From the NCBI GenBank assembly GCA_011524755.1, contig WTJR01000165.1:21168-61358 (forward strand): DNA of 40,191 nucleotides. The letters run 5' to 3'. This DNA comes from Halieaceae bacterium. Its GTDB lineage: Bacteria > Pseudomonadota > Gammaproteobacteria > Pseudomonadales > Halieaceae. Shown in pieces: positions 1 through 40,191 of the stretch (positions within the stretch are counted from its first letter, which is position 1; each line of letters begins with the position of its first letter). Both the position numbers and the translations under genes were made by a program. The notes beneath the pieces were generated by a model that worked only from the letters and a program-made list of their open reading frames with translations, was not told the DNA's origin and made no database searches.

Positions 1-41
1 AAAGTAGCGATAAATAGTCGATACCGATGGCCAAATCCATA

Positions 42-66
42 ATTCTTGACTAAACTAGTCGGGTAT
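42..66 (+). promoter_or_regulatory. Putative IscR type-1 binding site upstream of iscR
   Basis: ATTCTTGACTAAACTAGTCGGGTAT matches the published type-1 pattern ATASYYGACTRWWWYAGTCRRSTAT at all but about two positions and lies 25 bp upstream of the iscR start codon. Confidence 0.8.
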
Positions 67-90
67 TTGAGCTATTGACGTCGTGCGCTG

Positions 91-558
91 ATGAAATTGA
101 CCACACGAGGCCGCTATGCGGTGACAGCGATGTTGGATCTCGCCATTCACGGTGGTGAGGATCCTATTACGCTGGCCGATATTTCGGCGCGTCAGGAAAT
201 CTCTCTGTCGTATCTCGAGCAACTGTTCTCCAAGCTGCGGCGGGAAGACTTAGTTCGGAGTATCAGAGGTCCGGGCGGTGGCTATCAGCTCGCGAGAGGG
301 TATGACCGAATTTTTGTTGCACAGATTATCGATGCGGTCGATGAATCGATTGACGCAACAAACTGTCAGGGCCGCGGCGACTGTAACCATGGCGAGGTCT
401 GCTTGACTCATCACCTTTGGCAGGATTTGTCAGATCAGATTCACGGTTTTCTGAGTGGCATAAGTTTAGAAGATCTGGTCAACCGTGGCGGTTACCGGAA
501 AGGCAGTTATATGGCGGGTTTGGTTGAGTCTCAGCCACTCACGCTGAGGGATATGTAG
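91..558 (+). CDS. iscR: Rrf2-family Fe-S cluster regulator IscR
   Basis: [19 protein letters not shown]-terminus; three-Cys cluster region [19 protein letters not shown]; followed by iscSUA. Confidence 0.97.
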
Positions 559-582
559 ACCAAGCGGTCTGAGGAAAATTTT

Positions 583-1815
583 ATGGGAAAGGCAGAAGTG
601 ATCAACGTGCCAATCTATCTGGACTACCTGTCCACGACACCCGTTGACCCGCGCGTTGTCGAAGCGATGACGCAGTGTCTGTCGATGGATGGTGTGTTCG
701 GAAACCCTGCATCGCGCTCTCACCAGTATGGCTGGAAGGCGGAAGAGGCGATTGAAAATGCTCGCTGTCAGGTTGCTGAGCTGATCAATGCGGATCCTCG
801 GGAGATTGTATGGACGTCAGGTGCCACTGAGTCAGATAACTTGGCGATCAAAGGTGCTGCCCATTTCTATCAGCGCAAAGGCAAGCACATCATCACCTCG
901 AAAATAGAACATAAAGCTGTGCTTGATACCTGTCGTCAGCTCGAACGTGAGGGATTCGAGGTGACTTACCTAGAACCCAACACGGATGGTTTGACTACTC
1001 CGGAAATGATTGCGGATGCCATCCGAGAGGACACCAGTGTTGTGAGTGTTATGCACGCTAATAATGAAATTGGTGTTGTAAATGACATCGCAGGCATTGG
1101 TGAGGTGTGTCGGGAACGGGGTGTCATCTACCACGTCGATGCTGCGCAGAGCACCGGTAAGCTTCCGCTCGATATGGAGACGATGAAGGTCGACTTACTC
1201 TCCATATCAGCGCACAAAATGTACGGTCCTAAGGGTATTGGCGCCCTTTACGTTCGCCGCAAGCCACGCGTTCGAATCGAAGCTCAAATGCACGGTGGCG
1301 GTCATGAGCGCGGTATGCGATCGGGTACCCTTGCAACTCACCAGATCGTGGGTCTGGGTGAGGCGGCACGCATTGCGACAGAGGAGATGCAAGCAGAGGG
1401 TGAACGTCTGCGTGCGTTGCGTCAGCGATTCTGGGACGCCATCAACGATATCCCCGAGGTTCACATTAACGGTTCCCGCGATCACCGTTTGCCCGGTGCA
1501 CTGAACGTCAGCTTTGCCTTTGTTGAAGGTGAGTCATTGATTATGTCATTGAAAGACTTGGCGATCTCGAGTGGCTCGGCGTGTACATCGGCCAGTTTGG
1601 AACCCTCTTATGTTCTGCGAGCACTGGGGCTCAATGACGAGCTGGCACACAGCTCACTGCGATTCAGTTTCGGTCGTTTTACGACGGAAGACGACGTGGA
1701 TCGCGCCGCAATCAGTGTCCGCCACGCGGTGGACAAGTTAAGAGAACTGTCACCGCTCTGGGATATGTATCAGGACGGCATTGACCTCGACACAATTGAA
1801 TGGGCAGCGCACTAA
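583..1815 (+). CDS. iscS: Cysteine desulfurase IscS
   Basis: [18 protein letters not shown]-Lys region [18 protein letters not shown], active-site loop [21 protein letters not shown]. Confidence 0.98.
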
Positions 1816-1844
1816 TCGGCGTTTAGCGCCCGAAGGAGTAGGTT

Positions 1845-2228
1845 ATGGCTTACAGCGAAAAAGTAATTGATCACTACGAAAATCCACGCAACGTCGGCAA
1901 GCTCGATGCCGATAGTGACAACGTGGGCACGGGTATGGTCGGAGCACCAGCCTGTGGCGACGTTATGCGCTTGCAGATTCAGGTGAACGATGAGGGTGTC
2001 ATCGAAGACGCCAAATTCAAGACCTATGGTTGCGGTTCTGCCATTGCGTCAAGCTCGCTTTTAACCGAGTGGGTCAAGGGCAAGAAGCTTGAGGAGGCCG
2101 AGGCGATTAAGAATACAGAGATCGCTCAGGAGTTGGCGCTTCCGCCCGTAAAAATTCACTGCTCAGTGCTAGCGGAAGACGCTATCAAAGCGGCGGTTAA
2201 AAACATCCGGGAAAAGCGGGGCGAGTAA
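1845..2228 (+). CDS. iscU: Fe-S cluster scaffold IscU
   Basis: [56 protein letters not shown]. Confidence 0.98.
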
Positions 2229-2551
2229 TGGCCATTAGCGTCACGTCTGCGGCGGCTGAGCATGTCAGTAAACAGCTACAAGCCCGAGGTCGAGGTGAAG
2301 GCATCCGAATTGGTGTAAAAACCTCTGGCTGCTCTGGGCTTGCTTATGTCTTGGAGTTTGTCGACGTACAGGATCCAGAGGACACGCTGTTTGAGACGGA
2401 TGGTGTGCGAGTGTTTGTTGATCCCAAGAGCCTGGTCTATCTCGATGGCACGATTGTCGATTTTGCGAAAGAAGGTCTCAACGAGGGGCTAGAGTTCAGG
2501 AATCCAAATGTCGCGGGCGAATGCGGCTGCGGCGAGAGCTTCACTGTCTAA
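2228..2551 (+). CDS. iscA: A-type Fe-S carrier IscA
   Basis: [12 protein letters not shown] and C-terminal [16 protein letters not shown] overlap with iscU. Confidence 0.96.
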
Positions 2552-2582
2552 GACGTCATTTAAGAAACGTTTGTGAGGTCAC

Positions 2583-3092
2583 GTGACCAACTATTTTCAG
2601 TCCTTTGATCTGACACCGAGCTTTGCCATTGACCAGGCAGCGCTCGAGGCCCGATACGAACAACTCATGGTGCTCTGCCACCCTGACAAGTTTGCAGGCG
2701 CGGCAACGTTCGAGCAGCGAGCAGCAGCCAAGCGAGCCGCTGATGTGAATGAAGCCTATGGTGTCTTGCGGCATGCCGTCAGACGAGCAGGACATTTACT
2801 TGAATTACACGGTGTCGACCTTCAGGAGCTAGAGCGTCAACCTGCGTCGCCCGATTTTCTCTTTGAGCAAATGATGCTCCGTGAGCGGGTTCAGGATTTC
2901 GACTCACTGACCAGCAGTGAAGCAAGCGCATTGGTGTCCGACATCGAATCTGCCTACAGCGAAACGCAAAATGCCTTCGTTGCGCATTATGATCGGGATG
3001 ATATCAGTGGTGCCTGTGCCAAGTGGGTTGAGTTCCACTTTCAGCAAAAGCTGCTCGATGAGTTAGTCCGGGCGCAACGTCAGGCAGCCTAA
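2583..3092 (+). CDS. hscB: Fe-S co-chaperone HscB (J-domain)
   Basis: J-domain with HPD (LCHPDKFAGAATFEQRAAAKRAADVNEAYGVL); GTG start; between iscA and hscA. Confidence 0.95.
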   Translation: MTNYFQSFDLTPSFAIDQAALEARYEQLMVLCHPDKFAGAATFEQRAAAKRAADVNEAYGVLRHAVRRAGHLLELHGVDLQELERQPASPDFLFEQMMLRERVQDFDSLTSSEASALVSDIESAYSETQNAFVAHYDRDDISGACAKWVEFHFQQKLLDELVRAQRQAA

Positions 3093-3097
3093 GAATC

Positions 3098-4954
3098 GTG
3101 TTACTTCAAATTTCGGAACCCAACAGTACTGATAACACCGCTCGCGAGCGCAAGCGGGGTCTTGGCATCGACCTAGGTACGACCAACAGTCTCGTGGCCA
3201 CGAAATCGGAGCAGGGCGTAGATGTTATTGCCGACGCCTCCGGCGCAAGACTTGTACCTTCCGTAGTGAACTTCAACGGCGACGTCACGGTCGGTGCGGC
3301 GGCACTTGAGTTGGCTGTTTCAGATGTCCGAAACACGGTTCTCTCTGCTAAGCGCTTCATGGGGAGATCTCGCGATGATCTCAGCGAGGCGCAATTACTT
3401 GGACTAGCCGCCACCGATGCGCTGGCCTTTGATACGAGCGATGGCCCGAAGACGCCGGTTGAGGTTTCCAGTGAGATCCTGCGTGCGCTAGCAACGCGAG
3501 CGCGGGACAGTCTTGAAGAGCAGGAAGAGGGCGTGGTTATTACGGTACCCGCGTATTTCGACGATAGGCAGCGGCAGGCGACACGGCAAGCGGCTGAGCT
3601 GGCCGGTCTGAACGTTCTTCGCCTGTTGAACGAACCCACGGCTGCGGCCGTTGCTTATGGACTTGACGAGACAATTGCTGAATCGAGTGTCGTGGCCGTT
3701 TACGATCTTGGCGGCGGAACGTTTGATATTTCTATCTTGCGAATGGAGCGCGGTCTTCTTCGGGTATTGGCAACCGGTGGTGACAGCGCTCTTGGTGGTG
3801 ACGACTTTGACGAAGTCATTGTTAGCTGGATGATTGATCAGTGGGGTCTTGTAGATCTCACTCGCGAACAACAAAGACGACTTACTGTCATGGCAAGAGC
3901 GATTAAAGAGCGACTGTCAGACTCATCTGAGGTAGTCATTGAGGCGTCGGGTGAGTTTGTAGATCTTGAAGACCTGCCTGTGACCCGAGAAGTCTTCGCT
4001 TCGCTCTCGGAGGGTCTCATCAACAGAACGCTGAGAGCCTGTGATCAGGCGCTTGAAGATGCTGGCGTGACGGAGGTTGCGCATGTGGTGCTGGTGGGTG
4101 GCTCAACACGCATGCCCGTCGTGCGTGATGCGGTAGCGAAACATTTTGGTCGCGAGCCACTGTGCTCCATTAACCCCGATGAGGTCGTTGCCTTGGGAGC
4201 TGCACTTCAGGCCGATATCTTGGTGGGTAATGGCGATGGTGATGAGGCTTTATTGCTTGATGTGATTCCACTGTCGTTGGGTTTGGAGACCTATGGTGGT
4301 TTGATTGAGAAAATCATCCCACGCAACTCCGTTCTGCCACTCGCGAAAGCGCAGGAATTTACGACAGCGAAAGACGGGCAAACCGGTCTCGTCGTCCACG
4401 TGCTTCAAGGGGAGCGAGAGCGTGTAGAGGATTGTCGCTCCTTGGCCCGCTTCGAGCTGAACGGCATACCCCCGATGGTCGCTGGTGCAGCCCGTATTTT
4501 AGTGACCTTCAAAGTGGACGCCGATGGTTTATTGGAGGTTTCTGCCCGGGAGGAAATTACCGGTACTGAGGCGGTATTGGTCGTAAAACCCTCGTTTGGC
4601 CTGAGCGACGACGAGGTAGCTGCCATGTTGCGCGCGAGTCAGACCAATGCGGCCGAGGATATGCAGGCAAGACAACTCAGAGAGGCGAAGGTTGAGGCGG
4701 AATCGCTACTTCATGGTTTAGCCGGTGCGCTTGACGCTGATGGTGATCTTCTCAGTGATGAGGAGCGAGCCGACCTCGAAAAAGAGGCGGGAGCGCTGGT
4801 GACCGCGCTTCAATCCGACAATACCGATACTATCCGTGCGGTCACTGACCAATTAGGTCAGGCGTCGCTGACGTTTGCTGAACGACGTATGGACCGCAGT
4901 ATTAAGAGTGCTTTGAGCGGTGTTGCCGTCTCAGAGCTGGAAGCCGAAGACTAG
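3098..4954 (+). CDS. hscA: Fe-S cluster chaperone HscA (Hsp70 family)
   Basis: GIDLGTTNSLVA, YDLGGGTFDISIL, VLVGGSTRMPVV; GTG start; operon context. Confidence 0.97.
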   Translation: MLLQISEPNSTDNTARERKRGLGIDLGTTNSLVATKSEQGVDVIADASGARLVPSVVNFNGDVTVGAAALELAVSDVRNTVLSAKRFMGRSRDDLSEAQLLGLAATDALAFDTSDGPKTPVEVSSEILRALATRARDSLEEQEEGVVITVPAYFDDRQRQATRQAAELAGLNVLRLLNEPTAAAVAYGLDETIAESSVVAVYDLGGGTFDISILRMERGLLRVLATGGDSALGGDDFDEVIVSWMIDQWGLVDLTREQQRRLTVMARAIKERLSDSSEVVIEASGEFVDLEDLPVTREVFASLSEGLINRTLRACDQALEDAGVTEVAHVVLVGGSTRMPVVRDAVAKHFGREPLCSINPDEVVALGAALQADILVGNGDGDEALLLDVIPLSLGLETYGGLIEKIIPRNSVLPLAKAQEFTTAKDGQTGLVVHVLQGERERVEDCRSLARFELNGIPPMVAGAARILVTFKVDADGLLEVSAREEITGTEAVLVVKPSFGLSDDEVAAMLRASQTNAAEDMQARQLREAKVEAESLLHGLAGALDADGDLLSDEERADLEKEAGALVTALQSDNTDTIRAVTDQLGQASLTFAERRMDRSIKSALSGVAVSELEAED

Positions 4955-4964
4955 AGACGAGCTC

Positions 4965-5303
4965 ATGCCCCAGATAATTGTTCTTCCTCATCATGAAATA
5001 TGCCCTGAGGGCGCGGCGGTAGAAGCCAGCAGCGGTGAGAGCGTCTGCGAAGTGCTGTTAGCTAATGACATAGACATCGAGCACGCCTGTGAAATGTCGT
5101 GTGCTTGCACGACCTGTCACGTCATCGTCCGGGAGGGATTTGACTCGTTAAACGAGGCAGACGAACTGGAAGAGGACTATCTCGATAAAGCGTGGGGCTT
5201 GGAGCCTGAGTCACGATTGTCGTGCCAGGCTATCGTTGGTGACGAGCCGCTCGTCGTTGAAATCCCGAAGTACACAATCAATCACGCCTCAGAGAAGCAT
5301 TAA
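4965..5303 (+). CDS. fdx: ISC-type 2Fe-2S ferredoxin
   Basis: HACEMSCACTTCHVIV and SRLSCQAIVGDEPLVVEIP. Start moved to the ATG at 4965 (MPQIIVLPHH), which removes the non-homologous 15-aa extension in the supplied ORF. Confidence 0.95.
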   Translation: MPQIIVLPHHEICPEGAAVEASSGESVCEVLLANDIDIEHACEMSCACTTCHVIVREGFDSLNEADELEEDYLDKAWGLEPESRLSCQAIVGDEPLVVEIPKYTINHASEKH

Positions 5304-5322
5304 AAAGCACACTTTTGTTGCC

Positions 5323-5351
5323 ATGACAGGCTGAGTTAAAGGCCTTATACT
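5323..5351 (+). promoter_or_regulatory. Sigma70-like promoter upstream of ndk
   Basis: ATGACA (-35-like), 17-bp spacer, TATACT (-10-like), about 72 bp upstream of the ndk start. Confidence 0.55.
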
Positions 5352-5422
5352 CCGCGCCCGACAGCGGGTAGACCCTACAGGGAGCCCGTCGATCATTACT
5401 TATTCATCATCAGGAGACATTC

Positions 5423-5848
5423 ATGTCGGTTGAACAAACGCTTTCGATCATCAAGCCCGATGCCGTTGCAAAAAACGTCACAGGTCAAATCAACTCGCGC
5501 TTTGAAGCTGCGGGACTGCAGATCGTTGCCCAAAAGATGCTTCGATTGTCTGATGAGCTTGCCGGTGGATTCTACGCCGAGCACAAAGAGCGACCTTTCT
5601 ATCCCGATCTGGTTGCGTTCATGACTTCAGGTCCCGTTGTTGTTCAGGTCCTCGAGGGAGAGGGTGCCATTCTGAAGAACCGTGAGCTCATGGGTGCCAC
5701 TAACCCAGCTGAAGCTGATGCAGGAACGATTCGTGCAGACTTTGCAAAGTCAATTGATGCTAACGCTGTTCACGGATCAGATTCACCGGCCTCGGCTGCG
5801 CGTGAAATTGCGTACTTCTTCGCTTCCAGCGACCTTTGCAGTCGATAA
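5423..5848 (+). CDS. ndk: Nucleoside diphosphate kinase
   Basis: [15 protein letters not shown] and the active-site region [17 protein letters not shown]. Confidence 0.97.
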
Positions 5849-5867
5849 GTAACAAAGACTGATTCGA

Positions 5868-7016
5868 ATGCCGGACGCGCTCATTGCAACAACCGCTCCG
5901 GCCAGCAAGGTCAATCTGCTGGGCATGACACGTGCCCAGCTAGAATCCTTTTTTATCGACATTGGTGAGAAGAAGTTTCGCGCTCAGCAGGTGATGAAAT
6001 GGATCCACCATCAAGGTGTGCGCGATTTTCAGGAGATGACTAATCTTGGAAAGGCGCTTCGTGATCGACTCTCCCAGACGGCAGAAATCACGCCTCCGAT
6101 TATCGACAGCCAGCAAGATTCAGCGGATGGGACCCGCAAGTGGGCCATTAAAGTTGCGGGCGGCGCGTTGGTAGAGGCTGTCCTGATCCCCGAGGGAGAT
6201 CGTGCCACCTTCTGCGTGTCGTCTCAGGTGGGCTGCAGCCTTGATTGCAAGTTTTGCTCCACGGGCAAACAGGGGTTTCAGCGCGATTTAACTGCGGCTG
6301 AAATCATTGGACAGGTGTGGTTAGCCATCGACTCCTACGACGGCTGGCAGGCCGGGAAAGGCCGCGTGGTAACCAATGTCGTGATGATGGGCATGGGTGA
6401 GCCATTGCTCAATTTTGATAACGTCGTATCGTCTATGGAGCTGATGTGTGACGACCTCGCTTATGGGCTGTCCAAGCGAAAAGTGACGCTGTCTACCTCC
6501 GGTGTCGTGCCTGCTTTGGACCAGCTTGCCGACCTGTCTGATGTCAGTTTGGCAATTTCGCTACACGCGCCCAATGATGCCATTCGCGATCAAATTGTTC
6601 CCATTAATAAGCGATACCCCATTGCCAAGCTACTGTCCTCGGCGCGTGCCTATATTGATGCGCAGACAGACAAAAAGCGGGTTGTCACTATTGAGTACAC
6701 CTTACTAGCCGGTGTTAATGATCAAGTTGAGCACGCCCGTGAGCTTGCTCAGCTACTGGATGGCTACCCCTGTAAAATTAACCTCATTCCCTTCAACGAT
6801 TTTCCTAACTCGGGCTTCAAACGTCCGAGCGGTAATGCGGTCTCTCGCTTTTGGAAAGTCTTGATGGAAGCGGGATTCATCGTCACAGTAAGGACGACAC
6901 GCGGTGACGATATCGATGCGGCTTGTGGGCAGCTTGTTGGTGAGGTGAACGACCGAACCAAACGCTCGGCTCGATATCGTGCACAATACGAAGAAATAGA
7001 CACAGTCGAGGGGTAA
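5868..7016 (+). CDS. rlmN: Dual-specificity 23S rRNA/tRNA adenine-C2 methyltransferase RlmN (radical SAM)
   Basis: Radical [50 protein letters not shown]. Confidence 0.97.
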
Positions 7017-7024
7017 GTATCCCT

Positions 7025-7786
7025 GTGAAACATCTTTGCTCATTGGTGATTACTGCTTTTCTTGCGGGCTGCGTTGTTGAGACCAGCGGTCCGGAGCCGG
7101 CGCCAGTCGACCCAGCGCAGGCACTAGAGCAGCGTGTGAGTCTTGCCCGTCAATACATTGGTGCCGGCGATTGGGAAAACGCCAAACGTAATCTGGAGCT
7201 GGCGGCAGCAATTGATGCTGACAATGCTGATGTACTCGAGGCGTTTGCACTGGTTTATCAAAGTACAGGCGAGTTCGAACTCGCCGAGTCCAATTTCAAA
7301 GAAGCGCTTGATGCCGGTGCCGGATCGCGGGCACGCAACAATTACGCGGCATTTTTATACGCGCAGGGTCGTTACCTCGAGGCGGCAGCGGCTTTTCGTG
7401 AAGTGACCACGGATACGTTGTACAGCGGGAGGCCAAGAGCATTCGTGAATCTCGGATTGGCCTTGCTGCAGACTCAGGAGACCCCCGAGGCAAAGTCTGC
7501 ATTCAGTCGAGCCCTACTAATGGAGCCTCGAAACAGCACAGCACTTCTTGAACTAACTCAAATCGAACTCACCGAGGGTGATGTAGCGGCCGCGAGTGGG
7601 TATTATGAGCGGTACAGAGCGGGCACGCGAAGACAGACAGCGCGTGCACTGATTCTTGGTGTGGAAATTGCGCGTCTTAATGGCGATGCAAATATGGAGG
7701 CCAGTAATATGCTGGCACTGCGCAATTTATACGCCGAAACGCCGATTTATAAGGCGTGGACAGCTGCCCAAAAGGAGCAGCGTTAA
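7025..7786 (+). CDS. pilW: Type IV pilus biogenesis/stability lipoprotein PilW/PilF (TPR)
   Basis: Lipobox-like FLAGC near the N-terminus, TPR repeats, conserved position after rlmN; GTG start. Confidence 0.85.
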   Translation: MKHLCSLVITAFLAGCVVETSGPEPAPVDPAQALEQRVSLARQYIGAGDWENAKRNLELAAAIDADNADVLEAFALVYQSTGEFELAESNFKEALDAGAGSRARNNYAAFLYAQGRYLEAAAAFREVTTDTLYSGRPRAFVNLGLALLQTQETPEAKSAFSRALLMEPRNSTALLELTQIELTEGDVAAASGYYERYRAGTRRQTARALILGVEIARLNGDANMEASNMLALRNLYAETPIYKAWTAAQKEQR

Positions 7787-7816
7787 TACGATAAGAACAA
7801 TGTAGGGGAACTCTCA

Positions 7817-8944
7817 ATGAGTCAGGCTTCACCCATCAAGCGCCGCAAGAGCCGTCAGATTATGGTTGGCACTGTGCCAGTGGGTGGTGACGCCCCGATC
7901 AGTGTTCAAAGTATGACTAATACCGAAACGCGTGATGTCGACGCTACTCTGGCGCAAATCAACGCCATCGCTGAGGCGGGCGCCGATATCGTGAGAGTGT
8001 CAGTGCCCAGCATGGACGCGGCTGAAGCTTTCAAGTTAATCCGCCAGCAGTCACCGGTACCACTCGTTGCCGACATTCATTTTGATCACAAGATTGCACT
8101 CAAAGTGGCTGAGTACGGTGTCGATTGTCTGCGAATTAACCCGGGCAATATCGGCAAAGAGCAAAAAGTTCGTGAAGTCATTGCTGCCTGCAAGGACAAG
8201 GGAATTCCCATTCGCATCGGTGTAAACGCCGGTTCGCTCGGAAAAGAGTTGATGCGAAAGTATCCCGAACCCACGTCAGAAGCATTGATCGAGTCTGCGC
8301 TGAAAAACGTCGATATTCTCGATCGCCATAACTTCCCGGACTTCAAGGTCAGTGTGAAGGCGTCCGAGGTCTTTATGGCCGTGGCGGCCTATCGCGGTCT
8401 AGCGCAGCAAATTGAACAGCCGTTGCACCTGGGCATCACTGAGGCGGGGGCTCTCCGCGGCGGGACCGTCAAGTCAGCCGTTGGTCTGGGCATGCTTCTT
8501 ATGGAAGGTATCGGGGATACCATGAGGGTCTCGCTGGCTGCTGACCCAGTTGAAGAGGTTAAGGTCGGCTTTGAGATCCTGAAAAGCCTGAAATTGCGTA
8601 CAAACGGTATTAATTTTGTCGCATGTCCCAGTTGTTCGCGCCAAAACTTTGATGTTATCGGTACAATGAACGAACTGGAGCGGCGATTGGAAGATATCCG
8701 GACGCCTATGGATGTGGCCGTTATTGGCTGCATCGTGAACGGACCGGGAGAAGCAAAGGAAGCTGACGTCGGTTTGACCGGGGCAACCCCCAGTAATTTG
8801 ATTTACCTCGATGGCGAACCTGATCACAAAGTGAGCAACACTGATTTCGTTGATCACTTGGAGTCTGTCATCCGTAAGCGAGCCGAGAACCTGGAAGCCC
8901 AGCGTGCTCGAGAAGAAGCTGAGATTATTTCCAGCAGTCACTAG
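7817..8944 (+). CDS. ispG: 4-hydroxy-3-methylbut-2-en-1-yl diphosphate synthase IspG/GcpE
   Basis: [57 protein letters not shown]. Confidence 0.97.
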
Positions 8945-8956
8945 GACAAACAGTTA

Positions 8957-10237
8957 ATGAGTCAGTACCGCGCTATTCGGGGAATGGTTGATGTTCTACC
9001 CGATGAGACACCGTTGTGGCAGATGCTGGAGCAAACTGCCCGTGATGTGTTGGCGGCGCACGGTTATGCCGAGATTCGCACCCCGATTGTTGAAAGTACG
9101 GAGTTATTTGCTCGGTCCATTGGTGAAGTGACCGACATTGTCGAGAAAGAGATGTATTCGTTTCCCGACAGGAATGACGAGAGTCTATCGCTGCGACCTG
9201 AAGGTACCGCGAGCACAGTTCGTGCGGCTGTTCAGCACAACCTAGTTCAATCGCCCCAGCGTGTCTGGTACATGGGTCCCATGTTCCGCTATGAGCGTCC
9301 GCAGAAAGGTCGGCAGCGCCAGTTTCATCAACTGGGCGTAGAGACGTTTGGTGTAGCGGGCCCGGAGCAAGATGCAGAGCTGTTACTGATGTGCCGACAG
9401 TGGTGGACGCGACTTGGCATCAACGACGTTTTGACCCTTGAGCTGAATACCATTGGAAGTCCCGAGGCGCGCGCTTCGTACAAAGCCGCATTAACGGACT
9501 ACCTCCGGGACCATTTTGATTCTTTGGATGAGGACAGTCAGCGCCGTTTGGACACCAATCCGTTACGGATTCTGGATAGTAAGTCGGCGACCACCCAGGC
9601 CATCCTGGACGATGCTCCCTCTATGGCGGAGTACTTGGATGAAGAATCCCAGCAACATCACGAACGACTGTGTCAGCTGCTGGATATGGCTGGATTGAAC
9701 TACACCCTCAATCCTCGTTTAGTTCGCGGGCTCGATTATTACAACAAGACAGTCTTTGAGTGGACAACCGACAAGCTGGGAGCACAGGCAACCGTCTGCG
9801 GTGGTGGGCGTTACGACATGATGGTGAGTCAGTTTGGTGGCAAAGCAACACCTGCGTCAGGGTTTGCAGCGGGACTGGAGCGTCTTGTCCTACTCATGCA
9901 AACGCTCAATCTTGATGCGATTGCTGCGCCCGATCTCTACATTGTGAGTTCTGACGAAAATGCCTTTGGCCAAGCGATGCTCGAGGCGGATAGAATACGC
10001 GCTGAATTTCCCGGGCTTGGTGTTGTCCAACACCTGGGCGGTGGCAGCTTCAAAAGCCAGTTTAAGCGAGCTGATAAAAGTGGTGCCGCATGGGCCATGG
10101 TGTTTGGTGCAGAGGAGATGGTCTCCGGCAAGGTGACCTTGAAACCTCTTCGGGCTAATGAAGAGCAAATGACTCTCTCGCGAGAGGAGTTGGATGTGTT
10201 TTTGGGTCAGTTGGAACAGCTGACGAATGAGTATTGA
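8957..10237 (+). CDS. hisS: Histidyl-tRNA synthetase
   Basis: IRGMVDVLPDETPLW, MFRYERPQKGRQRQFHQLGVE, VRGLDYYNKTVFEW. Confidence 0.97.
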   Translation: MSQYRAIRGMVDVLPDETPLWQMLEQTARDVLAAHGYAEIRTPIVESTELFARSIGEVTDIVEKEMYSFPDRNDESLSLRPEGTASTVRAAVQHNLVQSPQRVWYMGPMFRYERPQKGRQRQFHQLGVETFGVAGPEQDAELLLMCRQWWTRLGINDVLTLELNTIGSPEARASYKAALTDYLRDHFDSLDEDSQRRLDTNPLRILDSKSATTQAILDDAPSMAEYLDEESQQHHERLCQLLDMAGLNYTLNPRLVRGLDYYNKTVFEWTTDKLGAQATVCGGGRYDMMVSQFGGKATPASGFAAGLERLVLLMQTLNLDAIAAPDLYIVSSDENAFGQAMLEADRIRAEFPGLGVVQHLGGGSFKSQFKRADKSGAAWAMVFGAEEMVSGKVTLKPLRANEEQMTLSREELDVFLGQLEQLTNEY

Positions 10238-10247
10238 GGAGTAGGTA

Positions 10248-10913
10248 GTGGCTGATCATCTTCAAGAAGAAGAGCAGTTAGAGGCAATTTCCCAGTGGTG
10301 GCAGGAGAACCGTACGTCGGTCATTGCCGCCGTCGTGCTGACTTTGGGGGGCACCGTTGGCTGGTCGCAGTATGAGGGCTACACCAGCGAGAAGGCGGTC
10401 GCCGCGGCGAATACTTACGATGGCCTTTTACAGGAAAGAGAATCAGGTGAGTCTGCTGAAGAGCTGGCACTGATCAGTGCTGGCTTGCGAGAGACCCATG
10501 ACGGCGAGGCCTTCGCGGAGTTTGCCTCGCTACAGGTGGCTGCAGCGGCTGTGGAAGCGGGTGATTTGGTATTGGCTCGTGCTGAGCTTGAGTCGGTCAT
10601 GGCAACTGTAGAGTTAGATTCAACCTTGGGGCAGCTAGTGCAGTTGAGACTGGCTCGTGTCATGGCAGCCTCAGGTGACGAAGCTGCGGCAGTAGCGATT
10701 CTTGAGCAGGGCAGCAGTTCGTTTCCTGCAAGCTATGCGCAGGCGCTTGGTGATATCCATCTGGCGGCAGGAAGAGAGTCGGAGGCGTTGTTGGCTTATC
10801 AGTCGGCCCAGACCGAATCATTGGCGCTTGGCGGACAGCTCGGTCTTGTAGATCTCAAAGTGAGCGGACTATCGCTTCGCGATGCTGAAGATTCAATCGA
10901 GGATTCACAGTAA
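10248..10913 (+). CDS. yfgM: YfgM-family TPR membrane protein (ancillary SecYEG translocon subunit)
   Basis: EEQLEAISQWWQENRTSVIAAVVLTLGGTVGWSQYEGY single-TM N-terminus with TPR-like C-terminus; located between hisS and bamB. Confidence 0.85.
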   Translation: MADHLQEEEQLEAISQWWQENRTSVIAAVVLTLGGTVGWSQYEGYTSEKAVAAANTYDGLLQERESGESAEELALISAGLRETHDGEAFAEFASLQVAAAAVEAGDLVLARAELESVMATVELDSTLGQLVQLRLARVMAASGDEAAAVAILEQGSSSFPASYAQALGDIHLAAGRESEALLAYQSAQTESLALGGQLGLVDLKVSGLSLRDAEDSIEDSQ

Positions 10914-12085
10914 TGAAGTTGTTTCGGCTACTGACCACCAGCGTATTACTGCTCCTTATCAGTGGATGTAGCACGTTTCAGGAGTGGTTTGGTTCTGAGG
11001 AAGAGGACGCCACCGCGCCTGTTGAGCTTGAGCGCATTGATACAAAGGTCAAACTCAAAAAACAGTGGTCGACCAAGATTGGCGATGGTCAGGGTGACGG
11101 CTTCTACAAAATAACACCCACCTTAGTCGACGGTGTGCTCTACGTCGCCTCCAGTGATGGCGAGGTCGCGGCGATCAGTGCAGCTGACGGCGATCGGCTC
11201 TGGCGAGTAGAGTTGGAGCGTCCGCTGTCAGGTGGCGTTGGTTATCACGATCGAAGTCTTTATCTCGGTGGCGCTGACGGCTCTGTACTGCAGTTGTCGG
11301 CTAACGATGGTGTCGTGGAATGGGAAGCCGCTGTGTCGGGTGAGGTGCTTGCGGCACCCGCGGTCTCAGATGACTGGGTCATTGTGCAGACCTATGACGG
11401 CAAACTGCTCGGATTCCAGCCTGGCGCTGATGAGCCCGCATGGACATTTACGAGTGATGTACCGGTTCTTACATTACGCGGTACCTCAACCCCTATTTTA
11501 GTTGGGGATAATGCAATTGCCGGGTTTGGTGATGGCAAGGTTGTCGCTGTAGACGTCAACTCCGGAAACGTCTCGTGGGAGTCACGCATTGGCGTCCCTC
11601 AGGGCAGCTCAGAAATAGATCGTATCGTCGATATTGACGGTGCCATGACTCAGCAGGGTATTGAGCTTTTTGTTGCCAGTTATCAGGGGCGCGTCGCTGC
11701 GCTAGATAGCCGAACCGGGCGTAAACTCTGGCAGCAGAACGTTTCGTCAGTCACGGGTACACACGTGGGCTTTGGTAACGTCTATGTGGCCGACGTCGAC
11801 GGTACGCTGAGTGCGTTCCTGCGAACAGGTCAAGGTGTGCGGTGGCAAAACATTGAGCTCGGTTACCGGCAGTTGTCGCGACCGACTCCCGTCAGCAGCT
11901 ATGTAGCAACGGTAGATTTTGATGGGTATCTGCATCTTCTCTCGCAGGTAGATGGCCAAATTGTAGGTCGGACCAAGATCGGTGGCGATGCGGCACGGGC
12001 CGATATGATTGCCGATAGTGGGCGTCTGATTATCTTCGCCGATAACGGTCAGTTGCTCGCCTATGAGCTAGAGACCCTGGACTAA
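10913..12085 (+). CDS. bamB: Outer membrane assembly lipoprotein BamB (PQQ-type beta-propeller)
   Basis: Lipobox LLISGCSTF; repeated beta-propeller blades (YVASSDGEVAAISAADGDRLWRV); position before der. Confidence 0.94.
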   Translation: MKLFRLLTTSVLLLLISGCSTFQEWFGSEEEDATAPVELERIDTKVKLKKQWSTKIGDGQGDGFYKITPTLVDGVLYVASSDGEVAAISAADGDRLWRVELERPLSGGVGYHDRSLYLGGADGSVLQLSANDGVVEWEAAVSGEVLAAPAVSDDWVIVQTYDGKLLGFQPGADEPAWTFTSDVPVLTLRGTSTPILVGDNAIAGFGDGKVVAVDVNSGNVSWESRIGVPQGSSEIDRIVDIDGAMTQQGIELFVASYQGRVAALDSRTGRKLWQQNVSSVTGTHVGFGNVYVADVDGTLSAFLRTGQGVRWQNIELGYRQLSRPTPVSSYVATVDFDGYLHLLSQVDGQIVGRTKIGGDAARADMIADSGRLIIFADNGQLLAYELETLD

Positions 12086-12091
12086 AAAGTC

Positions 12092-13510
12092 ATGCTTCCC
12101 GTCATTGCGTTGGTAGGACGCCCCAATGTAGGGAAGTCGACGCTGTTCAATCAGCTCACCAAGACCCGTGATGCGCTCGTTGCGGACTACTCTGGACTTA
12201 CCCGAGATCGAAAGTACGGTGAAGGGCGCTGTGATGAGCAGCGCTTTATGGTCATTGATACGGGTGGTATTACCGGAGAGGAAGAGGGTATTGATGCTGC
12301 AATGGCGGCTCAGTCATTGGCCGCAATTGACGAAGCTGACGTCGTTTTACTCATGGTTGACGGTCGCGCAGGTTTGCAGGTCGGTGATCAAAGTCTCGTC
12401 CGGTTGCTCCGAGAGCGCAACAAACCCTTCGAACTCGTGGTCAATAAAATTGATGGCGTGGGTGAAGATGTTGCCGCCAGTGATTTTCACAGCTTAGGTG
12501 TAGCCAAGCTGCACACCATCGCGGCCACCCACAACCGTGGTGTGCGGACAATGATTTCCGAGGTGATGGCCCCCTTTGGTGATACCGAGTCCGAAATAGA
12601 CGAGGGCGGATCAGGCATTCGTGTTGCGGTTGTAGGCAGGCCCAATGTGGGAAAGTCGACCTTGGTCAATCGCTTGTTGGGCGAGGACAGAGTGGTGGTC
12701 TTCGATCAGCCCGGGACAACGCGAGACAGCGTTTTCATTGAGTACGAACGCCACGGACATGCCTACACGCTAATTGACACGGCGGGGGTACGGCGGCGTA
12801 AGAATGTCAAAGAGACAGTAGAGAAATTTTCGATTGTCAAAACCCTCAAGGCCATCGACCAAGCAAACGTTGTGATTTTGTTGATGGATGCCCATGAAGG
12901 CGTGGTCGAACAGGATCTGCATCTGCTTGGTCAATGTATCGAGGCGGGTCGGGGCCTAGTGGTAGCGCTCAATAAATGGGATGGCATGGAGTCCGATGAA
13001 CGCGAGCGGGTGAAGGTTGAACTACAGCGCCGCCTGCTATTTGTCGACTATGCCGATATCCACTTTATATCGGCGCTGCACGGGACAGGTGTGGGTCATC
13101 TCTATGACTCTATTCACGGTGCATACGAGTCGGCTACGCGGAAACTGACGACGCCACGATTGACCCAACTGCTAGAGGATATTGTCTCTAGCCACCCACC
13201 GCCCGTTGTCGGTGGCCGACGTGTGAAGCTCCGGTACGCACATATGGGGGGACATAACCCACCGCGTATCGTCATTCACGGCAACTCGACCGATAATCTT
13301 CCGCAGAGTTACGTTCGGTATCTCGAGAACTCGTTTCGTCGGCACCTAGATTTATCAGGTACGCCTATACGTATTGAGTTGCGAACCGGCGATAACCCCT
13401 ATGCGGGGCGCCGTAACAAGCTGACAGAGCGTCAGGTCCAGCGTCGACGCCGCATGATGTCCCACATCAAGAAATCCGAGAAGAAGCGTAAGCAAAAGAA
13501 AACGCAATAA
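12092..13510 (+). CDS. der: Ribosome-associated GTPase Der (EngA), double G domain
   Basis: Two P-loops ([28 protein letters not shown]), NKIDG/NKWDG, basic C-terminus. Confidence 0.97.
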
Positions 13511-13647
13511 CCTCTGAGTTGGTCTGACACTCGCCCATATATTCAAGTAAATTATGAGCGAGATACAAACCATCTATTTCACAAATATAAGTAAGTAACC
13601 CATAGTTCGCCCATCAACGATGACACCGTATAGAGCGGGGGTGAACC

Positions 13648-15234
13648 ATGAGTAATTATCTAGAACAGGTTGAAAAACTGCAGGGCGTGGCAACAGCTGC
13701 CAATGGGGTTAATGCTGAGCATGCGGTTCGTATGCGCCTGCAGAACCAGTTTAAAACCGGTCTCGACGTGGCGAAGTACACGGCGGATATCATGCGCCGT
13801 GATATTGAGAACTATGAGGCAGATACCTCGCAGTACACTCAGTCGCTGGGCTGCTGGCATGGATTTATTGGCCAGCAGAAAATGATTGCCATCAAAAAGC
13901 ATTTCGGCGACACCAACCGACGCTACTTGTACCTCTCTGGCTGGATGATCGCTGCCCTGCGCTCAGAGTTTGGTCCTCTGCCAGATCAATCGATGCATGA
14001 GAAAACCTCAGTACCCGCTCTGATTGAGGAGCTGTATACGTTCTTGCGTCAGGCCGACGCGCGCGAGATGGGCGGTCTTTTCCGTCAACTCGATGCGGCA
14101 CGGGCGGCTAACAATGATGTCCAAGAGCGGGCGATCATCAACCAGATCGATAATTTTCAGACACACGTTGTTCCCATCATTGCCGATATTGATGCCGGCT
14201 TTGGTAACGAGGAAGCAACCTACCTTCTCGCCAAGAAGATGATCGAAGCGGGTGCTTGTGCCATTCAGATCGAAAATCAGGTGTCTGACGAAAAGCAGTG
14301 TGGCCACCAGGACGGCAAAGTTACGGTTCCACACGCTGACTTCCTCGCTAAGATTCGCGCGGTTCGCTATGCGTTCATCGAGTTGGGCGTAGAAAACGGC
14401 ATCATTGTCGCTCGCACGGACTCACTGGGTGCCGGCCTGACTAAGCAGATTGCTGTGACCAATGAGCCAGGCGATTTGGGTGATCAGTACAATAGTTTCC
14501 TTGACGGCGATGTCGTTCAAACTGCAGATGATTTGGCCAATGGCGACGTCGTTGTGAAGGCCAATGGTCAGCTGCTGCGTCCTAAGCGTCTCGCATCAGG
14601 TTTGTTCCGATTCAAGCCTAATACGGGAGAAGACCGCGTTGTTCTCGACTGCATTACCTCGCTACAGAATGGCGCCGACCTTCTGTGGATTGAGACCGAG
14701 AAGCCGCATGTGGGTCAGATTGCAGGCATGGTTAATCGTATTCGTGAGGTCGTTCCAAACGCGAAGCTGGTTTACAACAACAGCCCGTCGTTTAACTGGA
14801 CACTCAACTTCCGCCAGCAGGTTTTCGACTCATGGGCTGAAGAGGGGCAGGACGTGTCTGCCTACGCGCGTGATGAGCTCATGTCAGCCGAGTACGACGA
14901 GACTGATTTAGCGATCGAAGCTGACCGCAGAATTCAATCCTTCCAAGCCGATGCGGCGCGTGAGGCGGGTATCTTCCACCATTTGATTACCCTGCCGACC
15001 TACCACACGGCAGCACTGTCGACGGATAACTTGGCCAAAGAGTACTTTGGTGAGGCCGGGATGCTCGGCTACGTCGCAGGGGTCCAGCGTAAAGAAATTC
15101 GTCAGGGTATCGCCTGTGTGAAGCACCAGAACATGGCTGGTTCCGATATGGGCGATGACCACAAAGAGTACTTCTCTGGTGATGCGGCACTCAAAGCCGG
15201 TGGCGCTGACAACACCATGAATCAGTTTGGATAA
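13648..15234 (+). CDS. aceA: Isocitrate lyase (long, ~530-aa form)
   Basis: IIADIDAGFGNEEATYLLAKKMIEAGACAIQIENQVSDEKQCGHQDGKVTVPH; YNNSPSFNW. Confidence 0.95.
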   Translation: MSNYLEQVEKLQGVATAANGVNAEHAVRMRLQNQFKTGLDVAKYTADIMRRDIENYEADTSQYTQSLGCWHGFIGQQKMIAIKKHFGDTNRRYLYLSGWMIAALRSEFGPLPDQSMHEKTSVPALIEELYTFLRQADAREMGGLFRQLDAARAANNDVQERAIINQIDNFQTHVVPIIADIDAGFGNEEATYLLAKKMIEAGACAIQIENQVSDEKQCGHQDGKVTVPHADFLAKIRAVRYAFIELGVENGIIVARTDSLGAGLTKQIAVTNEPGDLGDQYNSFLDGDVVQTADDLANGDVVVKANGQLLRPKRLASGLFRFKPNTGEDRVVLDCITSLQNGADLLWIETEKPHVGQIAGMVNRIREVVPNAKLVYNNSPSFNWTLNFRQQVFDSWAEEGQDVSAYARDELMSAEYDETDLAIEADRRIQSFQADAAREAGIFHHLITLPTYHTAALSTDNLAKEYFGEAGMLGYVAGVQRKEIRQGIACVKHQNMAGSDMGDDHKEYFSGDAALKAGGADNTMNQFG

Positions 15235-15253
15235 TCACGCCCAGTGGTTCGCT

Positions 15254-15283
15254 AAGCCCAGTCATTCGACTGGGCTTTTTTTT
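15254..15283 (+). terminator. Rho-independent terminator after aceA
   Basis: Perfect 10-bp stem AAGCCCAGTC-ATTC-GACTGGGCTT followed by a run of T, starting 20 bp after the aceA stop. Confidence 0.92.
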
Positions 15284-15328
15284 GTTCTGCGTCTTGCCAA
15301 ACCCCGCTGACCGAAGCACAGTTCCAAA

Positions 15329-15877
15329 ATGAAATGGGAAAATATAGACGAACAAGTATGTTCCGTGGCTCGGGCGCTCTCTATTGTTGGAGAACGCTGG
15401 ACGCTCCTGATTATCAGAGATGCGTTCAAGGGGACCCGCCGCTTTGAGGGGTTCCATAAGAATCTGGGTGTCACTCGACACCGGCTTACCGAGCGACTCA
15501 ATTCATTGGTCGAGTCCGGTGTCATGACCAAAGTGCCCTACAGTCGGAATCCAGAGCGCTTCGAGTACCGTTTAACGCGCAAAGGACTGGGCCTTTACCC
15601 TGTTTTGATGAGTTTGAGTCAATGGGGCGATCAATGGTTGGCAGACGAAAATGGACCGCCCATGACTTATTGGCACAGTCGCTGCGCTCAGGACTGTGAG
15701 CCGATAATGGCGTGCAGTGAGTGTGGTGAGACCCTGAAGCCTGAAGAGGTCTCAGCGAAACTGGGAACCGAACTCACTCATTATGTGGCACACTTAAAAG
15801 ATCACGGGTTACCCATACCCAGTGATGCTGAATTACCGAAACGCGCAGGCGAATACCGAAAAACAAGGACGCGATAG
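15329..15877 (+). CDS. HxlR-family winged-helix transcriptional regulator
   Basis: CSVARALSIVGERWTLLIIRDAFKGTRRFEGFHKNLGVTRHRLTERLNSLVESGVM. Confidence 0.9.
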   Translation: MKWENIDEQVCSVARALSIVGERWTLLIIRDAFKGTRRFEGFHKNLGVTRHRLTERLNSLVESGVMTKVPYSRNPERFEYRLTRKGLGLYPVLMSLSQWGDQWLADENGPPMTYWHSRCAQDCEPIMACSECGETLKPEEVSAKLGTELTHYVAHLKDHGLPIPSDAELPKRAGEYRKTRTR

Positions 15878-15888
15878 GAACCGAGCTT

Positions 15889-16674
15889 ATGAACCAGCAA
15901 GTCAACAATCTGATCATGAATGCCGATGAGAACATGGGGCAGGTAGAACGCAGCCCCATGGATGAACAGCTGTTTCGCAAGCAGCGTTTGGCCGCCGCTC
16001 TGCGGATTTTTGGTCGATTTGGGTTCGATGAGGGTGTAGCGGGGCACATTACCGTTCGGGACCCACTTGACCCCGAGACCTTTTGGGTTAATCCCATGGG
16101 GCGTTCATTCAAAATGATGCGCGTGTCCGATTTGATTCGCGTAGATCACGACGGAAATATTGTTGAGGGAAGCGGTATTCTGAATGGTGCCGCGTTTACG
16201 ATTCATAGCCAGATTCATGCAGCGCGTCCCGATGTGACAGCAGCGGCACACGCGCACTCTATCTACGGCAAAGCATGGGCTTCCCTTGGTCGTCTGCTGG
16301 ATCCGCTTACTCAGGATGCCTGCTCATTCTATGGTGATCACGCGCTGTTGGATGACTACACCGGTGTTGTCGTTGATATGGATGAGGGCGAACGACTCGC
16401 TCAGACCTTGGGTGATAAGAAAGCGATCATCCTAAAAAACCACGGACACCTGACAGTCGGCCAATCCGTTGAGGAGGCTACCTGGTGGTACGTCACTATG
16501 GAACGCACTTGTCAGGCTCAGTTGCTGGCAGAGGCAGCTGGCACACCTAAGCCTATCCCGCACGAGATGGCGGTTCATACGCAAAAGCAGGTCGGCAGTA
16601 CCTTGTCGGGTTGGTTCAGTGGTCAGCCGTTGTTCGATGTGATTCTCAGTGAGCAGCCGGACCTTCTAGACTGA
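15889..16674 (+). CDS. Class II aldolase/adducin domain protein
   Basis: EGVAGHITVRDPLDPETFWVNPMG, AAAHAHSIYGKAWASLG, ILKNHGHLTVGQSVEEATWWYVTMER. Confidence 0.9.
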   Translation: MNQQVNNLIMNADENMGQVERSPMDEQLFRKQRLAAALRIFGRFGFDEGVAGHITVRDPLDPETFWVNPMGRSFKMMRVSDLIRVDHDGNIVEGSGILNGAAFTIHSQIHAARPDVTAAAHAHSIYGKAWASLGRLLDPLTQDACSFYGDHALLDDYTGVVVDMDEGERLAQTLGDKKAIILKNHGHLTVGQSVEEATWWYVTMERTCQAQLLAEAAGTPKPIPHEMAVHTQKQVGSTLSGWFSGQPLFDVILSEQPDLLD

Positions 16675-16694
16675 GTAATACAAGCATCTGCCGC

Positions 16695-17291
16695 TTAGAG
16701 CGGCTGATCGAATTTGTCGCGATCGAATGAAGCGATGAGCAACGATAAATTACTCAGCTGTACAACCAGCAAGGGGTAGTGCAGGTACTGAATCAGTACG
16801 AGCGTGTCCTCTGTTTCTAGCCACGTGCGGGCCCACTGATAAAACCCCAATGCAAAGAGTGCACCGGCCAGAGCACCGAGCGTTTTACCAATATCGACAG
16901 GTTTAAAGCTTTCCTTCGCAATGACCAGCGTCTCGAGTCTGACTAAATAGTTGCCAAATATCAGCGCTAGTTGGAAGCCGAGGTAGACCCCAGCGGCTAG
17001 TAAAAAGCTTTGCGGGTAGAGCAACACGGCCAGGACACTCAGTAGCGCAATGACCTCGACGCTCACTGATATTCGGAAAAACCAGTGTAGGTTCAGGAGT
17101 CGAGAGTAGGCCAGTGCCACCAATAGTGGACCCAAACTGAACGCGAGCGGTCCCAGCGAAAAGGCCTCAGGCGGTAAAGGCGCCATGAGTGCGACATAAG
17201 CGGTTCCCCACACTCCCTGGAAAAACGCGTTAATCGACTTGTAAGCGACGAAGGGCTTTAAGCGCAGCGCAGGGTGGATGGAGTCGCGCAC
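16695..17291 (-). CDS. Uncharacterised membrane protein (~6 TM) in the riboswitch-controlled B12 operon
   Basis: Six hydrophobic stretches in 198 aa; abuts the cobO stop codon; same strand and operon as btuB-cobO. Confidence 0.75.
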   Translation of the reverse strand: MRDSIHPALRLKPFVAYKSINAFFQGVWGTAYVALMAPLPPEAFSLGPLAFSLGPLLVALAYSRLLNLHWFFRISVSVEVIALLSVLAVLLYPQSFLLAAGVYLGFQLALIFGNYLVRLETLVIAKESFKPVDIGKTLGALAGALFALGFYQWARTWLETEDTLVLIQYLHYPLLVVQLSNLSLLIASFDRDKFDQPL

Positions 17292-17897
17292 TTAGTAATC
17301 AACGCCTTTTCTAGCTTTGATGCCGGCACGAAACGCGTGTTTGACTTCCTTCACTTCGGAGACGGTGTCTGCCAGTGTTTGTAAGCCACTCCCACCGCCG
17401 CGCCCTGTCAGTACAACACTCTGGTGCTCTGGGCGCGCCTCAACGGTTCTAATGACCTGTGCCTCATCAAGGTAATCAAACGAGAGCATGTAGGTGATTT
17501 CATCGAGCACCACCAGGTCATAGGCAGGGTCTTGCAGCATTCGAGCCGCTTCGGCCCATGTGCGTTCAGCAGCCTCGATATCGCCCTGGCGGTTTTGTGT
17601 GTCCCAGGTAAACCCGGTCCCCATCTGATAGAAATCAGAGTCGGGAAGGTGTTCACGGGCGAACAGCTCCTCACCAGAGAGTTGCTCACCTTTGATGAAT
17701 TGGACAATGCCAACGCGCTGACCGTAACCCATGGCCCGCATCACCATACCGAAGGCGGAGCTGGTCTTCCCTTTGCCGTTGCCGGTTAACAATAAAACAA
17801 TGCTTTGTTCTGTATCAGCAGCAGCGATCGATGCATCGACATTGGATTTCTGTTTTTCCATCGAGGCTTTGTGCTTCGCATCTTTATCCATAGTCAT
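17292..17897 (-). CDS. cobO: Cob(I)yrinic acid a,c-diamide adenosyltransferase (CobO/BtuR family)
   Basis: LLLTGNGKGKTSSAFGMVMRAMGYGQRVGIVQFIKG; DLVVLDEITYMLSFDYLDEAQV; LTGRGGGSGLQTLADTVSEVKEVKHAFRAGIKARKGVDY. Confidence 0.96.
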   Translation of the reverse strand: MTMDKDAKHKASMEKQKSNVDASIAAADTEQSIVLLLTGNGKGKTSSAFGMVMRAMGYGQRVGIVQFIKGEQLSGEELFAREHLPDSDFYQMGTGFTWDTQNRQGDIEAAERTWAEAARMLQDPAYDLVVLDEITYMLSFDYLDEAQVIRTVEARPEHQSVVLTGRGGGSGLQTLADTVSEVKEVKHAFRAGIKARKGVDY

Positions 17898-17900
17898 ATC

Positions 17901-19748
17901 TCAAATGGCTAACTTTATACCGACATAAAGCGCACGACGCGGGCTTCGGTAACCTGCAATGTCAGTGTAGGCCTGATTGGTCAGGTTCTCTGCACGTACT
18001 GACAGATTAATCGAGTCAGTCACCTTGCGAGAAAAGGTCGCGTCCATCACGGTGTAGTCAGACAGCGCCGACCCAAACTCGTCTACTCGATCCGCTGTAT
18101 GCCGAGCGAGCAGCATCCAGCTGGAATCGCCGTCGTTATAGCGCGCGTTCAGCTGCATCGTGAGCTCTGGCCGATAGGGTAGCTGTGCACCCTGCGAGTC
18201 TTCTGCATCCAGTTGAGACACGAATCCGCCGACCGAGAAGCGCTCCGCGATCTGCCAGTCCACGGATGCTTCAATGCCGGTAGATTCGCTCTCGCCGGCA
18301 ATCTGGACGTACCCACTGTAGTTCACCAAATCAAAAATAATGGCGTCGGTAATTTGTTGATTAAAGTAGGTCAGATCCCAGGTCACAGCGCCTGTCACAT
18401 CACGTAGGCCAAGTTCCCAGCCCTCACTTCGCTCTTCCTTTAACGGAGAGTCCGTCGCTGGGCTAAAAGCCCATGGCCCCGTGTTGTAGCCAATCTCGTA
18501 GGGTGATGGTGCTCGGAAGCCCGTGCCAACGGCCACCTTCGCTGATATACCGTCAAATGCTGTCGGCGTTAGTGCCGTCAAGCGCCAGGAGGTGTGTCTA
18601 CCAAAATCATCATTGTCATCAACACGAATACCGCCGGAGACAATGAGGTCATGACTCTCGCGCTGCAGGTTGGCGTAAGCCGCGTTGTTATCGCGACTCC
18701 GTTGGTCAAACCCGTCGTCATAGCCTTGCTCGTCAAGGTCCACACCGACTGTCACGCGATACGCTTCACCGACCTGTCGGCTATGCATGGCTGTTAGCTG
18801 GTCATTATGACCTTCGGTGCTAAATCCAACGGCCCCATCTGTCGCATAGGCACGTTCACTGGTGCTTTCACTCCAACTGATACGGGTTTGGCTGCTGTCA
18901 TTGCTGTGGTTGATGACTACTGCCTGGCTGTCATTCTTGTAGTCATCAGTGCAGTCATTACTGATACCAAAGGCCGCTGTGTAGCAAAGGTCATAATCAG
19001 TCTGGGCATCGACTTCACGGGCAATCAGTGTTGCCGACCATCCTTGCCACTCAGGTGATGTGTAGCTGAGATGATAACTGTCGTTGTCGTAGCCATCGCG
19101 GTCGGCAAGTACGGTGTCATCAAGGCGTGCGTTAAATCCGTCAAGTGCGACCTTGTTCAACAGAAGTGTCGCTTCACCCATTGAGGTCTCTCCTGATGCG
19201 GCGGTAAGCGTCTCGGACTCGAAACCATAGCCGCCGCGCTCCACGTCTATGTCCAACGAAGCCCCGGTACTACCGCTACGACTAGTCAGTGAAATAACGC
19301 CACCGGCGTCCGCACCCCAGAGAAGACCTTGCGTACCACGAAGCACCTCAATGCGATCGAGCGAGCCCGAGAGCACATGCTCCATGCGAGGACCAATTTG
19401 CGGTGACGAAGGATCGCTAATATCGACGCCATCTAATAACACTTTGGTTCTGAAACCATCCTGACCGCGAACCCGAATACCACTGACCGCACCAAGACCA
19501 CCGGTTTGGGTGGTCGAGATGCCAACCTGGGTTTTGAGTAGCTGAGGCAGGGTTGCCGAGCCGAGAGCCTCCATTAACTCGCGATCAATGATATTGACGG
19601 AGACCGCCAGCGACTGACTGGAGGTATCCACGCGATCGGCAACGATCACGGTTTCCTCAATGGTTTCAGCCAGTGTTTGAATGGGATTGACGGCGAGGGA
19701 AACGCCGACGGTCATGCGGAAAATGACATGGGAAAGACGAGTTTGCAT
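17901..19748 (-). CDS. btuB: TonB-dependent vitamin B12 receptor (BtuB)
   Basis: Plug domain (LPQLLKTQVGISTTQTGGLGAVSGIRVRGQDGFRTKVLLDGVDISDPSSPQ, RIEVLRGTQGLLWGADAGGVISL), C-terminal beta-barrel, cobalamin riboswitch upstream. Start set at MQTRLSHVIF (19748), preceded by AGGAG. Confidence 0.92.
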   Translation of the reverse strand: MQTRLSHVIFRMTVGVSLAVNPIQTLAETIEETVIVADRVDTSSQSLAVSVNIIDRELMEALGSATLPQLLKTQVGISTTQTGGLGAVSGIRVRGQDGFRTKVLLDGVDISDPSSPQIGPRMEHVLSGSLDRIEVLRGTQGLLWGADAGGVISLTSRSGSTGASLDIDVERGGYGFESETLTAASGETSMGEATLLLNKVALDGFNARLDDTVLADRDGYDNDSYHLSYTSPEWQGWSATLIAREVDAQTDYDLCYTAAFGISNDCTDDYKNDSQAVVINHSNDSSQTRISWSESTSERAYATDGAVGFSTEGHNDQLTAMHSRQVGEAYRVTVGVDLDEQGYDDGFDQRSRDNNAAYANLQRESHDLIVSGGIRVDDNDDFGRHTSWRLTALTPTAFDGISAKVAVGTGFRAPSPYEIGYNTGPWAFSPATDSPLKEERSEGWELGLRDVTGAVTWDLTYFNQQITDAIIFDLVNYSGYVQIAGESESTGIEASVDWQIAERFSVGGFVSQLDAEDSQGAQLPYRPELTMQLNARYNDGDSSWMLLARHTADRVDEFGSALSDYTVMDATFSRKVTDSINLSVRAENLTNQAYTDIAGYRSPRRALYVGIKLAI

Positions 19749-19752
19749 TGGA

Positions 19753-19776
19753 GCTCCTACCTTTTTTATCAGGAGC
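19753..19776 (-). promoter_or_regulatory. Candidate Shine-Dalgarno-sequestering hairpin in the btuB leader
   Basis: On the minus strand GCTCCT-gataaaaaaggt-AGGAGC; the 3' arm contains the AGGAG SD five nt before the btuB ATG. Confidence 0.55.
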
Positions 19777-19860
19777 GGCAAGCGGCAAAGAGGTGAGGCG
19801 CAGTGACAGCAAACAGCCTTAACTCCCTGCTGGAGCCCACCGCGCCATTGGGTTGTTTTA

Positions 19861-19974
19861 TAGGCAGGTATCGGGCTCTGATAGGCTTAGCTATCTCTAC
19901 CGTTGCGGGGGCAGCGCTGGCTCATCCAGACTTCCCTTTTAACCTACCCGGGCGAAACACCTGTAGGCACCTAA
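19861..19974 (-). ncRNA. Cobalamin (AdoCbl) riboswitch
   Basis: Minus-strand core motifs in order: AGGTGCC, GGTTAAAAGGGAAG, GCTGCCCCCGCAACGGTA, and B12 box-like GCCCGATACCTGCC, upstream of btuB. Confidence 0.95.
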
Positions 19975-20009
19975 GCCGCGCACGGTACTCGGTTGATGGC
20001 GGTGCGTCA

Positions 20010-20579
20010 ATGAACTTTTATGCTAGGGTTGCGCGCATGATGGAAGTACAGAAAAGCGGCGAGCGTGTGGCTCAGTGGCGGGATTTCGTTGCCGAGCGTT
20101 TAGGGCGAGAACCGAGGGGTTTTCGTGACGTCGCAGCATTTAACGCCGAAGGTTTGCCAGCCAGTATTCGTGTTAGCTCAATTGTCGACGGAAAGCCTTT
20201 TCCCACGCTTTATTGGCTGATTGATGCCGAACTGTCGCTTAACATCGATCGTTTAGAGGCTGCTGGGTGGATAGCTCGAGTACAGTCTGAGATCGCGACA
20301 AATGCCGACTTCAGACAACGCATGCAGCAGGACCACGCTGCGCATATCGCCCTGCGGGATGGTTACCTCCTCGATGAAGAGCGCAAGCTCCTTGCATCCA
20401 ACAACATGCTCTCTGCGCTGTCCAAACGCGGTATCGGTGGCATCAGTGAGCCTGATCGAATCCGCTGTTTCCACACGTGGTATGCGGCGCATATGGTGGT
20501 ACCCAACGCTGTCGGTGGGATTGTTGATCAGCTACTCGCGGACGCAACACCCCGAGCCTTACTCACTGATTCAGCCTAG
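20010..20579 (+). CDS. DUF501-like family protein
   Basis: GLPASIRVSSIVDGKPFPTLYWLIDAELSLNIDRLEAAGWI and SEPDRIRCFHTWYAAHMVVPNAVGGIVDQLL resemble DUF501. Start set downstream of the riboswitch (ATG at 20010; 20037 also possible). Confidence 0.72.
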   Translation: MNFYARVARMMEVQKSGERVAQWRDFVAERLGREPRGFRDVAAFNAEGLPASIRVSSIVDGKPFPTLYWLIDAELSLNIDRLEAAGWIARVQSEIATNADFRQRMQQDHAAHIALRDGYLLDEERKLLASNNMLSALSKRGIGGISEPDRIRCFHTWYAAHMVVPNAVGGIVDQLLADATPRALLTDSA

Positions 20580-20595
20580 TTAGCCGTCTCTGCGA

Positions 20596-20967
20596 CTAGC
20601 CAAAATGGCAAAAGCAGAGTTTGTTCCCCTCGGCATCCCTCACGTAGGCGCCATAGAAGACATCGGGGATACGCTGACCCGGTTCGCCATCACAGGTGGC
20701 GCCCAGTGAAATGGCTTTGGCATAAAGCGCGTCCACGCCTTCTTTACTCCCCCCGTGAAAGGCCACCATGACACCATTGCCTGACGTTGGCGCCTGCTCG
20801 TCGTAGGGCGTGCAGACAGCGAGGCAGGCTTCGCTCATGGAGGAACCGAAAAAGACGATGCGGTCCGTTCCCATGATCTTTTTCCAGCCCATGGTTTCCG
20901 TGAGTGCACCGTAGAATTCGACCGCGGCTTCAAGGTCTGATGCGCCGAGCGTGGTGTATGCCAACAT
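20596..20967 (-). CDS. VOC/glyoxalase-bleomycin resistance superfamily protein
   Basis: MLAYTTLGASDLEAAVEFYGAL and DVFYGAYVRDAEGNKLCFCHFG; AAGGA SD supports the start at 20967. Confidence 0.9.
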   Translation of the reverse strand: MLAYTTLGASDLEAAVEFYGALTETMGWKKIMGTDRIVFFGSSMSEACLAVCTPYDEQAPTSGNGVMVAFHGGSKEGVDALYAKAISLGATCDGEPGQRIPDVFYGAYVRDAEGNKLCFCHFG

Positions 20968-21114
20968 AGGTTTATTCCTTCTAGGTTGTGACATGTAGTC
21001 GTTGAGACCGAAAGCTCGATCTTAGTGGTTACTCGAGCGTAGCGCGAACCCTGTGCTCCAATTGTCCAGCTCGAGGAATTAGCGGTATTCTCCGGCTATG
21101 GGACAGGGGCTGTA

Positions 21115-22833
21115 ATGGATACGTTTTACGCAGGTGCGATTTTAGCGGCGCTTTTTATTGGGCTAGTGGTTTCGCGATTCAGTGCCACTGTGCTTTTTTT
21201 GATGGCCGCTATCGCCTGTTTGCTAGCTGGACTGATTGAGCCTGATGTCTTCTGGGCGAAAGCAACAAATGAGGGGTTGGTGACCCTCATGCTGTTGATG
21301 CTGTGCGCCGTTGCGCTGGAGCGTCTGCCTTGGTTGGGGTTACTCTCTCGAGGCATTGATTCTCCAAACCGGTACCTGGCAGTGGCGCGGATTACCGCCG
21401 TGGCTGCCTCTACCTCGGCCTTCTTGAATAATACGGCCATTGTTGCAGCGCTGGCGCAGGTGCTGAGACGCAGCCGCTACCACTTACCCTCGCAATTGTT
21501 GTTGCCTCTGTCCTACGCAGCGATTCTCGGTGGCACGCTCACCCTTATTGGCACATCGACCAACCTCATTGTCAGTAGTTTTTTGGCGGATCGACGCGGC
21601 AGTGGCTTGGCATTCTTCGATTTTTTGTGGGTTGCTGGCCCTGTTGTGCTTGGTGTTTGCACACTCCTGGTGTTGGTGTCGTCGAGATTACCCAAGCGAG
21701 CGATCGCGCAAGAAGAGCGAAGCGACTACGTTTTGGAAGCGGTCGTAGAGCGCGAGGGCGATCTTGTTGGTATGACAGTTCGCGATGCGGGGCTACGTGA
21801 GCTTGAGACTCTGTATCTGAGTGAAATCATCCGTGGGGGTCAAATCATGACTGCGGTCTCTCCGGGTGAGGTCTTACTCGGTGGCGATCGTCTTAATTTT
21901 GTTGGGGACATCAAGGATGCGACACGACTGACACAGATTAGCGGTCTCACCACCTTTGCCAGTGAGGAGGGCCTGATGCAGCCCTCACTAACAGAGGTGA
22001 TTATTGCGCCCGGATCGGTGCTACAGGGCAGAACGCCCAAAGAGCTCGGGTTCAGAGCGCGCTTTGACGCAGCAATCGTCGGCTTGCAGCGCGACGGTGA
22101 AACGGTGAGCGGAAAGCTGGGCCGCACTACTTTGAGAGCAGGTGACCTATTGGTCTTAGCGACCGGTGAGGATTTCACTCAGAGGAAAAATCTCGGCAGA
22201 AACTTTTACGTGTTGTCAGATGATCTTGACGTTCGACTTATGGACTCCAAGCAGGGTTTTCTGGTGACTGCCGCCTTGGCGGGGGTCATTGGCCTGTCGG
22301 CCACAGGTGCTCTCAGCTTGTCGGTTGGTCTGTTGGCTCTGCTCGTTGGTCTATGGTTGAGTAACCTTGTCAGCGTCGATGATTTACGCCGACGTTTTCC
22401 CTTCGATATCTGGATTTTGGTTGCCTCGGCGCTGGTGCTCGCTCAGTCACTGGTGGATTCAGCACTTATCAGTACGGGTATGGCATGGGTCATGCCGACG
22501 TTGGCTGACCAGACCCCCCTCATTGCGCTCATTATTATCTTTTCTCTGACCCTGGTACTGACAGAATTGGTCACCAATAATGCAGCTGCAGCGCTCATGT
22601 TTCCCATCGGATACGGGCTTGCCCAGAGTCTGGGTGTGGACGTTATGCCCTTTGTTCTCGCGGTTGCGTTTGCGGCCAGCGGATCGTTTTTGACTCCCTA
22701 CGGCTATGCCACGAACTTGATCGTTCAGAACATCGGTGGCTATACCCGGGGTGACTACCTACGCTTTGGCTTTCCGATTTCGCTGGCTTATTCAGTCGGC
22801 ATTTTGTCGATGCTGAATCTGACCTACTTCTAG
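21115..22833 (+). CDS. SLC13/DASS-family transporter with internal TrkA_C (RCK_C) domains
   Basis: LNNTAIVAALAQVLRR, GGTLTLIGTSTNLIVSSFL, TELVTNNAAAALMFPI, PYGYATNLIVQNIGGY; two soluble RCK_C-like segments around residues 205-365. Confidence 0.9.
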   Translation: MDTFYAGAILAALFIGLVVSRFSATVLFLMAAIACLLAGLIEPDVFWAKATNEGLVTLMLLMLCAVALERLPWLGLLSRGIDSPNRYLAVARITAVAASTSAFLNNTAIVAALAQVLRRSRYHLPSQLLLPLSYAAILGGTLTLIGTSTNLIVSSFLADRRGSGLAFFDFLWVAGPVVLGVCTLLVLVSSRLPKRAIAQEERSDYVLEAVVEREGDLVGMTVRDAGLRELETLYLSEIIRGGQIMTAVSPGEVLLGGDRLNFVGDIKDATRLTQISGLTTFASEEGLMQPSLTEVIIAPGSVLQGRTPKELGFRARFDAAIVGLQRDGETVSGKLGRTTLRAGDLLVLATGEDFTQRKNLGRNFYVLSDDLDVRLMDSKQGFLVTAALAGVIGLSATGALSLSVGLLALLVGLWLSNLVSVDDLRRRFPFDIWILVASALVLAQSLVDSALISTGMAWVMPTLADQTPLIALIIIFSLTLVLTELVTNNAAAALMFPIGYGLAQSLGVDVMPFVLAVAFAASGSFLTPYGYATNLIVQNIGGYTRGDYLRFGFPISLAYSVGILSMLNLTYF

Positions 22834-22843
22834 TTGGCCGTCG

Positions 22844-23665
22844 TCATTCGTCGCTAGGTTTGATCAACAACTTCCTAACGCGCTCTTTACGCCGGTGAGC
22901 GCTGAGCCGTTCTTGAAGCCTGATTTCAGCGATGCTATCTGCCAAGCGTCTACGATCATCGACCTCAGGTGTTTCCGACAGAAGTTTTAACAACGGTTGA
23001 CGTGCATGCGCCTGATGCCAGAGTCGCAGATGAGATTCGATATCGCTGAGCAGGCTCACCCGCACTTGATAGCCCCGGTTAGACGCTGCGTGTAATGACA
23101 GGATCGCTTTTAACTCACCCGTCGCGTCCTCCAGTTTGAGCCAGTCTTTGTCGTTGTCATGTTTGAGAACGCGATTTCGTAGTTTTAGGAATCGATGTTC
23201 GGCACGCTCCGTCATGGCGATGGTCACCACTTCCGCTGGATCACGGGGCGGTAATGACTCAAGGTAACCGAACCACCAGCGTCTGATACGAACCCATTCG
23301 GGCTTCGCCATGATTTTGTGACATTTGCTCACCGGCTTTGAAGACAGCCTGGCAACTGCGCTCGCGATTTTGTTGAGGTCTGACTCGTTCAGTGAGTCTC
23401 TCAAGAGATCAATGGTTCTCAACCAAGCAATGCCCTCACTCAGCTTTTGCTGTAGCTTCACCCACCGCTTGCCTTGCTTTATCGCTTCGGGCTCGTCCAG
23501 TGTCGCGAGCAGGTAACCAATGTCACTGACGGCGTAATTGAGCTTCCACAAGGGGGAGCCCACAAGACTGTCGTCTAGCCATGCTTTACGCGACTGCTCG
23601 AGCACATCGCTTTGCTCTCTGAGCAGCGTTAGCTGTGATTTTACTGGCTGATCAACCTCGGACAT
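22844..23665 (-). CDS. Hypothetical alpha-helical protein, possibly divergent CHAD-like
   Basis: Long intact ORF with coding-like composition; basic helical segment HRFLKLRNRVLKHDNDKDWLKLEDATGELKAIL is only weakly CHAD-like. Confidence 0.6.
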   Translation of the reverse strand: MSEVDQPVKSQLTLLREQSDVLEQSRKAWLDDSLVGSPLWKLNYAVSDIGYLLATLDEPEAIKQGKRWVKLQQKLSEGIAWLRTIDLLRDSLNESDLNKIASAVARLSSKPVSKCHKIMAKPEWVRIRRWWFGYLESLPPRDPAEVVTIAMTERAEHRFLKLRNRVLKHDNDKDWLKLEDATGELKAILSLHAASNRGYQVRVSLLSDIESHLRLWHQAHARQPLLKLLSETPEVDDRRRLADSIAEIRLQERLSAHRRKERVRKLLIKPSDE

Positions 23666-23767
23666 CGTTGTTTTTGCTGCGACTAGAGAGCCTTAGGTGA
23701 AGGGGAGAATATGTTAGCATTTCGCGGTGCGGCAACCAGTAGTGCACGTAAGTAAAGAGGAATAATC

Positions 23768-24673
23768 ATGAAACCTAACGAGGTGCTGACATCGCAAGAG
23801 CGTGATCTGTTACTTCGGCGTAGCGATCTCAAGGCGTGGCTGATGGTATTGCGGACATGGGCGCTGACGTTTGGGATTCTGTGGTTAGTCGCGGCCTATC
23901 CTGGTGTGCTGACACTTCTCTTTGCTTGGCTAGTGCTTCCGGGCCGCCAGCTCAGCCTTGCTGTGCTTATGCACGAAGCTGGGCACGGCAGTCTCTTTAA
24001 AACACGTGCTCTCAATCAGTGGGTCGGTCAGTGGCTGTGTGCATTGCCAACATTAGGCGACCTGCAATCCTATGCTCGGGGTCACACGGCGCACCACAAA
24101 TTCGCGGGCAGTCATGACGATCCGGATTTACCCAACTATCAGGCCTACCCAATTTCGCGCGACAGTCTGTATCGAAAATGGCGTCGAGATTTACTCGGTA
24201 CGACCGGGTTGAAGCTGTTGCGAGCGCTGGCAAGTGGCACCTCGAGTCAGATGAGTCGCGAAACCCATGGTTCCCGCCACTTAGTTGCCAAACAGATCCT
24301 CGTGCATGGGGTGTTTATCCTCGCTTTGTCAGCTCTCGGTATTGGCTGGACCTGGTTCGTTTGGATGTTCACATTTCTGACGTCTTACATGTGGGTGGTG
24401 CGCTTAAGACAGGTAGGGGAGCACGCTGTCGTAACAGACCTTTATGACCCCGACGTCCGACTGAACACGCGTACCGTGGAAGCGCCATTTTGGCAGCGAT
24501 TCCTGCTTGCACCCAACAACGTTAACTACCACATGGAACACCATTTCATGGCGGGTGTTCCCTGCTACAACCTGCCAAAACTACGATCGCTACTAAAGCA
24601 AAAAGGCGTTCTTGATGGCGTGCCTGTGGTTTCTGGCTATGGGCAGGTGCTGAAGATGGCCGTAGCGTCCTAG
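23768..24673 (+). CDS. Membrane fatty acid desaturase family protein
   Basis: Histidine boxes HEAGHGSL, HTAHHKF and HMEHHF plus hydrophobic segments. Confidence 0.92.
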   Translation: MKPNEVLTSQERDLLLRRSDLKAWLMVLRTWALTFGILWLVAAYPGVLTLLFAWLVLPGRQLSLAVLMHEAGHGSLFKTRALNQWVGQWLCALPTLGDLQSYARGHTAHHKFAGSHDDPDLPNYQAYPISRDSLYRKWRRDLLGTTGLKLLRALASGTSSQMSRETHGSRHLVAKQILVHGVFILALSALGIGWTWFVWMFTFLTSYMWVVRLRQVGEHAVVTDLYDPDVRLNTRTVEAPFWQRFLLAPNNVNYHMEHHFMAGVPCYNLPKLRSLLKQKGVLDGVPVVSGYGQVLKMAVAS

Positions 24674-24743
24674 GTACGAGCGACTGATGATATTAGGCGC
24701 CTAGCGACCGCTCGTTACGCTTTTTGATGTTCCTGATAGAGGG

Positions 24744-24782
24744 AGCCTCTGACAGGCTGATTGAGTCCCGGACGGGACTTTT
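24744..24782 (+). promoter_or_regulatory. Two tandem stem-loops in the leader of the small-peptide cassette; the second is terminator-like
   Basis: AGCCT-ctgac-AGGCT (24744-24758) and AGTCCC-ggac-GGGACT followed by T's (24764-24782), 25 bp upstream of the peptide ATG. Confidence 0.5.
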
Positions 24783-24806
24783 CAAACCTGACCAAGGAGG
24801 GTCTTT

Positions 24807-25076
24807 ATGCGTCACTACAGTCAATCATTCGCCATCATTCTGGCGTCACTCACAGCATTTCCCGCAGCAGCCACTCCCACCGATGCACTTATAAACAACA
24901 CGCTATCACTCCCCGCTGAGCTCAATAAGGCAATCATTGTGGACAAGGATGTTACTCAGGATATTGCCGAGCTAAGAGGGCAGCTCTGGCCGTTTATTCT
25001 CGGTGTCGTCGCTGTCGACCTCGCTCTGCAAACTTACTATTACGGCGTCTATGTCCCCCAAACGCGAGGACAGTGA
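24807..25076 (+). CDS. Small exported peptide precursor with signal peptide and C-terminal hydrophobic helix
   Basis: MRHYSQSFAIILASLTAFPAAA|TPTDALINNT... then LWPFILGVVAVDLALQTYYYGVYV; strong AAGGAGG SD. Confidence 0.7.
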   Translation: MRHYSQSFAIILASLTAFPAAATPTDALINNTLSLPAELNKAIIVDKDVTQDIAELRGQLWPFILGVVAVDLALQTYYYGVYVPQTRGQ

Positions 25077-25120
25077 ATCGACGTCAGCCAGCGTCAGCAG
25101 TAAGTAGCTCGTCAACACAC

Positions 25121-25139
25121 TGCCGCCCTTAGGGCGGCA
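25121..25139 (+). promoter_or_regulatory. Intercistronic hairpin between the peptide gene and the downstream membrane gene
   Basis: TGCCGCC-CTTAG-GGCGGCA perfect inverted repeat, no T-tract. Confidence 0.6.
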
Positions 25140-25157
25140 AAACGGGAGGAATCGGCA

Positions 25158-25415
25158 ATGGCAGTAATAAGACCAACGTCCAGACAGCGACTGGATGACA
25201 AACTAGCTAAAGGCTTAAATACCAGGCGACGTCAGCACTTATTTTTGGTGGGAATGTTTCAGCCGTCACTGACATGGTGCGCACTGGGGCTCACGTATTT
25301 GCTCGTGAAAACGCCACAGACAGACGACGCAGTCTGGTTAAGCGGCATGCTCGCGCTCTATGCGCTGCAAATAACCACCGTCTGGTATCAATCCGAGTCG
25401 CTGTCGACACGCTGA
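25158..25415 (+). CDS. Small two-TM membrane protein of the C39 cassette
   Basis: 85 aa with two hydrophobic segments (LFLVGMFQPSLTWCALGLTYLLV, AVWLSGMLALYALQITTVWY); GGGAGGA SD; nearly coupled to the next gene. Confidence 0.65.
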   Translation: MAVIRPTSRQRLDDKLAKGLNTRRRQHLFLVGMFQPSLTWCALGLTYLLVKTPQTDDAVWLSGMLALYALQITTVWYQSESLSTR

Positions 25416-25416
25416 T

Positions 25417-25995
25417 ATGCCAAATGCTGACAAGTCGAGTTTCGCGAGTCGAACCGGGGCTATGAACTTTAAACCCTTAGACTGGGGGCTTTCTTTGATC
25501 CTGGTTGCAGCACTCGCTGGACAGGTATCGCTCACTGTGGCTAGTCCAAAGCAGCCTTTGCTGCTACCCGTTATTCGGCAAACATCGTCCATCGATTGTG
25601 GTCTTGCAGCGCTTGCAATGCTCCTTAGAGACAAGGCATCGATTACAACGTCGGTGGCCGCGCTCGATAGCCTCGCTGCTGTTTTGGTTGATCCCATGAC
25701 CGCGCGCCATCGTCGAGAAGGCTACTCAGTCAGTGAATTACAAACGCTCGCAGGGGCATTCGCGTACTCATTGCAGGCGCGGAATCTCACACTAGAGGCG
25801 TTCTATACGAGTTCATTCCCCTTAATCGCATGGATTGATCCCGGGAACGGGGGACATTTCACGTTGGTGGAGGAGGTGACAGCAACATCAATAGCGTTGG
25901 CAGACCCAACTCGTGGCCGCCTAGCGATTCCCTCTAAAACTTGGCGCGAGCTGTGGCTTCAGGAAACGACAGGCATTGTCCTTGAGCTGGAATAA
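25417..25995 (+). CDS. Stand-alone exported C39-type (papain-like) cysteine peptidase
   Basis: LPVIRQTSSIDCGLAALAMLLRD (Gln/Cys), GNGGHFTLVEEV (His), IALADPTRG (Asp); N-terminal hydrophobic segment; no ABC transporter domains. An internal ATG at 25462 is an alternative start. Confidence 0.85.
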   Translation: MPNADKSSFASRTGAMNFKPLDWGLSLILVAALAGQVSLTVASPKQPLLLPVIRQTSSIDCGLAALAMLLRDKASITTSVAALDSLAAVLVDPMTARHRREGYSVSELQTLAGAFAYSLQARNLTLEAFYTSSFPLIAWIDPGNGGHFTLVEEVTATSIALADPTRGRLAIPSKTWRELWLQETTGIVLELE

Positions 25996-26000
25996 TTGCC

Positions 26001-28943
26001 TTAGGTAAGGTCGTAATGCATCCAGCCCAAGTCGACCAGCGCACCACTCGCCGCTGTTTTCGCATCTGTCAGGATTACTGAGGTGCTCGCATCCGGTCGC
26101 AAGTAAGTTGAAGCAACACGCTGCAGATCATCAATCGTCGTCGAAATGATGGCATCTCTTAGCTGGCGTTTGTGCTCCGGCGTTCGGCCATAAAGTTCAT
26201 CGTAGAAGGCTTTCTTTACTTCCCCAGCGGGCGATGCAGGTTTATCCAGACTCGACATAACACTGAGAATGGCTTCCTCAAGCGCCAACTCATCGTGTTT
26301 TGCGTTCAGTAACCAGTCTATGGATGCATCGAAATCGGCCAGCGTCTCAAGATTGCGGGGATCGCGGTACGAGAAGAACCGGAAGGCGCCTACGTTCGCG
26401 TCGTGACTTGCGCCGCCACCGTAAGCACCACCTTGTTCCCTGATGCTTCGGTGTAGAAACCCATTTCGCAAGTAGGCCCCAAGTACCGCTAATACCGGTG
26501 CGTCTGGATGGCCACTTGGCACGGTTGGATACGCTTTTGCACAGAAGTTGACCTGCGTGTTGGCGGCCCAAATCTGATTATCAGTCCCGGCTTGCTCCGT
26601 CGGCGACCAGGCACCGACCGAGCTCTGCGTTGAGAGGCGACTGGCGACTGAAGATAAGCACTGCATGGCCTCCTCAATGTGATTTGAATCGGCGACCGAC
26701 AATAAATTGATCGAGCGCGTGGATAGTAGGTTATCTCTCAGCGCTGTCAGCGAGGCCCCCATCTTCTCGACCTCACCGGCATCAGCGAGGCGGTCGTCTA
26801 TTTGACGTAAGCGTTTGATTCCCTCCAGACCACTCTGTCGGTGATAGAGCGATGCGAGAGGGCTCATGCCCGCACTCGCCGCTGTCATGGCTAGGCTGTG
26901 GCCCGCGCCGCTGATGCTTTGATCGCGGCGGGCGCGCATCTGACTAATGAGCTCCTTGATGCGCCCACCTTCGTTAAACGAGGCCGATGTAAGGGTATCG
27001 ATCATTAAATTTGACTGTTCAGTCATCCGGTTCGCGAGTGCCTTTGAGGAGACCACGAGGAATCCCGAGGCCTGATCAATATCGGTGCGTGATGCGCGTG
27101 TTGATACGCTCAGACCCAAACTACCGACAGTCGCCGATTGTCGGTCCTGTACTTCGAGGTAGGAGGCATTGTTGATGCCCACTTCTGACGCGAGCGCGCA
27201 CAAAAGCGGCAGTTCGCTTTGCTGCTGCTCGGTGAGGGTTGGCAGGGCGAGCGCCATTTGCTGATAAACCAGCCCGTTGGTTCCCGCTTTGCCCACGATG
27301 TGTCGCTTGCCCTCGGTCAATGGCTTCGCGTCAAGGGCGGGTGTTAGGACGTCCTTGGGGATATCAGCGAGGCCCACTTTGGGCAGGATGCTGACATCGT
27401 CGACCTGATTTTGGCGTTGCTCGAGGTCTTTCGCGAGCTTGCGAACATTCGCAATCGCGTCTTCGTCCAGGTTGGCTCGCATATCGGCGAGTCGTTGCGC
27501 CTCGCGTTCCTTTCTGAGCTCATCGAGATCAGGATTGGGTGCCACGGTTAAGGTGATTCGGTGGGGGTTATCGAGCACCAGCGCAGTCAGTCGCTCTTTA
27601 ATGAAATTCGGCTCACGCATCTTTGCTCTCAATCGCTCGACAGCGGGACTCAAGTCGAGGGCAGCAACGGCGTCACCGTTGTGTGTGGCCGCCCCCAGGG
27701 CTCGCAGCATGAGGTTGAGACCGTACGGCATACCATCGCCCGTCACTTCTCGTTGATGGAGCTCAATTTGATGAAGAATGGCTTCCAAGCGATCCACGCT
27801 CACGCCTTCCTCAGCTGTGTGACGAATGACATCGAGTACCTGCGTTTCAAAGTCATCCACACGGTTCTGGTTGCTGCCCTCGATGCCACAACAGAGCACC
27901 ATTTCGCGCATCGAATCTTCAAGGCCACAGAGCGGCGAGGGTGCCGAACCCAAATCGTTGGTCTCCAGCCATTGCATTAATGGCGAGGCGCTATTTTCCA
28001 TGAGAACAGACGACAACAACTGTGCTTCCAGCATCGCGTCAAGATCAGCGCTCTCGCCGAGTTTCCAGCCCATGATGAGGTGGGTTTTGTTGTCGGTATC
28101 GGCGTCTTCTAACGCATAGTGATGCACAGCGCGTTTAGGCGCGTCGAATGCCTGCTCGAGTGTGACCTCGATATGCTCATCAGAGCGCTCAAACCGGCTC
28201 AAAGCCTCCCGCTCAAACACATCATGGTGCTGCGACACCGGGAGATTACCGAAAGTCAGTAAAATGGCATTACTTGGATGGTAGTGACCCTTGTAGAAGG
28301 CCATCAGCTGATCATAGCTGAGATCTGGGATAGCCTCGGGATCACCACCGCTGTTGTGGTGATAAGTACTGGTTGGGAAAAGCTCGAAACACAAACGATC
28401 CCACAGTACAGATGAAATAGACGACATCGCCCCTTTCATCTCATTAAAAACAACCCCTTTGTAGACCAGCGGTGCGTCGGCCTCATCGGAGGCTAGCTCG
28501 ACACGGTGACCTTCTTGAGCGAAATCGAGAGGATCGAGTCGAGAAAAGAAAACAGCGTCGAGATACACCGACAGTAGATTGTCGAAATCCTTAGGATTCT
28601 GTGTGGCAAAGGGGTAGGCCGTCCAATCTGAGCTCGTAAAGGCATTCATGAAGGTGTTGAGCGATCGGCGAAGCATCATGAAAAAGGGATCGCGCACGGG
28701 ATACTTTTCGCTGCCACATAGAACGGTGTGCTCCAGTATGTGGGCAACCCCCGTTGAGTCCTCCGGTACGGTCTTCAGAGCCACCATGAAGACATTTTCG
28801 TCTGAGTTCGTCGCCATATGAAGGTGGCGCGCCCCGGTCGCCTTGTGAACGTATTCCTGAACTTCCAAACCCAGTGACTCGATAGGGACGCGACGTGTCA
28901 GCTCAAATGCTGGATGGGTGGAGGGCGTTACGACTGCGTTCAT
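26001..28943 (-). CDS. M16C-family zinc metallopeptidase (PreP/presequence protease-like)
   Basis: VAHILEHTVLCGSEKYPVRDPFFMMLRRSLNTFMNAFTSSDWTAYPFATQN; inverted HxxEH zinc motif; 980 aa. Confidence 0.95.
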   Translation of the reverse strand: MNAVVTPSTHPAFELTRRVPIESLGLEVQEYVHKATGARHLHMATNSDENVFMVALKTVPEDSTGVAHILEHTVLCGSEKYPVRDPFFMMLRRSLNTFMNAFTSSDWTAYPFATQNPKDFDNLLSVYLDAVFFSRLDPLDFAQEGHRVELASDEADAPLVYKGVVFNEMKGAMSSISSVLWDRLCFELFPTSTYHHNSGGDPEAIPDLSYDQLMAFYKGHYHPSNAILLTFGNLPVSQHHDVFEREALSRFERSDEHIEVTLEQAFDAPKRAVHHYALEDADTDNKTHLIMGWKLGESADLDAMLEAQLLSSVLMENSASPLMQWLETNDLGSAPSPLCGLEDSMREMVLCCGIEGSNQNRVDDFETQVLDVIRHTAEEGVSVDRLEAILHQIELHQREVTGDGMPYGLNLMLRALGAATHNGDAVAALDLSPAVERLRAKMREPNFIKERLTALVLDNPHRITLTVAPNPDLDELRKEREAQRLADMRANLDEDAIANVRKLAKDLEQRQNQVDDVSILPKVGLADIPKDVLTPALDAKPLTEGKRHIVGKAGTNGLVYQQMALALPTLTEQQQSELPLLCALASEVGINNASYLEVQDRQSATVGSLGLSVSTRASRTDIDQASGFLVVSSKALANRMTEQSNLMIDTLTSASFNEGGRIKELISQMRARRDQSISGAGHSLAMTAASAGMSPLASLYHRQSGLEGIKRLRQIDDRLADAGEVEKMGASLTALRDNLLSTRSINLLSVADSNHIEEAMQCLSSVASRLSTQSSVGAWSPTEQAGTDNQIWAANTQVNFCAKAYPTVPSGHPDAPVLAVLGAYLRNGFLHRSIREQGGAYGGGASHDANVGAFRFFSYRDPRNLETLADFDASIDWLLNAKHDELALEEAILSVMSSLDKPASPAGEVKKAFYDELYGRTPEHKRQLRDAIISTTIDDLQRVASTYLRPDASTSVILTDAKTAASGALVDLGWMHYDLT

Positions 28944-28957
28944 GATATGTCCTGAGG

Positions 28958-29734
28958 TTACTCGGTTTTACGCTCAATGAGCTCAACATTGAATAGGGAG
29001 GGCCAGCGCTTGCCACCCAACCAAATTGCACCTGTTTTGGGATCTACCGCAATGCCGTTCAAGACGTCTGTATCACGTCGCCGTTCACCGCGCGGAAGTA
29101 ATCCACGAAGATCAATAATACTGGTGATTATGCCTGAAGTGGGGTCTATTCGAACGATCTGGTCTGTCAGCCACACATTTGCCCAGATTTCCCCGTTGAT
29201 CCACTCGAGTTCATTGAGACGAGACACACGCCTACCGTCGTAAGTCACCTCAATCGTTCTTTTCACCTTACCGTCTTCCCAAACGGCTAGCCGGTGAGTG
29301 CCATCCGAGATCCAGAGTTGGCTGCCATCGCTGGTAACGCCCCAGCCCTCTCCCAAGAGGGGATGGGTTTCGATGATTTCCATTGAATTGGGATCCAATA
29401 CCAGCAAGTCCTGAGACCGCCAGGTGAGCACATAGATCCTACCATTGAGTTCAGCGAGCCCCTCGGCAAAATACTGATCGGGTAGTTGAGTGACCTTGCG
29501 GTTCGCCATGGATGGCCAGTCGTAGCGAGCAACGAAGGATTCACCGTAGAGGCCAGAACTTACCCAGAGCGCGTCATCCCAGATCAATAAACCCTGAGTG
29601 AAATGACCGCGGTCAATAGCACGCGTCTCTTTGGCGACGTAGTCGAATATCTGCGGTGGATTAGCAGTCGCCGTCGAGGCCAATGCCAGGCAGGCCACCA
29701 GTGCGATTGCGCTTTGAAGTATGACGTTTTTCAT
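28958..29734 (-). CDS. Glutaminyl-peptide cyclotransferase (glutamine cyclotransferase family), exported
   Basis: Signal peptide MKNVILQSAIALVACLALASTATA; HFTQGLLIWDDALWVSSGLYGES, LNGRIYVLTWRSQDLLVLD, VLNGIAVDPKTGAIWLGGKRWPSLFNVEL. Confidence 0.88.
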   Translation of the reverse strand: MKNVILQSAIALVACLALASTATANPPQIFDYVAKETRAIDRGHFTQGLLIWDDALWVSSGLYGESFVARYDWPSMANRKVTQLPDQYFAEGLAELNGRIYVLTWRSQDLLVLDPNSMEIIETHPLLGEGWGVTSDGSQLWISDGTHRLAVWEDGKVKRTIEVTYDGRRVSRLNELEWINGEIWANVWLTDQIVRIDPTSGIITSIIDLRGLLPRGERRRDTDVLNGIAVDPKTGAIWLGGKRWPSLFNVELIERKTE

Positions 29735-29739
29735 TAGCG

Positions 29740-31752
29740 CTAGCCTTTCACCAAACGCCGCTTCAAAAACCGCGCTGGTGAGACAGCTTGGTGAAGGTAG
29801 CGGGTCACAGGAGGCGGTGCGTCCATCATCTGAGACACTAGAAGTTCGGACAGCAGCGGCGCAGACGTCAAACCGCGAGACCCCAGCCCTGTCAAAACAT
29901 ACAAGCCTTTTATGTTTGGCTGCTTCTTGTCGATTAGGCGCTTTCGGTCGTGCCGAAGCTGCTCGTAGGTGGTCATGAACTCGGTTTCATTCGGTACGGG
30001 GCCGGCAATGGGCAGGTAATCAGCCGTAGCGCAACGGACGGCTGCTTGCCCTGTGCGATTTTCAGAGCCAATCGCGGAGTCCAGACAGGGGAGGTTTGAC
30101 AGCAGTTGTTGAATGTTGGTCTCGTGATCTGCTTCGCGCTCTTCCGTCGATGTTTCGTTGAGCCCATAGGTGGCGCCAATACAATGCACACTCCCTTTCG
30201 CAGGTGGTGTGTATCCCGCATGACAGACCGTGCACTTCAAATCCTTTAATGCGCCTTGAGACGGGAGCAGGGTGGTTTGTCCTCGGATCGGTTGCAGCGG
30301 CAACCAATCTAGCCTCGCATCCTTCACCGCTTCCCATGCCGTTGTGACGACGGCCGTATCACCGGTGGCAACACAGTCTCCCGTAGCGGCGATGGCAAAC
30401 CACTGGTCATCATCACTTTGGCGCAGCGTCGTATCGCCGAGACCTTCGATAACCGTGATATTTGGATGGTTGAGAAGTTCAGCACAAATGGCGCGCGGAT
30501 GAAGCCAGCCTGAGTCCGGGTAATGCTGAGCGCCCTGAGTTAGAGCTATCCCCGCGATTGATGATGCCACCTCACGACTCACGACCTTGAGCGGACTGTC
30601 CTCATCATCGAATGCAGAGGCTAATCGCTCGAGTACATCGTCCGATGACAATTGAAGGTAGCCTGATAGCGCACCGTCGATGCCTTCCTCAAGTGAACCC
30701 TCGCGAAACTTTCGCTGGTGGTGATCAACTGAAAACTCATAGGCGGTCAGCGAAAAATCAGCTAACTTGCCGTGCTTGTGAGAGGGTCGGGTGTAAATGA
30801 CGCCCTGTGGTTGTGTTGAGCCACCCGAGCCAATGGTGCCCCGCTCGAGTACGGTCACGTTGCAGTTACGCTCAGCGAGTCTTCGTGCAATGTGACTACC
30901 CGCGAGGCCTGCACCCAATACAAGGCATGACTGTGGCTTTTCGGTGCAGGCGGGTTGATCCCAGGCCGTGGGTCTTACAGGCGCCACTTGCTCTTCATTT
31001 GATGCCTGACACAGGTCTAAAACGCCGTGTAGGCACTCCCGCTTTCGACCGAAGCCAGGCCGCTTCGACACCTTGAAGCCAACATGCTCGAGCGACCGAC
31101 GCACGTCGCCTGAGGCCGTAAATGTGGCGGCATGTGCGGCATCGCGACTGAGGTTTGCCACACCGCGCAGCACGTCCGCTGTCCACATAGCTTCATTTCT
31201 CGAGGGTGTGAAACCGTCTAAGAACCACACATCGACCCACCGGTTTCCATAGGACTCGAGATCATCGAGTGCATCCGAGACATCCTCCCACCAAAAATCG
31301 ACGGTTAGGCCATCGATTAACTCAGATCGTCGGTGACAGCCGGGAATCGGCGACGGCCAGCGCTGGAGAATGGTTTCAAACTCCTGACTTAACGAAGCCC
31401 ATCGAGCGCTGGCTGCGCGCAGCTGAGACCGTGAAAGTGGGTGTTTTTCAATGGTGATGACATGGCAGCGTGCCCCCGCAGGGCCATGCTCCGACCAAGC
31501 CTGCAGGATGAGCGCCAGATTGAGTGCGGTTCCCAGGCCCAGTTCACCAATGGTGAGTGTTTCGCCAGCTTGTAGGGCCTGCATGCGGTTGATCACGTCG
31601 CCGCCCTCAATAAAGACGTAGGTGCTTTCAGCTAGCCCGTCCTCGGGGGAGTAATAATCGTCATCGAATTCGCTAGATCGTGGCGTTTCTTTTATAAAAT
31701 CGAGACGCGGGCGCGACATTAGGCGCCAATCTTTGTTGCCACGCTCGATCAT
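29740..31752 (-). CDS. mnmC: Bifunctional tRNA mnm5s2U methyltransferase/FAD-dependent oxidoreductase MnmC
   Basis: PRSSEFDDDYYSPEDGLAESTYVFIEG, VWFLDGFTPSRNEAMWT, then the FAD domain CLVLGAGLAGSHIARRLAERNCNVTVLERG. Confidence 0.95.
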   Translation of the reverse strand: MIERGNKDWRLMSRPRLDFIKETPRSSEFDDDYYSPEDGLAESTYVFIEGGDVINRMQALQAGETLTIGELGLGTALNLALILQAWSEHGPAGARCHVITIEKHPLSRSQLRAASARWASLSQEFETILQRWPSPIPGCHRRSELIDGLTVDFWWEDVSDALDDLESYGNRWVDVWFLDGFTPSRNEAMWTADVLRGVANLSRDAAHAATFTASGDVRRSLEHVGFKVSKRPGFGRKRECLHGVLDLCQASNEEQVAPVRPTAWDQPACTEKPQSCLVLGAGLAGSHIARRLAERNCNVTVLERGTIGSGGSTQPQGVIYTRPSHKHGKLADFSLTAYEFSVDHHQRKFREGSLEEGIDGALSGYLQLSSDDVLERLASAFDDEDSPLKVVSREVASSIAGIALTQGAQHYPDSGWLHPRAICAELLNHPNITVIEGLGDTTLRQSDDDQWFAIAATGDCVATGDTAVVTTAWEAVKDARLDWLPLQPIRGQTTLLPSQGALKDLKCTVCHAGYTPPAKGSVHCIGATYGLNETSTEEREADHETNIQQLLSNLPCLDSAIGSENRTGQAAVRCATADYLPIAGPVPNETEFMTTYEQLRHDRKRLIDKKQPNIKGLYVLTGLGSRGLTSAPLLSELLVSQMMDAPPPVTRYLHQAVSPARFLKRRLVKG

Positions 31753-31860
31753 ACTGATAAGCTCTCACCTCGGAGAAGCGCCCACACTTCCGTGTGGAAA
31801 TTATAAGAAAGCGGCGCGTTTACACTGTTCATTGTTCGATCAATTTGTTGGGAAGTAATC

Positions 31861-32361
31861 ATGGCCTTGGGTAATTCTACGATGACATACGACCAGTTGG
31901 GCCAGCTAACGGCTCACTTGTTGCACAAAGCGTTCATCGAGACAACACGCACGGTCTCCAAAGGCGTGTTTCGGCGTCTTGTTGACGGCGAAGTAGTCCC
32001 TATCACCCAACTTGAATTTGAGGGCGATGAAACGGTTCAGCTCAACATGAAGCTGCACATGTCTGCTTATCGTGGTGACATCAACTACACGCGATTCCGA
32101 GACGGCGTGGTGGCACTGCTTCAGGAGCTTATGACGGCGCTCAGCAAAGAGGGTGCGTTGAAAACTTTCACGGCGAACGACGCAGACGGCGTTGCAACCA
32201 ATACACGCCTTTTAGGCGCGTCGGGACCCACGCAACATGGGGAAGACATCAACGTCCTCATGGTCGCAATGACGCCCTCGCAGAGTGAGCCCAAGATTGT
32301 CGTTGAGTTGATGTATATGGATCCGGATCAGTTCGTGTCAGCCAAGCGCGGCGAGTCGTGA
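31861..32361 (+). CDS. Conserved-looking hypothetical protein
   Basis: Intact 166-aa ORF in a gap between divergent and convergent neighbours; no recognised domain. Confidence 0.65.
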   Translation: MALGNSTMTYDQLGQLTAHLLHKAFIETTRTVSKGVFRRLVDGEVVPITQLEFEGDETVQLNMKLHMSAYRGDINYTRFRDGVVALLQELMTALSKEGALKTFTANDADGVATNTRLLGASGPTQHGEDINVLMVAMTPSQSEPKIVVELMYMDPDQFVSAKRGES

Positions 32362-32831
32362 TCTAACAGTTCCACCGAAGGTGGCGGTACGACTGTCACG
32401 GTTTTCTTCTCAGTCGGTGCGATCACGCGAGATTCGCCTCGACACACTTCTTTCCCATCCTGATTCTTGACGGACAGCGCCATGGTGACCCACGGCTTGC
32501 GCGCGTGCTTGTCGGTTACCGTTAAGCCAATGCTAAGGGTATCTCCCAGAAAAATGGGCGATCGAAACTCGAGGTTCTGGCCGAGATAGACAGTGCCCGG
32601 CCCCATGAACTCAAGTCCAATCACTGCGCTCACGAAAGCACCAATCAACATGCCATGACCAATACATTCGCCGAACTGCGTGGTAGCCGCATACTCGGGA
32701 TCGAGGTGCAGGGGGTTGTGATCGCCCGATACGACGGCAAAAAGTTCGACATCTCGCGCTGTGACTAAGCGGCTAACTTCGATACCATCTCCGATCGCGA
32801 GTTCGTCAAACGTTATGTTGGTGATGTCCAT
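32328..32831 (-). CDS. MaoC-like (R)-specific enoyl-CoA hydratase
   Basis: ELFAVVSGDHNPLHLDPEYAATTQFGECIGHGMLIGAFVSAVIG hydratase-2 motif. Confidence 0.9.
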   Translation of the reverse strand: MDITNITFDELAIGDGIEVSRLVTARDVELFAVVSGDHNPLHLDPEYAATTQFGECIGHGMLIGAFVSAVIGLEFMGPGTVYLGQNLEFRSPIFLGDTLSIGLTVTDKHARKPWVTMALSVKNQDGKEVCRGESRVIAPTEKKTVTVVPPPSVELLDHDSPRLADTN

Positions 32832-32901
32832 GGGGGTACCTCGCGGAAACGGCTGTTGAGTCGTTCAAAAATACCATAATCAAAAAAACGGGGTTAACCG
32901 A

Positions 32902-34587
32902 ATGCAAGCCGATATTTCTGCGGCCATTGCCGCGCGCTATGATGATCTCAACATCGAATGGAATGTTGACGTGACAGCGTATCCGTCGATTGTTGCTTTG
33001 TTCGAGGAGGCAATGACCGACTTCGCGGATATGCCAGCGTGTTCGAGCGTAGGGCATGCGCTCTCCTATGCTGAGCTAGACACCTTATCGGCTAACTTTG
33101 CGAGCTGGCTGCAGAATGAGTCAGGGTTGGCCCGCGGTGATCGCGTCGCGATACAGATGCCCAATCTGATTCAGTATTTGGTCGCCTGCTTGGGAACGCT
33201 CCGCGCGGGTATGGTCGTGGTAAATACCAATCCTCTCTACACAGAGCGAGAACTCGAGCATCAGCTGAACGACTCGGGCGCCCGCATTTTGGTCCTACAG
33301 GCGAACGTGGCCGAAACAGCGGCCAATGTGGTCGCGAAAACGGGTATTGAGAAAATTGTGCTGACCGAAATCGCGGATCTTCACCCAGCGCCCAAGCGCT
33401 GGCTGTTGAATGCCGCTGTTAAGTACATCAAAAAAATGGTTCCCAAGGTCAGTTTGCCCAATGTCATCAAGTTCAATGACGCATTAAAGCAAGGCGCTCA
33501 AAAGCAGTTCACTCCCGTAGCATTAAACCTCGATGATTTGGCGATGTTGCAATACACAGGTGGGACAACGGGGGTTGCGAAGGGGGCCATGCTCTCCCAC
33601 GGCAACATTGTCGCCAACGTCATGCAGATTGACGGATTTTTTGAAACCTTTGGCATCGATGCCAAGGGCAGTGTGTTTATGCAGCCGCTGCCGGTCTATC
33701 ACATCTACGCGTTCACCGTGTCCATGTACTCGCTCCGTAAGGGAGCGCACACACTGTTCATTCCTAATCCTCGTGACTTGGGCTCAGTTGTAGACGCATT
33801 CGAGAAATATCAGCCCACCGTTTTTGCAGGTCTTAACACCTTATTCGTGGCGCTGTGTAACGACGAGCGATTTAGAAGCATCACTTTTGAAAATCTGCAG
33901 CTAACCATGTCGGGTGGTATGGCGCTAACGCAGGCCGCTGCCGAGCGATGGGCAGAAGTCACCGGTTGCAATGTTTATGAAGGCTACGGATTGACTGAGA
34001 CCTCACCAACAGCGACAACAAACCCGGGCAATGGTCGTCAGTTGGGTACGATTGGTATTCCTGTGCCACAGACTTACGTTAAAACGGTGAGTGACACAGG
34101 TGAAACCCTGGGCTTTGGCGAGGCTGGAGAGCTGTGCATTAAGGGTCCTCAGGTAATGCAGGGTTACTGGCAGCGTCCCGAAGCGACAGCGGATGTACTT
34201 GATTCTGAGGGTTGGTTTTCGACGGGTGACGTCGCGGTCATTCAGCCCGATGGCTACATTAAGATTGTCGATCGCATTAAGGACATGATCATCGTCTCTG
34301 GATTCAATGTGTATCCGAACGAGCTGGAAGACGTCTGCGCCAAGCATCCGGGCGTGCTCGAATGTGCCGCGGTTGGCTTGCCATCAGAGGCAACAGGAGA
34401 GGCAATTCGTCTGTATGTTGTGAAGGCTGATGATGCGCTTACCGAGGATGAGGTGATCGCGTACATGCGCGAGCAGGTGACTGCCTACAAAGTGCCAAAG
34501 TCGATTGTTTTCAAGGATGATCTGCCCAAAACCAATGTGGGTAAAATCCTTCGTCGGGAGCTGAGAGACCTCGCTGCCGAAGGGTGA
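32902..34587 (+). CDS. fadD: Long-chain-fatty-acid-CoA ligase FadD
   Basis: AMP-binding motif LQYTGGTTGVAKGAMLSHGNI, EGYGLTETSP, SGFNVYPNELEDV, PKTNVGKILRRELRD. Confidence 0.94.
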   Translation: MQADISAAIAARYDDLNIEWNVDVTAYPSIVALFEEAMTDFADMPACSSVGHALSYAELDTLSANFASWLQNESGLARGDRVAIQMPNLIQYLVACLGTLRAGMVVVNTNPLYTERELEHQLNDSGARILVLQANVAETAANVVAKTGIEKIVLTEIADLHPAPKRWLLNAAVKYIKKMVPKVSLPNVIKFNDALKQGAQKQFTPVALNLDDLAMLQYTGGTTGVAKGAMLSHGNIVANVMQIDGFFETFGIDAKGSVFMQPLPVYHIYAFTVSMYSLRKGAHTLFIPNPRDLGSVVDAFEKYQPTVFAGLNTLFVALCNDERFRSITFENLQLTMSGGMALTQAAAERWAEVTGCNVYEGYGLTETSPTATTNPGNGRQLGTIGIPVPQTYVKTVSDTGETLGFGEAGELCIKGPQVMQGYWQRPEATADVLDSEGWFSTGDVAVIQPDGYIKIVDRIKDMIIVSGFNVYPNELEDVCAKHPGVLECAAVGLPSEATGEAIRLYVVKADDALTEDEVIAYMREQVTAYKVPKSIVFKDDLPKTNVGKILRRELRDLAAEG

Positions 34588-34616
34588 TATCAAACGTGTC
34601 TTGAATTGAGGAACGC

Positions 34617-37600
34617 GTGAGTAAAAGTCATGAGGGCCGCATCGAGCGGCTAGTTCCTCAACATATTTCATACCCCGAGCAACTCCCGGTTGTTGCGCGC
34701 AGAGACGAAATCATGCGCGCTATCGCCGAGAATCAGGTTGTCGTGATCGCCGGTGAGACAGGCTCGGGTAAGACCACGCAACTGCCCAAGATGTGTCTCG
34801 AGCTGGGCCGTGGCCGCGAAAAGCGCATAGGTCATACCCAGCCCCGCCGAATTGCCGCTCGTGCCGTATCAAGTCGTATTGCTGAAGAGTTAAACACCAC
34901 GGTGGGCGGCCTGGTCGGTTATCAGGTGCGCTTCAATGACGATGTCACCGAGCAAACCGCCGTAAAAGTGATGACTGACGGTATTTTGCTGACGGAGCTA
35001 TCGCGAGATCGTCAGCTTCAGGCGTATGACACGCTGATCATTGATGAGGCGCACGAGCGAAGCCTCAATATCGATTTTATTCTCGGGTATCTGAAGCGAT
35101 TACTGCCAAAACGTCCTGATCTGAAAGTCATCATCACGTCGGCAACGATCGACGTAGAGCGTTTCAGCCAGCACTTTAATAATGCCCCCGTTATCGAGGT
35201 CTCCGGACGTACTTACCCGGTAGATGTCCATTATCTCGACAGTGTGGAGGACCGCGATCGAGGATTACAGCGGCAGGTATCTCAGCTTGTCGATGACATA
35301 GAGGCGGAGCGGTATGGTCCTCGTGGTGATGTCCTGGTTTTCTGTCCGGGTGAACGGCAAATACGTGATCTCGCTAAAGAGCTCCGCGGTCGTGAGCGGA
35401 TTCAGGTATTACCTCTCTACGCTCGCCTCAGCAATGCCGAGCAGAACCGTGTCTTTAACCGCACCGGTGCCGGTATGCGCGTCGTCCTTGCAACCAACGT
35501 GGCGGAGACATCGCTGACGGTGCCCGGTATCCGCTATGTCATTGATCCGGGGGATGCCCGCATTAGTCGATACAGTCACCGATCTGGTCTTCAGCGGTTG
35601 CCAATTGAATCTATCTCACAGGCGAGCGCTAACCAGCGCAAGGGGCGCTGCGGTCGGGTGGCTGAAGGGGTGTGCTTCAGGCTGTACTCAGAGCAGGATT
35701 TTGTTTCGCGCCCTGAGTTTACTGACGCCGAGATTTTACGCACCAATCTTGCGTCGGTGATTCTGAGAATGCTGGAGCTGGGCTTGGGAGACGTTAGGCA
35801 GTTTCCTTTTGTCGACCCGCCCGACCCCAAAATGGTCCGTGACGGGTTTCGACTGCTGACGGAGTTGGGCGCTGTTGATGGTAATGCCAAGCTCACGCCC
35901 CTCGGTCGGGCCATGGCGAAGCTACCGGTCGACCCAAAATTGAGCCGTATTTTGTTGGATGCAGCGAGCCGTGACTGCCTGAATGAGGCGCTGGTCATTA
36001 TCAGTGCGCTGTCGGTTCAGGACCCACGCGAGCGACCCCAAGAGAAGCGTGCGCAGTCTGATCAGCAACACGCAAGATTTAATAACCCCCAGTCGGATTT
36101 CATTGCCTGGCTGAATCTATGGCAGTACCTGGAAGAGCAGCGACAGGCCCTGAGCCAAAATCAGTTTCGTAAGTTGTGCGATCGGGAGTTTCTTTCGTAT
36201 TTGCGTATCAGGGAGTGGCGTGAGGTTCACTACCAGCTGGTGGTCTCGTGTCGTCAGATGAAGTTTCGGGTAACCGAACTAAAATCCTACGAGGATAAAT
36301 ACGAGGCAATCCACCGTGCGCTGTTGTCGGGCTTGTTGGGCAATATCGCTCAGCAAGATGAGGGCCGGCGGTTCAATGCTGCCCGCAACCGGAAAGCTCA
36401 GGTGTTTCCGGCGTCGGGACAGTACAAAAAGCCGCCTAAATGGTTGGTTGCAGCCGAACTGGTGGAGACCTCACAGGTCTTCGCTCGCCAATGCGCCGCC
36501 ATCGAGCCCGGCTGGCTTCTCGAGACCAACCCGGCGCTTCTCAAACGCCATCACTATGAGCCCGCCTGGAATGCGCGCTCGAGTCGTGTCATGGCCAAGG
36601 AGCGGGTGTCGCTGTTTGGTTTAACCATCAGTGACGGGCAAAGGGTGCATTACGCGGGTATCGATCCGAAAACCTCGAGATCCATCATGATTCGTGACGG
36701 TCTGGTATCGGGAAATTATCGCCAGCCACCGGATTTCTTGAAGCACAATTTAAAACTCGTTAACGATGTTATGGAGCTTGAGTCGAGGACTCGACGGCGA
36801 GACCTCCTGGTCGACGAAGAGTCGATGGTCCGGTTCTACGATGAGCGACTTCCAGCGGACTGTGCGAGCGGGGTAGCGCTTGATAAGTGGTTGCGTCGTG
36901 ACGAGGCCGCTGCGCAAAGCCTCAGGATGAAGCGAGAACAAGTACTAACCCGCGACCCGGGTGGTGAGGTTGAGGCGCAGTTCCCGAAGACACTCACGGT
37001 AGGCGACATTAGCTTTCAGTTGAGTTACCAGTTCGAGCCCGGGGGTAATCGTGACGGTGTCACGGTTACCATTCCCCGCGCGCTGATGAACCGTGTACCG
37101 CGATATCGTTTTGAATGGTTGGTCCCGGGCCTGTTGAGGGACAAATTGATAGCCATGATCAAGGGCTTACCCAAACAACTGCGCAAGCAACTCGTACCAG
37201 CACCGGATGTTGCAGACGCATTGCTGGAGCGCCTGATACCAGCCGACGAACCACTGTCTCATGCGCTGACCCGAGAAATTAAGGCCCTTCGCTCCGTCAG
37301 TGTTTCGACCAGCGATTGGGCGCAGGTGGATATTGAGTCGTTTTATTTGATGAATATCCGCGTAGTAGATGATCGTAAAAAACTACTTGGAGAAGGTCGT
37401 GACCTAGCTGCGTTGGTATCCGAGTTTCGCAGCAATTCACCGGTGGAGGTGGTCACCACTAGGAACAATCTCGAGCGGGTCAATGTAACGCGCTGGGATT
37501 TCGATGATTTGCCAACGGAGTGGCGCGGCAAGTCAGCAGGCGCGGAGGTATTGGCCTACCCCGCGGTGATTAAGGAGGGGTCGGGACAACTATCCGTGCG

Positions 37601-38363
37601 CCTCCTCGATTACCCGGTGGAAGCCGACCGCCAGCACCGCCTCGGTGTGGCCGGGCTCCTGCTTCAAAGTGATCTAAAAACTGCGAAATACCTTAAAAAG
37701 CAGCTATTTGTCGATAACATGTCAAAACTGGCTCTTGCTGGTGCCCGTTTGGAGCGAGAGTCGTTGGTAGATGCCATTATCGAGGGTGGTTTATGGCAGC
37801 TGCTCGATGGCGTAAAGCTACCAAGATCGCAAGATGAGTTTGCGTCGGTTCAACGCGCCGTCACAGCACAGTGGGTGCCCCATGTGCTGGAGATGGGTAA
37901 CCACTTGGCGCAAGCGATTAAGGTTGCGTCTGATACGTGGACTGTACTCTCGCGTTACGGCGCGAATGAGTACGCGGAGGCGCGGGCAGACATGGAGCAG
38001 CAATTGCAAATGCTCTTCAGTCCGAAAAGCCTTATCGAGACCCCCTCAGAGTGGATAACCTATTACCCTCGGTACCTCAAAGCGATCGCAAATCGTGCCG
38101 AGCGCCTGCCAGCGCAGGGTGGAAAGGACGATAAGTCCATGGCAATGCTGTTACCGCAAGTCCAGCGATTGAATGATGGCAAGAAACGCTATCCTGGGCT
38201 CGACGTTCTGTGTCCCGAGGCAGTTCGGTTTCGCTGGATGCTAGAGGAGTTTCGCGTGTCCTTATTCGCTCAGCAGCTGGGTACGAAATTACCCGTCTCG
38301 GCCAAGCGCCTAGATCAGCAGTGGCAAGCAGTTGAGGGGTGGATGACAAATAATCCGCGTTGA
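34617..38363 (+). CDS. hrpA: DEAH-box ATP-dependent RNA helicase HrpA
   Basis: GETGSGKTTQLPKMCLELG, DEAHERSLNIDFILGYLK, SATIDVERFSQHF, NVAETSLTVPGIRYVID; 1248 aa; GTG start. Confidence 0.96.
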   Translation: MSKSHEGRIERLVPQHISYPEQLPVVARRDEIMRAIAENQVVVIAGETGSGKTTQLPKMCLELGRGREKRIGHTQPRRIAARAVSSRIAEELNTTVGGLVGYQVRFNDDVTEQTAVKVMTDGILLTELSRDRQLQAYDTLIIDEAHERSLNIDFILGYLKRLLPKRPDLKVIITSATIDVERFSQHFNNAPVIEVSGRTYPVDVHYLDSVEDRDRGLQRQVSQLVDDIEAERYGPRGDVLVFCPGERQIRDLAKELRGRERIQVLPLYARLSNAEQNRVFNRTGAGMRVVLATNVAETSLTVPGIRYVIDPGDARISRYSHRSGLQRLPIESISQASANQRKGRCGRVAEGVCFRLYSEQDFVSRPEFTDAEILRTNLASVILRMLELGLGDVRQFPFVDPPDPKMVRDGFRLLTELGAVDGNAKLTPLGRAMAKLPVDPKLSRILLDAASRDCLNEALVIISALSVQDPRERPQEKRAQSDQQHARFNNPQSDFIAWLNLWQYLEEQRQALSQNQFRKLCDREFLSYLRIREWREVHYQLVVSCRQMKFRVTELKSYEDKYEAIHRALLSGLLGNIAQQDEGRRFNAARNRKAQVFPASGQYKKPPKWLVAAELVETSQVFARQCAAIEPGWLLETNPALLKRHHYEPAWNARSSRVMAKERVSLFGLTISDGQRVHYAGIDPKTSRSIMIRDGLVSGNYRQPPDFLKHNLKLVNDVMELESRTRRRDLLVDEESMVRFYDERLPADCASGVALDKWLRRDEAAAQSLRMKREQVLTRDPGGEVEAQFPKTLTVGDISFQLSYQFEPGGNRDGVTVTIPRALMNRVPRYRFEWLVPGLLRDKLIAMIKGLPKQLRKQLVPAPDVADALLERLIPADEPLSHALTREIKALRSVSVSTSDWAQVDIESFYLMNIRVVDDRKKLLGEGRDLAALVSEFRSNSPVEVVTTRNNLERVNVTRWDFDDLPTEWRGKSAGAEVLAYPAVIKEGSGQLSVRLLDYPVEADRQHRLGVAGLLLQSDLKTAKYLKKQLFVDNMSKLALAGARLERESLVDAIIEGGLWQLLDGVKLPRSQDEFASVQRAVTAQWVPHVLEMGNHLAQAIKVASDTWTVLSRYGANEYAEARADMEQQLQMLFSPKSLIETPSEWITYYPRYLKAIANRAERLPAQGGKDDKSMAMLLPQVQRLNDGKKRYPGLDVLCPEAVRFRWMLEEFRVSLFAQQLGTKLPVSAKRLDQQWQAVEGWMTNNPR

Positions 38364-38413
38364 TATTCATACTTTTTGTTAAAGTAGCGCCAAGCAGATG
38401 AGAGAAATTCAGA

Positions 38414-39139
38414 GTGTCACCAGCATCTAATCCAGTTATATCGGCAGTCCTAGCGATCTGGCTTTCGATTGCGGTGTCGCCGGCCACGGCGAATGACGAC
38501 CCCTTTGAGTCACTCAATCGCGAGATTCTCGAGTTCAACGATGCCGCTGATGCAGCAATCCTAAGACCGATTGCGGTTGCCTACGACGAAACCGTACCCA
38601 AGCCCATTCGGCGTGGATTGATGAACGCCTACGATAACCTGACCGATGTGAACGCAGCGGTAAACGCCTTGCTTCAGGGTAGGCCGGGATACGCCGTAAA
38701 AAATACGGGACGTGTGCTAATTAATACGACGTTCGGTTTGCTGGGCGTCATCGATGTTGCCAGTGACATGGGTATTGAACCTTACGAGACTGACTTCGGG
38801 CATACCCTTGCTCGCTGGGGTGCGCCGGAGGGACCGTATGTCATGGTGCCATTTCTCGGGCCTCGAACATTCCGGTCCGGTATTGGCGATATCACTGACA
38901 GCTTTATGTCAGCCAACGACTACGTATTTGATGATGACCTCATTACCTGGGGATCAAGAGGCTGGCGGGCGCTAGAGTACCGAGCGGACCTTCTGGAGGC
39001 CGAGGACCTCATTACGGGTGATCGCTATGTCTTCATTCGCGACGCTTACCTACAGAACCGCGAGGCCTTGGTGAATGATGGCGTGGTTGAAGATACGTTT
39101 TCTGACTTCGAAGAAGACGAGTGGGACGAGGATTTTTAA
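38414..39139 (+). CDS. mlaA: MlaA/VacJ family phospholipid transport protein
   Basis: DPFESLNREILEFNDAADAAILRPIAVAYDETVPKPIRRGLMNAYDNL and DFGHTLARWGAPEGPYVMVPFLGPRTFRSGIGD; GTG start. Confidence 0.94.
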   Translation: MSPASNPVISAVLAIWLSIAVSPATANDDPFESLNREILEFNDAADAAILRPIAVAYDETVPKPIRRGLMNAYDNLTDVNAAVNALLQGRPGYAVKNTGRVLINTTFGLLGVIDVASDMGIEPYETDFGHTLARWGAPEGPYVMVPFLGPRTFRSGIGDITDSFMSANDYVFDDDLITWGSRGWRALEYRADLLEAEDLITGDRYVFIRDAYLQNREALVNDGVVEDTFSDFEEDEWDEDF

Positions 39140-40149
39140 GCGCTGCGGCGGGCGATTAGTGCCTCGGTAGCATCCACCGCTTCTTTGAAGAGTGCAGCAT
39201 CTGCTCCCGTCTTATGCATGCCTTCACTCAGCAGTCTGCGAAACAACTTTCCACCCGGTTGTCGCTGATACAAACCCAGCACATGACGAAGCACATGGTT
39301 CACACGACCACCTTGTGCAAGGACAGTCTCCAGGTAGGGCATCAACGCCAAGGCGACATCGTAGCGGGACAGATTCCGCTCGGTATCGCCAAACAGCTGA
39401 GCGTCTACTTGAGATAGCAACCATGGGTTCTGATAGGGCTCTCGCCCCAACATGACCCCATCCACATGGTCGAGATGCGCCTGACAGTCATCGAGGGAGG
39501 TAATGCCACCGTTCAGCACAATGGTGAGGTCGGGGAAGTCTCGTTTTAGCTGGTATACCCACTCGTATCTCAGCGGTGGGACTTCTCTGTTCTCCTTGGG
39601 CGAGAGTCCCTGAAGCCACGCGTTGCGTGCGTGCGCTATGAAGACATCACTTCCGCCCTCGGCTACGGTGCCGACAAAATCGCGGACGATGTCGTAGCTG
39701 TTGTCATCATCGATGCCAAGCCGGTGTTTGACGGTGACTGGCAACTCGACGGCCTCGTTCATCGCGGCAACGCAGTCACGAACAAGCTCGGGCTCACGCA
39801 TCAAGCAGGCACCAAAGGCACCGTTCTGAACGCGATCTGACGGGCATCCGCAGTTTAGATTGATCTCATCATAGCCATAGCTCGCACCCATTTTGGCTGC
39901 GACGGCTAGATCGGCTGGAGTCGACCCTCCTAATTGCAGGGCAACCGGGTGCTCTTCCTCGTTGAATTTAAGGTGCCTGTCGCTGTCACCATGAATCAAT
40001 GCACCCGTGGTGACCATTTCGGTGTAAACGCGGGCATGGCGCGTTATGAGGCGCCAAAAATACCGGCAGTGCCGGTCGCTCCAGTCCATGCAGGGCGCTG
40101 TGCTAAAACGCCACGGGCTGTTTATCTTTGGCTTGCTCGAATCATTCAT
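39136..40149 (-). CDS. dusA: tRNA-dihydrouridine(20/20a) synthase DusA
   Basis: FSTAPCMDWSDRHCRYFWRLI, INLNCGCPSDRVQNGAFGACLM, VKHRLGIDD, VLNGGITSLDDCQAHL. Confidence 0.96.
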   Translation of the reverse strand: MNDSSKPKINSPWRFSTAPCMDWSDRHCRYFWRLITRHARVYTEMVTTGALIHGDSDRHLKFNEEEHPVALQLGGSTPADLAVAAKMGASYGYDEINLNCGCPSDRVQNGAFGACLMREPELVRDCVAAMNEAVELPVTVKHRLGIDDDNSYDIVRDFVGTVAEGGSDVFIAHARNAWLQGLSPKENREVPPLRYEWVYQLKRDFPDLTIVLNGGITSLDDCQAHLDHVDGVMLGREPYQNPWLLSQVDAQLFGDTERNLSRYDVALALMPYLETVLAQGGRVNHVLRHVLGLYQRQPGGKLFRRLLSEGMHKTGADAALFKEAVDATEALIARRSA

Positions 40150-40191
40150 TACGCTATTGTCGCATAGTGAGCGTTGGACGGATTAGCCTCT

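Follow-up and report, generated by a model that had tools for sequence, protein, structure and literature searches.

A stand-alone C39 cysteine peptidase and a small peptide with a double-glycine-type leader form a real and conserved pair in the Halieaceae, and this pair is a reduced version of the Fap/Fil type that does without the barrel. The cassette probably represents an envelope unit in which a periplasmic C39 would cut the Sec-exported leader peptide and free an envelope peptide of ∼30 residues. It lies in a stretch of 40,191 nucleotides (the window) from a Halieaceae bacterium (assembly GCA_011524755.1, contig WTJR01000165.1, positions 21,168 to 61,358), an assembly that is ∼83% complete. 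The window's list of open reading frames places three of them, of 89, 85 and 192 amino acids, in tandem on the plus strand (24807–25076, 25158–25415 and 25417–25995). A preliminary description of this DNA had proposed three small tandem genes as a candidate cassette, and the genes proved to be real: the reading frames were confirmed, all three recur in relatives, and all three are under purifying selection there (dN/dS about 0.06–0.35). The features of the locus are as follows.

24807–25076, plus strand: precursor peptide, 89 amino acids, with a predicted Sec signal peptide (residues ∼1–22), a propeptide, a worn leader motif (residues 48–59) and a conserved hydrophobic C-terminal segment
24948–24983, plus strand: leader-like motif of 12 codons, DVTQDIAELRGQ, that is DVTQDIAELRG/Q, in which the Gly at −2 is invariant in the peptide family
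25122–25140, plus strand: G+C-rich stem-loop, GCCGCCC-TTA-GGGCGGC, between the peptide and two-TM genes
25158–25415, plus strand: small two-TM protein, 85 amino acids, with a charged N-terminus; it evolves fast and is lost in one subclade
25462–25995, plus strand: FapD/FilB-related stand-alone C39 cysteine peptidase, 177 amino acids from its likely start, with a predicted N-terminal signal peptide or anchor

The peptidase reading frame opens at 25417, and translation probably starts at 25462, where the protein begins MNFKPLDWGLSLILV, because a stop lies just before that position in the relative G017. No Pfam or NCBIfam family was assigned to the window's peptide or two-TM protein, and no sigma-70-like promoter was found across the region. 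The stem-loop is stable and is present 3′ of the peptide gene in many relatives (70-nt median z of −1.5 versus −0.1 for an upstream control); it may lower the expression of the downstream genes. Elsewhere in the window, a cobalamin riboswitch was detected at 19846–19989 on the minus strand (45.6 bits).

Conservation of the peptide and its peptidase

The peptide profile (A1) matched 63 of 140 Halieaceae genomes, and its matches in a wider sample of the order were confined to this family. Named peptide-bearing relatives, from a species-level collection searched with a narrower peptide alignment, are Luminiphilus, the marine gammaproteobacterium HTCC2080, Haliea and Kineobactrum. A stand-alone C39 was present in every one of the 63 peptide-bearing Halieaceae genomes, and it lies next to the peptide, downstream on the same strand, save in three genomes where the contig ends. 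Across the class (Gammaproteobacteria sample), stand-alone C39s are frequent. The preliminary description had held that C39s routinely found without the two small reading frames would speak against a system. Within the Halieaceae this is not the case for the peptide, although one genome of the genus, G466, has an intact C39 and no detectable peptide. It is the case for the two-TM protein in one subclade: the two-TM profile had no match in ten genomes from one Luminiphilus group, HTCC2080 among them. The co-occurrence suggested for the trio therefore holds for peptide and peptidase and fails for the two-TM protein, which is a dispensable accessory whose gene has been lost in one subclade.

The other exceptions at the C39 locus within the genus are remnants (G020 and G483) and a contig cut (G489). 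G020 has lost the peptide and two-TM genes and retains a remnant of the C39, and in G018 a deletion in the peptide/two-TM region is accompanied by a frameshift in the C39. This joint decay bears on the possibility that unrelated genes are held together merely by stable synteny beside an M16 protease gene. The neighbourhood next to that gene is indeed stable across Luminiphilus, as such an explanation would predict, but in the g148 genomes the unit is located away from the M16 gene with its genes still together. These relocated copies already contradict the explanation, and with the joint decay and the 63/63 co-occurrence also against it, we consider it very improbable. Of the three genes, the peptide shows the lowest dN in most pairs of genomes, and its dN/dS is 0.06–0.17 in the more diverged pairs.

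The C39 peptidase is homologous to FapD

The window C39 matches Pfam Peptidase_C39 (PF03412) with 62.9 bits against a cut-off of 22 (E 3.5e-17) and is the sole C39 detected in the assembly. It carries Gln, Cys, His and Asp, and the solved folds closest to its predicted structure (pLDDT 84.5) are those of GG-leader peptidases, with the C39 domains of PCAT1 and ComA as best matches; some of these folds were solved with leader peptides bound. There is no ABC domain, and an N-terminal signal-like segment, recognized by inspection, makes the protein appear exported or membrane-anchored. The preliminary description was borne out on the fold, the residues, the missing ABC module and the apparent export. 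Its analogy with FapD went further than proposed and proves to be homology, with a profile-profile E of 1.9e-23 between the window C39 family and the FapD/FilB profile; against the FapD equivalog model NF058616 the window protein scored 20.1 bits, far below the cut-off of 330. In a tree of 90 C39 domains, obtained by a quick search and containing several long branches, the ABC-fused domains stand apart from the stand-alone ones, the window's included (SH-aLRT 96).

In an HTCC2080-type subclade (L032, L033, L034, L085, L088, L095 and L096), Cys, His and Asp are kept and the oxyanion Gln is missing, a loss seen in most C39s of that subclade whose catalytic region could be read. The two-TM gene was not found in this subclade, and its STRGG-type leader motif is clean. 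Because most C39s of the subclade with the cleanest STRGG lack the oxyanion Gln, C39 activity there is doubtful, and the loss is the main point against simple cleavage. It would fit a C39 that binds or chaperones the leader (compare the C39-like domains of some exporters), with the peptide remaining a full-length membrane protein, and the variable −1 residue of the motif described below would fit it too. We nevertheless judge a binding role unlikely: Cys, His and Asp are invariant in the C39 alignment (A4), and a Cys-to-Ala mutant of FapD blocks secretion (PMC5557850).

A FapF-type barrel in related genera

The preliminary description had seen no fap partners. As regards the barrel, this stands for the window genome (∼83% complete), in which the barrel profile had no match, as in nearly all other Luminiphilus; it does not stand for related genera. 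In the nine other Halieaceae genera that bear the peptide, a signal-peptide protein of ∼280 amino acids, usually ending in Phe, is encoded directly upstream of it. The Luminiphilus exception is G490, with a barrel directly upstream of the peptide, and in G415 the upstream barrel was not seen, the contig being cut at that point. FapF entries were the only matches of the barrel profile in the PDB (E about 0.01), and comparison with a FapF-like profile gave an E of 2.7e-18 over 254 columns. A pooled barrel profile, in which FapF-like barrels are themselves included, reached 5.5e-57 against FapF. Judged by these profile comparisons, the upstream protein of the related genera is a homologue of FapF. 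The barrel profile matched 16 genomes of the class sample, all 16 of which also have a C39 match, and most of the barrel matches have a stand-alone C39 no more than a few kilobases away. Homologues of fapD and fapF have also been reported to colocalize outside fap operons (PMC6173800). FapB/FapC amyloid repeat subunits were sought among the reading frames of the window locus and none was found.

A double-glycine-type leader behind the signal peptide

The hydrophobic core is the most conserved part of the peptide, which is single copy and vertically kept. Its conserved C-terminal segment, LWPFILGVVAVDLALQTYYYGVYVPQTRGQ, spans 30 amino acids, and G58, D71, G80 and Y82 are invariant in the alignment of 42 members (A6). 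After the Sec signal peptide and directly before the core, the family carries the motif LSxxE[LM]xxxRG/x. A relative's copy reads LDPIELESTRGG/MVPLA and further examples are LSTQELEASTGR and LSDMELQQTHGK, while the window copy is worn (IAELRGQ/LWPF). The peptide had at first been taken to have no GG leader. This has to be revised, as a double-glycine leader (LSxxELxxIxGG type before the core) is found at the level of the family and is weak in the window copy.

The motif was scored with a 12-residue matrix, for which 20 classical GG leaders had been compiled from general knowledge. The RG site ranked first in 49 of 62 precursors and among the top three in 61 of 62 (∼76 windows each), although the precursors are related, so that the ranks are not independent trials, and a small bias arises from the script taking the best-scoring Gly 12–17 residues before the conserved Asp. 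Counted as distinct motifs, 38 of 47 ranked first. The window peptide is among the weakest (score −2.0, rank 2 of 66 windows), and its structure prediction is of low confidence (pLDDT 59.8). The invariant Gly is followed by Q in the window and by R, K, E, Q, A or G elsewhere; at position −1, where G, A or S was sought, the window has Q, and G or A occurs in 12 of the 47 distinct motifs. Given this variability, the Gly itself may be the last residue before the cut, and the putative cut in the window peptide is predicted to lie just after RG or RGQ. A type IV prepilin (G followed by a hydrophobic helix) was considered and rejected on inspection, because the site lies behind a Sec-like signal peptide and the partner enzyme is a C39 rather than a prepilin peptidase.

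The class IIb bacteriocin model TIGR03949 gave sub-threshold matches to five of the 42 peptide members, among them one in L035 at the leader motif (16.0 bits versus a cut-off of 21.5), and no match to the window peptide. These weak matches, the GG-type leader, the membrane-active-looking core, the small two-TM neighbour and a bacteriocin-like precursor beside a related C39 in L161 all favor a bacteriocin-like cassette, in which the hydrophobic peptide would kill competitors, the two-TM protein would confer immunity, and the C39 would mature the peptide. The conservation pattern argues in the other direction, with the single-copy core being the best conserved part and the dN/dS of the peptide being low in diverged pairs. 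In addition, a subclade that keeps the peptide has lost the two-TM gene, and an outer-membrane exit was not found in most Luminiphilus. We thus regard a bacteriocin as improbable and infer that the product is a structural or envelope peptide under constraint, not a toxin under diversification.

The motif at other C39 loci

Secreted reading frames upstream of stand-alone C39s outscored other signal-peptide reading frames of the same loci with the same matrix (Mann-Whitney p 5e-9; 88 versus 198), which we count as support rather than proof because the signal-peptide rule was crude, some reading frames are spurious, and the loci are related. The FapE-position proteins of Fap-type operons carry the motif in nine of nine cases (L163, L170, L173, L174, L177, L180, L181, L182 and L184), as judged by inspection; the matrix gives this site the top rank in some of the nine but not in all. 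Here it is of the LSxxE[LM]xxMRG[RK] type and stands a short way behind the signal peptide, as in LSDEELGGLRGR and LTSPEMATIRGK. Published work describes the FapD substrate as undetermined, suspects FapE on the basis of missing N-terminal peptides, and states that the Fap proteins lack canonical C39 sites and that periplasmic C39s are uncharacterised (PMC5557850, PMC6173800). With the FapD substrate in that state in the literature, the motif at the FapE position amounts to a cut-site prediction. Searches of the literature on FilB, DUF6160 and Luminiphilus bacteriocins returned nothing relevant.

Several C39 and barrel operons are present in the single genome G558 (L154, L155, L157, L158 and L162). 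For six of the ten pairs among five of its precursors, identity is 58–85% up to the motif and 14–38% over the aligning part after it; the remaining four pairs, which involve one divergent copy, share 38–41% before the motif. With a common leader and sequences that part ways beyond the motif Gly, the precursors resemble interchangeable cargoes. At L161 (6129–6518), a secreted, glycine-rich, bacteriocin-like small protein with LSDQEMKNTEGA and then WFNFVSAGWGAVGGG is encoded upstream of a stand-alone C39.

Proposed function

From the gene content, co-occurrence, homology to FapD and FapF, motif and selection observed, we infer a course of cleavage, a cut position, a localization and a role for the product. 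The precursor peptide would be exported by Sec, and the FapD-like C39 in the periplasm would recognize the double-glycine-type leader that follows the signal peptide, cutting at the RG/x site. The cut would free a hydrophobic, aromatic-ended peptide of ∼30 residues to the cell envelope. Related genera encode the FapF-like outer-membrane barrel in this operon, and its probable part there is to export or guide the product. Luminiphilus has lost the barrel, and retention of the product in the envelope is therefore probable for this genus. The interpretation in the preliminary description is partly supported.

We also lean, by a little, towards a broader proposal that would unite Fap, Fil and the Halieaceae unit as branches of a single widespread Sec-dependent pathway. 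The leader would stand behind the signal peptide, a periplasmic C39 would read it, and a FapF-type barrel would take the product out, with FapD cutting FapE at LSxxE[LM]xxMRG/x and the barrel-less Luminiphilus form keeping its product in the envelope. Among Luminiphilus-type marine bacteria, a bacteriocin-style cutting signal, unusually placed in an exported peptide, suggests what FapD-type C39s cut outside the inner membrane. The Halieaceae family offers a compact pair of enzyme and candidate substrate with a recognizable leader, and since FapE-position proteins bear the same motif, a single peptide and a single enzyme suffice to test where the C39 cuts. Sec-exported leader peptides of this kind would form an additional class, one that searches aimed at ABC-exported bacteriocins may miss.

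Comparison with known systems

Class II microcins and bacteriocins with double-glycine leaders, which use C39-ABC export, resemble the window locus in their leader consensus and C39 fold. They differ in that a Sec signal peptide precedes the leader in the window and the C39 is apparently exported, with no ABC exporter. ABC-type C39s also expect a second G or A, whereas the residue after the Gly differs in the peptide family. With the putative Fil pilus (FilA, FilB and FilC) the locus shares a C39 of the stand-alone group, to which FilB also belongs. FilC is a FapF-related barrel, and a FilA-like (DUF6160) protein in L183 bears the motif PMDESAMSDVSGQ. However, the FilA-like protein is large, and the window locus has neither FilA nor FilC. 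From the Fap functional amyloid system of Pseudomonas the locus differs in the absence of FapB/FapC amyloid repeats, in its partner, a hydrophobic peptide of ∼90 amino acids, and in the absence of a barrel match in the window genome. It shares with Fap a stand-alone C39 homologous to the periplasmic FapD, a FapF-homologous barrel encoded by the window's relatives, and a Sec-exported partner peptide whose leader-like motif is also that of the FapE-position proteins.
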